Shown piece after piece: positions 1 to 54,927 of a stretch of 54,927 nt of DNA. Source of the stretch: an uncultured bacterium. Lineage in GTDB: Bacteria > Krumholzibacteriota > Krumholzibacteriia > LZORAL124-64-63. Made by a program: the position numbers and the translations under genes. The DNA lies in assembly GCA_903912525.1 (NCBI GenBank), contig CAIWHK010000019.1, positions 1 to 54,927 on the forward strand. Direction: 5' to 3'. The notes under the pieces are model-generated. The model had not been told where the DNA came from. It saw only the letters and a list, made by a program, of their open reading frames with translations, and searched no databases. Position 1 is the stretch's first letter, and the number at the start of each line of letters is the position of its first letter.

Positions 1-48
1 GATGGCGGGCTATCCGCAGCGCCGAAGGCGCGAGGACTGCCCGCCATC
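1..48 (-). terminator. Hairpin terminator candidate downstream of the DUF1579 gene
   Basis: A perfect 10-bp inverted repeat (GATGGCGGGC at 1-10, GCCCGCCATC at 39-48) encloses a second hairpin (GCGCC-GAA-GGCGC, 19-31). It lies 25 bases past the stop of the minus-strand gene ending at 74. The downstream flank, where a U-tract would be, is outside the window, so intrinsic termination is only probable. Confidence 0.5.
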
Positions 49-73
49 ATCGTGTTTGCCTGCCTGCACGCAC

Positions 74-703
74 CTACCGGCTGCGTGTGTAGACCATCTC
101 CATCATCCGCGCCTCATCATACCCCTCCGGCGCCCCGAAATACTCCCAGCGGAATTCATCGACGCCCACGAAGGTCAGCACCACCCGCAGCTTGATGATC
201 CGGCCGCTGGCCGGGTCGGTCAGCTGGCCGTGCAGTTCGACGGGGCGGCCCACTTCGCCGGCCGGGCCTGTCAGCACCGACATCATCGTGCCCATGCTGT
301 CGACCCAGACCCAGGTCAGCGTGCCCGCCGAGTTGTCGCAGGCGAGCAGGCCCTCGCCCTCGAACTGCAGCTTGCCGCTGGACCCGCGCAGGTGCTCCTG
401 CAGGATGCGGCCGCCGAGGATCATCTCGATCTGCGCCTCGCCCTTCGACACCGACGGCTCGCCGGCAGGGTCGTTCCAGACGCGCCCGGCCACCTTCCAC
501 TTGCCGACGCGCTGGGCCAGGAAGCCGTGCCAGGGGCCGGGGGCCGAGGCGCGGTCCCAGGCGGCCATGGCCCGTTCCTGCTCGGTGGGCGAGGGGACTG
601 CCGCCGTGGCGGGCACCGGAGCATTCGCCTCCTGCGCCAGGACCGGAGCGGTCATGGCTCCCAACAGGGCCATCGCCATCAGCCACCAAGCGCGACGCGC
701 CAT
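74..703 (-). CDS. Exported DUF1579-family protein
   Basis: A 209-residue protein with a clear signal peptide (MARRAWWLMAMALLGAM..., Ala-rich cleavage region near residue 23). The body matches the DUF1579 pattern: an early 'G.WKV.GRVW' strand, then 'GEAQIEMILGGRILQEHLRG', a repeated-strand core containing 'TWVWVDSMGTMMSVLTG', and a final strand ending 'MMEMVYTRSR'. DUF1579 proteins are small beta-rich exported proteins of unknown role. ATG at 703 is preceded by GGAAGGA at good spacing. The gene stands 26 bases downstream of the haem-oxygenase-like gene on the same strand and may be co-transcribed with it. Family assignment is from recognised motifs; no function is claimed. Confidence 0.75.
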   Translation of the reverse strand: MARRAWWLMAMALLGAMTAPVLAQEANAPVPATAAVPSPTEQERAMAAWDRASAPGPWHGFLAQRVGKWKVAGRVWNDPAGEPSVSKGEAQIEMILGGRILQEHLRGSSGKLQFEGEGLLACDNSAGTLTWVWVDSMGTMMSVLTGPAGEVGRPVELHGQLTDPASGRIIKLRVVLTFVGVDEFRWEYFGAPEGYDEARMMEMVYTRSR

Positions 704-729
704 GCGAGGATCCTTCCCGGTTCGCGCGG

Positions 730-1611
730 TCAGTTGTGCGCCGCAGCGATGCGGTGCTCGTTCAGGCCGGTCCAGAACGCCTGCACGCCGTCGAGCATGC
801 GGCGACCGCCACCGATGAACTTAGCCTCGTCGAAGTCGTCCGTGAAGTAGAGTTCTTCCAGTTCGTCCATGACGTGGCCGGCGTGCTGGTCCTCGATGCG
901 GTCGTGCCACGTGAAGAACGCCAGCGGCAGGTCCGGGCATTCGCGCTTCTTGTAGGCCTCGAGGCCGCTGACGAGCTGCTTCCAGAAGCCGGCTGCGGCC
1001 CAGTTCTCGACGGCGAAACTCGCTCCTTCGGCAATGTTCGGGTCCTCGTTGCCGTAGATGGCCGCCAGCTGGTCGCAGAAGAACAACGTCGACGGCGTGC
1101 CGTGGCGTCGCTTGCCCATGTCGTTGAAGCCGAGGCCCAGCACTTCGCCCAGGCGCAGCAGCCACTCGAAGTGGGCAGCCTTGAAGCGGAAGGTGCCGCC
1201 GTCGACCGAGCCCTCGATCGAGACGATCGCGGGATCGCCTTCGCGGTCGGTGTCGCTGACGTCGGCCTTCGCGGCGCCGGGCTTGTTGAAGATCACGCCG
1301 ATCTCGTTGGCCAGGATCTCCTTCGAGGCGCGCATGCCCTCGAGCGAGCCGGCGTTGATGACCTTCTGCAGCTGGGCGATCAGGAAGAGGTTCGAGAAGA
1401 CGGAGAACTGCACCACGAAATGGCGGACGATGTCGCCGTCCGCCTTGCCGGTGGCGAACCAGGCGGCGAAACGGTTGTCCGTGATGACCGGATGCGTCAT
1501 CAGGTCGCGGTTGCAGGTATCGACGAAGGCTCCGAAACGCTCGGCCTGCGCAGGCGAGATCTCGCCGCCGGCGACGCGCGCCCGGATATGATCAGAGACT
1601 TTCAACAACAT
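730..1611 (-). CDS. Haem-oxygenase-like di-iron (HDO/TenA-PqqC fold) family protein
   Basis: A 293-residue, almost wholly alpha-helical protein. It carries the residue pattern expected of haem-oxygenase-like di-iron oxidases: E103 (in ANEIGV), H147 (in AAHFEW), E202 (in FAVENW), H236 (in FFTWHDR), D241 and H243/H246 (in EDQHAGH). The length and helix order resemble the HDO group that includes CADD-, UndA- and SznF-type domains, but I cannot assign a substrate. No signal peptide is visible, so it is probably cytoplasmic. ATG at 1611 follows GGGGAGG. The DUF1579 gene lies just downstream; a divergent orphan gene lies upstream, separated by a 208-base promoter gap. It could instead be a non-catalytic TenA-like protein. 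The ligand assignment is inference from spacing. Confidence 0.6.
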   Translation of the reverse strand: MLLKVSDHIRARVAGGEISPAQAERFGAFVDTCNRDLMTHPVITDNRFAAWFATGKADGDIVRHFVVQFSVFSNLFLIAQLQKVINAGSLEGMRASKEILANEIGVIFNKPGAAKADVSDTDREGDPAIVSIEGSVDGGTFRFKAAHFEWLLRLGEVLGLGFNDMGKRRHGTPSTLFFCDQLAAIYGNEDPNIAEGASFAVENWAAAGFWKQLVSGLEAYKKRECPDLPLAFFTWHDRIEDQHAGHVMDELEELYFTDDFDEAKFIGGGRRMLDGVQAFWTGLNEHRIAAAHN

Positions 1612-1819
1612 GCGGGGCCTCCCCGGAAGGTCTCAGGTCTGCTCGCGCCGTGCGGGGTGGGCGGCGGCGCGGGAATGGGAAACGATACCACGATCGTGGC
1701 GTAACCGCACGGCGGCAGTTGACGTAAGCACCCGGATGAGGCCGAACCGCCCTTGCGCCATCCGGGGGGACGAGGGAAGATGCGTCAGGCTCGATTCACC
1801 CCCTGAAAGGACGATCCCC

Positions 1820-2665
1820 ATGGCCAGTTCCACCACGCGCAAGTGGCTCGTCGGCTGCGGCGTCGGCTGCGGCGGCTTGATCGTCCTGGCGATCGCCGGA
1901 CCCCTGCTCTTCGGCATGGTGCTGACGCGCCCGATGGACCGCGCGCTCGAGGTGCAGAAGGAGCTGGTCAAGAAGCACGGGGAGGCCGCGGCCTGGGCGC
2001 CGCCCGCCGGCCCGCCGTCGCCCGAGCGCCTCGAGGCGTTCCTGGCCGTGCGCCGCGCCGTCATGCCCCAGTGCCCGAAGTTCACGCAGTCCGCCGAGGA
2101 CTTCGCCCGCATGGACGAGATGGGGCGGCAGAGCGACAAGCCCGCCAAGGGCGAATTGCTGCGCGCCGTCGCCAAGGTCAGCGGAACCGTGTTCGGGATG
2201 ATCGGCGACATCGCCGAACTGCACCGGTTGCGCGACGAGGCGCTGCTGGCGCAGGGGATGGGCCTGGGCGAGTACGACTGGATCTACACCCTGGCCTTCC
2301 AGTCGTGGCTGGGCAACCCGGTGACCGACAGCATCGACGGTAAGCACGCCTCGCGTGCCGAGGCCGAGGGCGAGGACCGGGCCAAGTTACGCCAGCGGGA
2401 GACGATGATGGGCCTGGTGCGCCGTGAGGCGGACGCGCTGGACAAGGCGGGGCTGGCGGCCGAGGCTGCCGTGTGGCGCAGCGAGGCCGACCGCATGGAG
2501 CGGGCCGAGGACCCGGTGCCGTTCTCGGCCGGCGGGCTGCCCGAGGCGTGGGCGGCGACCTTCAACGTCCGTGGCGACGACCTGCGCGCCGCCTGGTGCG
2601 CGCCGATGGCCGAGCACGACCTGTCCGAGGTGAAGAAGTCGGGCATGTCGTACCACGTCAATTAG
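1820..2665 (+). CDS. Membrane-anchored protein of unknown function
   Basis: 281 residues. I do not recognise the family. Residues 1-10 are polar (MASSTTRKWL), followed by one hydrophobic, glycine-rich membrane segment (about 11-33, containing VGCGVGCGGLIVLAIAG). The remaining ~245 residues are soluble and helix-rich, with many Glu/Arg pairs and a short cysteine near the C terminus (RAAWCAPM). The layout suggests a single-pass protein with most of its mass outside the membrane. The start is fixed by GAAAGGA at 1805-1811, nine bases before ATG 1820; the frame is open further upstream but has no ribosome-binding site there. It is transcribed divergently from the HDO-like gene and convergently with the PLP enzyme gene. 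Confidence 0.7.
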   Translation: MASSTTRKWLVGCGVGCGGLIVLAIAGPLLFGMVLTRPMDRALEVQKELVKKHGEAAAWAPPAGPPSPERLEAFLAVRRAVMPQCPKFTQSAEDFARMDEMGRQSDKPAKGELLRAVAKVSGTVFGMIGDIAELHRLRDEALLAQGMGLGEYDWIYTLAFQSWLGNPVTDSIDGKHASRAEAEGEDRAKLRQRETMMGLVRREADALDKAGLAAEAAVWRSEADRMERAEDPVPFSAGGLPEAWAATFNVRGDDLRAAWCAPMAEHDLSEVKKSGMSYHVN

Positions 2666-2712
2666 CGTCTTGGCTCGTTCGGGCGCGGTCCTGCGCGCCG
2701 GGGCGTGTCGGC

Positions 2713-2822
2713 GCATGTCTGCAGGGCAGATGGTTGATCTATCAACCAATTTTGGGCCGCGAAACAGCAGGATGCGGCGCCGAGAATGGTTGATAGGTCA
2801 ACCATCAGCCCCAACGACATGC
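2713..2822. repeat. Composite fold-back repeat between convergent genes
   Basis: Two ~48-base arms (2713-2760 and 2774-2822) are imperfect reverse complements around a 13-base centre. When one arm is reversed, both share 'TGGTTGATA..TCAACCAT' and then 'GACATGC'. Each arm also contains its own palindrome: TGGTTGAT-CT-ATCAACCA at 2731-2748 and TGGTTGA-TAGG-TCAACCA at 2787-2804. The element fills the gap between two convergent genes and has no T-run, so it is not a standard terminator. It resembles a REP/BIME pair or a small MITE. No second copy was noticed in the window. Confidence 0.7.
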
Positions 2823-2860
2823 ACGTCGCAGCCGCCCCAGCCGAGCCGAGCCGACCGGCC

Positions 2861-4324
2861 TCAGCCCTGACCCAGCCCCACCAGCGCGTTGAACGCGTCG
2901 ATGCGCTTGTCCCAGGCCTCGGCCACGTCGAAGGTCTCGGTCCAGAATTCCGGGTCCCACAGCTGCCGCAGTTCGTCGATCGTGCGGCCCTGCTGCTCCA
3001 CCCACGTGAAGTACTTGAAGTTGTGCAGGGTCTTGCGGTCGAGGTACGACAGCTCACGCACATGGTCGGGCACGCAGCCCAGCAGCCAGCGCGCGTGGTC
3101 GACCAGCGCGTTCTCGCGCGTGTAGGCGCCGCGGGCGGCGGTCATCTCACCAAGGCGCGAGGCGTACATCTCCGCCGAGTCGGTCATCGGCAGGAAGATG
3201 ACGTCGCGTCCGTCCATGTCGTAGTGGCGCGCGGTCTTGATCGCGGCCACGACGTTGCACAGCGACGAGATGCCCAGCAGCGGCAATTGGTCGATCAGTT
3301 CCTGCTTCACGCCGGCGTCCAACAGCGCCTTGCGGCCGGCAGGCTCGTTGCACAGGCGCAGCAGGCTCATGCACTGCTCGTCGTCGATGGCGGCCACGAA
3401 GTCCGTGTTGCGGACGTTGTGCACCCACGGCACGTGCTTGTCGCCGATGCCCTCGATGCGGTGCCCGCCGAACCCGCAGGCGTACAGCGTCGGGCACTGC
3501 AGCGCCTCGACCGCCACCACCAGTGCATTCGGGTGCTTCGTCTTGAGGAAGTCGCCGGCGCCGATCGTCCCGGCCGAGCCGGTCGAGGACACCCACGCCG
3601 ACAGCCGCGAACCCGGCCCGCCGATCTTCTCGAAGATGTCCTGCACCGCGCCGCCGGTCACGTGGTAGTGCCACGTCGGGTTGCCGAACTCCTCGAACTG
3701 GTTGAAGATCACGCACTCGGGGCGCGTGCGCCGGATTTCCCAGCATTTGTCGTAGATTTCCTTCACGTTCGACTCGCAGCCCGGCGTGGCGATGACCTCG
3801 CTGGCGATGCCGCGCAGCCACGTGAAGCGCTCGGCGCTCATCCCCTCCGGCAGGATGGCGACCGATTCGCAGCCCAGCAGCTTCGAGTCGAAGGCGCCGC
3901 CGCGGCAGTAGTTGCCCGTGCTCGGCCAGACGGCCTTCTGCGACACCGGGTCGAACTGGCCGTTGACCAGGCGCGGCACCAGGCACCCGAATGCGGCGCC
4001 CACCTTGTGCGCGCCGGTGGGGAACCACTTGCCGACCAGGCCGATGATGCGGGCGTCGACGCCGGTCAGCTCGCGCGGGAATTCGACCCAGTTGCCGTCG
4101 TTGAAGCCGCCGCCCACCGGGTCGTTCTTCCACGTGATGCGGAACAGGTTGACCGGGTCCAGGTCCCACAGCCCGACGCCCGCGAGCCGCCCCCGCACGC
4201 CGGCGGGGATCAGGGCCGGGTTCTTCATCTGGGCGATGGTCGGGATGATGACGCCGCGCTCGCGGCAGCGTTCGGCCGCGCGCTTGACCACGGCTTCGTT
4301 CATGTCGGGCTCTCTGCGGTCCAT
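2861..4324 (-). CDS. Fold-type II PLP-dependent enzyme (cysteine synthase/TrpB-like), function unassigned
   Basis: 487 residues. The PLP lysine is K107 in 'FPTGAHKVGAAFG', very like the TGAHK site of TrpB. A phosphate-binding loop follows at about 245-255 ('STGSAGTIGAG'). 'STGNYCRGGAFDSKLLG' near 134-150 is the substrate-loop region of cysteine-synthase-like enzymes. At ~490 residues it is longer than cysteine synthase (~310). It fits the group annotated only as 'pyridoxal-5-phosphate-dependent protein beta subunit', whose substrates are unknown to me. No signal peptide. The start at ATG 4324 is supported by AGGGGGA seven bases upstream; an internal ATG (residue 8) is the alternative. It is divergent from the phosphoesterase gene. 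Confidence 0.75.
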   Translation of the reverse strand: MDRREPDMNEAVVKRAAERCRERGVIIPTIAQMKNPALIPAGVRGRLAGVGLWDLDPVNLFRITWKNDPVGGGFNDGNWVEFPRELTGVDARIIGLVGKWFPTGAHKVGAAFGCLVPRLVNGQFDPVSQKAVWPSTGNYCRGGAFDSKLLGCESVAILPEGMSAERFTWLRGIASEVIATPGCESNVKEIYDKCWEIRRTRPECVIFNQFEEFGNPTWHYHVTGGAVQDIFEKIGGPGSRLSAWVSSTGSAGTIGAGDFLKTKHPNALVVAVEALQCPTLYACGFGGHRIEGIGDKHVPWVHNVRNTDFVAAIDDEQCMSLLRLCNEPAGRKALLDAGVKQELIDQLPLLGISSLCNVVAAIKTARHYDMDGRDVIFLPMTDSAEMYASRLGEMTAARGAYTRENALVDHARWLLGCVPDHVRELSYLDRKTLHNFKYFTWVEQQGRTIDELRQLWDPEFWTETFDVAEAWDKRIDAFNALVGLGQG

Positions 4325-4450
4325 GCTGGATTCCCCCTGCTGATTGCGGTTGCCGGAACCCTAGTATATGGTGCGGTTTCGGGGCCGGGTCAACTCCCGG
4401 CTCGATCTGCCCACAACGCCTTATTGGCCCAAAACGTCCAGAGGACTCCC

Positions 4451-5182
4451 ATGAACCGCATCGCCGTTATCTCGGACGTGCACAGCAACCTGCAGGCACT
4501 GACGACCGTCCTGGCCCGCATCGACGAACTGGCCGTCGACGGGCTCTACTGCCTGGGCGACATCGTCGGCTACGGCGCGCGGCCGGTCGAATGCCTCGAC
4601 CTGGTCCGGTCGCGCGTGACCGGCGCCGTCCAGGGCAACCACGACGCCCTCATCGCCGACGCCTCGCTGCACCTGGACTTCAACGTCTATTCGCTGGCGG
4701 CGGTCGAGCACAATCGGGCCCTGATGTCGCCCGCGGACCTGGCCTGGCTGGGCGCCCTGCCCACCCGCCTGGGCCCCGCGCCGGACCTGATGTTCGTGCA
4801 CGGCTCGCCCGGCGACCGTGACCGCTACCTGGTCTTCCTGGACGACCTGCAGGAGATCTCGACGGTGATGATGGAGAACCACGGCCCGGGCGTGTGCTTC
4901 TTCGGCCACACCCACCACCAGGTCCTGTTCGACGGCCAGCAGCTGCTGCGGCCCCAGCCCGGCGAGGTCAGGGTCGATCCCGCCTGCCGCGCCCTGATCA
5001 ACCCCGGAAGCGTCGGCCAGCCGCGCGACGGCGACCCCCGGGCCGCCTTCGCCGTCTGGGACCGGGCCGAGCACGTGGTGACCTACCACCGCGCCGAATA
5101 CGACGTGAACGAGGCCCGCCGCGAGATCCTCGACGCCGGGCTGCCCCGCCTGCTGGGCGACCGCCTGCTCCAGGGTCGCTGA
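4451..5182 (+). CDS. YfcE/MJ0936-like metallophosphoesterase
   Basis: A 243-residue calcineurin-fold phosphoesterase. All metal-binding motifs are present: DVHSN (residues 9-13), GDIVGYG, GNHD, the lone His of 'MFVHGSPGD', and GHTHHQ. The order and length fit the small bacterial YfcE-like group, which hydrolyse phosphodiesters in vitro; the natural substrate cannot be read from sequence. There is no signal peptide, so it should act in the cytoplasm. The start ATG 4451 follows CAGAGGACTCCC. It is alone on the plus strand between the divergent PLP gene and aconitase, which is 217 bases downstream. 'GGCCGGGG ... CCCCGGCC' (5190-5197/5221-5228) after the stop may form a hairpin but lacks a T-run. 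Confidence 0.85.
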
Positions 5183-5399
5183 CGGGGACGGCCGGGGATT
5201 CCGAGGGCACCTTGGACCGGCCCCGGCCACCGGCTCCTCCCACGAAAAACGCGGGAATTTCCGCCCCCCGTATCCTATATTGAGCCCCGTGCATCAGTCC
5301 GGCGCGCCGGGCCGCCGCCCCCGTCAGAGGGATCAGGGCGCGGCCTCCCGCCGGTTTCCCATCCGTGCGCCCCCGCCTGTGTCCAGGAGGACCCCGATC

Positions 5400-7670
5400 A
5401 TGGCCATCGAAACGACCCCCACCATGGTGAAGGATGTCTACGCGAAGTCGCGCAGCCGGCTGGCGGTCGTGCGCGGCCGCCTGGGCCGGCCGCTGACGCT
5501 GGCCGAGAAGGTCCTGTTCGGCCACCTGACCGATCCCGCCGGCCAGGAGCTGGCGCGCGGCGAGGCGACGCTGGCGCTGCGTCCGGACCGCGTGGCGATG
5601 CAGGATGCGACGGCGCAGATGGCCATCCTGCAGTTCATGCAGGCCGGCCGCGACGAGACCGCGGTGCCGACGACCATCCACTGCGACCACCTGCTGATCG
5701 CGCGCAAGGGCGCCGAGGCGGACAAGGCGACCGCGCTGGACACCAACCGCGAAGTCTACGAATTCCTCGCCTCGGCCGGCGCGCGCTACAAGATGGGCTT
5801 CTGGAAGCCGGGCTCGGGGATCATCCACCAGATCGTGCTGGAGAACTACGCGTTCCCCGGCGGCCTGATCATCGGCACCGACAGCCACACGCCCAACGGC
5901 GGCGGCCTCGGCATGGTGGCCTGCGGCGTGGGCGGCGCGGACGCCGTCGACGTGATGGTCGGCATGGACTGGGAGGTCAAGCACCCGAAGCTGATCGGCG
6001 TGAAGCTGACCGGCACGCTGAACGGCTGGACCGCGCCCAAGGACGTCATCCTCAAGCTGCTGGGCATCCTGACGGTCAAGGGCGGCACCAACGCCATCAT
6101 CGAGTACTTCGGCCCGGGCACCGCGGCGCTCAGCTGCACCGGCAAGGCGACCATCACCAACATGGGCGCCGAGCTGGGCGCGACGACCAGCATCTTCCCG
6201 TGGGACGACAGCATGGCCCGCTACCTGCGCGCCACGCGGCGCGGCGAGCTGGCCGACATTGCCGCCGCCAACGCCGACCTGCTGCAGGCCGACCCCGAAG
6301 TGGCCGCGGCGCCGCAGAAGTTCTACGACAGGGTGATCGAGATCGACCTGTCGAAGCTCGAGCCGCACCTGGTGGGCCCGCACTCGCCGGACATCGCGCA
6401 CCCGGTCAGCCAGATCGGGGCCAACGCGGCGCGCGAGGGCTACCCCGACAACATGACCGCCGCCCTGATCGGCAGCTGCACCAACAGCAGCTACGAGGAC
6501 ATCTGCCGCGCCGCCGACGTGGCGCGCCAGGCCGTGGCCAAGGGCCTGAAGATGAAGGTGTCGCTGTGGGTGTCGCCGGGCTCGGACCAGATCTACGAGA
6601 CGATCAAGCGCGACGGCCAGCTGGCCGCCCTCGAGGCCGTCGGCGCCACGGTGCTGACCAACGCCTGCGGGCCCTGCATCGGCCAGTGGCAGCGTGACGA
6701 CATCAAAGATGGCGAGGTCAACACCATCGTCACCAGCTTCAACCGCAACTTCAAGAAGCGCGCCGACGGCAACCCGGGCACCAACGCGTTCATCGGCAGC
6801 CCCGAGATCGTGATGGCGTACGGCCTGTCCGGCTCGCTGAAGTTCAACCCGCTGGTCGACACGCTCAAGGCCGCCGACGGCTCGTCGGTGATGCTGGATG
6901 CGCCGGGCAAGGCCGACGAGCTGCCGCCGAACGGCTTCGTGTTCTCCGATGAGGGTTACCAGGCCCCGCCGGCCGACGCGTCGGCCGTCAAGGTGCTCGT
7001 CGACCCGAAGAGCGACCGCCTGGCGCTGCTCGAGCCGTTCCAGCCCTGGGACGGCAAGGACTACCTGGGCATGCCGCTGCTGATCAAGGCGCTCGGCAAG
7101 TGCACGACCGACCACATCTCGATGGCCGGCCCGTGGCTGAAGTACCGCGGCCACATCGACAACATCAGCAACAACATGCTGATCGGCGCGGTCAACGCGT
7201 TCGGCGAGGCCATCAACGAGGTGACCAGCCAGCTGGACGGCAGCAAGGGCGAGGTGCCGCAGGTGGCGCGCGCCTACAAGGCGGCCGGGCTGAAGTGGGT
7301 CGTCGTCGGCGACGAGAACTACGGCGAGGGCAGCTCGCGCGAGCACGCGGCGATGGAGCCGCGGCACCTGGGCGGGGCGGCCGTGATCGTGCGCAGCTTC
7401 GCGCGCATCCACGAGACCAACCTGAAGAAGCAGGGCCTGCTGCCCCTGACGTTCGCCAAGCCGGCCGACTACGACAAGGTGCGCGAGGACGACCGCATCG
7501 ACCTCGTGGGCCTCGGCAAGCTGGCCCCCGGCAAGCCGGTGACGATGGTGCTCAACCACAAGGACGGCACGAAGGAGGAACTGGTGCTCGAGCACACGTT
7601 CACCCCCGAGCAGATCTCGTGGTTCAAGGCCGGTTCGGCGCTGAATAAGATCAAGTCGGGCGGGCGCTAG
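5400..7670 (+). CDS. acn: Aconitate hydratase (mitochondrial/AcnA-superfamily type)
   Basis: 756 residues, the length of mitochondrial-type aconitase. It interconverts citrate and isocitrate in the TCA cycle using a [4Fe-4S] cluster. The three cluster cysteines are visible at C360 ([10 protein letters not shown]) and C423/C426 (ACGPCIGQW). The swivel-domain motif '[10 protein letters not shown]' is present near the C terminus, as is the N-terminal '[14 protein letters not shown]'. ATG 5400 follows AGGAGGA at 5385-5391. It is a single-gene unit followed by a strong hairpin terminator. Nothing odd was seen in the reading frame; the long open frame on the opposite strand is a high-GC shadow. Confidence 0.97.
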
Positions 7671-7692
7671 GCCCGGACCCCGGATGGCGACA

Positions 7693-7732
7693 GGCGGCGG
7701 CCGCTCCCGATTGGGGGCGGCCGCCGTTGTTC
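7693..7732 (+). terminator. Terminator after aconitase
   Basis: GGCGGCCGCTCC (from 7696) pairs with GGGGGCGGCCGCC (7713-7725) around a short GATT loop and is followed by GTTGTT. It lies 26 bases beyond the aconitase stop. Confidence 0.75.
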
Positions 7733-8001
7733 ATCTGCCGGCCTCTTGGGGTTCAAATTGATATTATTTGTCAATTTAACGACTTCCGGGCAGTAAATGG
7801 TTGCGAACACGCCAGAAACGCCGTGAACCTTCGAGATAACATTCGGCCCGAAAATTTGTCCAAACAGACGAAATCCGTTGGTCAGCGACTCCCTGCGTGG
7901 TAGGATCAAGAGTAGTTCAAGCCACGATGGGCCATTGGCTGTCCTGTATTGAAGCGCCCTGCACTGTGGTGGCGCCGTCGTCCAACTTTCGGAGGGAACC
8001 C
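7733..8001 (+). promoter_or_regulatory. AT-rich upstream region of the S1 protease with a sigma-70-like promoter
   Basis: This gap is much richer in A/T than the genes around it. AAATTGA (7755-7761) and TCAATTT (7771-7777) form a perfect 7-bp inverted repeat with a 9-base loop, a possible operator or UP-type element. The best promoter is TTGGTC (7878-7883), 17 bases, TAGGAT (7901-7906), which gives a leader of about 90 bases before ATG 8002. The ribosome-binding site is GGAGGG at 7991-7996. Confidence 0.5.
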
Positions 8002-10524
8002 ATGTCTTCGCTCTTCTGCGCGCGCCGCATTGCATTGGCGCTGCTGCTCGCCACGCTGGCCGGCGCCTCCCTGTCGCTGGCGGCCGCCCCGGCCGAACAG
8101 ATCAACCCGCTGGCCGTGCAGGGCCCGGTGGCGCTCGAGTTCGCCGTCAAGGCAATGGTCGCGGTGCCCGCCTTCGACGCGCAGCCGGTCGATCGCGACG
8201 TCGCCATCACCGAGGACATCGCGCGCGAGGAAGCCGGCGAAGCGCCGCGTTTCGCGCTGCCGCAGGCCGTCAGCATGACCCCCGAGACGGCGGGTGGCTG
8301 GGAGGTCCTGAACGAGCAGTTCGTCATGTGGCGCCTGCGCGTGACCGCTCCCGGGGCGATGTCGCTGAACCTGGGCTTTACCGAGTACCGGCTGCCCAAG
8401 GGCGGCCGCCTGTCCCTGTACCCGACCGACGTCAAGAGCTTCGATGACCCGCGCGGCGTGCGCACGTTCACCGACCAGGACAACGAGGACCACGGCCAGC
8501 TGTGGAGCCCCGTCGTGGTGTCGGACGACATCATGGTCGAGCTGGTCCTGCCGGTCGAGTCGCGCCACGACTACGACCTGGTCATCGGCTCGGTCAACCG
8601 CGGTTACCGCTTCTTCGGCGAGAACCTGGCGCAGATGCAGGAAGACAAGGCCGGGACCTGCAACGTCGACGTCATCTGCCCCGAGGGCGACGCCTGGCGC
8701 CTGGAGATCAACTCGGTCGGCGTCATCACGACCGGCGGTGCGCTGATGTGCACGGGTTCGATGCTCAACAACACGGCCCGCGACGGTACGCCGTACTTCC
8801 TGACGGCCAACCACTGCGGCATCAACAGCGGCAACGCGGCTTCGCTGGTCGTCTACTGGAACTTCCAGAGCCCGACCTGCGGCGCGCAAAGCGGCGGCAG
8901 CCTGACCGACTTCCAGACCGGCTCGGTGTTCCTGGCCGCGGCGGCGACCTCCGACTTCACGCTGGTGCGGATGGACGACCCCGTGAACAGCGCCCACAAG
9001 GTGTCGTTCGCCGGCTGGGAGAAGTCGACCGCCGACCCGACGAGCGCGACGGCCATCCACCATCCGAACTGCGACGAGAAGAGCATCAGCTTCGAGAACC
9101 AGCCGACGAGCACGACGACCTACCTGAGCAACGCGGTGCCCGGCGACGGCACGCACATCTGCATCACCGACTGGGACACCGGCACGACCGAGCCCGGTTC
9201 GTCGGGTTCGCCGCTGTTCGACCAGAACCACCGCGTCGTCGGCCAGTTGCACGGCGGCTACGCGGCCTGCGGCAACAATTCGTCCGACTGGTACGGCCGC
9301 CTCTCGCGCTCCTTCAGCGCCATCAGCGCCTGGCTGGACCCGACGGCCAGCGGCGTCAGCAACGTCGACACGTACGCACCCTGGTCCGTCGGCATGAGCG
9401 TGGCCGGCGGCAACTTCGCCGCCGAGGGCAACTACGGCGGGCCGTTCACGCCGACGAGCGCCAGCTACGTGGTCAGCAACAACAACCCGGGCCCGATCAA
9501 CTACACGGTGTCCGATGACGCCGCGTGGACCGACATCACGAACGCCAGCGGCACCATCGCCGCCGGCGGCTCGGCGACGGTCATCGTGGCGCTCAACACT
9601 GCGGCGAACACGAAGCCGGACGGCATCTACACCGGCATCGTGACCTTCACGAACACGACCGACGGCCAGGGCGACGCGACGCGTACGCTTCGCCTGAAGG
9701 TCGGCGTGCCGACGCTTCAGGTCAGCTTCCCGCTGGACACCAACCCGGGCTGGACGATGGGCACGGGCTGGGCCTTCGGCGTGCCGCTGGGCGGCGGCGG
9801 GGCCTACGGCACCAAGGACCCGACCAGCGGCCACACCGGCACGAATGTCGTCGGCTACAACCTGGCCGGCGACTACCCGAACAGCATGGCCGAGTCGCAC
9901 CTGACCACGACGGCCGTCAACTGCTCGGCCATGGTCGGCACCACGCTGAAGTTCTGGCGCTGGCTCAACGTCGAACAGCCTTCCTACGACCACGCCTACG
10001 TGCGCGTCAGCGGCGACGGCGGCGCCACCTGGACCAATGTCTGGGCCAACGCAGCCACCATCACGGACGCTGTCTGGTCGCAGGTGACCTACGACATCAG
10101 CGCCGTGGCCGACGGCAAGTCGAACGTGCTGATCCGCTGGACGATGGGCACGACCGACAGCAGCTGGACGTTCTCGGGCTGGAACATCGACGACGTCGAG
10201 CTGTGGGCGATGCCCAGCTACGTCGCGGGCGTGGGCGACGTGCCGACGCGCCAGTTGGTCGTGGGCAACCATCCGAACCCGTTCAACCCGCTGACGAAGG
10301 TCGAGTTCGCGTTGGACGCGGCCGGCCTGGTGAAGCTGGACGTCTACGACATGCACGGGCGGCTGGTGCGCCAGTTGGTGTCCGAGAGCCTGCCCGCCGG
10401 CGCGCACAGCCGGGTGTGGGACGGCCTGGACAACGACGGCCGCAAGGTCGGCAGCGGCGTCTACCTGGCGCGGCTGCAGGCCAACGGCCAGACGGCTGAG
10501 CACAAGATGGTGCTGCTGAAGTAG
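8002..10524 (+). CDS. Exported lysyl-endopeptidase-like S1 serine protease with C-terminal sorting domain
   Basis: 840 residues. Signal peptide at 1-~28 (MSSLFCARRIALALLLATLAG). The trypsin-like protease domain (about 200-450) has the triad H271 (LTANHCG), D318 (TSDFTLV) and S401 (EPGSSGSPLF), in the style of lysyl endopeptidase/protease I. After it come a BACON-like beta domain (about 475-570), a jelly-roll/MAM-like domain (about 575-735) and an ~85-residue FlgD-like domain starting 'NHPNPFNPLTKVEF' and ending 'AEHKMVLLK'. The last domain matches the type-A sorting domains used by the type IX secretion system in Bacteroidota, so surface display or secretion is likely. No secretion-machinery gene lies in the window. 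It is monocistronic, with its own promoter and terminator. Confidence 0.88.
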   Translation: MSSLFCARRIALALLLATLAGASLSLAAAPAEQINPLAVQGPVALEFAVKAMVAVPAFDAQPVDRDVAITEDIAREEAGEAPRFALPQAVSMTPETAGGWEVLNEQFVMWRLRVTAPGAMSLNLGFTEYRLPKGGRLSLYPTDVKSFDDPRGVRTFTDQDNEDHGQLWSPVVVSDDIMVELVLPVESRHDYDLVIGSVNRGYRFFGENLAQMQEDKAGTCNVDVICPEGDAWRLEINSVGVITTGGALMCTGSMLNNTARDGTPYFLTANHCGINSGNAASLVVYWNFQSPTCGAQSGGSLTDFQTGSVFLAAAATSDFTLVRMDDPVNSAHKVSFAGWEKSTADPTSATAIHHPNCDEKSISFENQPTSTTTYLSNAVPGDGTHICITDWDTGTTEPGSSGSPLFDQNHRVVGQLHGGYAACGNNSSDWYGRLSRSFSAISAWLDPTASGVSNVDTYAPWSVGMSVAGGNFAAEGNYGGPFTPTSASYVVSNNNPGPINYTVSDDAAWTDITNASGTIAAGGSATVIVALNTAANTKPDGIYTGIVTFTNTTDGQGDATRTLRLKVGVPTLQVSFPLDTNPGWTMGTGWAFGVPLGGGGAYGTKDPTSGHTGTNVVGYNLAGDYPNSMAESHLTTTAVNCSAMVGTTLKFWRWLNVEQPSYDHAYVRVSGDGGATWTNVWANAATITDAVWSQVTYDISAVADGKSNVLIRWTMGTTDSSWTFSGWNIDDVELWAMPSYVAGVGDVPTRQLVVGNHPNPFNPLTKVEFALDAAGLVKLDVYDMHGRLVRQLVSESLPAGAHSRVWDGLDNDGRKVGSGVYLARLQANGQTAEHKMVLLK

Positions 10525-10553
10525 GGCGCCGCGTAGGCACCTGAAGACGGAAA

Positions 10554-10590
10554 GGCGGACCGGTCGTGAAGGCCGGTCCGCCTGCTTTTC
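10554..10590. terminator. Bidirectional terminator between convergent genes
   Basis: GGCGGACCGG (10554-10563) pairs with CCGGTCCGCC (10573-10582), followed by TGCTTTT on the plus strand and preceded by AAAG (CTTT on the minus strand). It serves the S1 protease gene and possibly the convergent minus-strand operon ending at 10619. Confidence 0.85.
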
Positions 10591-10618
10591 CCCGGGAGCC
10601 CGCCGCCGCTGACGGACT

Positions 10619-11767
10619 CTATTGCGTCTCGAAGAAGTCCCCGCCGATGCCCACCGGCACATGGCGCAGCGAGCCGATCGTGATGCCGGCCAGCATGCGC
10701 TCGTTGTCGTTGACGCCGACGAAGAAGCCGGGCTGCAGCTTGCCGACCTTCACCAGCCCTGGGTACAGGTTCAGCCGGTAGCGGTAGTCCTTCGAGCGCG
10801 CGAACTGCAGCGACGCCAGCAGCGAGTTGTCCCGGTCGTAGAAGAACCCGCCCGAGACCGCCAGGTCGACCGTCTTGCTGAGGTTGTCCAGTTCCAGCAG
10901 GTTCTTGGCCCGCAGGCCGAGCCCGAAACTGAAGCAGCGGCCCTGGTCGTCGGTGTGGGACAGGCCCAGTTCGGCGTCGGCGCCCCAGTGGTAGAAGATC
11001 GCGCGGTGGCCTTCCTTGTCGAGGTTGTACTTCATCACGTAGTTCTGGCCGTTGTTCTGCAGCTCCTGCTTCTCGGGCATCCAGACGGCCGGATACGACC
11101 AGTCGGCCATGTGCAGCTTGTTGCTGAAGAAGCGCGCCACGTTCTCGTGGCTGAACAGCCAGATGCCGGCCGGGTTGAAGATCCAGAAGTCGGCCACCGG
11201 GTCGGGGTTCCGGCCCACGTAGCTGTCGTTTTCCACCACCTCGTTGAGGAAGTGGTAGCAGAACAGCGTGGCGCCCGCCCACGTCCGGGGATGATCGACG
11301 CCGTGGTAGCGGTAGTATTCCTCCATCGCGCGGTAGCTCATGCCCCCGCCCAGGAGGTGGTTCATGTAGTTGGGCCAGTACTGGCCGCCGTTGGCGCTGA
11401 ACGAGACCGGCAGCACCTCGCGCTGGAAGAAATCCCAGAACCCGCTGTGCGAGACCGCCCACTGGGGGTGCAGCAGGTTGTCGACCACGTTGCGCGCGCC
11501 GGTGGCGTAGTCGATGTCGCCGGGGCGGTTGGAGCGGTTCTCCATCTGCATGATGCCGAAGCCGCCGTTGACGACCAGGCGCAGCGGGTGCACCAGCGAC
11601 TGCGAGCCGTAGTCGAGGCCGCGGTAGTAGAAGTAGGTGCCCTGGTGCCCGGGGATGGAATCCGGCGGCGCGGTGGTCGCCGCGGCCGTGCCCGCGCAAC
11701 CGAGCGCCAGTGCGGCGCAGACCGCTTCCGCGGCCAGGCGATTGCGGAGGTGGCGCGCCATCCTCAT
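10619..11767 (-). CDS. Exported or outer-membrane protein of unknown function
   Basis: 382 residues. I do not recognise the family with confidence. A signal peptide is visible (LRNRLAAEAVCAALALGCAG, cleavage near AAA-TT). The mature part is rich in aromatic residues and glycine. It contains 'GTYFYYRGLDYGSQS', 'VDHPRTWAGATLFCYHFLNEVVEN' and 'FWIFNPAGIWLF', then an alternating-strand C-terminal half ('FSFGLGLRAKNL', 'VDLAVSGGFFYDR', 'KLQPGFFVGVNDN') typical of outer-membrane beta-barrel strands. It is the last gene of the minus-strand operon; its start ATG overlaps the stop of the HD gene (ATGA), so translation is coupled. A second ATG six bases in (11761) is an alternative start. It may be distantly DUF3943-like, but this is weak. 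Confidence 0.65.
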   Translation of the reverse strand: MRMARHLRNRLAAEAVCAALALGCAGTAAATTAPPDSIPGHQGTYFYYRGLDYGSQSLVHPLRLVVNGGFGIMQMENRSNRPGDIDYATGARNVVDNLLHPQWAVSHSGFWDFFQREVLPVSFSANGGQYWPNYMNHLLGGGMSYRAMEEYYRYHGVDHPRTWAGATLFCYHFLNEVVENDSYVGRNPDPVADFWIFNPAGIWLFSHENVARFFSNKLHMADWSYPAVWMPEKQELQNNGQNYVMKYNLDKEGHRAIFYHWGADAELGLSHTDDQGRCFSFGLGLRAKNLLELDNLSKTVDLAVSGGFFYDRDNSLLASLQFARSKDYRYRLNLYPGLVKVGKLQPGFFVGVNDNERMLAGITIGSLRHVPVGIGGDFFETQ

Positions 11768-13029
11768 ACGAGGTCGATGATCGACCCGAAATCCGGGTCG
11801 AACAGCCGCTTGTAGATGCGCGAGGCGAACCCGTCGGTCATGCCGGCCAGGTAATCGCAGATGACCCGCGCGCCGGCGCGGTGGTCGCCGTCGGCGCGCG
11901 CGATCTCGGCCTCGAAGTCGCGCGACAGCAATCCGTGCGCGGGGGCGCCGTCGCTCAGGTAGTTCTCCGACAGGGCGTTGAACACGCGCTCGAGCATGAA
12001 ACCGCCCTTGTGCTCGAGCTGGCAGACCTGCGGCGAGCGGAACACCAGCTGCCGGGCCAGGCGGGCGTACAGTTTCTGCTCGCGCACCACCACGGGGTCG
12101 ATCTCCAGCCCGAACCGGTAGCGGTTCGTGCGGTCGCTCATGAAGTTCGTCCGCTCGACCAGCGTACAGGCCTCGACGAAGTTGCCGATGCGACGGTTCA
12201 TCACGCGCTCGAGGTCGCCGGCATTGATGGCGGCCAGCAGCGCCTCGAGCAGCGCCGATTCCTCGGCGTCCAGCGACTGCTCGGCGGCCCACCGCCGCAC
12301 GCGCGCCTCGGTGATGAACCCGGCGTTGACGCTGTCGACCAGGTCGTTCAGCGAGTAGGCGGTGTCGTCGGCCCAGTCCATCACCTGGCACTCGATGCTG
12401 CGCAGTGCGTTGCGCTCGCGGCCCGGCGTCAGATCGGCGGGGAAGGGGCGGCCGTCGAAGACGAAGGTCAGGTAGCGTTCCTGCTCGTCGTAGAGGAAGT
12501 GGCGCGACGGGTCGTCCAGCTCGCGGAACAGCGTCTTGTACTTCAGCACGCCGTCCATGAAGGCGCGCGACGGGTTCAGGCCGCGGCGGCTGCGGCCGCT
12601 GGTGAAGATGATCTCGGTGATCAGGCGCAGTGTCTGGGCGTTGCCCTCGAAACCGCCCCAGGGCTTCATCAGGCGGTGCAGCGTGGCCTCGCCGGCGTGC
12701 CCGAAGGGCGGGTGGCCGATGTCGTGGGCCAGCGCCACCGATTCGACCAGCGCCGTGTCGAGGTGGAAATCCGGCCCCAGCTGCGGGCTGGTGGCGTTCA
12801 GGCGCCGCGTGATCGAGCCGGCGATCTGCGCCACCTCGATCGAGTGCGTCAGGCGCGTGCGGTAGAAGTCGTATTCGCCGGACAGGAACACCTGCGTCTT
12901 GGCCTGCAGGCGGCGGAACGCGGCGTTGTGGATGAGCCGGTCGTGGCCGCGCTGGAACACCGAGCGGTAGTCGGGCTGCCGGGGCTCGAGCTCCTCGATG
13001 TCGAAGTCGTTGTAGAAGGTGTTGCTCAT
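11764..13029 (-). CDS. dgt: dGTPase-like HD-domain deoxynucleotide triphosphohydrolase
   Basis: 421 residues. The HD metal site is complete: H62 (RLTHSIEVAQIA), H102-D103 (LAHDIGHPPFGH) and D218 (DWADDTAYS). 'FRRLQAKTQVF' near residue 38 is the usual N-terminal dGTPase motif. Enzymes of this family cleave dNTPs to deoxynucleoside and tripolyphosphate; substrate preference cannot be told from sequence. It is probably cytoplasmic. The start ATG 13029 was chosen because the family begins 'F..D...I..S.AFRRL...' and a GAGAAG element lies upstream; a GTG eight codons earlier is possible. It is the third gene of a four-gene minus-strand operon, 17 bases after the methyltransferase and overlapping the next gene by four bases. 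Confidence 0.9.
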   Translation of the reverse strand: MSNTFYNDFDIEELEPRQPDYRSVFQRGHDRLIHNAAFRRLQAKTQVFLSGEYDFYRTRLTHSIEVAQIAGSITRRLNATSPQLGPDFHLDTALVESVALAHDIGHPPFGHAGEATLHRLMKPWGGFEGNAQTLRLITEIIFTSGRSRRGLNPSRAFMDGVLKYKTLFRELDDPSRHFLYDEQERYLTFVFDGRPFPADLTPGRERNALRSIECQVMDWADDTAYSLNDLVDSVNAGFITEARVRRWAAEQSLDAEESALLEALLAAINAGDLERVMNRRIGNFVEACTLVERTNFMSDRTNRYRFGLEIDPVVVREQKLYARLARQLVFRSPQVCQLEHKGGFMLERVFNALSENYLSDGAPAHGLLSRDFEAEIARADGDHRAGARVICDYLAGMTDGFASRIYKRLFDPDFGSIIDLV

Positions 13030-13046
13030 CGGCTTTCGCTTCTCCG

Positions 13047-13868
13047 TCACGCGGTTCTTGCGCCCGTCCGGCGCTGGCGCGCCGCCTCGTAAAGGAGCAC
13101 GGCCGCGGCCGTCGCCACGTTCAGCGAGTCGCCGGCGCCGTGCATGGGGATCTTCACCGTGCCGTCGCAGGCGGCCCTGAGCATGGGGGTCAGGCCGTCG
13201 TGCTCGGCGCCCAGGACCAGGGCCACAGGGCCGGTCAGGTCGCAGGCATCCCAAAGATCGGCGCCGCCGGGGTCGGCCGCCAGCAGGCGGATGCCGCGGC
13301 TGCGCAGCCAGGCGGTGATCTCGTCGCGCGGGGCCGCCACCGTGGGCACCGTGAAGTACGCGCCCCGCGAAGCGCGCAGCACGTTCGGGTTGTCCGTGTC
13401 GGCGCCGCCGCAGGCCAGCACCGCGTGGGCGCCGACGCCGTCGGCGATGCGCAGGACGGCGCCCAGGTTGCCGGGCTTCTCGACGTCCTCGAGCACCACG
13501 ACCAGCGCCGGGCGCGAGGCGGGCAGCACCAGTTCCTCCAGCCGCCGGACGTGGCGCGGCGCCACCACGAGCAGGCCGTCGGACTTCTCGCGGTAGGCGA
13601 CCTTGTCCATCACCATGGCCGTCACCTCGACGCCCGCCACGCCGTCATGGCGGATGGCGTCGTACAGGGCCCGGGCGGCGCCGTCCATCCGCTCGGGGCA
13701 GGCCCAGATTTCCTGGAACGGGAAGCCGGCCGCGCGGGCGCGCTCGATCACGAGGCCTTCCTCGATGAGGAACACGCCGGCCTGCTCGCGCTCGCGCCGC
13801 TCGCGCAGGCGCACCAGCGACTTCACGCGGGGGTTGGCCAGGCTGGCGATCTTCAGCGCAGGGATCAC
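13047..13868 (-). CDS. SpoU/TrmH-family RNA 2'-O-methyltransferase
   Basis: A 273-residue SPOUT enzyme using S-adenosylmethionine to methylate ribose in rRNA or tRNA. The three signature motifs are present: motif 1 'DVEKPGNLGAVLRIAD', motif 2 'LVLGAEHDGL' and motif 3 'IPMHGAGDSLNVATAAAVLL'. An N-terminal ~100-residue RNA-binding segment (SpoU substrate-binding type, 'VKSLVRLRERREREQAGVFLIEEG') precedes the catalytic domain. The start is GTG at 13868, three bases after the thioesterase stop, so the two are surely co-transcribed. The exact RNA target (RlmB-, TrmH- or TsnR-like) is not decidable here. Confidence 0.9.
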   Translation of the reverse strand: MIPALKIASLANPRVKSLVRLRERREREQAGVFLIEEGLVIERARAAGFPFQEIWACPERMDGAARALYDAIRHDGVAGVEVTAMVMDKVAYREKSDGLLVVAPRHVRRLEELVLPASRPALVVVLEDVEKPGNLGAVLRIADGVGAHAVLACGGADTDNPNVLRASRGAYFTVPTVAAPRDEITAWLRSRGIRLLAADPGGADLWDACDLTGPVALVLGAEHDGLTPMLRAACDGTVKIPMHGAGDSLNVATAAAVLLYEAARQRRTGARTA

Positions 13869-13871
13869 GGC

Positions 13872-14303
13872 TCAGGCCTCCTGTCGGCAGGCGGCGCGCA
13901 CGGCTTCGGGCAGCGCCACGGGCCGCCGGCGCGCGTAATCGAAGCAGACCATGCCGGTCTCGACCAGCGCCACTTCATCGCCATCGTCCGGCCTGGTCAC
14001 GCGCATCGCCAGGCGGAAACCCACGCGCGACGGCTCGACCGCGGCCACCTCGAAGCGCAGCATGTCGCCGGCGAACGCCTCGGCGCGGTACGACAGCGCC
14101 GCGTCGGCCATGATCAGCCCGGCGCCGCCGCAGTCCAGTTCGTTCCAGCCGTGCGCGGCCAGGAACGCGACCCGCGCCTCCTGCACCAGCGACAGCAGCC
14201 GGTCGTTGCCCAGGTGGCCGCCGTAGTTGAGGTCGGTCGTGCGCACGACGATCTCGCAGGAGAACGGGTAGGGTTCACGGGACTTGAGGTCCAGGCGCGG
14301 CAT
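13872..14303 (-). CDS. Hotdog-fold acyl-CoA thioesterase
   Basis: A 143-residue single hotdog domain. 'RTTDLNYGGHLGNDRLLSLVQEAR' contains the 4HBT-type active-site pattern, with Asp/Asn before the G-H-L turn. The later strands ('DMLRFEVAAVEPSRVGFRLAM', 'VETGMVCFDYARRRPVALP') complete the fold. Such enzymes hydrolyse acyl-CoA thioesters; the acyl group is unknown. ATG 14303 is preceded by GGAGG. It is the first gene of the four-gene minus-strand operon thioesterase - SpoU methyltransferase - HD phosphohydrolase - exported protein. There is no signal peptide. Confidence 0.85.
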   Translation of the reverse strand: MPRLDLKSREPYPFSCEIVVRTTDLNYGGHLGNDRLLSLVQEARVAFLAAHGWNELDCGGAGLIMADAALSYRAEAFAGDMLRFEVAAVEPSRVGFRLAMRVTRPDDGDEVALVETGMVCFDYARRRPVALPEAVRAACRQEA

Positions 14304-14415
14304 GACGCCTCCGGGCAGGCGGGGAAGGTGGTCGCAACGACTCCAGGACGGAAGATTAGCCCTCGGGTGGGCGGGCCGGAAGCGCTATTCCGCGCCGCGG
14401 AGTCTTCCGGAGGGG

Positions 14416-14450
14416 AAAAGGAACCGGCCCGGAGTCGCCTCCGGGCCGGT
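14416..14450 (-). terminator. Terminator of the small exported protein gene
   Basis: Read on the minus strand, ACCGGCCCGGAG and CTCCGGGCCGGT (14423-14434 and 14439-14450) form a perfect 12-bp stem with a 4-base loop, followed by TCCTTTTCCCC. It lies 37 bases past the stop of the gene ending at 14488. Confidence 0.85.
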
Positions 14451-14487
14451 CCATGGAATCCGACATCGCGCCTGGGCGCGTCGCGGA

Positions 14488-15141
14488 CTAGCGGAACAGG
14501 GCCTTCACGCCGCCGAAGGTCGTGGCCTCGTCGGCCACGGGCACCAGCGGGGCGACGATGACCGAACCGAACTGGGCGACGTCGGTGAACCACACGCAGG
14601 CGCCGATGGTCTCGAAGCCGTACTGGACGTGGCGGGCCGGGTCGTTGACCGTGGCCAGCGTCACGCTGAAGTCGCCGGAGGCCGGCAGGTTCACGATCGC
14701 CTGGTTGAACGAGGAGTAGTCCGGCGCGAAGTCGCGCACGAACGCCTTGGAGACGTGGGCCGACGTGAACGTGTTCGCCAGCACGGTGCCGATGAAGGTG
14801 ACCGACTGGCCGGCCAGCGAGCCGTTGTCGACCTGGGCATACAGGTCGGCGTACATGAGCTTGTTGCCCGGGTTGCCGGGAGCGCCGCCGCCGATGTACC
14901 AATACGGGGCCGGGTCGCCGATGGTGTTCGGGCTCAGGGTCACGTTGCCGCTCGAGAACACGGCGCACAGGTCGCCGATGCCCCAGCCGCTGCCCCACAG
15001 GTAGGTGTTGTCGAGTTCGTACACGTTCATGTAGCCGTTGACCATGGCGGCCTGGTCGACCGTGACGGTCGCGCCGAACGCGGAGCCGGCGATAACGACG
15101 CAGGCGATGAGGGCGATGAGCGCCTTAGCATTGATGCGCAT
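14488..15141 (-). CDS. Small exported protein with FGGVKALFR C-terminal tail
   Basis: 217 residues. Signal peptide at 1-~22 (MRINAKALIALIACVVIAGSAFG). The mature part looks all-beta: 'NGYMNVYELDNTYLWGSGWG', 'LMYADLYAQVDNGSLAGQSVTF', 'ASGDFSVTLATVNDP' and 'YGFETIGACVWFTDV', reminiscent of carbohydrate-binding or choice-of-anchor-type beta sandwiches. There is no transmembrane helix or basic end that would make it PEP-CTERM or LPXTG. It ends TTFGGVKALFR, a tail shared with four other exported proteins in this window. ATG 15141 was chosen for its signal peptide and AAAGAAAGG upstream. It is monocistronic, with its own promoter and terminator. Function unknown. Confidence 0.8.
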   Translation of the reverse strand: MRINAKALIALIACVVIAGSAFGATVTVDQAAMVNGYMNVYELDNTYLWGSGWGIGDLCAVFSSGNVTLSPNTIGDPAPYWYIGGGAPGNPGNKLMYADLYAQVDNGSLAGQSVTFIGTVLANTFTSAHVSKAFVRDFAPDYSSFNQAIVNLPASGDFSVTLATVNDPARHVQYGFETIGACVWFTDVAQFGSVIVAPLVPVADEATTFGGVKALFR

Positions 15142-15244
15142 TGTGTGGGCCTTTCTTTGAGGGACGCTTCTTTCAGACGTCGGCGTTTCCGGGAGAGCCG
15201 CCGTTGCGCCATGGCGCCCGCGGTGGTCCGTTCCCATGGAATCT

Positions 15245-15274
15245 ATTCTAAACTATGTTCGGTAACCGAATCAA
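15245..15274 (-). promoter_or_regulatory. Promoter with inverted repeat in the spacer, for the gene starting at 15141
   Basis: On the minus strand: TTGATT (15274-15269), 18-base spacer, TAGAAT (15250-15245), about 100 bases before the start codon. TTCGG-TAA-CCGAA (15258-15270) sits between the two boxes and overlaps the -35, where a repressor could block polymerase. The whole gap 15142-15481 is AT-rich compared with its neighbours; nothing else was recognised in it apart from the start of the pseudogene region. Confidence 0.55.
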
Positions 15275-15482
15275 GTCAGAAATGTCGTCGCGAATGCAAA
15301 TTTCCGGATGGCGGCAACCGTGATCCGCCGCAGGCGTCAAATACGGTCTTTCGATTTCTTAAATTGTTTTAATTCATAATGTTAAAAGATCGGCCAATCA
15401 GGTCCAATGAACGCTTGCCGCCGGGGTGCCCACCGGGCGTGCTCCGGGGCGCCGCTTAGGAAACCTTCCCGGGGAGGAACCC

Positions 15483-15859
15483 GTGCCCAACCGCCTGCTT
15501 CGCGCCACCGCGCCGCTTCTGTTGACGGCCCTCATGGCGACCTGCCTGCCTTCATGGCGCTCTTCGACCAGGACGCCGACATCATGCTCGTCGGCTCGGA
15601 CAAGGGCGAGGTCTGCCGGGGTCGCGCCGCCGCCGAGACGTGGGTGGGCGGGCTGCTCGCCAACAACCGCTTCGCGTGGACGATGGACCAGGTGGACATC
15701 GATGTGCACGGCGAGACGGCCTGGGCGTTCGTCGACGGGAAGATGGCCGTCAGCAGCGCGGCCACCGGCGAACAACGATCGCCGCGATCCGTCCTTGCGC
15801 GCGCGGTCCCCGTCGCGCATCCTGCCGCGCGCGCCATGACGAAGCCCAAGCGCCCGTGA
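15483..15859 (+). pseudogene. Broken SnoaL/NTF2-like lipoprotein gene
   Basis: A GTG at 15483 preceded by GGGGAGG (15471-15477) opens a convincing lipoprotein signal (VPNRLLRATAPLLLTALMATC). That frame then turns to nonsense. A different frame takes over at about 15537, reading 'GDLPAFMALFDQDADIMLVG' and then 'WVGGLLANNRFAWTMDQVD...WAFVDGKMAVS'. This is the middle of a SnoaL-like/NTF2-fold domain, in which 'GDL.AFM.LF..DA' is the usual second-helix motif. The first helix is missing, and the C-terminal strands end in Arg/Pro-rich text. I read this as a gene that lost about 20-30 codons with a frameshift after the signal peptide, and later decayed at its 3' end. It abuts the Tex gene. Confidence 0.6.
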
Positions 15860-15881
15860 ACGCCAACCCGGAGCCTGCAGC

Positions 15882-18059
<2,178 letters not shown>

Positions 18060-18082
18060 CGACGGCGCAGGAGGCGGGGACG

Positions 18083-18577
18083 ATGGGACTGGAGATCGAG
18101 CGGCGCTTCCTCGTCACGGGCGACGGTTGGCGGCCGGGTGCGGTGCCCGTCGAGATCGTGCAGGGTTACCTGTCGACCGACCCGCGGCGCGTGGTGCGGG
18201 TGCGCCTGGCGGGCGAAGCGGGGTACCTGACCGTCAAGGGACTGGCCGACGGCGCCTCGCGGGCCGAGTTCGAGTACCCGGTGCCTGCCGGCGACGCGCG
18301 TGAGCTGCTGGCCCTGTGCGGCCCGGCGATTGTTCAGAAGGTCCGCTGGACCGTCCTCCATGCCGGCCGGGAGTGGGTGGTCGACGTGTTCGGGGGCGCC
18401 AACACGGGGCTGGTGCTGGCCGAGATCGAGTTGGAGGCGCCCGACCAGGCGTTCGACCGGCCCTCCTGGGCGGGCGCCGAGGTGACCAGCCAGGCCCGGT
18501 TCGCCAACGCGAGCCTTGCCGTACGGCCGTACGCGGCGTTTTCGGCCGCCGAAAAGGGCCCTGACGGCCCGGTCTGA
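18083..18577 (+). CDS. CYTH-domain triphosphate-tunnel protein
   Basis: A 164-residue single CYTH domain. It opens with 'MGLEIERRFLV', a variant of the ExExK signature in which the lysine is arginine. It continues with 'YLSTDPRRVVRVRLAG', 'YLTVKGL..GASRAEFEYPVP', 'QKVRWTVLHAGREWVVDVF' and 'LVLAEIELEAPDQAF', the alternating charged strands that line the tunnel. Bacterial single-domain CYTH proteins act on inorganic triphosphate or related triphosphates. It is probably co-transcribed with tex and is followed, 53 bases on, by udk, which has its own promoter overlapping the end of this intergenic region. Confidence 0.88.
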   Translation: MGLEIERRFLVTGDGWRPGAVPVEIVQGYLSTDPRRVVRVRLAGEAGYLTVKGLADGASRAEFEYPVPAGDARELLALCGPAIVQKVRWTVLHAGREWVVDVFGGANTGLVLAEIELEAPDQAFDRPSWAGAEVTSQARFANASLAVRPYAAFSAAEKGPDGPV

Positions 18578-18595
18578 AGCTCCCGAAGCGGCAAA

Positions 18596-18624
18596 TTGAC
18601 ACCACCGGATGGCCCGGGTATTTT
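18596..18624 (+). promoter_or_regulatory. Near-consensus sigma-70 promoter for udk, predicting a leaderless transcript
   Basis: TTGACA (18596-18601), 17-base spacer, TATTTT (18619-18624). The udk ATG begins at 18631, seven bases after the -10 box, so the first transcribed base should be at or beside the A of the start codon. There is no Shine-Dalgarno sequence in the preceding 25 bases, which agrees with leaderless translation. Confidence 0.7.
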
Positions 18625-18630
18625 ACGCCC

Positions 18631-19338
18631 ATGCAGCCTACCGAACACAAGCCGTTGCCCCCGGTGATCATCGGGGTGGCCGGGGGATCCGGCTCGGGCA
18701 AGACCACCGTGGCCTACAGGGTCCGCGAGGCCTGCCCGGGCATGACGATCCAGATCGTCCACCACGACTCCTACTATTGGGACAACTCGGCGCTGCCGAT
18801 GGCCGACCGGGCCAAGATCAACTACGACCACCCGGACGCCTTCGAGACCGCGCTGCTGGTCGAGCACCTGCACGCGCTGCAGGCCGGCCAGACCGTCCAG
18901 ATCCCGCGCTACGACTACAGCATCCACAGCCGCCTGCAGGAGACCGCCGTCTGCGAGCCCGCGGACATCGTTTTCGTCGAGGGCATCCTGGTGCTGGAGT
19001 CGCGCGAGCTGCGCGAACTGATGGACATCCGGCTCTACGTGGACGTCGATGCCGACGAGCGCGTGCTGCGCCGCCTGCTGCGCGACACGCGCGAGCGCGG
19101 CCGCACCCTGGAGTCGGTGGTCGACCAGTACCTGAACGTGGTCCGCCCGATGCACCTGCAGTTCACGGCCCCGAGCAAGCGCTATGCGCACATCATCATT
19201 CCCGAGGGCGGGCACAACAACGTGGCGATCGACCTGATCGCGACGAAGATCCGCAATATCATCCGCGAGCGCGACCGGATGCGCGCCCTCGACCGCGAGG
19301 TGCGCACGGCCCGGGAGCAGTCGCGGCCGACCGATTAG
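18631..19338 (+). CDS. udk: Uridine kinase
   Basis: A 235-residue P-loop kinase that phosphorylates uridine/cytidine in pyrimidine salvage. The Walker A motif is GGSGSGKTT (18-26). 'HHDSYYWD' and 'NYDHPDAFE' (near 56 and 69) are the uridine-kinase substrate motifs, followed by 'IPRYDYSIHSR' and 'FVEGILVL'. The acceptor/lid region 'RLLRDTRERGRTLESVVDQYL' is typical. It probably has a leaderless start at ATG 18631 (see promoter). hpt and guaB follow on the same strand, so this is a nucleotide salvage/GMP group. Confidence 0.95.
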   Translation: MQPTEHKPLPPVIIGVAGGSGSGKTTVAYRVREACPGMTIQIVHHDSYYWDNSALPMADRAKINYDHPDAFETALLVEHLHALQAGQTVQIPRYDYSIHSRLQETAVCEPADIVFVEGILVLESRELRELMDIRLYVDVDADERVLRRLLRDTRERGRTLESVVDQYLNVVRPMHLQFTAPSKRYAHIIIPEGGHNNVAIDLIATKIRNIIRERDRMRALDREVRTAREQSRPTD

Positions 19339-21471
<2,133 letters not shown>

Positions 21472-21606
21472 TTCCGGGCGCTCCCCGGTCCGCCGCCCCG
21501 GCCTGCCCGCAACCCGGGCTGCCGGCCGGGTGCCGACGGCGGGCAACTTTTCACTTCCGCCTTTCGTAGGACCACGTTCGAAACCCGTACCCAGGAGGAT
21601 GGGACC

Positions 21607-22359
21607 GTGAAGATCCGTTTTGTCCGCGCCATGTTGCTGATCGTGCTCACCGTCGTCGCGTCGGCCGCCGCCGCGATGGACGCCCCCGAACTGATCGCCA
21701 AGGCCACCGAGGCCATGGGTGGCGCCAAGCTGAAGACCATCTCGAGCCAGAAGGCGACCGGCAAAATTGTCAATCAGGGCATGGAGATCCCGTTCACGAT
21801 GGTGACGGCCCGCCCCGGCCGCCTGCGGGTGGACGCCGCCGTGATGGGCATGAGCATCATCCAGTGCTTCGACAAGACCTCCGGCTGGTCCATCAACCCG
21901 ATGACCGGCTCGCAGGACCCCGTGCCCATGGGCGACCTCGAGATCAAGAGCATGAAGCTGCAGTCGGACATGGACGGCCCGTTCGTCGGCTATGAGGCGA
22001 AGGGCTACACCGTCGAGTACCTGGGCCAGGAGGATGTCGAGGGCACGTCGTGCTACGGCCTGCGCCTGGACACGAAGCAGGACATCGTCATGGACTTCTG
22101 GTTCGACGCCGAGTCGTTCCTGACGATCAAGCAGAACACGAAGATCAAGGTCGACCAAGCTGAGATGGAAGTGCAGAACTACCCCAGCGACTACCGCCAG
22201 CAGGACGGCGTGACGGTGCCGTTCTCGCTGCAGTCGCGCCGGGGCGACCAGGTGCTCAACCAGATGGTGATCGAGACGGTCGAGTTCGGCGTGGCGATCG
22301 ACGACGCGATGTTCGCGATGCCGGCGGCCGCGGCCAAGGCCGACTCGACGGGCAAGTAG
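21607..22359 (+). CDS. Periplasmic LolA-like / outer-membrane-lipoprotein-sorting-type protein
   Basis: 250 residues. Signal peptide at 1-~23 (VKIRFVRAMLLIVLTVVASAAAA). The mature part begins 'PELIAKATEAMGGAKLKTISSQKATGK' and runs as an incomplete beta-barrel: 'EIPFTMVTARPGRLRVDAAV', 'IIQCFDKTSGWSINPMTGS', 'SCYGLRLDTKQDIVMDFWFDAESFL', 'GVTVPFSLQSRRGDQVLNQMVI'. This is the pattern of LolA/LolB-like proteins annotated as 'outer membrane lipoprotein-sorting protein' in many phyla. It may carry lipid or lipoprotein, but it is not classical LolA. The start is GTG 21607 with AGGAGG at 21593-21598. The VPS10-like propeller gene follows after 59 bases. Confidence 0.75.
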   Translation: MKIRFVRAMLLIVLTVVASAAAAMDAPELIAKATEAMGGAKLKTISSQKATGKIVNQGMEIPFTMVTARPGRLRVDAAVMGMSIIQCFDKTSGWSINPMTGSQDPVPMGDLEIKSMKLQSDMDGPFVGYEAKGYTVEYLGQEDVEGTSCYGLRLDTKQDIVMDFWFDAESFLTIKQNTKIKVDQAEMEVQNYPSDYRQQDGVTVPFSLQSRRGDQVLNQMVIETVEFGVAIDDAMFAMPAAAAKADSTGK

Positions 22360-22418
22360 TCACAGAGGCAAGTAGCAACCACCGGACGATGGCCCCCACC
22401 GGGGTCAGGAGGGCGACC

Positions 22419-25400
22419 GTGAGAGGACTGCGCATCTTCGGCCTGCTGATGCTGGCGATCACCTTCCTGCTCCCGGCGGCCGGCCGCGCCGCCGAGGCTG
22501 TCGCGCCTGCGACGGCGACTCCCGCGGCCGACGGCATCCCCATCGGTCCACACGTCTTCGGGGCGTTGCGGGCGCGGAACCTGGGTCCGGCCGTGATGAG
22601 CGGCCGGATCACCTGCCTGGACGCTGTGGCCACCGACCCCCGGTTCATCTGGGTGGGCAGCGCCGGCGGCGGCGTCTGGAAGAGCCGCGACGGCGGCGTC
22701 TCCTTCGATCCCGTGTTCGACGACTACACGCAGTCCATCGGCGCGCTGGCCATCGACCAGGCGCGGCCCGACACGGTGTGGGCGGGCACGGGCGAGTCGT
22801 GGGTGCGCAACAGCGTCGGCGTGGGCGACGGCGTCTACCGCACCGTCAACGGCGGCGACAAGTGGGTCAACCTGGGGCTGAAGGGCAGCGAGCGCATCGC
22901 CGAGATCCTCATCCACCCGGCCGATCCCGCCACCGTGTTCGTGGCGGCGATGGGCCCGCTGTGGGGCCCGGGCAGCGAGCGCGGCGTCTTCCGCACGCGC
23001 GACGGCGGCGCCACCTGGGAAAAGACGCTCTACGTGGACGACACCACCGGGTGCGTCGACATCGCGTTCGATCCCGCCGACCCCTCGGTGATGTACGCGG
23101 CCATGTGGCAGTTCCGCCGCACGCCCTCGTTCTTCACTTCGGGCGGGCCGGGCAGCGGCCTCTACAAGAGCACCGATGGCGGCGCCACCTGGCGCAAGCT
23201 GGACAAGGGCCTGCCCAAGGGCGACCTCGGCCGCATCGCGATCGCCGTGATGCCGTCGCAGCCGGCCACTTTGTTTGCGGCCGTCGAGGCGGAACGTTCG
23301 GGTTTCTACCGCTCGGACGACCGCGGCGAGACATGGCGCTTGACCACCGATGCCCGCGCGGTCAGCGGCCGGCCGTTCTACTTCGCCCTGCTGATCCCCG
23401 ACCCGGCCGACGCCAAGCGCGTCTACAAGGCCGGCACCAACCTGATGGTCACGCGCGATGCGGGCGTCACGTTCGACGGCGTGGGCGGCTGGGTGCACTC
23501 GGACATCCACGCGCTGTGGGTGCAGCCGTCGAACCCGAAGTTCATGATCGTGGGCACCGACGGCGGCATCTACATCTCGACCAACCAGGGCTCGGGCTGG
23601 CGGCACGTGACGAACCTGCCGGTCTCGCAGTTCTACCACGTGACGGTCGACGACCAGCGGCCGTTCAACGTCTACGGCGGCCTGCAGGACAACGGTTCGT
23701 GGACCGGGCCCTCGCGTTCGTCGGGCGGCATCGACAACAGCGACTGGGCGAACCTGGGCGGCGGCGACGGCTTCTCGGTGGTGCCCGACCGCGCCGATCC
23801 CGAGCTGGTCTACTGGGAATGGCAGGGCGGCAACGTCCAGCGCCTGGACCGCCGCACCGGCGACAGCAAGGACGTCAAGCCGCAGCCGGGCCCCGGCGAC
23901 CCGGACTTCCGTTACAACTGGAACACGCCCATCGTGACGAGCCCCGGTGACGGCAAGCGCCTGTACGTCGGCTCGCAGTTCCTGCACCGCTCGACCGACC
24001 GCGGCGACACCTGGCGGCGCATCTCGGGCGACCTGACGACCAACGACCCGGCGCGCCTGAAGCAGGAACAGTCGGGCGGCCTGACCGTCGACAACACGAC
24101 GGCCGAGAACCATTGCACGATCTTCACGATCAGCGAGTCGCCGCGCGACCGCCGCGTCATCTGGGTTGGCACCGACGACGGCAACCTGCAGGTGACGGCC
24201 GACGAGGGCGCGCGCTGGTCTAATGTCGCGCCGAACCTGCCGAACCTGCCGAAGGACACCTGGATCAGCTGCGTGGAGGCGTCGTCCCACGACCGCCGCA
24301 GCGCCTTCGCCACGGCCGACGGCCACCGCGCCGGCGACATGGCCACCTATGTCTTTGCGACCGACGACCTGGGAGCCACCTGGCGGGCCCTGGCCACGCC
24401 CGACGTGGCGGGCCAGGCACACGTCATCCGGCAGGACCCGGCCAACGCGGACCTGCTCTACCTAGGCACCGAGAACGGCCTCTACATGTCGCTGGACCGC
24501 GGCCGCCACTGGGCGCGCTTCGCGGAGGAGTTCCCCGCCGTCCCGGTCTACGACCTGGTCGTCCAGCAGCGCGAGGGTTCGCTGGTCATCGCCACGCACG
24601 GCCGCGGCATCTGGGTGATCGACGACCTGTCCCCGCTGCGCAGCCTGACGGCTCCCGTATTGGCGGCGCCCGTGTCGCTGTTGCCCTCGCGGCCCGCGGT
24701 GCTGAGCATCCCGCGCGGCGAGCAACAGTTCCCCGGCGACTCCTGGTACGCGGCCGGCAATCCCGAGACCGACGCGCGCATCGTCTACTACCTGGCGAAG
24801 CGGCACATGGTCGGCCCCATGAAGATCGAAGTCCTGGCGCCCGACGGTTCGGTGCTCAAGACGCTGCCCGCCGGCACGCGCAAGGGCCTGAACATGGTGA
24901 CGTGGTCGCCGACGCTCAAGCCGCCGAAGGTGGCGCCCTCGCCGGTGATGGACCCGGCGACCGCGTTCGCCGCGGCCGTCGGCCCGGCCGCGCCCGAGGG
25001 CTCGTACCGCTACCGCCTGCTCAAGGGCGAGGAAGTGTTCGCGGGCACCGTCGGCGTCGGCTACGACCCCGACTACCCGCACCCGCCGGTGGCCCGCGCC
25101 GCGCAGCAGAAGGCGGTGCGCGCGCTCTACGACATGCTCGCGCGCATGGCCTACGTCTGCGACGCGGTGAAGGAGACCCGCGTGGCCATCGAGGCCCGCG
25201 CCGGCGACGCCAAGGTCGGCGCCGCGCTGAAGGCCGACCTGCTGGCCCTGGCCGGCGACCTGAAGGCGCTGCAGGGCCGCATCATGGTCGAGGAAGAGGT
25301 CCAGGGCATCAGCGGCCGCAAGGCCCTGCGCGAGAAGGTGGTCGGCCTCTACGCGGGCGTGGCCGGCTTCGGCGGCCCGCCGACGAAGACCCAGGTCGAC

Positions 25401-25556
25401 CGCCAGGCCGGCCTGACGGGCGATCTCGACCGCGCCAACGGCGAGTTCACGGCGCTGACGGGCGACCGCCTGGCCGCGCTCAACGCGCGGGTGCAGGCGG
25501 CGGGGCTCGAGGCCGTGAAGGTGCTGACCGCGGCGGAGCACGCGGCGCGGGAGTAG
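22419..25556 (+). CDS. Exported VPS10/sortilin-like BNR-repeat beta-propeller protein
   Basis: 1045 residues. Signal peptide (VRGLRIFGLLMLAITFLLPAAG). About 35-760 is a large beta-propeller with repeated 'S.DGG..W' Asp-box strands, e.g. 'GGGVWKSRDGGVSF', 'GVYRTVNGGDKWVNL', 'GVFRTRDGGATWEK', 'GLYKSTDGGATWRK', 'FLHRSTDRGDTWRRI' and 'GLYMSLDRGRHWARF'. A C-terminal ~270-residue region with a FlgD-like strand pair ('MKIEVLAPDGSVLKTLPAGT') and a helical tail follows. Proteins of this type are widespread in FCB and Acidobacteria genomes as 'glycosyl hydrolase/VPS10 domain' proteins; no catalytic function is established. GTG 22419 was chosen over ATG 22389 because AGGAGGG (22407-22413) is correctly spaced from it. 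There is no C-terminal sorting motif. Confidence 0.82.
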   Translation: MRGLRIFGLLMLAITFLLPAAGRAAEAVAPATATPAADGIPIGPHVFGALRARNLGPAVMSGRITCLDAVATDPRFIWVGSAGGGVWKSRDGGVSFDPVFDDYTQSIGALAIDQARPDTVWAGTGESWVRNSVGVGDGVYRTVNGGDKWVNLGLKGSERIAEILIHPADPATVFVAAMGPLWGPGSERGVFRTRDGGATWEKTLYVDDTTGCVDIAFDPADPSVMYAAMWQFRRTPSFFTSGGPGSGLYKSTDGGATWRKLDKGLPKGDLGRIAIAVMPSQPATLFAAVEAERSGFYRSDDRGETWRLTTDARAVSGRPFYFALLIPDPADAKRVYKAGTNLMVTRDAGVTFDGVGGWVHSDIHALWVQPSNPKFMIVGTDGGIYISTNQGSGWRHVTNLPVSQFYHVTVDDQRPFNVYGGLQDNGSWTGPSRSSGGIDNSDWANLGGGDGFSVVPDRADPELVYWEWQGGNVQRLDRRTGDSKDVKPQPGPGDPDFRYNWNTPIVTSPGDGKRLYVGSQFLHRSTDRGDTWRRISGDLTTNDPARLKQEQSGGLTVDNTTAENHCTIFTISESPRDRRVIWVGTDDGNLQVTADEGARWSNVAPNLPNLPKDTWISCVEASSHDRRSAFATADGHRAGDMATYVFATDDLGATWRALATPDVAGQAHVIRQDPANADLLYLGTENGLYMSLDRGRHWARFAEEFPAVPVYDLVVQQREGSLVIATHGRGIWVIDDLSPLRSLTAPVLAAPVSLLPSRPAVLSIPRGEQQFPGDSWYAAGNPETDARIVYYLAKRHMVGPMKIEVLAPDGSVLKTLPAGTRKGLNMVTWSPTLKPPKVAPSPVMDPATAFAAAVGPAAPEGSYRYRLLKGEEVFAGTVGVGYDPDYPHPPVARAAQQKAVRALYDMLARMAYVCDAVKETRVAIEARAGDAKVGAALKADLLALAGDLKALQGRIMVEEEVQGISGRKALREKVVGLYAGVAGFGGPPTKTQVDRQAGLTGDLDRANGEFTALTGDRLAALNARVQAAGLEAVKVLTAAEHAARE

Positions 25557-25579
25557 GCGGCGCGCAAACGCGGAAGAAT

Positions 25580-25621
25580 GAGCGGCCCGTCTCCGGTAGG
25601 GAGGCGGGCTGCTCTGGTTTT
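25580..25621 (+). terminator. Terminator after the VPS10-like gene
   Basis: GAGCGGCCCGTCTCC (25580-25594) pairs, with a few mismatches, with GGGAGGCGGGCTGCTC (25599-25614) around GGTA and is followed by TGGTTTTGT. Confidence 0.75.
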
Positions 25622-25633
25622 GTGGGCGGCGGG

Positions 25634-25653
25634 CACTTGCGCCGGCGCAAGTG
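25634..25653. repeat. ACTTGCGCCGGCGCAAGT palindrome, copy 1
   Basis: A perfect palindrome, 20 bp in this copy (CACTTGCGCCGGCGCAAGTG), in the gap downstream of the VPS10-like gene and upstream of the next exported-protein gene. The 18-bp core recurs at 26459 and 30184. Confidence 0.9.
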
Positions 25654-25850
25654 GCGACCGGCTTCGGCGCGCGCGGCCGGCTTTGATCTAAGCCTTTCAG
25701 TAGAAAAACGTTAGTTCGATTTCAATTTGCATTTAAAGCCAGTAGAAATCCGACTGATGATATCGACTTTTGTTATCGACTTCCGTAGCGTCAGGTCTCG
25801 CTGGCGGCCGACAAGGCTGCCTATCGCCCGTTCAACTGGGGGGGATCGAC
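25654..25850 (+). promoter_or_regulatory. AT-rich leader of the small exported protein gene at 25851
   Basis: 25682-25790 is strongly AT-rich for this genome and must hold the promoter, but no hexamer pair stands out. TATCGACTT occurs twice as a direct repeat (25761-25769 and 25774-25782), 13 bases apart start to start, a possible activator-type site. A run of seven G residues just before ATCGACATG serves as the ribosome-binding site. Confidence 0.4.
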
Positions 25851-26381
25851 ATGCATCTTCATCGAACGATTCGCACATGCACGCTCACGCTGGCCGCCGT
25901 CGGGCTGCTGGCCCTGGCCCCGGCGGCGCACGCCACGCAGGTCTGGTCGGGGCGCACTTTCGCCTTCAGCAAGGCGTCGAACGCCGACCCGACCAGGGCC
26001 GTCAACCAGGACCGCATCACGGCGTCGGTCTGGATCACGCGCGCGGCGGCGGCCGGCATCTACAACGCGGCCGCCGAGGCGGTCTATACGCACCTCGTCA
26101 GCCCGGCAGGGACGGAGTGGGCCAGCGGTGATGCGGCAAACTACGCCAGCCTGACCTTCTCCAACTGGGAGACCTGGGCGTTGGCCAACGGCGGGCCTCC
26201 GGCCACCGTCGGCATTCCCGCCTGCGTGCACCTGATCGCCGACGACATCTACATCGACATCGTCTTCGACTCCTGGCAGGCCGTGAGCGGCGGCGCGTTC
26301 TCGTATCATCGTGCGCCGAACCAGGACGTGACGCCGACGGAGAGGGCGACGTGGGGAGCGGTGCAGGCGCTGTACCAGTAG
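25851..26381 (+). CDS. Small exported protein with WGAVQALYQ C-terminal tail
   Basis: 176 residues. Signal peptide at 1-~28 (HRTIRTCTLTLAAVGLLALA, ending APAAHA-T). The mature part ('QVWSGRTFAFSKASNADPTR', 'RITASVWITRAAAAGIYNAA', 'DIYIDIVFDSWQA') alternates strands and short loops. Similar text ('W.G....FTK....D....QD.I...VW.TR', 'D..ID..F.SW......FSY.R') is common in exported proteins of environmental bacteria, but I know no function for it. It ends ATWGAVQALYQ, the most divergent member (Gln for Lys and for the final Arg) of the five-protein tail family. It is monocistronic, between two copies of the 18-bp palindrome. Confidence 0.75.
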   Translation: MHLHRTIRTCTLTLAAVGLLALAPAAHATQVWSGRTFAFSKASNADPTRAVNQDRITASVWITRAAAAGIYNAAAEAVYTHLVSPAGTEWASGDAANYASLTFSNWETWALANGGPPATVGIPACVHLIADDIYIDIVFDSWQAVSGGAFSYHRAPNQDVTPTERATWGAVQALYQ

Positions 26382-26410
26382 GGGCGGCGTATTCCGTTCA
26401 TGTCTGATAC

Positions 26411-26449
26411 GAAGCGACCATGTTCGTCTGGGCGTGGTCGCTTCGCGTT
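26411..26449 (+). terminator. Hairpin downstream of the gene ending at 26381
   Basis: GAAGCGACCA (26411-26420) and TGGTCGCTTC (26435-26444) form a perfect 10-bp stem with a 14-base loop, followed by GCGTTC. The T-run is poor, so termination efficiency is uncertain. Confidence 0.55.
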
Positions 26450-26458
26450 CGGCCGGCG

Positions 26459-26476
26459 ACTTGCGCCGGCGCAAGT
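26459..26476. repeat. ACTTGCGCCGGCGCAAGT palindrome, copy 2
   Basis: An exact 18-bp copy lying 14 bases after the hairpin at 26411-26444 and about 135 bases before the LVIVD-repeat gene. The flanks differ from copies 1 and 3, so only the palindrome itself is conserved. Confidence 0.9.
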
Positions 26477-26613
26477 GGTGCGGCGATCCGAGGGTGTTTC
26501 CATGGTGATTCCGAACAGGAATATTCATTTGACGCGCGGGGGGGGGACGTAGACTCGCACGGCATGCACCCGATTCGCTGGCTTGCGCAATTCCCCTGCC
26601 GTAAGGACATGCC

Positions 26614-28806
26614 ATGCGTACCACCCGTTTTCCGGCCGCGGTCGTCGTCGGGCTCGTGTTGCTCGGCGCGGCGTCATTTGTGAGGGCCGATGCCGGGTGC
26701 GTCGACTACCGGAAATTGCCGCACCAGGTGGGTCAACTGACGATGCCGGGACCTTCGCTCGGCGTCGCGATGGCAGGGCACTACGCGTATGTCGCGAGCT
26801 ACGAGGCGGGCTTCCAGGTGGTCGACATCTCCGATCCCGCGCATCCCGTGACGGTCGGGAGCGTCGACACGCCGGGCGCCGCGCAGGACGTGGCCATCGC
26901 GGGGAACTATGCCTACGTCGCCGACGGCCAGGCGGGCGGCCTGCAGGTCATCGACATCTCCGACCCGGCCCATCCGGTCATCGTCGGCAGCCTCCTGACG
27001 CCGGGCGGCCCGGTCTCCGTGTCGATCTCGGGCCACTTCGCCTACCTGGCGGCGTTCCGAGCCTGCAACGGGCTGGTCATCGTTGACATCAGCGACCCGA
27101 CTTCACCAACGCTGGCAAGCGGCTCGGACGCCTGCGGCACCTATGCCTACGACATCGCCGTCGCCGGGCACTTCGCCTACCTCGCGGACGAAAACCACGG
27201 ACTGGTCGTATTCGACGTCTCCGATCCGTACGCGCCGGTGATCGTCGGTTCGCTCGGGACCGAACAGGAGTACTACGGTGTCGCCGTCGCGGTCGTCGGC
27301 GACATCGTCTACCTGGGCACATGGTACGATTCGAGATGGTATGTCATCGACGCGGCTGATCCCGCGAACCTGGCCATCGTGAACACGCTGCTCGTCGGGG
27401 CTGATCATTTCGTGATCGAGGGACCGTGGGCATACGTCGGCGACTATTCGAGGGGGATCCTGGTCTTCGACATCTCCAACCCCCGTAAGCCCGTGTCGGC
27501 CGGGTATGCGCCGATGCCGGACAAGACGCGCCATGTCGCTGTCCTCGGCGGCATCGCGTGCGTGGCCGCCGGGGAGCATGGCCTGGTCGTGGCGGATGTC
27601 TCGGAACGGGTGGCGCCCGCGGCCATCGGGCGCGGCGAGTTCCCCGGCAACACAGGCGGCGAACTGGCTGTCTCCGGCGACATCGCCATCGTCACGAACG
27701 GGCTCGAGACATCATGTTCCATCTTCGATGTCGCGGATCCCGCCGTACCGAGGCTGCTGGACACGGTCGAACTGCCACAGTACGCGAATGTCGTGACCAT
27801 CGCCGGCACGCTGGCCTACGTGGCGGACTACGACAACCTCCTGGTGATCGATATCGCCGATCCGACGGACGCGCAGGTCGTGGGGTCGGCCAGCCTGGCG
27901 CACGGCTGCGCGTCCCGGATCATCGTGCGCGATGGCTACGCCTGGGTGGCGAACGTGTTGTTCGGACTGAAGGTGTTCAGCCTGGCTGACCCGCGCCACC
28001 CGGTGCTCGTCTCGGAGCTTGCCCTGTCGTACGGGACCCTGGACGTGGCTCTCTCGGGTTCACTGGCCTACCTGTCCGGCTACATGGGTGAACTGTTCGT
28101 CGTGGATATCGCAAATCCTGCTGCCCCGGTCCTGCTGGGCACACTGCCCTTGGCCTGGTATGCCGACTCCGTGGCCGTCAACGGCAAGGTGGCCTACGTC
28201 GCCTGCGAGAACTTCGGTCTCGCTGTGGTCGACATCACCGACCCGGCGCATCCCACCGAGATCGGCTGGGTGAGCACGCCGTTCTACTGTGTCAGCGTCA
28301 CGGTCGCCGGCGATGTCGCCTATCTCGTCGATGATCATGCGGGATTGCTCGTCGCCGACCTCAAGGATCCGCGCGCGCCGCGGTTGGTGAGCGGCCTGCC
28401 GTTCGACGACATGGGGCGGGTGGTCGAGTCAAAGGGGCATCTCTTCGTCACGGTCTGGGAGCAGGGGCTCCTGGTCTACCCGGCGCAGTGCCAATACGTC
28501 GCCGGCAGCGGCGACCCTGGGCCCGCCTTCGCCGGCCTGCGCCTGTCGGCCTACCCGAACCCCGTCTCGCGCACGATGTCGGTCAGCTTCGCGACCAGCC
28601 GCGGCGGCCCGGTGCAGGGCGACATCTACGACGTGGCCGGGCGCCTTGTGCGCCGGTTGCCGGCGACCGAGACGGCGGGCGGTCCGCATCATCTGCAGTG
28701 GGACGGCCGCGATGACGACGGCCGCACGGCGCCGGCCGGCGTCTACCTCGTGCGCGTCACGACGCCCGACGGCGTGGCGACGACGCGGGTGGCGAAGGTC
28801 AGGTAA
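26614..28806 (+). CDS. Exported LVIVD-repeat beta-propeller protein with FlgD-like sorting domain
   Basis: 730 residues. Signal peptide at 1-~25 (MRTTRFPAAVVVGLVLLGAA). About 45-640 consists of 13 LVIVD-type repeats, each with a 'AYVA....GL.VVDISDPA.P' core; the last several are degenerate (VADVSERVAP, VFSLADPRHP). These build one or two beta-propellers. The C-terminal ~85 residues start 'LRLSAYPNPVSRTMSVSF', pass through 'DIYDVAGRLVRRLPATE' and end 'GVYLVRVTT...TTRVAKVR'. This is the same type-A/FlgD-like domain as on the two proteases. LVIVD proteins are cell-surface proteins of unknown ligand. ATG 26614 is preceded by AAGGA. It is flanked by small tail-motif protein genes. Confidence 0.87.
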   Translation: MRTTRFPAAVVVGLVLLGAASFVRADAGCVDYRKLPHQVGQLTMPGPSLGVAMAGHYAYVASYEAGFQVVDISDPAHPVTVGSVDTPGAAQDVAIAGNYAYVADGQAGGLQVIDISDPAHPVIVGSLLTPGGPVSVSISGHFAYLAAFRACNGLVIVDISDPTSPTLASGSDACGTYAYDIAVAGHFAYLADENHGLVVFDVSDPYAPVIVGSLGTEQEYYGVAVAVVGDIVYLGTWYDSRWYVIDAADPANLAIVNTLLVGADHFVIEGPWAYVGDYSRGILVFDISNPRKPVSAGYAPMPDKTRHVAVLGGIACVAAGEHGLVVADVSERVAPAAIGRGEFPGNTGGELAVSGDIAIVTNGLETSCSIFDVADPAVPRLLDTVELPQYANVVTIAGTLAYVADYDNLLVIDIADPTDAQVVGSASLAHGCASRIIVRDGYAWVANVLFGLKVFSLADPRHPVLVSELALSYGTLDVALSGSLAYLSGYMGELFVVDIANPAAPVLLGTLPLAWYADSVAVNGKVAYVACENFGLAVVDITDPAHPTEIGWVSTPFYCVSVTVAGDVAYLVDDHAGLLVADLKDPRAPRLVSGLPFDDMGRVVESKGHLFVTVWEQGLLVYPAQCQYVAGSGDPGPAFAGLRLSAYPNPVSRTMSVSFATSRGGPVQGDIYDVAGRLVRRLPATETAGGPHHLQWDGRDDDGRTAPAGVYLVRVTTPDGVATTRVAKVR

Positions 28807-28833
28807 GACGGCCGCCACTCGGGCGCTTCGCTG

Positions 28834-28842
28834 TGGTACAAT
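28834..28842 (+). promoter_or_regulatory. Extended -10 promoter candidate for the gene at 28888
   Basis: TGGTACAAT (28834-28842) is an extended -10 element (TGn-TACAAT) in the 81-base gap. No -35 match is seen at the expected position. The start site would be near 28849, giving a ~40-base leader containing CGGAGG before ATG 28888. Confidence 0.45.
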
Positions 28843-28887
28843 CCGCCCATCGCGCCCACGCATGCCTCCCACCCGGAGGTCCCGGAC

Positions 28888-29514
28888 ATGTCGAATTCGT
28901 GGCTGAAGTCCCTGCTCGCGCCGGTCGCGGTCGCCGTCGCCGTTGCCGCAGCCTGCCCGCAACCAGTGCAATCCCAGACCGTTGACGTGACCGAGGCCCT
29001 GGTCGTCTATTTCGACGAGGCCGCCACAGTCCGCTCCTGGTACGGCACCGGCCCGGTCACCGCCTACATCATCGCGGGGCCGCTCTACTCGTGGACCGGC
29101 ACGGCCTTCGTCCCCTACCAGCAGCTTGAGGCCTGGTCGGGGGAGATCTCGCTGGTGCCGCAGGTCGGCCGCACCACCGCCACCGTGGTGCCCCGCGGGG
29201 GCGCCGCGCCGGCCGTCATCAACCTCACCGAGGGTCACGCCTTCCTCGATGTCACGCTGCCCACGCCGTTGCCGCTGCACGAGCGCACCGTGGTCGCCGA
29301 CCTGCAACTCGTGGTGACCTCGAACCTGCCCACGATCATCTGCCTCGAAGGCTGGCAGTACCGGGCCGACGGCGCCACGGGCTGGTTCGCGATGTTGACC
29401 AATGGTTCAGATGGTCCGATGAGCAGGACGTGCTTCCTGGCGGGCATCAACACCGCGGCGCCGGTGCCCGTGGCGCAGGGCAGCTGGGGGGCGATCAAGG
29501 CGATGTTCCGGTGA
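28888..29514 (+). CDS. Small exported protein with WGAIKAMFR C-terminal tail
   Basis: 208 residues. Signal peptide at 1-~30 (SLLAPVAVAVAVAAACPQPV, ending QSQ-T). The mature part begins 'VDVTEALVVYFDEAATVRSW' and continues with strands 'YLIAGPLY'-like, 'QLEAWSGEISLVP', 'ATVVPRGGAAPAVINL' and 'VVADLQLVVTSNLPTIICLEG'. The opening (phrase 'A..VYFD..A') and general layout resemble the next gene ('TFAIYFDSGNFTE'), so the two are probably distant paralogues. It ends GSWGAIKAMFR. ATG 28888 is preceded by CGGAGG. I recognise no established family and no catalytic motif. Confidence 0.75.
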   Translation: MSNSWLKSLLAPVAVAVAVAAACPQPVQSQTVDVTEALVVYFDEAATVRSWYGTGPVTAYIIAGPLYSWTGTAFVPYQQLEAWSGEISLVPQVGRTTATVVPRGGAAPAVINLTEGHAFLDVTLPTPLPLHERTVVADLQLVVTSNLPTIICLEGWQYRADGATGWFAMLTNGSDGPMSRTCFLAGINTAAPVPVAQGSWGAIKAMFR

Positions 29515-29597
29515 TGGCGGGCTGTCGCGGGCTCGCGGAATGTGACAGGACGAACAGGTCATCCAAACGCGGTCAATTTCTCCTGGAGGACATGAAG

Positions 29598-30179
29598 ATG
29601 AAGACGTTGGTAGTCCTGCTGCTCAGCGTGCTGATGGCGACCGCCGCCTTCGGCTACATCAACTATCCCACCGATACGTTCGCCATCTACTTCGACAGCG
29701 GGAATTTCACGGAGCAGATCTATGTCTCTCCATTCGTCCCGTTCAACGCCTATCTGGTGCTCACAAACCCGGCTTCGGCGACGAACGGATTCGAGTGCAC
29801 GGTCACCACTTCGGGCACCGCGCCGGCCTTCGCCCTGTCGACGACCCTGAACGGCGCCGGCGCCATCGATGTCGATGCCTCGCCGAACGGATTCATGGTC
29901 GGTTGTTCCGCGAACTATCCTCGTCTCAATGACGGCTGCACGCTCGTGACCTGGCAGTACATGTTGACCGGTCCCGGAATCCTGCAGTTCTTCATCAACA
30001 AGGCCACGATCCCTTCGCTGCCCGGCGGGTTGCCGGTCGTGACGGGCGACGGCGTCCTTCGGCGCTGCGGGGTCTCGTCGGGTGAGGTCACGTTCCCGTG
30101 CGCATGCGTCAACTACGAGTGTCGGGGGATGCCGGTCGAATCCAGTGTGTTCGGCAGCATCAAGGCGTTGTTCCGGTAG
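29598..30179 (+). CDS. Small exported protein with FGSIKALFR C-terminal tail
   Basis: 193 residues. Signal peptide at 1-~19 (MKTLVVLLLSVLMATAAFG). The mature part opens 'YINYPTDTFAIYFDSGNFTE', has eight cysteines spaced as in an oxidised extracellular domain, and strands such as 'FVPFNAYLVLTNPASATNGF' and 'VTWQYMLTGPGILQFFINKA'. It ends SVFGSIKALFR. The start needs care: ATG 29592 is only one base after GGAGGA (29585-29590), while the in-frame ATG 29598 is seven bases away, so 29598 is preferred (29592 would add Met-Lys). It looks like a distant paralogue of the preceding gene. A copy of the 18-bp palindrome begins four bases after the stop. Confidence 0.78.
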   Translation: MKTLVVLLLSVLMATAAFGYINYPTDTFAIYFDSGNFTEQIYVSPFVPFNAYLVLTNPASATNGFECTVTTSGTAPAFALSTTLNGAGAIDVDASPNGFMVGCSANYPRLNDGCTLVTWQYMLTGPGILQFFINKATIPSLPGGLPVVTGDGVLRRCGVSSGEVTFPCACVNYECRGMPVESSVFGSIKALFR

Positions 30180-30183
30180 CGGC

Positions 30184-30201
30184 ACTTGCGCCGGCGCAAG
30201 T
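30184..30201. repeat. ACTTGCGCCGGCGCAAGT palindrome, copy 3
   Basis: An exact 18-bp copy starting four bases after the stop codon of the gene ending at 30179 and 31 bases from the convergent mtfA stop. As a GC-rich hairpin between convergent genes it could stop both transcripts, but it lacks a T-run. Confidence 0.9.
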
Positions 30202-30231
30202 CGCGCGCCGACGCGTCTCGGACCCGGCGGC

Positions 30232-30999
30232 TCAGCCCAGCCCGGCGGCCGGATCAAGCTCCAGCCACGCCGCCAGGACATCGTACACGCCGCCGAACTC
30301 CCGCTTGAGTTCGACCGGGAACTCGAAGAACAACTCCACCGCCGTCGCGAAGAACTCGGCCGGGCTCTCGGCCGCATCCTCGTCGAAGAGCACCTCGCGC
30401 CGCCGCTTCAGGCGGCGCTTGTGTTCCTCGAACGCGGCCTGGAAGGCGGCGTGCCAGCGCTCGATCTGTTCCCGGTCGCGCAGGAAGGGCGTGCCGTCGG
30501 CGTCGCCGTTCTGGTCGTCCAGCTGGTGGGCGAATTCGTGCAGGACGACGTTGTAGCCGTCGCGCTTCTTCGACTCGCGCCGGACATCGTCCCAGGCCAG
30601 GACCACGGTGCCCTGCTGCCAGCTCTCGCCCGACAGCTCGTCCTCGTCGACATGGACCAGGCCGTCGTCGTCCGGCTGTTCGTGCGCGACGACGAACGCC
30701 TCGGGGTACACCACGATGGAGTGCAGGCCGGGGTAGTAGTCCGCCCCGGCCCGCAACTGCAGCAGCGCGGCCTGGCCGGCGATGGCCAGGCGCATGTCCT
30801 CGGTCACTGTGAACCCGCCGGCGCCCTCGAAGCGCTTCTCGGAAAGCAGCACCTGCACGATGCCCTCGTGCCGGGCCGCCAGCGCCGCCGGCAGGCGGGT
30901 CACCAGCGGCGCGACCCGGTGCAGGGACGCGCGCTGGGCGTCCGGCAGGGGCGTTTCGAGCAGTGCGCGCCGGCGCTTGCCGCGACCGAAGCCGAACAT
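30232..30999 (-). CDS. mtfA: MtfA-type zinc peptidase
   Basis: 255 residues. The zinc-binding motif is H154-E-F-A-H158 ('NVVLHEFAHQLD'), with a further acidic ligand likely in 'AAESPAEFFATAVELFFE' about 55-65 residues on. These are the hallmarks of MtfA (DgsA anti-repressor) and the related M90 peptidases. 'YPGLHSIVVYPEAFV' and 'GTVVLAWDDVRRESKKRDGYN' are also typical. In E. coli MtfA binds the Mlc repressor; no Mlc is visible here, so the role is open. It is cytoplasmic. It is downstream of mscL on the same strand with a 24-base gap, probably co-transcribed. Confidence 0.92.
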   Translation of the reverse strand: MFGFGRGKRRRALLETPLPDAQRASLHRVAPLVTRLPAALAARHEGIVQVLLSEKRFEGAGGFTVTEDMRLAIAGQAALLQLRAGADYYPGLHSIVVYPEAFVVAHEQPDDDGLVHVDEDELSGESWQQGTVVLAWDDVRRESKKRDGYNVVLHEFAHQLDDQNGDADGTPFLRDREQIERWHAAFQAAFEEHKRRLKRRREVLFDEDAAESPAEFFATAVELFFEFPVELKREFGGVYDVLAAWLELDPAAGLG

Positions 31000-31023
31000 G
31001 TCAGCGACATCCCGTCACAGGGA

Positions 31024-31479
31024 TCACTGGGGCAGGTCGCTGGCGCAGTGCGCGCAACGACGGGCCTTCAGCGGGATCGCCGACAGGCACAGCGGGCAGT
31101 CCTTCGTCGTCGGGGCCGCCGGCGCGGGCGCGGGCTCCGCGCGCTTGGCCTTGTTCATCGCCTTGACCAGCATGAACACCGAGAAGGCCACGATGATGAA
31201 GCTGAACACCTTGTTCAGGAACATGCCGATGTTCATCGTCACGGCGCCCGCGGCCTGGGCCTCGGCCAGCGTCTTGTACGGGCCGGCGGTGGCGCCGTCC
31301 TTCAGGGCCACGAAGATGTTCGTGAAGTCGACGCCGCCCAGCATCATGCCGATCGGGGGCATGATGATGTCGGCCACCAGCGAGGCCACGATCGTCCCGA
31401 ACGCGGCGCCGATAATGATACCGACGGCCATGTCCACGACGTTGCCCTTCATCGCGAAATCCCGGAATTCCTTCAGCAT
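31024..31479 (-). CDS. mscL: Large-conductance mechanosensitive channel with C-terminal zinc-ribbon-like extension
   Basis: 151 residues. MscL releases osmolytes when membrane tension rises. The N-terminal helix '[20 protein letters not shown]' leads into TM1 (to about residue 45); TM2 is '[20 protein letters not shown]'. The usual C-terminal helix is replaced by an Ala/Pro linker and then two CxxC pairs ('[18 protein letters not shown]'), a rubredoxin-like zinc-ribbon knuckle. Similar cysteine tails occur on other MscL proteins as I recall, but their function is not settled. ATG 31479 follows AAGGGGGA. Confidence 0.93.
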
Positions 31480-31542
31480 GTCGCATCCCCCTTGGCGTGG
31501 GTGTTCCTGTCGACGGTGATCCTACCGGATGTCCATGCCGGG

Positions 31543-31571
31543 ATACTAGGGTCCATGGATCGTAATCTCAA
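31543..31571 (-). promoter_or_regulatory. Sigma-70-like promoter for mscL-mtfA
   Basis: On the minus strand: TTGAGA (31571-31566), 17-base spacer, TAGTAT (31548-31543), about 64 bases upstream of the mscL start codon. Confidence 0.65.
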
Positions 31572-31717
31572 CAAAAAAAGGCGGTTAGATCACTCCTGGA
31601 TACGGTGGATCATTATGTCCGGCTGCGGGTGAAAGTGGACGCTGACACCTGCCGCGCCGGCAGCTAAGATGCTCCGAATCACATCCGGTGGCTGCAAACC
31701 CACACTCGGGAGACATC

Positions 31718-33067
31718 ATGACCTCTGGCGCGCTGTCCTGGCGCTTCCCCCGCATGTTCTGGACCGGCAATGCCGCCGAACTGTGCGAACGGGCAGCATA
31801 CTACGGCACCTTCATCGCCCTGCGCACGTACCTGATCCGCGCTGTCGGTCTGGACGACCTGCAGGCCGGCGTCATCGCCGGCATGTTCGGCGGCTGGATC
31901 TACCTGATGCCGTTCCTGACCGGCGCCGTGGCCGACCGCATGGGCTTCCGTGGCGCGCTGATATTGGCGTTTGGGCTGCTGACGGTCGGGTACTCCGTGC
32001 TCGGGGCGTTCCACACGCTGGCGCCGGTCATCGCCGGGCTGGTGCTGATCGTGCTGGGCGGCGCCTTCGTCAAGCCGGTCATCACCGGCACCGTCAGCAA
32101 GTCGTCGGACGAGACGAACCGCGCCCGCGCCTTCAGCATCTTCTACATGGTGGTGAACATCGGCTCGTTCACCGGCAAGACGATCGTCGCGCCGATGCGC
32201 ATCCAGATGGGCGTCGAGACGGTGCCCTGGTTCTCGGCCGCCGCCTCGTTCGTGGCGCTCATCCTGGTCGTGCTGACCTACCGGCCCACGGGCTCGGCCG
32301 CGGCGCAGACGCGCTCGATGGCCGAGGCGCTGCGCGGTATGTGGCTGGCCCTGAGCAACCTGCGGTTCCTGGCGCTGATTCTCATCACCGCCGGTTTCTG
32401 GGCCATCCAGCAGCAGCTCTACCTGTCGATGCCCGACTTCGTGCTGCGCATGGCCGGCGAGGCCTACAAGCCCGAGTGGTACGCGAACATCAACCCGCTG
32501 GTGGTCGTCCTGCTGGTCGTGGCCGTGACGCAGTACATCCGCCCCTGGAAGCCGCAGAACGCGATCCTCGTGGCGATGATCCTGATCCCGTTCTCCGCGC
32601 TGGCCATGGCGATGTCGTCCTTCTTCCACGGCAACGTGAAGCTGCTGGGCATGGTGTTGCACCCGATCACGCTGATGATGATCATCGGCATCGCCATCCA
32701 GGGCGTCGCCGAGTGCTTCCTGAGCCCGAAGTGGCTGGAGTTCGCCTCGATGCAGGCGCCCAAGGGCAAGGAGGGCACGTTCCTCGGGTTCGCGCATCTG
32801 AACTCGTTCTTCGCCTCGGTGATGGGCGGCTGGTTCTCGGGCAAGCTGCTGACGAAGTACTGCCCCGAGCCGCACACGCTGTCCGATGCCGTCCAGCAGC
32901 AGCACGCCGCGGCGCTGGCCGGGCAGGGCCCGATGCCGGTCCAATACGCGAACGCCCACTACCTGTGGTACGCCTATGCGCTGGTCGGCCTGACGTCGCT
33001 GGTCGCGATGCTGGTCTTCATCGGCATCACGAAGCGCCTCGACGCGCGCCGGCAGGCGGCGGCATGA
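31718..33067 (+). CDS. POT/PTR-family proton-coupled peptide transporter
   Basis: A 449-residue major-facilitator protein with about 11-12 membrane segments. The POT signatures are visible: 'NAAELCERAAYYGTF' near residue 20 (the ExxERxxYYG helix, with A for F/S) and 'RARAFSIFYMVVNIGSFTGK' near 140 (the FYxxINxG motif). 'LTGAVADRMGFRGALI' is the MFS loop 2-3 motif. Di- or tripeptide uptake is the family role; substrate specificity is not readable. ATG 31718 was chosen for the GGGAG at 31708-31712. It overlaps the next gene by four bases (ATGA), so the two are translationally coupled. Confidence 0.85.
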   Translation: MTSGALSWRFPRMFWTGNAAELCERAAYYGTFIALRTYLIRAVGLDDLQAGVIAGMFGGWIYLMPFLTGAVADRMGFRGALILAFGLLTVGYSVLGAFHTLAPVIAGLVLIVLGGAFVKPVITGTVSKSSDETNRARAFSIFYMVVNIGSFTGKTIVAPMRIQMGVETVPWFSAAASFVALILVVLTYRPTGSAAAQTRSMAEALRGMWLALSNLRFLALILITAGFWAIQQQLYLSMPDFVLRMAGEAYKPEWYANINPLVVVLLVVAVTQYIRPWKPQNAILVAMILIPFSALAMAMSSFFHGNVKLLGMVLHPITLMMIIGIAIQGVAECFLSPKWLEFASMQAPKGKEGTFLGFAHLNSFFASVMGGWFSGKLLTKYCPEPHTLSDAVQQQHAAALAGQGPMPVQYANAHYLWYAYALVGLTSLVAMLVFIGITKRLDARRQAAA

Positions 33068-33792
33068 CGGCGTCCCCGCTCAGGCGCACCCTGCTGCGCG
33101 GTCGCACCCTGCGCTACACCCTGCGCCGCAACAAGCGCACGCGGCGGCCGGGGCTCGAAGTCTGCAAGCGCGACGGGCTGGTCGTCTCGGTGCCCTGGCG
33201 CGCGCGCGAGGAGACGATCCCCGAGCTGATCCACACGTACGCCGACTGGCTGGTGAAGAAGCTCGACGCGTACGATTGCTGGGATGGGCCGTGGGTGCGC
33301 GAGTACGCCACGGGCACCGAGCTGCTGGTGCTGGGCCGCCCGCGCCGCCTGAAGTTCAAGGCGCTGGCGGCCGGTGCGCGTGGATTCCGCGCCGAGCTCG
33401 ACCTCGACCACCTCACGTTCCACATGGCTCCCGAGCGGATCCTGGACCCGGCCCCGGTCGTCGAGAAGTACCTGCGCGACCTGGCCCGCGATCACCTGGT
33501 GACGCGCACCGAGTACTGGGCCGAGCGCGTGGGCAAGGCGCCCAAGCGTGTCATCATCGGCGAGCGCACCACGCGCTGGGGCAGCTGTTCGCCCAGCAGC
33601 ACGATCTCGTACTGCTACCGCCTCATCATGGCGCCGCCCGAGGCCATCGACAGCATCATCACGCACGAGCTGTGCCACCTGCGGCACTTCGACCACAGCC
33701 ACCGTTTCTGGAAGCTGCTGGACGAGGTCTACCCGCCGCACCGCCTCTGGCGCGAGTGGCTGAACGAGCACGAGGACGAGCTGATCGTCTAG
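33064..33792 (+). CDS. YgjP-like (DUF45) zinc metallopeptidase
   Basis: 242 residues. The zinc motif is H201-E-L-C-H205 in 'SIITHELCHLRHFDHSHRFW', with the third His of 'H.HRFW' completing the YgjP/WSS1-like pattern. Upstream are the characteristic 'RWGSCSPSSTISYCYRLIMAP' and the N-terminal 'RRNKRTRRPGLEV...GLVVSVP'. Members are cytoplasmic gluzincin-like proteins of uncertain substrate. Translation is coupled to the POT gene by ATGA overlap. A 16-bp tandem repeat follows the stop. Confidence 0.88.
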   Translation: MTASPLRRTLLRGRTLRYTLRRNKRTRRPGLEVCKRDGLVVSVPWRAREETIPELIHTYADWLVKKLDAYDCWDGPWVREYATGTELLVLGRPRRLKFKALAAGARGFRAELDLDHLTFHMAPERILDPAPVVEKYLRDLARDHLVTRTEYWAERVGKAPKRVIIGERTTRWGSCSPSSTISYCYRLIMAPPEAIDSIITHELCHLRHFDHSHRFWKLLDEVYPPHRLWREWLNEHEDELIV

Positions 33793-33798
33793 ACGACC

Positions 33799-33850
33799 GC
33801 CGGATTGCAAGTCCGCCGGATTGCAAGTCCGCCGGATCGCAAGTCCGCCA
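33799..33850 (+). repeat. 16-bp tandem repeat, 3.2 copies
   Basis: Three head-to-tail units of GCCGGATTGCAAGTCC (33799-33814, 33815-33830, 33831-33846; the third has TC for TT), followed by a partial GCCA. They lie in the 74-base gap between the YgjP-like and HD genes. Similar short 'GATTGCAAGTCC' minisatellites are seen in gaps of many bacterial assemblies; function unknown. Confidence 0.85.
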
Positions 33851-33866
33851 GAACCGGGAGCCTGCC

Positions 33867-34439
33867 ATGATCGACTTGTACGCCCGAGAGACCACGCTGG
33901 CCCTGCTGCACGAATACACGCTGGGAGAAGGCCTGCGCCGCCACGGCTACGCCGTCGAGGCGGCCATGCGCGCGGCGGCGGGGCGCACCGGGGGCGACCC
34001 GGTCTACTGGGCCGCGGTCGGGCTGCTGCACGACTTCGACTACGAGAAGTACCCCGAGCCGCCCGACCACCCGCTCAAGGGCGCCGACATCCTGCGTGCG
34101 AAGGGCTATCCCGAGGAGTTCGTGCGCGCCATCCTCTCGCACGCGTCCTACACCGGGGTGCCGCGCGAGGACGACTGCGCGCGCTGGCTCTTCGCCGTCG
34201 ACGAGCTGTGCGGCTTCTGCATGGCCTGCGCGATGGTGCAGCCCGACCGGCGCATCGCGGCAGTCGAGGTGCGCTCGGTGGTCAAGAAGCTCAAGAAGAA
34301 GGACTTCGCCGCCAAGGTGAACCGCGAGGAGATCGCCGAAGGCGCGCACGATCTGGGCCTGCCGCAGGAGGAACTGATCACGCACGTGCTGGCGGCGCTG
34401 GCCGGCGTGGCGGCCGAACTCGGGCTGGCAGGGGCCTGA
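33867..34439 (+). CDS. HD-domain hydrolase (HDIG-type), small
   Basis: 190 residues, a single HD domain. The metal site reads 'RRHGYAVEAAMRAAA' (first His), 'VGLLHDFDYEKYP' (HD pair) and 'FVRAILSHASYTGVP' (later His), then 'LFAVDELCGFCMACAMVQP' (Asp), the arrangement of HDIG-type phosphohydrolases often annotated simply as HD domain proteins. A basic 'VVKKLKKKDFAAKVNR' helix follows. Substrate unknown. ATG 33867 follows CGGGAG. The next gene begins two bases after the stop. Confidence 0.85.
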   Translation: MIDLYARETTLALLHEYTLGEGLRRHGYAVEAAMRAAAGRTGGDPVYWAAVGLLHDFDYEKYPEPPDHPLKGADILRAKGYPEEFVRAILSHASYTGVPREDDCARWLFAVDELCGFCMACAMVQPDRRIAAVEVRSVVKKLKKKDFAAKVNREEIAEGAHDLGLPQEELITHVLAALAGVAAELGLAGA

Positions 34440-34441
34440 CC

Positions 34442-35425
34442 ATGCCGCGCTGGAGCGACACCCGCCTGCAGCAGCTGTTCGGGGTCGAACACCCGATCGT
34501 GCAGGGCGGGATGATCTGGAATTCTGGCGCGAAGCTGGCCGCCGCCGTCAGCAATGCCGGCGGGCTGGGCCTGGTCGGTGCCGGCAGCATGCGACCCGAC
34601 GTCTTTCGCGAACATGTGCGCAAGGTGCGCGACCTGACGACACGACCGTTCGGCGTCAACCTGCCGCTGCTCTACCCGCACACCGCCGAGTGCCTCGACA
34701 TCGCGCTGGCCGAGGGCATCCGCATCTTCTTCACCAGCGCCGGCTCGCCGAAGAAGGTAGTCGGACGCCTGAAGGACGCCGGCGCCGTCGTCGTGCATGT
34801 GGTCGCCACGCCCGAACTGGCCGTGAAATGCGAGCAGGCCGGCTGCGACGCCGTGGTCTGCGAGGGCTTCGAGGCCGGCGGGCACAATGGGCGCGAGGAG
34901 ATCACCACGCTGGTCCTGGTGCCCGAGTGCGTGCGCGCCGTGTCGATCCCGGTGATCGCCGCCGGCGGTATCGCCACCGGCGCCCAACTGGTGGCGGCGC
35001 TCGCGCTGGGCGCGGCGGGCGTGCAGGTGGGTTCGCGATTTGCCATTACACAGGAATCGAGCGGCCACGCCGCCTTCAAGCAGGCCGTCGTGGCGGCCGG
35101 CGCCGGCGACACGCACCTGGTGCTCAAGTCGCAGGTGCCGGTGCGCCTGCTGCGGAACGCCTTCCGCGACCGCATCACGCTGCTGGAGGCGCGCGGCGCC
35201 ACGCGCGACGAACTGGCCGCCGAACTGGGCCACGGCCGCGCGCGGCAGGGCATGCACGAGGGCGACCTGGCCGAGGGCGAGCTCGAGATCGGGCAGGTGG
35301 CCGGGCTGATCGACGACGTGCCCACGGTCGCCGAAGTGATGCGCCGCCTGCTGGACGACGCCGACGTGGTGTTGTCGCGGCTGGCGGGCGGCACGGGGCA
35401 GGCGCCCGCGGGTCCCGCGTGCTAA
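34442..35425 (+). CDS. Nitronate monooxygenase / FabK-like flavoprotein
   Basis: A 327-residue FMN-dependent TIM-barrel protein of the 2-nitropropane dioxygenase family. Seen: 'HPIVQGGMIWNSGAKLAAAV' at the N terminus, 'VCEGFEAGGHNGREEITT' (catalytic/FMN His motif) near 140, and 'IPVIAAGGIATGAQLVAALA' and 'GAAGVQVGSRFAITQES' (phosphate-binding). The family contains both nitronate monooxygenases and the enoyl-ACP reductase FabK, which motifs alone do not separate; no fatty-acid genes lie nearby. It is two bases after the HD gene, so in the same operon. Confidence 0.88.
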   Translation: MPRWSDTRLQQLFGVEHPIVQGGMIWNSGAKLAAAVSNAGGLGLVGAGSMRPDVFREHVRKVRDLTTRPFGVNLPLLYPHTAECLDIALAEGIRIFFTSAGSPKKVVGRLKDAGAVVVHVVATPELAVKCEQAGCDAVVCEGFEAGGHNGREEITTLVLVPECVRAVSIPVIAAGGIATGAQLVAALALGAAGVQVGSRFAITQESSGHAAFKQAVVAAGAGDTHLVLKSQVPVRLLRNAFRDRITLLEARGATRDELAAELGHGRARQGMHEGDLAEGELEIGQVAGLIDDVPTVAEVMRRLLDDADVVLSRLAGGTGQAPAGPAC

Positions 35426-35474
35426 CATGCCGTGGCAGCGTCGCTGGTGGCGCCGCCGACCGCCCCGAGGTCCG

Positions 35475-36620
35475 ATGACCGCTCCCCGCACACCTGAACC
35501 CGTGCCTGCCATCGGGATCGACGCGGCGACCCTCGCCGCCCTGCTCGCCCGCGCCTGCCCGGCTCATCACCTGGACCTGGCCGGCGCTGTCGTGCTGCCG
35601 TGCCCGCTGCCGCACGCCGACATCTGGCGCTCGTACGTGGCCGAGGGACGCCACGGCGGCCTCGACTATCTCGCGCGCGATCCCGAGGCGCGCCTGGACC
35701 CGACGCGGCGTGACGCGTGGGCCGGCGCGCTGCTCATCTTCGCGCAGCGCTACACCGACGGCTGGCCGCGCGGCGACACCGACCCGAGCGCGGGCGGCCC
35801 GGCCGGCGCCGCTGATGACCCGCCCTGGACCGCGCGGGTGTCCCGCTACGCGCGCGGGCAGGACTACCACGACCTGCTCAAGGGCGACATCGAGGGCACG
35901 CTCGCGGCGCTGGCGCGCGAACTGCCGGGCCTGCGCGCGCGCGTGGCCGTCGACACCGGCCCGTACCTCGAGCGCGAGTATGCCTGGCTGGCCGGCCTCG
36001 GTTTCCTCGGCCGCAACACCTGCCTGATCCATGAGAAGCTGGGGTCGGGGATGTTCCTCGGGGTGGCGCTTGTGAACCTGCAGGTGGCGGGGCTGCCGCC
36101 CGCCGGCGTGCCCGCGGTCGAACCGCTGTACGCCGTCGCCGCGCGCCGTCGCCACGTCGCGCCGGTGGCGCCCGCCTCGCGCTGCGGCACGTGCACGCGC
36201 TGCGTCGAAGCTTGTCCCACGCAGGCGATCCGCCCGGGCGGCGGCCTGGATGCCGGGCTGTGTCTGAGCATGTGGACCATTGATCGGCGCGGCGAGGCGC
36301 CCGTCGGACGCGATGCCGAGCAGGGTGGCCTGCTCTTCGGCTGCGACATCTGCCAGGCCGTGTGTCCGTGGAATACGCACGCCGATGCCACGCCGCCTGC
36401 AGGCCTGCCGCCGGTGCGCGACGGCTATGCGCCACTGGCCGCACATGACGAACTGACCCTGGCAGACCTGGCTGAACTGCCCGACGATGCCTTCGCCGCG
36501 CGCTTCCGTCGCACGCCCCTGTGGCGCTGCCATCCCGACGGCCTGCGTCGCAACGCTGCGCGCGTGCTGGCGAACCTCAAACAGGGCGCCGGCGACGACG
36601 CAGGGCAGGAGCGGCCGTGA
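35475..36620 (+). CDS. queG: Epoxyqueuosine reductase QueG
   Basis: 381 residues. It catalyses the last step of queuosine synthesis, reducing epoxyqueuosine to queuosine in tRNA, with cobalamin and two [4Fe-4S] clusters. The ferredoxin-type cysteines are 'CGTCTRCVEACPTQAI' and 'CDICQAVCPWN'. Also typical are 'VSRYARGQDYHDLLKGDIEG' and 'AWLAGLGFLGRNTCLIHEKLG'. The C-terminal 'RTPLWRCHPDGLRRNAARVL' is the HEAT-like end. ATG 35475 has GAGG upstream and fits the family N terminus better than ATG 35427. It overlaps the radical SAM gene by four bases. queF lies just beyond on the other strand. Confidence 0.93.
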   Translation: MTAPRTPEPVPAIGIDAATLAALLARACPAHHLDLAGAVVLPCPLPHADIWRSYVAEGRHGGLDYLARDPEARLDPTRRDAWAGALLIFAQRYTDGWPRGDTDPSAGGPAGAADDPPWTARVSRYARGQDYHDLLKGDIEGTLAALARELPGLRARVAVDTGPYLEREYAWLAGLGFLGRNTCLIHEKLGSGMFLGVALVNLQVAGLPPAGVPAVEPLYAVAARRRHVAPVAPASRCGTCTRCVEACPTQAIRPGGGLDAGLCLSMWTIDRRGEAPVGRDAEQGGLLFGCDICQAVCPWNTHADATPPAGLPPVRDGYAPLAAHDELTLADLAELPDDAFAARFRRTPLWRCHPDGLRRNAARVLANLKQGAGDDAGQERP

Positions 36621-37621
36621 CCGCCGCCGCGGCCCCGCCCGCCGCCTGGTGGCGCCCGCAGGCGAACGGCCAGGCCGCGTGCGACCTCTGCCCGGTCGGC
36701 TGCCGCCTGCGCGTGGGGCAGGTGGGGCCCTGCGGCACCCGCGCCAACCACGGCGGCGCCATGGTCCCGCTGCACTACGGCCGCATCGCCGCGCTGGCGC
36801 TCGACCCGATCGAGAAGAAGCCGCTCTACCACTTCCACCCCGGTCGCGACATCCTGTCGGTGGCCGCGCCCGGCTGCAACCTGCACTGCGCGTTCTGCCA
36901 GAACTGGAACCTGAGCCAGCGGCACGACGCGTCCACGCGCCCGGCCACGCCCGCCCATCTGGTGGACGCCGCGCTTGCCGACGGTTCGGTGGGCCTGGCC
37001 TTCACGTACAGCGAGCCGTTGGTCTGGTTCGAGTTCGTGCGCGATGCGGCCCTGGCCGCCCGCGCCGCCGGGCTGAAGGTGGTGCTGGTCACCAACGGCT
37101 ACCTGAACCCGGGACCGCTGGCCGAGTTGCTGCCGCTGGTCGACGCCGCCAACATCGACCTCAAGGCGATGGACGACCGCTTCTACCGGCGCGTGTGCCG
37201 GGCGCGCCTGCAACCGGTGCTGGACGCCATCACCCGTTTCGTCGCCGCCGGCGTCCACGTCGAGCTGACCAACCTGGTGATCCCCGGCCACAACGACGAT
37301 GACGCGTCGCTGCAGGCCCTTGTCGATTTCGTCGCGGGGCTCGGTCGACCGGTGCCGCTGCATTTTTCGGCCTACCACCCCGCCTGGAAACTGCAGGCGC
37401 CGGCGACGCCGCGCGCCACGCTCGAGCGCGCGCACGACCTGGCGCGGCAGCGGCTGGACTGGGTCTACCTCGGGAATATCGTCGGCGCCACGGGACGCGA
37501 CTCCCGTTGCCCGGGCTGCGAGGCTGTGCTGGTCGATCGCGCAGGTTACCGCGGCGTCTCAAGGCTGACGCCGCAGGGGGCCTGTCCCGCCTGCGGCGTC
37601 GTGCAACCGTTCGTCATGTAG
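36617..37621 (+). CDS. AmmeMemoRadiSam-system radical SAM enzyme
   Basis: A 334-residue radical SAM protein of the PflA-like group annotated as 'AmmeMemoRadiSam system radical SAM enzyme'. The cluster motif is CxxxCxxC in 'APGCNLHCAFCQNWNLSQ' (near 90). An N-terminal 'CDLCPVGCRLRVGQVGPCGTR' cysteine region and a C-terminal zinc-like 'CPGCEAVLV...CPACGVVQPF' are both typical. 'LAFTYSEPLVWFEFVRDAA' and 'NIDLKAMDDRFYRRVC' are barrel motifs. The start is GTG 36617, coupled to queG (GTGA) with AGGAG upstream. The AMMECR1 and Memo partners that name the system are not within this window. The reaction is unknown. Confidence 0.87.
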   Translation: MTAAAAPPAAWWRPQANGQAACDLCPVGCRLRVGQVGPCGTRANHGGAMVPLHYGRIAALALDPIEKKPLYHFHPGRDILSVAAPGCNLHCAFCQNWNLSQRHDASTRPATPAHLVDAALADGSVGLAFTYSEPLVWFEFVRDAALAARAAGLKVVLVTNGYLNPGPLAELLPLVDAANIDLKAMDDRFYRRVCRARLQPVLDAITRFVAAGVHVELTNLVIPGHNDDDASLQALVDFVAGLGRPVPLHFSAYHPAWKLQAPATPRATLERAHDLARQRLDWVYLGNIVGATGRDSRCPGCEAVLVDRAGYRGVSRLTPQGACPACGVVQPFVM

Positions 37622-37627
37622 CCGGCG

Positions 37628-37990
37628 TCACCGCTTGGCGTCCTCGTGCGTCACCGTCACCACGGTGCCGATGCCCCCGCGCACGAACCACTCGCCGCGG
37701 ATGATCATCCGGCGCGGCTTCGTCGCCGCCACCAAATCGTCCAGGATCTGGTTGGTCACCTTCTCGTGGAACGCGCCCTCGTTTCGGTACGACCACAGGT
37801 ACAGCTTCAGCGACTTCAGTTCGACGCACTTGCGGTCCGGCACGTACGTGATGAACAGGCGCGCGAAGTCGGGCTGTCCCGTCAGCGGGCACAGGCAGGT
37901 GAACTCGGGGCAGTCGAACTCGATCTCGTAGTCGCGCTCGGGGAACGGGTTCGCGAACGACTTGAGCTTCTTCGACGGGCTCGTGGCCAT
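37628..37990 (-). CDS. queF: preQ0 reductase QueF (NADPH-dependent 7-cyano-7-deazaguanine reductase)
   Basis: A 120-residue unimodular (type I) QueF, which reduces preQ0 to preQ1 in queuosine synthesis. The catalytic cysteine is in '[15 protein letters not shown]' and the substrate motif is '[20 protein letters not shown]', followed by '[20 protein letters not shown]'. ATG 37990 ([11 protein letters not shown]) is preferred because a GAGGA lies upstream and the family starts there; an open extension to 38074 is less likely. It is convergent with the queG - radical SAM operon, six bases separating the stops, so two queuosine genes meet tail to tail. Confidence 0.94.
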
Positions 37991-38075
37991 GGACGGGTCC
38001 TCGCTTGGTGACGTGGCGAATGGCTGGCGCGCCCCATAGTACCGATCCCAGCGCCGGCGGGCAACTTCCGACATG

Positions 38076-38116
38076 CTGAAAATGCGACGGCCCCGGGATC
38101 AACTCCCGGGGCCGCC
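38076..38116 (-). terminator. Terminator of the PPC-like exported protein gene
   Basis: Read on the minus strand: a 13-bp GC-rich stem (arms 38116-38104 and 38098-38086, CGGCCCCGGGA type) with a five-base loop, then CATTTTC. It lies 25 bases beyond the stop at 38142. Confidence 0.85.
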
Positions 38117-38141
38117 GCTTGCGAAGGGATCGGGACGGTTC

Positions 38142-39089
38142 CTAGCGGAACATCGACTTCACGGCGCCGAAGGACGTGGTCTCCGCCGGCACGGCGCAAT
38201 CGCTCACGAAATCGAACTGGTAGGTGCCGCAGGCGGCAGTGCCCCACGAGTCCAGCACCAGGTACACGACCTGGCTGGCACCCGACGAGTTGGTGTAGAC
38301 CAGGGATTCGGTCTGGCCGTCCAGGGTGTCGTCCGCGAAGGCGAGGCACGAATAGCCGGCAGCACAGGAGTCGAGCAGCCACAGCGCGCCGTCCGCGGTC
38401 GCGTAGGTCACGTTGGCCGTGAAGTTGCAGCCCGCCGGGACCACGATCTCGTAGTAGTGCTCGAGGCCGTTCTCGGTGTACGCGCCGCAGGCTTCCGCGG
38501 AGACGTTGTTGTAGCCATTGCAGGTGTCGCCGGTGAACGACGTGCCGGTGACGTCCTGGACGAGGCTGCACATCGTCGGCGGCGCCACGAACGGCGTCGT
38601 CGTGAAGGTCAGCGTGTAGGTGCCGCGGGCGCCGCCGTAGCCGTCGACCACGAACCAGAACTCGCCGGGAAACGGAGCCGACACGTAGACGCCCGAGTCG
38701 ACGACGATCAGGCAGCCCGTGGCCTCGTCGCACGCATCCAGGACCGCCAGGTCCAGGTCGGCGGACATGCCGCTCAGGCCGACTTCCCAGGTCACGTCGG
38801 CGGGGAAGGTGACGTGGTACACGACCTCGCCGCCGCTCTCGGTCCAGGTGCTGCAACCGTAGGTGGTCACGTTGTTCGGGGCACTGGTGGTGTCACCGGT
38901 GTAGACGCCGACGTTCAGGTCGACCTCGACGGCGCCGCTGCAGTCCAGCGTGCCGAGGGCAGCCGTTCCGCTCTCAACCGGAGCCTTCTTCACCGGGAAC
39001 TTGGCGGTGTCCTGCAGGTCGACGGCCAGCGCGGCGCCGGCCAGCGAGAGCAGGCACGCCGCGATCGCGAGCATTTTCAAGGTGCGCAT
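38142..39089 (-). CDS. Exported protein with two PPC-like domains and FGAVKSMFR C-terminal tail
   Basis: 315 residues. Signal peptide at 1-~22 (MRTLKMLAIAACLLSLAGAA). Two tandem beta-sandwich repeats resemble bacterial pre-peptidase C-terminal (PPC) domains. The first has 'EVVYHVTFPADVTWEVGLS', 'DLDLAVLDACDEATGCLIVV' and 'GEFWFVVDGYGGARGTYTL'; the second has 'EHYYEIVVPAGCNFTANVTY', 'ALWLLDSCAAGYSCLAFADD' and 'QVVYLVLDSWGTAACGTYQF'. PPC domains usually accompany secreted proteases and bind matrix or aid secretion; here no enzyme is attached. It ends TSFGAVKSMFR. ATG 39089 follows GGGGAGA. It is transcribed alone, between queF and the subtilisin gene. Confidence 0.82.
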   Translation of the reverse strand: MRTLKMLAIAACLLSLAGAALAVDLQDTAKFPVKKAPVESGTAALGTLDCSGAVEVDLNVGVYTGDTTSAPNNVTTYGCSTWTESGGEVVYHVTFPADVTWEVGLSGMSADLDLAVLDACDEATGCLIVVDSGVYVSAPFPGEFWFVVDGYGGARGTYTLTFTTTPFVAPPTMCSLVQDVTGTSFTGDTCNGYNNVSAEACGAYTENGLEHYYEIVVPAGCNFTANVTYATADGALWLLDSCAAGYSCLAFADDTLDGQTESLVYTNSSGASQVVYLVLDSWGTAACGTYQFDFVSDCAVPAETTSFGAVKSMFR

Positions 39090-39300
39090 GGAATCTCCCC
39101 AATTGTCGGGATGGTGTACGTCGCGGCGCCCTGCTTCTCCCTTGGCAGCCCCACCGCGCATGGGCACCCGCATCATCGTGATACGAATCTGCCCATGTGC
39201 GCTAGTGTGGCATGACTAGGCCGGTTCATTCAAGCTTGTTTCAGACAAAATCTGATTCGGATTGTCAATACATCACGGTTGTGTGCTGAAAGAAGAATAT
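39090..39300. other. AT-rich intergenic region upstream of the PPC-like gene
   Basis: No gene is seen. 39175-39300 is AT-rich for this genome. CTAGT...ACTAG (39212-39229) is a short inverted repeat about 125-140 bases upstream of ATG 39089 and may be part of its control region. No confident -35/-10 pair was found. Confidence 0.4.
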
Positions 39301-39324
39301 TGGCTCAAGACAAAGCACCAAACG

Positions 39325-39356
39325 CAAAACGGCCCCTGCCGGGAGGCAGGGGCCGT
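39325..39356 (-). terminator. Terminator of the subtilisin gene
   Basis: Read on the minus strand, ACGGCCCCTGCC and GGCAGGGGCCGT (arms 39356-39345 and 39340-39329) form a perfect 12-bp stem with a four-base loop, followed by TTTTGCG. It lies about 50 bases beyond the stop at 39407. Confidence 0.9.
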
Positions 39357-39406
39357 TATCGCTGCGCGCTGCGGTCTCACCGCGCCGGGTCGTTATCGGC
39401 GCCGGC

Positions 39407-42400
39407 TCACTTCACCAGCGCCATGCGCCCGACGGCACGCTGGTCGCCGCCGTTCACTTCGTAGAAATAGACACCCGCCGCAACCGGACGTCCATTCGTG
39501 TCGTCGCCGATCCACGTGACGTCGTGCGTGGCCGCCTCGAGGTCATCATCGACCAGCGTCTTGATGTGGCGACCCGCGATGTCGTAGATGCTGACGGTCA
39601 CGTGCGCGTTCGCCGGCAGCACGAAGCGGATCGTCGTCTTCGGGTTGAACGGATTCGGGAAGTTCTGTTCGACGCGGAACGCCGCCCCGGGCACGTCGCC
39701 CGGCACCGGCGAGACGTAGCAGGCGCCCAGCAGCGCACCGATCTGTCCGCAGGCGCCGCTGTTGGCGGGCCGGCAAGGCGAGGCCTGCTGCAGCCCGAAG
39801 TCGAACGTCGCGGCGTTGCAGAACAGCGGGTCGGTCCCGATGTTGCCGCCCGTGCCGGTCGGGTCGGTGATGCCCGTCCAGCCCGCGTTCTGGTTGCCGT
39901 GGACATCGTTGCACGTGGGTGTGCCCGTCGCCCCGGCCATCGCGATGCCGTTGCCGAACGACGCGCCGCCGAAGTTGAAGGCCGAGATGTTGCGACTGAT
40001 CGTCGCCGCGCCGTTGGAGACGTGGATGCCGCCGCCGCCGCTGCCGCCGGTGTTCGCGGTGACCGTGTTGCCGGTCACGCTGCTGCCCGGGCTGGCGTCC
40101 ACCAGGAGGCCGCCGGCCCAGTACTGGCCCAGGTTGCCGTGGAAGACCGAGTTGCTGACGGTGCTCGCGCCGCAGCCGTTGACCGCCACGCCGCCGCCCA
40201 CCTGCGCCTGGTTGCCGCGGCAGACCAGGCCGTTCAGCGTGGCCACAGCGCCGCCGGTGGCCTGCAGGCCGCCGCCGTACATGAAGGTCGAGGCCGCTGT
40301 CTTGGTGTTGTTCTCGAACACCGTGTTGGTCACGTGCAACGTGCCGCCGGTGTGGTACAGGCCGCCGCCGCCGCCCTTGGCGCTGTTGCCGGTGAAGGCG
40401 CCGCCTGTGATGTTCGCGGTCGATGAGGAGGACAGGCCGCCGATCCAGGCGCCGCCGCCGAACTCGAGGCCCAGGTGGCCGCTGATCGTGCAGTTGGTCA
40501 GGCTCAGGTTGGTGTCGATGGCATAGACGCCGCCGCCCTTGGCGGGGTAGGTGCCGTTGCCGGTCACCGGCGTGTTGTCGGCGATGACGCAGTCGGTCAA
40601 CGTCGGCGCGCCCCCGAGCACGAACAGACCCGCGCCGTAGACGCCGGTGTTCCCGGAGATCTCGCAGTTCTGCAGGCTGGCCGACGAGTTCGACAGCAGC
40701 ACGCCGCCGCCGCAGCCCAACTGGCCGGCGCTGCCCACGGTGTTGCCGTGCACCTTGAGGTTGCGCAGGACGGGGGAGACCTGGTTGACCAGCACGCCGC
40801 CGGCCGAACGCGTGCCCGGGGCGATGATCGACATGTTCTGGCCGTTGCCGCCGGAGATGTCGAAGCCGTCCACTTCGGTGGTCTGGGTGATCGTCCCTGC
40901 GAACGTCAGCACCACGCCGCCGCTGCCGTTGATCGGCGTGCGACCGCTGGTCAGGTTGCGCGTCACGTAGCCGGGATTGTAGCCGCCGAAGACCTTCAGG
41001 CCCTTGCCGAAGACCGTGAACGGGCTGGGCATGACGGTCGAGCCGAGGATCTTGACCGTGTCGCCGGCCGCGGCGCAGTTCATGGCGTCGAACAGCGTCG
41101 GGAACTCCTGCGGGTACTGGTGCACGTTGTCGCCCAGCGCCTTCAGCAGGTTCACGCGCCCCCAGCCCAGCTTGCCTGCGTACGGCAGGTTCAAGGCATC
41201 GATGTTGTCGGCACTGGACTGGATCAGGCTCGCGACCTGGGTCGAGGTCCAGCCCGGATGCCCCGACCAGATCAGGGCGCAGGCGCCGGCGGTGATGGGG
41301 CTCGAGAAGCTGGTGCCCTGCGTCGTCGTGTAACCGTGGGTTCCGGAACTGAAGTCGAACGACGTCGTGTAGATGCCTTCCCCGGGCGCCGAGATGTCGA
41401 CCCAGGTTCCGTAGCTCGAGAACGACGTGCGGGTATCGCCGGCGCCGGTGGCCGCGACGGCCAGGATCCGGTCGTCCGCCAGGCCCTGGATGTAGCCCGC
41501 GACCTCGTCGTTGTCGTTGCCCGCCGCGACGCAGATGATCATGCCGGCATTGAGCGCGGAGTTCACGGCGTTGACGAGGGCCGTGATCCCCGAGGTGCCG
41601 GAGGAGATGTTGATGATCTTGGCCCCGTTGACCCTGGCGTAGATCATGCCTGACGCCAGCGCCGCCATGTAGTTCACGCCGACGCCGTCGATGTTCAGGG
41701 CGCCGACGCGGACCGGCATGATCCTGCAGCCGGGCGCGATCGCCGCGACGCCGATGCCGTTGCCGGTGATCGGCGCGATGCAACCGGAGACCATGGTGCC
41801 GTGGCCGCCGAAGTCCATGGGGTCATTGTCGGTGACGCCGAAATCCTCGCCCGGATAGACCTGGCTCTCGGGAACGTTCACGAAGTCCCAGCCCCGGATA
41901 TCGTCGATGTAGCCGTTGGTGTCGTCGTCGACGCCGGGCGTGCCGTAGTATTCTTCCCAGTTCGTCAGGATGGCGCCGTTGACCTTGTCGGGATGCGACC
42001 CGCCGAGGTCCGGATGCATCCAGTCGACGCCGCTGTCGAGCACGGCCACGATGATGCTCGAGTCACCCAGGGTCTGCGACCAACCGCCGACCGCGCGCGT
42101 GTCGCCGCCGCCGATCGAGGTATTGCGGAGGTGCCACTGCGCCGCCAGGTCGTTCGGCATGTACGCCGTACCGTCGACCTCGACGGCCATGTCCGACTCG
42201 GCGGTCTCCACCTGCGGCAGCGCCAGCAGTTCGGCGATGACGGCGTCGTTGCCGGCCTTGTCCGAGTGCTCAAGCAGGAAGAACCGCTCCAGGTCGCGCT
42301 GGCTCGCGGCATCGAAGGCCTTGGCGGGCAGCGCGCCGAAGAGCGGCTTCAGGGCGTCGGCGCCATGTCGCTGCAGTACGGCGTCAAGGCTGCTCACGCC

Positions 42401-42571
42401 CGTCTTCAGGGCGCCCTGCGACACGGCGACAGTCGGCGCCATGCCGGGCTTGAAGCCGACGACAACGCGGCCGGTGACAGGGACAGCCGGCTTGGCAGAG
42501 GCCACGCATGGCAGGGCCATGGCCAGGCACACCCCGACGGCAAAGAGGAGCGACAGCGCTGACTTCTTCAT
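39407..42571 (-). CDS. Large exported subtilisin-like (S8) protease with beta-helix and C-terminal sorting domain
   Basis: 1054 residues. Signal peptide at 1-~26, then a propeptide-like region (about 30-130, inhibitor I9 type). The S8 catalytic domain spans about 140-490, with D179 (VAVLDSGVD), H257 (GGHGTMVSG), oxyanion N352 (AAGND) and S421 (GTSFSSP). Residues ~510-960 form a right-handed parallel beta-helix of Asn/Gly-rich turns ('CEISGNTGVYGAGLFV', 'CTISGHLGLEFGGGAWI', 'NTVTANTGGSGGGGIHV'), like polymorphic outer membrane protein repeats. The C terminus is a FlgD-like/type-A domain from 'FPNPFNPKTTIRFVL' to 'GRMALVK'. It is probably surface-displayed or secreted. ATG 42571 has GGAG upstream. 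Single-gene unit. Confidence 0.92.
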   Translation of the reverse strand: MKKSALSLLFAVGVCLAMALPCVASAKPAVPVTGRVVVGFKPGMAPTVAVSQGALKTGVSSLDAVLQRHGADALKPLFGALPAKAFDAASQRDLERFFLLEHSDKAGNDAVIAELLALPQVETAESDMAVEVDGTAYMPNDLAAQWHLRNTSIGGGDTRAVGGWSQTLGDSSIIVAVLDSGVDWMHPDLGGSHPDKVNGAILTNWEEYYGTPGVDDDTNGYIDDIRGWDFVNVPESQVYPGEDFGVTDNDPMDFGGHGTMVSGCIAPITGNGIGVAAIAPGCRIMPVRVGALNIDGVGVNYMAALASGMIYARVNGAKIINISSGTSGITALVNAVNSALNAGMIICVAAGNDNDEVAGYIQGLADDRILAVAATGAGDTRTSFSSYGTWVDISAPGEGIYTTSFDFSSGTHGYTTTQGTSFSSPITAGACALIWSGHPGWTSTQVASLIQSSADNIDALNLPYAGKLGWGRVNLLKALGDNVHQYPQEFPTLFDAMNCAAAGDTVKILGSTVMPSPFTVFGKGLKVFGGYNPGYVTRNLTSGRTPINGSGGVVLTFAGTITQTTEVDGFDISGGNGQNMSIIAPGTRSAGGVLVNQVSPVLRNLKVHGNTVGSAGQLGCGGGVLLSNSSASLQNCEISGNTGVYGAGLFVLGGAPTLTDCVIADNTPVTGNGTYPAKGGGVYAIDTNLSLTNCTISGHLGLEFGGGAWIGGLSSSSTANITGGAFTGNSAKGGGGGLYHTGGTLHVTNTVFENNTKTAASTFMYGGGLQATGGAVATLNGLVCRGNQAQVGGGVAVNGCGASTVSNSVFHGNLGQYWAGGLLVDASPGSSVTGNTVTANTGGSGGGGIHVSNGAATISRNISAFNFGGASFGNGIAMAGATGTPTCNDVHGNQNAGWTGITDPTGTGGNIGTDPLFCNAATFDFGLQQASPCRPANSGACGQIGALLGACYVSPVPGDVPGAAFRVEQNFPNPFNPKTTIRFVLPANAHVTVSIYDIAGRHIKTLVDDDLEAATHDVTWIGDDTNGRPVAAGVYFYEVNGGDQRAVGRMALVK

Positions 42572-42632
42572 GAACACTCCGTTGGGCTTGGGAAGGCCAG
42601 ACATTGAATAGTGGCACCATCCGACTTAGTAG

Positions 42633-42661
42633 ATGATACATTAAAGATCTCCAAAGATCAA
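42633..42661 (-). promoter_or_regulatory. Sigma-70-like promoter of the subtilisin gene
   Basis: On the minus strand: TTGATC (42661-42656), 17-base spacer, TATCAT (42638-42633), about 62 bases before ATG 42571. The -35 lies against the 5' end of the divergent glycosyltransferase gene. Confidence 0.6.
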
Positions 42662-42665
42662 TAAC

Positions 42666-43877
42666 GTGAATCACATCCCGCTAAGTCCCAGTTCCGGGAA
42701 TGCCGGGGAAACGGAGCCGGTCGCTTTGGCCCATCGCTCAGTGCTGTTCCTGGAACCGTGGGATGACGGCTCCCATCGCGCCTTCCGCGAGGGGCTGCTG
42801 GCCCATTCACGTCACCGCTATCTGGTCCATACGCTTCCCGGTCGTTTCTGGAAGTGGCGCATGAGGGCGGCCGCGGCCTGGTTTGCCGACCGCCTGAACG
42901 AGCAGCCGCCGGCGGCCCACCTCATCCTGACGACAGGATTCCTGAACGTCGCGGACCTGCGCGGCCTGCTGCGCCCGCCTCTGGACCGGCTGCCGGTCAT
43001 CCTCTACATGCACGAGAACCAGCTGACCTACCCGCTGAGCCCGCTCGAGGAGTTCGACTTCCACTTCGGGTTCACGAACATCATCAGTTGCCTGGCGGCC
43101 GACCGCGTCGTCTTCAACTCGGCCTGGCACCGCGACCTGTTCCTGGACGCGATCCCCGCCTTCCTCAACCGCATGCCCGAGGCCGTGCCGAAGGATGTGC
43201 CGGCGCGCATCCGTGCCCGCAGCGAGGTCGTGCCCGTCGGGCTCGAGCGCGCACCGCTGCCGGCCAAGCATTTCCCGCAGTATCGCGGCGGCCATTGCGA
43301 GCCGGAAGTCGGCCCGCGCTGGCCGCGCGGGGAGCGTCCGCTGCTGCTGTGGAACCATCGCTGGGAGTTCGACAAGCGCCCGGAGATGTTCGCCGCGGCG
43401 TTGAACGAGCTGCTCGATCGCGGGCTCGATTTCGACGTGGCCCTGCTGGGCGACCCGGCTGACCGCGAGGCGGTCTTCGCACCGGTGGCCGAGCGCCTCG
43501 GCGCGCGCTGCCGCGCCTTCGCCTGGATCCCCGAGCGCCGCACCTACGAGGCGTGGCTGGCGGCCGCCGACATCGTTGTCAGCTGTGCGGCGCAGGAGTA
43601 CTTCGGCATCTCGGTGGCCGAGGCCATCCACGCCGGCGCCTACGCGGTGCTGCCGCGCGGCCAGGTGTACCCCGCGCTGTACGGCCCGGGCTGCAAGGGG
43701 CGCCATTTCTATGACGACCAGGCCCAGCTGGTGGAGCTGCTGGCCGAGCTCATCGGGGGCGATGCCTGCGGCCACGTCTGCGGCCTGGACCAGGTGGCGG
43801 ACAAGTGCGTCTGGAGCCGCGTTGCGCCCCAGTTCGACGCCCTGGTGACTGCCTGCGACCCCAAAGCGGGGCGCTGA
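42666..43877 (+). CDS. tRNA-queuosine mannosyltransferase-like (QTMAN/GTDC1, DUF3524) glycosyltransferase
   Basis: 403 residues. The N-terminal half carries the distinctive QTMAN/DUF3524 text: 'VLFLEPWDDGSHRAFREGLL', 'HSRHRYLVHTLPGRFWKWRM', 'ILYMHENQLTYPLSPLEEFD', 'FGFTNIISCLAADRVVFNSA'. The C-terminal half is a GT-B domain with 'LLLWNHRWEFDKRPEMFAAA' and the acidic 'EYFGISVAEAIHAG' donor motif. The animal homologue mannosylates queuosine in tRNA-Asp. That the bacterial protein does the same is inference, helped by queG and queF being within 8 kb. The start is uncertain: GTG 42666 lacks a clear ribosome-binding site, and a TTG or GTG at ~42727-42741 is possible. It is divergent from the subtilisin gene. 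Confidence 0.82.
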   Translation: MNHIPLSPSSGNAGETEPVALAHRSVLFLEPWDDGSHRAFREGLLAHSRHRYLVHTLPGRFWKWRMRAAAAWFADRLNEQPPAAHLILTTGFLNVADLRGLLRPPLDRLPVILYMHENQLTYPLSPLEEFDFHFGFTNIISCLAADRVVFNSAWHRDLFLDAIPAFLNRMPEAVPKDVPARIRARSEVVPVGLERAPLPAKHFPQYRGGHCEPEVGPRWPRGERPLLLWNHRWEFDKRPEMFAAALNELLDRGLDFDVALLGDPADREAVFAPVAERLGARCRAFAWIPERRTYEAWLAAADIVVSCAAQEYFGISVAEAIHAGAYAVLPRGQVYPALYGPGCKGRHFYDDQAQLVELLAELIGGDACGHVCGLDQVADKCVWSRVAPQFDALVTACDPKAGR

Positions 43878-43919
43878 GGGCGGCAACTTACGGGGGGCGC
43901 GGATCCCTGCCTGCCCGAC

Positions 43920-43975
43920 GGCGCCGGGCCCCCCGGTCAAAAGGGTTGGCGCCGGGCCCCCGCAGGCCGTATTTA
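43920..43975 (+). promoter_or_regulatory. Promoter and 14-bp direct repeats upstream of the RDGG-tail hydrolase gene
   Basis: TTGGCG (43946-43951), 18-base spacer, TATTTA (43970-43975), about 95 bases before GTG 44071. GGCGCCGGGCCCCC occurs twice as an exact direct repeat (43920-43933 and 43948-43961), the second inside the promoter spacer. Confidence 0.5.
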
Positions 43976-44070
43976 TTGCCGGGGACGTCGGCGATCAGCC
44001 GGCGCGTCCCCGCATACCACATCATCGCCCGGCATCCGGCGGCGCCCGACCCCGCCTGACAGGAAAACGC

Positions 44071-45555
44071 GTGAACGACGGCGGCTCCAGGCCCGAGAAC
44101 GACAACGTCGGCAGCAACCCCGGCAACCCCGGTAATGGGGGCAACGAGGGCAACGGCGGTAGCGGCGGCAATCAGGGTGGTCGCCCGGCCGGCGACCGCG
44201 GTGATCGCCCCGAGCGCGGACCTCGCGGTGGCTCCCGTCTGCGCGGTACCGGGCGTGAGCCCGGCCGGATCAGCCGCGTGCCGGCCAGCGGCATCGGCGG
44301 CGGTGGTGCGGCATCGTCAGGCGGTGGCGGTGGTGGCCGCGGGCGCGACCGTGACCGTGACGGTGGTCGCGACGGTGGTCGCGACGGTGGTCGTGATGGC
44401 GGCCGCGACGGTGGTCGTGATGGCGGCCGCGACGGTGGTCGTGATGGCGGCCGCGACGGTGGTCGTGATGGCGCCCGCGACGGCGGTCGTGATGGCGCCC
44501 GCGACGGCGGTCGTGATGGCGCCCGCGACGGTGGCCGCGACGGCGGTCGTGATGGTGCCCGCGCCGGCGGCCGCGACGGCTACCGCGACCGGCGTCCCGG
44601 GCCTGGTGGCCCGCGCCCGCCCATGGCGTCAGGCTCCCCTTCGGGTTCCGGCGGCGGCAGCGGCGGCCCGCCATTCCGCTCCAGTTCATCCACGGCTCCC
44701 GATCCCATGCCCGCCGACCCGGTCATCACGCCCGAGGCCCAGGCCCTGGCGTTGACCGCGTGGGACATGGCGCGCACGCGCCGCGACAAAGAGGACACGC
44801 CGCGCGGCAAGCTCATGACGCTGCGCACGCACCAGAAGCTCATCGCCGCGATCGAGTTGGGGCGCCACATCCCCGAAGAGGACCGCACGTTCCTGCGTGT
44901 CCGCGAGAACGCGCGCGGCTCGTTCCTGCTCATCCACGGGATGTCGACCGGCCCGGCCGACCTGCGCGGCCTGGCTAAATACCTCGGCGACAACGAGTGC
45001 AACGTCTGGGTGATGCGCCTGCCCGAGCTGGGCGCTACACCGGGCCAGATCAGCCATGCGTCGTGGGAATCGTCGCTGCTGCAGGCTCGACAGCGGTGCC
45101 AGATGCTCTCGCGTGGCGGCGGCGACCTGCACGTGGTGGGCCTCGGCTACGGAGCGGCGCTGGCGCTGCACGTGGCCAGCGAAGAGCCCGTCTCGAGCAT
45201 CGTGCTGCTGGCGCCGGCACTGATGCCGCGCGTGTCCCTGCTCCAGCGGCAGATCGTGCGGCTGCGCCTGCATCGCCTCGGTTTCTTCCGAAAGCTGCTT
45301 GGCCTGAACGCCGACCTGCTCGAGGGCATGGATGTCGCGCGCAGCCGCGTCGGTCGCGTCAAGGTGCCGATGTACGCCGCGCAGTGCGACGACGATGATC
45401 GCGCTTCGCCGGCCTCGCTGCGCTTCCTGCAGCGCAAGGCGCACAACAATGAGTCGCGGTTCAAGGTGTTCCCGACCGGCGGGCACGCCATCCTGGCGGC
45501 CCACGGCGAGCGCGTGCTGTTCGGGGAGATCCTGAAGTTCTGCGGAATCCGCTAG
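44071..45555 (+). CDS. Alpha/beta-hydrolase-fold protein with long RDGG low-complexity N terminus; nucleophile replaced by Gly
   Basis: 494 residues. Residues 1-~200 are disordered: Asn/Gly-rich first, then about 20 RDGG/RDGA units (44352-44590). About 285-494 is an alpha/beta-hydrolase domain: 'SFLLIHGMSTGPADLRGLAK' (oxyanion strand), 'LHVVGLGYGAALALHVASEE' (nucleophile elbow), 'YAAQCDDDDRASPAS' (acid) and 'FPTGGHAILA' (His). The elbow reads G-L-G359-Y-G where G-x-S-x-G is expected, so the Ser nucleophile is absent and ordinary esterase activity is unlikely. The start is GTG 44071 with AGGAAA upstream. No signal peptide. The role is unknown; the Arg/Asp/Gly tail suggests nucleic-acid or condensate-type binding. 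Confidence 0.75.
   Translation: MNDGGSRPENDNVGSNPGNPGNGGNEGNGGSGGNQGGRPAGDRGDRPERGPRGGSRLRGTGREPGRISRVPASGIGGGGAASSGGGGGGRGRDRDRDGGRDGGRDGGRDGGRDGGRDGGRDGGRDGGRDGGRDGARDGGRDGARDGGRDGARDGGRDGGRDGARAGGRDGYRDRRPGPGGPRPPMASGSPSGSGGGSGGPPFRSSSSTAPDPMPADPVITPEAQALALTAWDMARTRRDKEDTPRGKLMTLRTHQKLIAAIELGRHIPEEDRTFLRVRENARGSFLLIHGMSTGPADLRGLAKYLGDNECNVWVMRLPELGATPGQISHASWESSLLQARQRCQMLSRGGGDLHVVGLGYGAALALHVASEEPVSSIVLLAPALMPRVSLLQRQIVRLRLHRLGFFRKLLGLNADLLEGMDVARSRVGRVKVPMYAAQCDDDDRASPASLRFLQRKAHNNESRFKVFPTGGHAILAAHGERVLFGEILKFCGIR
44352..44590 (+). repeat. In-gene tandem repeat encoding (RDGG/RDGA)n
   Basis: About 20 head-to-tail 12-bp units (CGCGACGGTGGT / CGTGATGGCGGC, often as 24-bp pairs), all in frame with the gene at 44071. 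Later units have GCC for GGC (RDGA). The alternation of synonymous codons in a regular order points to recent unit duplication, and copy number is likely to vary between strains. Confidence 0.9.
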
Positions 45556-45556
45556 T

Positions 45557-46357
45557 TCAAGGAGCCGCCGGCAGCAACCGCAGGGGATCCATCCCCGCGA
45601 CGCGCGCCAGTTGCTCGATGCGCCGCCTGAGGCCTGGCTCCGGGCGGCGCTTGTATTCCAGCACCATGTCCAGCACCACATCGTTCGCATCGCACGGCGC
45701 GCTCGCCAGCAGCCTTGCGACCTGCTGCGCGTCCGCTTCCTCGCGCGTGCCCACCAAGCCCGTCAGATCGGCATCGCTCAGCTGCGCACCCAGCCCGAGT
45801 CTGCGCACCGCCAGTACGCCCAGCACCTGCGCGTAGTCCTCGCACCGTTCCGCCAGCTTCTCCAGGACCGCGACCAGGGCGCCGCCGCGCGCAGGTCCAC
45901 GGTCGAGCAGGCGCGCCGCCGCTTCGTAGCAGGCGGTGGCAACGGCCAGGTCACGCTTGCGCGCGCCTTCCGGGGTCCAACCCCACGGCGTCGTGCGTCG
46001 GCGCAGCATGTCGCCCCGCGCGAACAGCCCCAGACCCAGCAACCGGCTGTCGCCGTTGGCGCGATACCACGCCGCGCGCGCCGAGCGCGGCAGGCGCGGG
46101 TCCGGCCCGTCGGCAAGCGTCGCCAGCCCCGGCACTACGCAGGTATCGATCGTCCCGGTCGCGAGCCGATCGAGCAGCATGAGCAGGTAGATGTTCACAT
46201 CTTCGTCGTAGCCCGCGCCGTTGGTCGGCAGCCAGCTGCCGCGTCGCGCCTCAAGCAGGTGCTCGGCCAGGAAGAACTGCCGGCCGGCACTCGTGACGAT
46301 CTGTGGGCGCTCGGTCGCGTGTCCGGGCTGGGGGCGGGGACGGGTGGTGGTGCTCAT
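45557..46357 (-). CDS. Conserved-looking cytoplasmic protein of unknown function
   Basis: 266 residues; I do not recognise it. There is no signal peptide or membrane segment. The N terminus is Pro/Thr-rich ('STTTRPRPQPGHATERPQ'), followed by a helical body: 'RQFFLAEHLLEARRGSWLPT', 'YDEDVNIYLLMLLDRLATG', 'ATACYEAAARLLDRGPARGG' and 'EADAQQVARLLASAP'. It ends 'LARVAGMDPLRLLPAAP'. ATG 46357 is set by GGAAGGAG; an ATG six codons upstream lies before that site and is less likely. Its stop is two bases from the end of the convergent RDGG-tail gene. Codon use matches the neighbours, so it is a real gene. Confidence 0.65.
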   Translation of the reverse strand: MSTTTRPRPQPGHATERPQIVTSAGRQFFLAEHLLEARRGSWLPTNGAGYDEDVNIYLLMLLDRLATGTIDTCVVPGLATLADGPDPRLPRSARAAWYRANGDSRLLGLGLFARGDMLRRRTTPWGWTPEGARKRDLAVATACYEAAARLLDRGPARGGALVAVLEKLAERCEDYAQVLGVLAVRRLGLGAQLSDADLTGLVGTREEADAQQVARLLASAPCDANDVVLDMVLEYKRRPEPGLRRRIEQLARVAGMDPLRLLPAAP

Positions 46358-46667
46358 CAGCGGCTCCTTCCGCAACGGGGTACAGGCCTGGGTGTGCAGG
46401 CGCCGTGCCCGTCCCGGACGGCTACGCGTTGTTGTAAGCGATTATCGTGAAATGAGTTACATGTGAGGTGGCGGGAGCCTGCCGGTGGATCCGGACCGCC
46501 CTGGCCCGATTCCGTCCGCCGCTGGGCGCGCAGCGACCGCCCGGGCGTCCGGGGCTACGGCTCCAAAAATCGCTTCGGTTGTCCGCAATCGGGCCGATGA
46601 CACAGCCCGGAACCGGGCGCTCGGCGCCCGCAGCAAAGCTTTCCGCCGAGTGGGAAAGGACCGCGGC
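46358..46667. other. Divergent intergenic region, no gene recognised
   Basis: This 310-base gap separates two divergent genes. Around 46431-46462 it is AT-richer (GTTGTAAGCGATTATCG) and probably holds one or both promoters, but no hexamer pair is convincing. The frame of the downstream membrane protein stays open back to 46485 without a ribosome-binding site; that stretch is Arg/Ala-rich and is not called as coding. Confidence 0.4.
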
Positions 46668-48356
46668 ATGAGCAAGACCACGCGCAAACGCCTGAACGAC
46701 CAGCCCATCGAGGGATTCGCCGACCTCGAGGACGAACTCCCGGCAACCGGCGCTGCCGCCGGTCGCGCCGCAGAGGCTGCATCACCGCCGCGCGAGCAGG
46801 CGCCTGCCGCCGCTCCCGCCGCCGCGGCGACGCGTCCGGCGACGTCCAAGCGCAAGAGCCCGCCGTCGTCAACGCAGTCGTTGCCGTGGGGTGTGCTCTA
46901 TACGGCATCGGTGATCGCCGCCGGCGTCGGCATGGGTGGCGTGGCGTTGCTGCTGACCGGCGGCAGCGCGGCGAATTCCTGGAAAATGGGCGACCTGGTG
47001 AACGTCGGCTACTACATGTCGCCGGCCACCCATCCGCTCAATCTGCTGGCGATGGTCGCCCTGGCCGTGGGCGCCCTCGCGGCGCTGGGCGGGCGCGCGC
47101 TGGAGAATGCGTGGCGTCGCGCGCAGCGGGGGCACGTCTCGACCGATCGCCTGCTCGACAGGCTGGCGGCACTGCGTCTGGACAACGAAGCGCCCTGGAG
47201 CGATCCGGCCCTGCGTGACCATCCCGCCGTCGGCACGTTCGCGGCCGAGGTGCTGGGCGCGTGGCGCCTGCAGGGTGCGCGTCTGCGCCGCGTCAACGGC
47301 ATCGAGGGCGAGGTCGTGCGGCTGCAGAAGGCGCTGGCCGACAATGCGCGGGAGGGCCTCACGAGCCGCTTCGATTCGACGGCCGTCGGCGCCCTGGCGG
47401 ACGACCTGGTGAAGTTCCTGGACGCGCGCAATGCTGATGCGCAGGAGCTGGCCGAGTTGAGCCGCAATCGCGGCGAGGAAGCCGAGGCCGTCATCACGCT
47501 GGTGCAGGACGCGCGCGTCTGGAGCCGCGCGACGCTCGAGCAGATCGGCGCCCAGGGCGCCACGCTGGAACGCCTGTCACGGCGCATCGAGGACCTTGGT
47601 CGCAACGCGGGTACGCCCACTTCCGACACCCTCGAGGAGCTCGGACGCACCGGCCCGGCCGTCGGCAAGGCTGCCGCCAACCTTGCGGATGTTGCGCGTC
47701 GCTTCCAGACCCAGTCCGATCGCCTGGTGCGCCTGGGCGAGACGGTCGCCACGCTGACCGGTGTCATCTTCGACGCGACGCTGCCCAGCACGGTCTCTAC
47801 CGCGGAGACGTCGGCCGAGCCTTCGCTGCGAGCGATGCCGCAGGATCCGTTCTGTCGCGAGATCACGGCCCGCGCCGAGGTCGATCCCTTCGCTCCGACC
47901 ACCGAACTGGTCACGCCCGCCGCCGGCCCGGTGCTGACGCCGGAGCCCACGGTGTACGTGGCGCCGATTCCGCCCGTCCCGGTGGCCGAAGAGAGCTTCA
48001 TCATCGAGCGCACCTCGACGGCGCGCCCCGTGTTCGAGCAGCCTGCGGGCGACGTTTCGGCGCCCGTGGAGCCGGCCGTGGCGCCCGCTCCCGATACCGT
48101 GGCGATCTCGCGGGACGCCTGGCTGGCGTTCTCGCCGCCCGAGCCGACGGTGGATCTGGCGGCGACGGAGACCTCTGACGATTCGGTGGACGGCCTGGGC
48201 TTCACGTCGTTCAGCCTCGACCCGACCGGTGACGAGCGCATCCACGAGCTTTCCGAGTTCGGCGCGGTGCGCATCGGCTCCGCACCCGAGCCCCGCGACG
48301 CGGATCCCGACCGGATCCACGACCTTGTTGAATTCGGCGCGGTCCGGGTCGCCTGA
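46668..48356 (+). CDS. Two-TM coiled-coil protein with duplicated C-terminal FGAVR motif
   Basis: 562 residues, no recognised family. Residues 1-~65 are disordered (Pro/Ala/Lys). Two membrane segments follow, about 75-100 (WGVLYTASVIAAGVGMGGVA) and 125-145 (LNLLAMVALAVGALAALGG). About 150-400 is long-helix/coiled-coil text ('RNRGEEAEAVITLVQDARVW', 'LERLSRRIEDLGRNAG'), faintly like the signalling region of chemoreceptors or RmuC/DivIVA-type scaffolds. A Pro/Thr/Val-rich linker leads to the end, where 'RIHELSEFGAVRI' and 'RIHDLVEFGAVRVA-stop' are near-identical 13-residue units about 12 residues apart, like a duplicated docking peptide. ATG 46668 follows GGAAAGGA. Followed by a strong terminator. 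Confidence 0.7.
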   Translation: MSKTTRKRLNDQPIEGFADLEDELPATGAAAGRAAEAASPPREQAPAAAPAAAATRPATSKRKSPPSSTQSLPWGVLYTASVIAAGVGMGGVALLLTGGSAANSWKMGDLVNVGYYMSPATHPLNLLAMVALAVGALAALGGRALENAWRRAQRGHVSTDRLLDRLAALRLDNEAPWSDPALRDHPAVGTFAAEVLGAWRLQGARLRRVNGIEGEVVRLQKALADNAREGLTSRFDSTAVGALADDLVKFLDARNADAQELAELSRNRGEEAEAVITLVQDARVWSRATLEQIGAQGATLERLSRRIEDLGRNAGTPTSDTLEELGRTGPAVGKAAANLADVARRFQTQSDRLVRLGETVATLTGVIFDATLPSTVSTAETSAEPSLRAMPQDPFCREITARAEVDPFAPTTELVTPAAGPVLTPEPTVYVAPIPPVPVAEESFIIERTSTARPVFEQPAGDVSAPVEPAVAPAPDTVAISRDAWLAFSPPEPTVDLAATETSDDSVDGLGFTSFSLDPTGDERIHELSEFGAVRIGSAPEPRDADPDRIHDLVEFGAVRVA

Positions 48357-48381
48357 CCTGCGGCCGACACCGGCAGGAACG

Positions 48382-48417
48382 GCGGGCGGGTCCCCTGGGG
48401 CCCGCCCGCTGCCTTTT
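48382..48417 (+). terminator. Terminator after the coiled-coil membrane protein
   Basis: GCGGGCGGG (48382-48390) and CCCGCCCGC (48401-48409) form a 9-bp stem, extended by GTCCCC/GGGGC pairing in the loop, followed by TGCCTTTTT. Confidence 0.9.
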
Positions 48418-48585
48418 TATCCACCCCCGCCGGGGGGGCGGACAGGGCGGAATGCAACGGCCGATTTGTTCTTGATGTATCCTGCACAGGTTCGCCATCC
48501 CGTACAATCCCTGTTGATGGCTCAAGATGCCCACAAAACGCTTCAAAACAGTAGATATGCGCCGTTTTTGCCGGACGGTGGATCG

Positions 48586-48601
48586 AGGCACGCCGTTTGC
48601 T
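48586..48601 (+). promoter_or_regulatory. Sigma-54-like -24/-12 promoter
   Basis: AGGCACGCCGTTTGCT matches the consensus TGGCACG-N4-TTGC[AT] at all positions except the first. The invariant GG (48587-48588) and GC (48599-48600) are correctly spaced. Transcription would begin near 48612, giving a ~48-base leader with GAGGAG before ATG 48660. AAAACG (48535-48540) and CGTTTT (48563-48568) upstream form an inverted repeat that could bind an activator. The rest of the 48357-48659 gap holds only the preceding terminator. Confidence 0.5.
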
Positions 48602-48659
48602 GTTTTGTCACATGGAGATGTGGCACACCCGCTCGGATCGCACCAGAGGAGAGCCCCCA

Positions 48660-48878
48660 ATGTCCGACTTCAACGACAACTCCAGGATCTACATCGGGGG
48701 GGAAGACCAGTTTGCACAGGTGATGACATCAGTTGAGGCGGCTGAGTACCTCAAAATGCATGTCAAGACCGTCTGCAGATTGGCGAAAGAAGGGAAGATC
48801 CCGGCCCGCAAGGTGGGCAGCGAGTGGCGCTTCCTGCGGTCGGTCCTGGACAACTGGCTGGCCGAAGCGCTCGTCTGA
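48660..48878 (+). CDS. Small helix-turn-helix (excisionase/MerR-type) DNA-binding protein
   Basis: 72 residues. After a 20-residue acidic lead, the core 'MTSVEAAEYLKMHVKTVCRL' followed by 'AKEGKIPARKVGSEWRFLRS' is the winged HTH of 'DNA-binding domain, excisionase family' proteins: recognition helix near 'HVKTVCRLA', wing 'KVGSEWRF'. Such stand-alone domains act as transcription regulators or excision factors; no integrase is nearby, so regulation is more likely. ATG 48660 has GAGGAG upstream. It lies behind the sigma-54-like promoter and 93 bases before the STAS/GAF/HD gene, suggesting one transcript. Confidence 0.87.
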   Translation: MSDFNDNSRIYIGGEDQFAQVMTSVEAAEYLKMHVKTVCRLAKEGKIPARKVGSEWRFLRSVLDNWLAEALV

Positions 48879-48971
48879 CCGGCGGCCGTGTCCGTGACCG
48901 CAAGACAGTCTTCGCACGCGCGGCAGCGCGGGGACATCCCCGCGCCGTCGTGCCTTGAGTGAAGGTCGACG

Positions 48972-51245
48972 ATGGCGATCAGGTACGCATCCCTTGAGCT
49001 GGACAACACCCGCCTGTTCGGCGTGCGCCTGAGCGGGACGGTCAGTCGTGACGACAAGCAGAACCTGCTTGCGCTGGCTGATCGTTGCCTTGAACACGGC
49101 AAGCTCCACCTGGTCCTCGACCTCTCCGACCTCGGCGCCATCGGCGGCGGCGGCGCTCGCGTGCTGGCCGACCTGCAGTTCACGCTCGCGGCGCGCGGCG
49201 GCGAGGCGGTCTTCGTCGGCGCCGGCCCGGTCGTGCGCCGCTTCCTGCGCCAGCGCTTCGACGGCTTGCCGCTGCGGTTCTTCCCGTCGCTCGAGATGGC
49301 CCGCGAGCGCTGCCTTGATCCCGACTTCGCCTGGGATCCCGACGGCGACGAACCTGCGACCGCGCACGCCGTCGACGAGCGCGATCGCCACGGCAATGCC
49401 CCGGGTATCGGCGACGACATGGTTGGCGCCATCGCGGCCGTCGACGACGACGAACTCGCGGAACTCCCCGATTCCGGGGAGCCTGCGGGCGCCGACGAAT
49501 CCGCGCTCGTGGACGAGACCTTCGTCGAGGCCCGACCGGTAAGCGACGCGGCGCCCGTCCCGGCGCCCGCGACCGGCGCCGGCGGCCGTCGCAAGGACCA
49601 CCACTACCTGTCCCTGGCCGAGGCCGCGGCGCAACTGGGTCGCTGGAAGCCGGGCGAGGACGACGGCGAGTTTGCCGCGGCGCTTCGCAATCTCCTGTTC
49701 AGCCACGGCCTGGCCGAGGACGCACTTCTGCTGACCGGCCATGGTGAGACGCTGCGCGATGCGCAGGGCCAGTACGTGCTGCCGTTCGATGGCACCCTGG
49801 CCTCGCAGCTCCAGGCGGCCGAGGGCCCGCTGACGATGCTCGACCTGGCCGACGGCGACCTGCTGCCGGAGGAGTCCGAGCTGCTCGAGCAGTTCACGCC
49901 CGACCTCCTGCTGCCCGTGCGCGCCGACGATCGCCTGGTGGCCGTGCTGCTGCTGGTGCGGGGCGAGCAGGAACGCGAGTACACGGTAGCCGAGCACTTC
50001 GCGCTCGAGCTCCTGATGCGCCTGCTGGCCGACGCCGTGACGGAGGCTCCGGTCGCGCCCGCGGCGCCGGAAGATTCGTCGGCCAACGACCTGCCGGCCG
50101 GTGTGTCGGAGTTCTCCCACACCGGTTGCGCCTGGACGCCTGCCGACGGGCACGCCGACGCGCTGCCCGAAGCGCTGATGCAGCTGGCGCTCAACCTGCC
50201 GGAAGCCACCGACCTGACGCAGTTCTGGCGCCTGCTCGCCCGCCACGCCTGGCCGGTGCTGCCGCTTTGCCGCGTCGGTTTCCTGGCTGCGGGGGTGGCA
50301 CGTCCGCAACTGGTGGCCGGCGCCGCGCCGTCCTGGGAGCGCCTGGACATGGGCGAGGACCGCCTGCGTCATTTCCTGCGCATGATGGAGATGCCGGTGC
50401 GCACGGCGAACCTGCCCAATTTCTTCAAGCAGACCCGCGAGGACCTGCTTGCCGGCGGGGTCGAGTGGATCGTCGGGATGCGCTGGCAGGACGAGTACCT
50501 CGGCACGGCCCTGCTCGGACTCGAACCGTCCTTCTCGGCCCACGACGTGCCGGCACTGCTGTCGGATCTCTTTGCGGAGGCGGCGCGGCTGCTGCACCGG
50601 CTGGACACGGGGTCGGCCACGGCCGACCTGGACCTGGAGATCGTGCGCGTGCTGGTGGAGCAGCACGAGAAGCGCAGCCTTGGCCCCTTCGCGCTGACGG
50701 GGACGATGGTGTCGCACCTGCACCGCTTGTCGCGCGTGATGGGCCTCACGGTCGAGCAGGAGCGCGAACTGGTCCGCGGTTGCCTGCTGCGCGACGTCGG
50801 CCTCCTCGCGCGCGAGGAGGCCTTGTGGGGGCCGCGCGGGGCGATGGACCCCACGCAGTGGCCGCGCTTCCGCCAGCACCCGACCGAGGGCGCCTCGCTG
50901 CTGCGCGCCGTGAACGCGCCCCAGGCCGTGATCGACGTCGTCGCCGGGCACCACGAGCGGTTCAACGGCCGCGGGTTCCCGCTCGGACTGCGCGAGCAAC
51001 AGATCCCGCTGTTCGCGCGCATCGTCAAGGTGGTCGAGCACTACGTGTCGCTCGTCACCGGCGACGCGCTGCGGGCGCCGGTCAGTGCCGAGCAGGCGGT
51101 CGCCACCCTCCTGGCCGACGGCGGCGAACGCTTCGACCCGGACGTCGTCGCCGTGTTCGTCAAGGCGCTGCCGGCGTCGCGCCGCCCGACGGCTTCGCCT
51201 GCCGCGGTGCCCGTCGGCGTCCCGGTCGGCGTTCCCGTCGCCTGA
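48972..51245 (+). CDS. STAS - GAF - degenerate HD-GYP-type signalling protein
   Basis: 757 residues. About 1-115 is STAS-like ('LSGTVSRDDKQNLLALADRC', 'HLVLDLSDLGAIGGGGARVL', 'RFFPSLEMARE'). An acidic linker follows (about 120-205). Then come two GAF-like segments, about 210-360 ('LLLPVRADDRLVAVLLLVRG') and about 400-540 ('RVGFLAAGV...RWQDEYLGTALLGLE'). About 555-735 is an HD-GYP-like helical domain. The canonical HD pair is replaced (R607-D608 in 'LLRDVGLLAREE'), but 'GHHERFNGRGFPLGL' (H660-H661), the HHExxDGxGYP counterpart, survives with Asn for Asp. c-di-GMP hydrolysis is therefore doubtful, and a binding or scaffold role is more likely. No signal peptide; soluble. It is probably regulated with the HTH gene. 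Confidence 0.8.
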   Translation: MAIRYASLELDNTRLFGVRLSGTVSRDDKQNLLALADRCLEHGKLHLVLDLSDLGAIGGGGARVLADLQFTLAARGGEAVFVGAGPVVRRFLRQRFDGLPLRFFPSLEMARERCLDPDFAWDPDGDEPATAHAVDERDRHGNAPGIGDDMVGAIAAVDDDELAELPDSGEPAGADESALVDETFVEARPVSDAAPVPAPATGAGGRRKDHHYLSLAEAAAQLGRWKPGEDDGEFAAALRNLLFSHGLAEDALLLTGHGETLRDAQGQYVLPFDGTLASQLQAAEGPLTMLDLADGDLLPEESELLEQFTPDLLLPVRADDRLVAVLLLVRGEQEREYTVAEHFALELLMRLLADAVTEAPVAPAAPEDSSANDLPAGVSEFSHTGCAWTPADGHADALPEALMQLALNLPEATDLTQFWRLLARHAWPVLPLCRVGFLAAGVARPQLVAGAAPSWERLDMGEDRLRHFLRMMEMPVRTANLPNFFKQTREDLLAGGVEWIVGMRWQDEYLGTALLGLEPSFSAHDVPALLSDLFAEAARLLHRLDTGSATADLDLEIVRVLVEQHEKRSLGPFALTGTMVSHLHRLSRVMGLTVEQERELVRGCLLRDVGLLAREEALWGPRGAMDPTQWPRFRQHPTEGASLLRAVNAPQAVIDVVAGHHERFNGRGFPLGLREQQIPLFARIVKVVEHYVSLVTGDALRAPVSAEQAVATLLADGGERFDPDVVAVFVKALPASRRPTASPAAVPVGVPVGVPVA

Positions 51246-51572
51246 GGCCTGACCGCCGCGTCCGCACACCCGATCGTGTGTCCCGTGTCCCACACCGGTT
51301 TCCCGCGACAACCGCAGGCGATTTCCGCAGTAACGACGCTGTTTCCACGGCGTGTCGCCGAGGCGGGACATGAAGTGCCGTGGGACACTGGGACAGTCGA
51401 TGCCGGCGGGGCTTCGCGATTGTCGGGCCGCGGGCGCTGGAACCATCTGTCCCGCAGATGCTTGGTGGGATCCGTGGCCTGCGCGCGCGGCGCCGCAAAA
51501 TCTGGCCGGTCGCTTGCATGGCGGAAGCGTCGCGGGGAAGGGCTGGGAGGACCGACCTTGTGACCGTGAAAG
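51246..51572. other. Intergenic region with clustered TGTCCC/GGGACA motifs
   Basis: No gene is supported in this 327-base stretch between the convergent STAS/HD gene and trp/DAHP operon. Six TGTCCC motifs occur: three on the plus strand (51279, 51286, 51448) and three inverted as GGGACA (51365, 51382, 51390). The pair at 51279-51291 and the pair at 51382-51395 are approximate reverse complements of each other. CATCTG-TCCCG-CAGATG (51444-51460) can form a hairpin. Their role is unknown. Confidence 0.45.
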
Positions 51573-51608
51573 GCCGCCGGCGGTCGACCCAGGTCCACCG
51601 CCGGCGGC
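51573..51608 (-). terminator. Terminator of the trp-DAHP synthase operon
   Basis: GCCGCCGGCGGT (51573-51584) and ACCGCCGGCGGC (51597-51608) form a perfect 12-bp stem, loop 12 bases, eight bases beyond the stop at 51616. On the minus strand it is followed by CTTTCAC; on the plus strand by TTCTTC, so it may work in both directions. Confidence 0.75.
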
Positions 51609-51615
51609 TTCTTCG

Positions 51616-52647
51616 TCAGTCCCGCGTTTCGCCGTCCGCCATCGGCCGGCCCACCGCCGCGGCCACCGGTCGCACCGCATTCATCATCCGCGTGAAGGCG
51701 TCGAAGTCCAGGCTCTGCTGCCCGTCCGACACGGCCTTGGCGGGGTCCGGGTGCATCTCGACGATGATGCCGTCGGCGCCGGCCGCGGCCGCCGCGCGAC
51801 ACATCGATTCCACATACGCGCTGTGGCCCACGCCGTGGCTGGGATCGACGATCACCGGCAGGTGGCTGAGCTGCTTGATCACCGGCACCGCCGACAGGTC
51901 GAGCGTGTTGCGCGTGGCGCGCTCGAACGTGCGGATGCCGCGCTCGCACAGCATCACCTGGTGGTTGCCGTTGGACAGCAGGTATTCGGCCGCCAGCAGC
52001 AGTTCTTCGATGGTCGACATCAGCCCGCGCTTGAGCAGCACCGGCTTGCGCTCGCGGCCCACGGCCTCGAGCAACGCGTAGTTCTGCATGTTGCGCGCGC
52101 CGATCTGCATCACGTCGGCGTAGCGCGCCACCACCGGCACCGCGTCGGGTGAGACGACTTCGGTGACGATCGGCAGGCCGGTCTCCTCGCGCGCAGCGGC
52201 CAGGATCTTCAGGCCTTCCTCGCCCAGGCCCTGGAAGCTGTACGGCGAGGTGCGCGGCTTGTAGGCGCCGCCGCGCAGCGCGCTGCCGCCGCAGGCCTTC
52301 ACGTGGCGGGCGCAGGCCAGCAGCTGGTCGGTCGATTCCACGGCGCACGGCCCGGCCATCACCACGAAGTTGCGGCCGCCCACCTGCGCGCCGCCCAGGT
52401 TGATCACCGTGGGCTCGGCGCGGAAGTCGCGACTGACCATCTTGAAGCTGCTCGACATGGTCGAGACCTGCTCAACGCCCGGCAGTGCGGACACGCCTTC
52501 CAGCTGCGAGGCGCCGGCTTCCATGACACCGACCACCGTTCGGCTGGTGCCGTGCGACGGCCGCGGACGCAGGCCGCGCGCCTCCAGTTCGCGGATGACG
52601 CCGCTCAACTCCTGTAGCGTCGCGTTCTCCCTCATCACGATGATCAT
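51616..52647 (-). CDS. aroF: 3-deoxy-7-phosphoheptulonate (DAHP) synthase
   Basis: 343 residues. It condenses erythrose-4-phosphate and phosphoenolpyruvate in the first step of the shikimate pathway. This is the type I-beta form: an N-terminal ferredoxin-like/ACT-type regulatory domain (1-~75, '[20 protein letters not shown]') followed by the KDO8P-like barrel. Catalytic motifs: '[14 protein letters not shown]', '[20 protein letters not shown]', '[14 protein letters not shown]', '[15 protein letters not shown]', '[19 protein letters not shown]'. ATG 52647 overlaps the trpA stop (ATGA), so it is translationally coupled to tryptophan synthase. The gene letter is conventional. Confidence 0.95.
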
Positions 52648-53457
52648 GAGCGGTCGCCTTTCGTCGTATCGTCGCAGGCCGTCGCCATCGCGCGCACCAG
52701 TTCCCCGATGAAGGATGACGTGGCCGCGCGCGCGGCCGCCTCGTCCTCGATGTCCGCCAGCTTGCGCAGCAGCGCGCTGCCGACAATCGCCCCGTCGGCG
52801 CATCGCGCCACCCGCGCCGCTTGTGCGCCCGTGCCCACGCCGAAGCCAACGTACAACGGGAGGGAGCACGCGGCCCGCACCCGGGCCACATAGGCCTCGA
52901 GGTCGTCGCCCGCGCCGGCGCCCGTGCCCGTCACGCCCGTGGTCGATACCAGGTAGAGGAAGCCGGACGCATGGGCGGCGTGCAGTTGCAGGCGCGCCGT
53001 GTCCGTCGTCGGCGCAACCAGCGAGACCAGGTCGATGTCGGCCTCGCGTAGCGCGCCGCGCAGCCCCGCAGCCTCGTCGACCGGCAGGTCCGGCACGATG
53101 AAGCCCGCCACGCCGGCCTCGGCGCAGGCGCGCGCGAAACGCTCGCTGCCCATCCGCAGCACCGGGTTCAGGTAGCCCATCATGACCACGGTCAGGTCCA
53201 GTTCGCGCCGCGCCCAGGCGGCCAGTTCGAGGCTGCGCGCCGGCGTCATCCCCTGGACCAGCGCGCGCTGCGATGCCGCCTGGATGACCGGGCCGTCGGC
53301 GACCGGGTCGCTGAACGGGACTCCGATCTCCACGAGCCGGCAGCCGGCGTCCTTCACCCCGCGCAGCGCGCCGCGGCACGCCTCGTCGGTGGGATAGCCG
53401 GCCGTCACGAAGGGGACCACCGGCCGCGCGCCCTCGGCGCGCAACGCGGCAGTCAGG

Positions 53458-53474
<17 letters not shown>
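52644..53474 (-). CDS. trpA: Tryptophan synthase alpha subunit
   Basis: 276 residues. It cleaves indole-3-glycerol phosphate to indole, which is channelled to TrpB. Catalytic acids are E49 ('[15 protein letters not shown]') and D60. Barrel motifs '[20 protein letters not shown]', '[15 protein letters not shown]', '[13 protein letters not shown]' and the phosphate loop '[16 protein letters not shown]' are all present. ATG 53474 has GGAGG upstream and overlaps the end of trpB by 17 bases. Third gene of the operon trpF-trpB-trpA-aroF. Confidence 0.96.
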
Positions 53475-54728
<1,254 letters not shown>

Positions 54729-54732
<4 letters not shown>

Positions 54733-54927
54733 CGTCCCGCCTTTCGCAGGAAGTTCACCACAAGGCGGTGGTCCTTGCGGCCGGGCTCGAACTCGAGCGC
54801 GCCGCAGGCGTCCACGCCGTAGGGCTGGGCCTCGGCCAGCGCGCCGGCGACGTCGTCGGGCCCCAGGCCGCCGGCCAGCTGCCCGCGCGCGCCGGCGCGG
54901 GACAGGCGGGCTGCGGCCGCCAGCACC
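54729..54927 (-). CDS. trpF: Phosphoribosylanthranilate isomerase, C-terminal part (runs off the window)
   Basis: The last ~65 residues of TrpF, truncated at the window edge, not by mutation. '[20 protein letters not shown]' and '[20 protein letters not shown]' are the barrel's phosphate-binding and final-strand motifs. The usual 'GVDVSSGVE..PG.KD' reads GVDACGALE here, a mild variant. It overlaps trpB by four bases, continuing the coupled operon upstream of the window. Confidence 0.9.

Follow-up and report, generated by a model that had tools for sequence, protein, structure and literature searches.

Sugar-modified queuosine (Q) has, within the literature found, been described in animals only. 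There, mannose is joined in alpha linkage to the allylic hydroxyl of Q in tRNA-Asp, and the glycosylation is strictly regiospecific (PMC12518689). The window analyzed here, a stretch of 54,927 nucleotides from an uncultured bacterium, encodes a homolog of the animal enzyme QTMAN (GTDC1) and raises the question whether bacteria glycosylate Q as well. The initial annotation had suggested that this bacterium may do so; co-occurrence of the gene with TGT supports the suggestion. On balance, the gene quite probably encodes a QTMAN-family glycosyltransferase that acts on Q-tRNA in bacteria, a predicted function for which catalytic activity and the acceptor Q are inferred.

The family and its name already exist in Pfam. 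The interest lies in the prediction of bacterial Q glycosylation, which can be tested, and in an unexpected link of the gene to Chloroflexota that lack queA. A literature search returned no report of glycosylated Q (mannosyl-Q) in bacteria, which is weak evidence as subscription journals lay mostly outside its scope. The term DUF3524 gave no match in this search, and Chloroflexus combined with queuosine gave nothing relevant. If bacteria make glycosylated Q, knock-out strains of simple organisms would suffice to study the modification, tests of its role in decoding would no longer require an animal, and the question of where the animal enzyme came from in evolution would become testable.

Gene structure and translation start

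The reading frame is open at the position given in the initial annotation, but its GTG start had to be revised. The true start is probably the TTG codon located 60 nucleotides downstream (Table 1). In an alignment of the gene region with its three nearest relatives (86-93% identical), conservation of the DNA ends at this TTG, and the gaps on its 5' side are not multiples of three and break the frame. The start column reads TTG or GTG in all four sequences, each time behind a purine-rich stretch. The first 20 residues of the longer reading are also of low confidence in the AlphaFold model. The gene is present as a single copy in the source genome (4.29 Mb, 98% complete). Just 3' of it, an alpha/beta hydrolase reading frame (44071-45555) carries an N-terminal array of approximately nine 24-bp units at 44355-44579, which is rich in GGRD. 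A near relative (L002) shares this array, and farther relatives have different extensions that are rich in R, G and S.

Table 1. Positions of the genes and domains discussed in the text (window coordinates) and of the TGT loci with a GGSLG pocket.
Feature	Position	Strand	Evidence or remark
queG, epoxyqueuosine reductase	35427..36620	+	PF08331 QueG_DUF1730, E=1.9e-9; TIGR00276, E=3e-52
queF, preQ1 synthase	37628..38074	-	TIGR03139, E=2.9e-52, above cut-off
Subtilase, secreted, C-terminal sorting tail	39407..42604	-	PF00082, E=1.1e-42; divergent, between queF and the QTMAN homolog
QTMAN homolog, earlier reading	42666-43877	+	GTG start, 403 aa
QTMAN homolog, likely CDS	42726..43877	+	TTG start, 383 aa; start from DNA alignment of relatives
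QTMAN_N (acceptor-side) domain	42741..43244	+	PF12038
GT4-type nucleotide-sugar (donor) domain	43329..43754	+	Glycos_transf_1, residues 222-363
TGTs with GGSLG pocket, genomes without queA (G391, G399, G423, G431, G455, G465, G471, G479, G503, G534, G541, G562)	TGT loci L088-L098, L200		

Domains, conserved residues and fold

The N-terminal part of the protein had been assigned to the QTMAN/DUF3524 family and combined with a GT-B domain, and both assignments were confirmed. Residues 26-193 match the Pfam profile PF12038 (QTMAN_N) over positions 2-168 of 168 with 199.1 bits (E=6.1e-59), far above the cut-off of 25 bits. The Glycos_transf_1 match of the C-terminal part reaches 26.5 bits and is barely above its cut-off of 26.4. 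An alignment of 42 diverse homologs contained the first domain in 42/42 and the second in 40/42 sequences. Residues of QTMAN_N that are invariant or nearly so are GSH (35-37), WxWR (62-65), YxHENQ..YP (114-123) and NS (151-152), and the conserved motifs of the donor domain are RWExDK (232-237) and EX7E (311-319), all in the 403-residue numbering. Of 21 invariant columns, 12 fall into the acceptor domain and nine into the remainder of the protein; constraint on the acceptor domain is as tight as on the donor domain. In GT4 enzymes, the acceptor domain tends to change when the acceptor does, and these invariant columns therefore argue for one acceptor across phyla.

GT4 enzymes act mostly on polysaccharide, lipid or small-molecule acceptors, and the bacterial family could glycosylate an acceptor of this kind and have been recruited for tRNA in animals. 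Such a history is considered improbable, given how strictly the acceptor domain is conserved from phylum to phylum and given the evidence on gene neighborhood, distribution and TGT type described below.

The AlphaFold model (pLDDT 89, pTM 0.89) adopts a GT-B fold. A Foldseek search of the PDB placed it next to GT4 enzymes, with E down to 2.4e-13 and probability 1.00, and to further GT-B enzymes; PimA, which uses GDP-mannose, is among the neighbors. A sequence search of the PDB returned no chain that is recognizably homologous over the full length. As UDP-sugar as well as GDP-sugar users are found among the structural neighbors, the fold gives no reading of donor choice. The transferred sugar is likely mannose with GDP-mannose as the donor, and by analogy with animals the substrate among the four GUN tRNAs would be tRNA-Asp. 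A Q-tRNA glycosyltransferase that employs a different sugar or acts on another tRNA or hydroxyl (e.g., on all four GUN tRNAs) would be a special case of the same function. This special case is rather unlikely, even though identity to the window protein falls to 30-40% among the bacterial homologs, the deepest branches of the gene tree are long and the structural neighbors use both types of donor. That specificity can vary is exemplified by the second animal enzyme, QTGAL, which places another sugar on the same base, Q34, of another tRNA, tRNA-Tyr (PMC12518689). Against altered specificity stands a provisional comparison with human GTDC1, for which an approximate sequence was used: both domains align with the window protein (34.5% and 36.8% identity), and of 45 columns conserved in bacteria, on the acceptor and the donor side, 40 show the same residue in this approximate sequence.

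Queuosine genes and gene neighborhood

The source genome encodes the late steps of Q synthesis, leading from preQ0 to Q, with tgt, queA, queG and queF as its genetic capacity. The queG product scores 177.7 bits against TIGR00276, which is under the strict cut-off of 200. The queA gene is split across the ends of two contigs; one end adjoins tgt (G000:C30:31870-32925) and the other half is located at the end of contig C6. The TGT pocket reads GGLSVGE and is of the valine-containing preQ1 type. In a normally conserved active-site stretch, the same enzyme (L144:1871-2926, minus strand) reads DSAGFQ, compared with DSGGFQ in the other TGTs that were read. The reading frame of an AmmeMemoRadiSam-type radical SAM gene (36521-37621) overlaps the end of queG, and this gene pair is kept in close relatives.

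The QTMAN homolog could form a local queuosine cluster with queG and queF. Both genes do lie within 8 kb, as the initial annotation had pointed out; measured between gene edges, queG is approximately 6.0 kb and queF 4.6 kb upstream. They recur at 3-10 kb from the homolog in close relatives (queF in up to 15, queG in 11). This proximity is nevertheless no sign of a functional unit, and a cluster is very improbable. A queuosine operon would have its genes adjacent and co-directional, but queF and a divergent 3.2-kb subtilase gene intervene on the opposite strand. Unrelated neighbors (the subtilase, the hydrolase and an HD-GYP-like protein) hold the same order in close relatives, and the order is kept only among these. 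Around the homologs in Desulfobacterota, Spirochaetota and Chloroflexota, queG, queF, tgt and queA were sought and none was detected. Gene neighborhood was rejected as functional evidence for these reasons. The recurrent neighbors elsewhere, judged by eye, are a YidD-like protein, a secretion ATPase, a UvrD-type helicase and a PP2C-type phosphatase; since these are unrelated, the QTMAN homolog behaves as a stand-alone gene. A few Desulfobacterales loci with adjacent second GT4-like and methyltransferase-like genes would fit an acceptor other than tRNA, but no recurrent glycan gene cluster was found near the gene.

Distribution and co-occurrence with TGT

Relatives of the gene are encoded at 460 candidate loci in a collection with one genome per species. 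The nearest relatives in public genomes belong to Candidatus Krumholzibacteriota, and 54 of the 80 Krumholzibacteriota genomes carry a homolog. One of the carriers, Desulfonema magnum 4be13 (L069), can be cultivated. No PF12038 match was obtained in four archaeal control genomes. Phage and plasmid records were also without a match, and a single weak glycosyltransferase match in a viral contig was limited to the donor domain; a mobile or phage origin was rejected on these grounds.

The initial annotation had proposed to compare the distribution of the family with that of tgt, queA and queG, and an occurrence mostly in genomes without tgt would have spoken against a role in Q modification. The opposite was observed. 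TGT was detected in 76 of 80 carriers from Krumholzibacteriota, Spirochaetota, Desulfobacterota and other phyla, including all 35 that are near-complete (at least 90%), and in 24/24 carriers from Chloroflexota (100 of 104 carriers tested overall). Among 50 carriers reached from homolog loci, mostly Desulfobacterota and Spirochaetota, 45 contain queA. Within Krumholzibacteriota and Spirochaetota, co-occurrence with queA was set aside as uninformative because queA is near-universal there (75/80 and 211/217 genomes). The eight Spirochaetota carriers among 217 genomes all have queA, and Q-positive genomes are often without the gene, as this phylum exemplifies.

As Q is widespread, co-occurrence discriminates only where tgt varies, and one such phylum was sampled. 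In 221 Chloroflexota genomes, tgt is present in 180, queA in 142 and the QTMAN homolog in 24. All 24 carriers but only 156 of 197 non-carriers have tgt, and none of the 41 genomes without tgt contains the gene (Fisher p=0.0099, kinship ignored). Together with the presence of TGT in nearly all carriers, this absence argues against an acceptor unrelated to Q.

Contrary to expectation, queA was found in only 8/24 Chloroflexota carriers and is missing from 16. Among genomes with tgt, the gene occurs in 16 of the 39 that lack queA, compared with 8 of the 141 that have it (odds ratio 11.6, kinship ignored). Thirteen of the 15 Chloroflexota sequences in the gene tree that come from genomes without queA form one clade, and those of G425 and G465 are placed elsewhere. 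Because of this clustering, the Fisher p-values overstate the independent evidence, which amounts to about three lineages. Co-occurrence is seen with tgt; it does not generally extend to de novo synthesis of Q.

Probable queuine salvage in Chloroflexota without queA

TGTs that salvage queuine have the pocket motif GG[LS][AS]G in place of the GGLAVG of preQ1 enzymes, whose valine clashes with the queuine diol (PMC11570991). A valine-free pocket, GGSLG, was present in 12/12 TGTs read from the 16 carriers without queA (Table 1) and is one position away from the published salvage motif. The eight Chloroflexota carriers with queA all show GGL[SA]VGE. In G465, the GGSLG-type TGT is encoded directly downstream of a queuine-salvage gene, PF10343 (Qng1, queuine release), and such TGTs also lie directly beside PF10343 in G466, G498 and G522, which supports a role in salvage. 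The queA-less Chloroflexota carriers thus probably import queuine, as animals do, by a route that is otherwise incomplete in gene content. If this prediction is right, the gene tracks Q itself and not Q synthesis, as it does in animals. That no queuine importer has been demonstrated for these carriers would favor another acceptor for the family, but their retention of a TGT with a valine-free pocket counts against it.

Two candidates for a general salvage partner were examined and rejected. Qng1 (PF10343) occurs in 2/16 carriers without queA, which dismisses it for most of them, and is nominally rarer in carriers than in non-carriers. The QPTR transporter (PF02592, a known queuine transporter family) gave one clear and four weak matches in the same 16 genomes. 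Queuine scavenging as a lifestyle is known mainly from bacteria that live inside cells or in the gut; the queA-less Chloroflexota are candidates for free-living scavengers, mostly without an obvious known transporter.

Further TGT types were observed in this phylum. Nine genomes without queA (G388, G524, G552, G396, G545, G484, G404, G492 and G476; loci L179-L182 and L184-L188) encode a second type with the pocket GGLAGDET, which fits the published salvage motif, and are without a QTMAN homolog. In G466, G498 and G522 (L100, L101, L193, L194 and L195), the GGSLG-type TGT beside Qng1 is found although queA is present. In G498 and G522 it is accompanied by another TGT, which reads GGESIG, so that the two TGTs of these genomes probably differ in specificity.

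Proposed mechanism and origin

For the predicted Q-tRNA glycosyltransferase, the following order of events is proposed. Q would first be made by TGT, QueA and QueG, or be acquired by queuine salvage through TGT. The C-terminal domain would bind the nucleotide sugar, most likely GDP-mannose, via RWExDK and EX7E, and the QTMAN_N domain would bind the anticodon loop that contains Q34. A hexose would then be transferred onto one hydroxyl of the diol on the Q34 cyclopentene ring. As this diol is absent from preQ1, Q or queuine would be required, which agrees with both the co-occurrence with TGT and the pattern of queuine salvage.

A wider and more tentative proposal, to which slightly less than an even chance is given, is that glycosylated Q is an old bacterial tRNA modification in several phyla, made both by bacteria with their own Q synthesis and by free-living Chloroflexota relying on imported queuine, and that animals obtained the enzyme from bacteria. 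The last part follows from the position of the approximate human GTDC1 sequence inside the bacterial gene tree, beside homologs from Krumholzibacteriota and Planctomycetota, which as a single long branch is a lead only.

Comparison with known systems

The bacterial proteins share with animal QTMAN the two-domain layout of QTMAN_N (PF12038) and a GT4 domain but are without the long interdomain insert of the approximate human sequence. Their hosts would build Q de novo or salvage queuine via a bacterial-type TGT. GlgM, MshA, SenB and PimA, GT4 enzymes of known structure, have the same GT-B fold, C-terminal nucleotide-sugar domain and EX7E-type motif; their N-terminal domain differs, and sequence identity is only 10-19%. 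QTGAL, the tRNA-queuosine beta-galactosyltransferase, also has Q34 as its target base but is a separate enzyme that attaches another sugar at another hydroxyl. Among bacterial enzymes, GluQ-RS (glutamyl-queuosine synthetase) is known to further modify Q34 of tRNA-Asp. Unlike the predicted glycosyltransferase, GluQ-RS adds glutamate and, as a paralog of aminoacyl-tRNA synthetases, has an unrelated fold.
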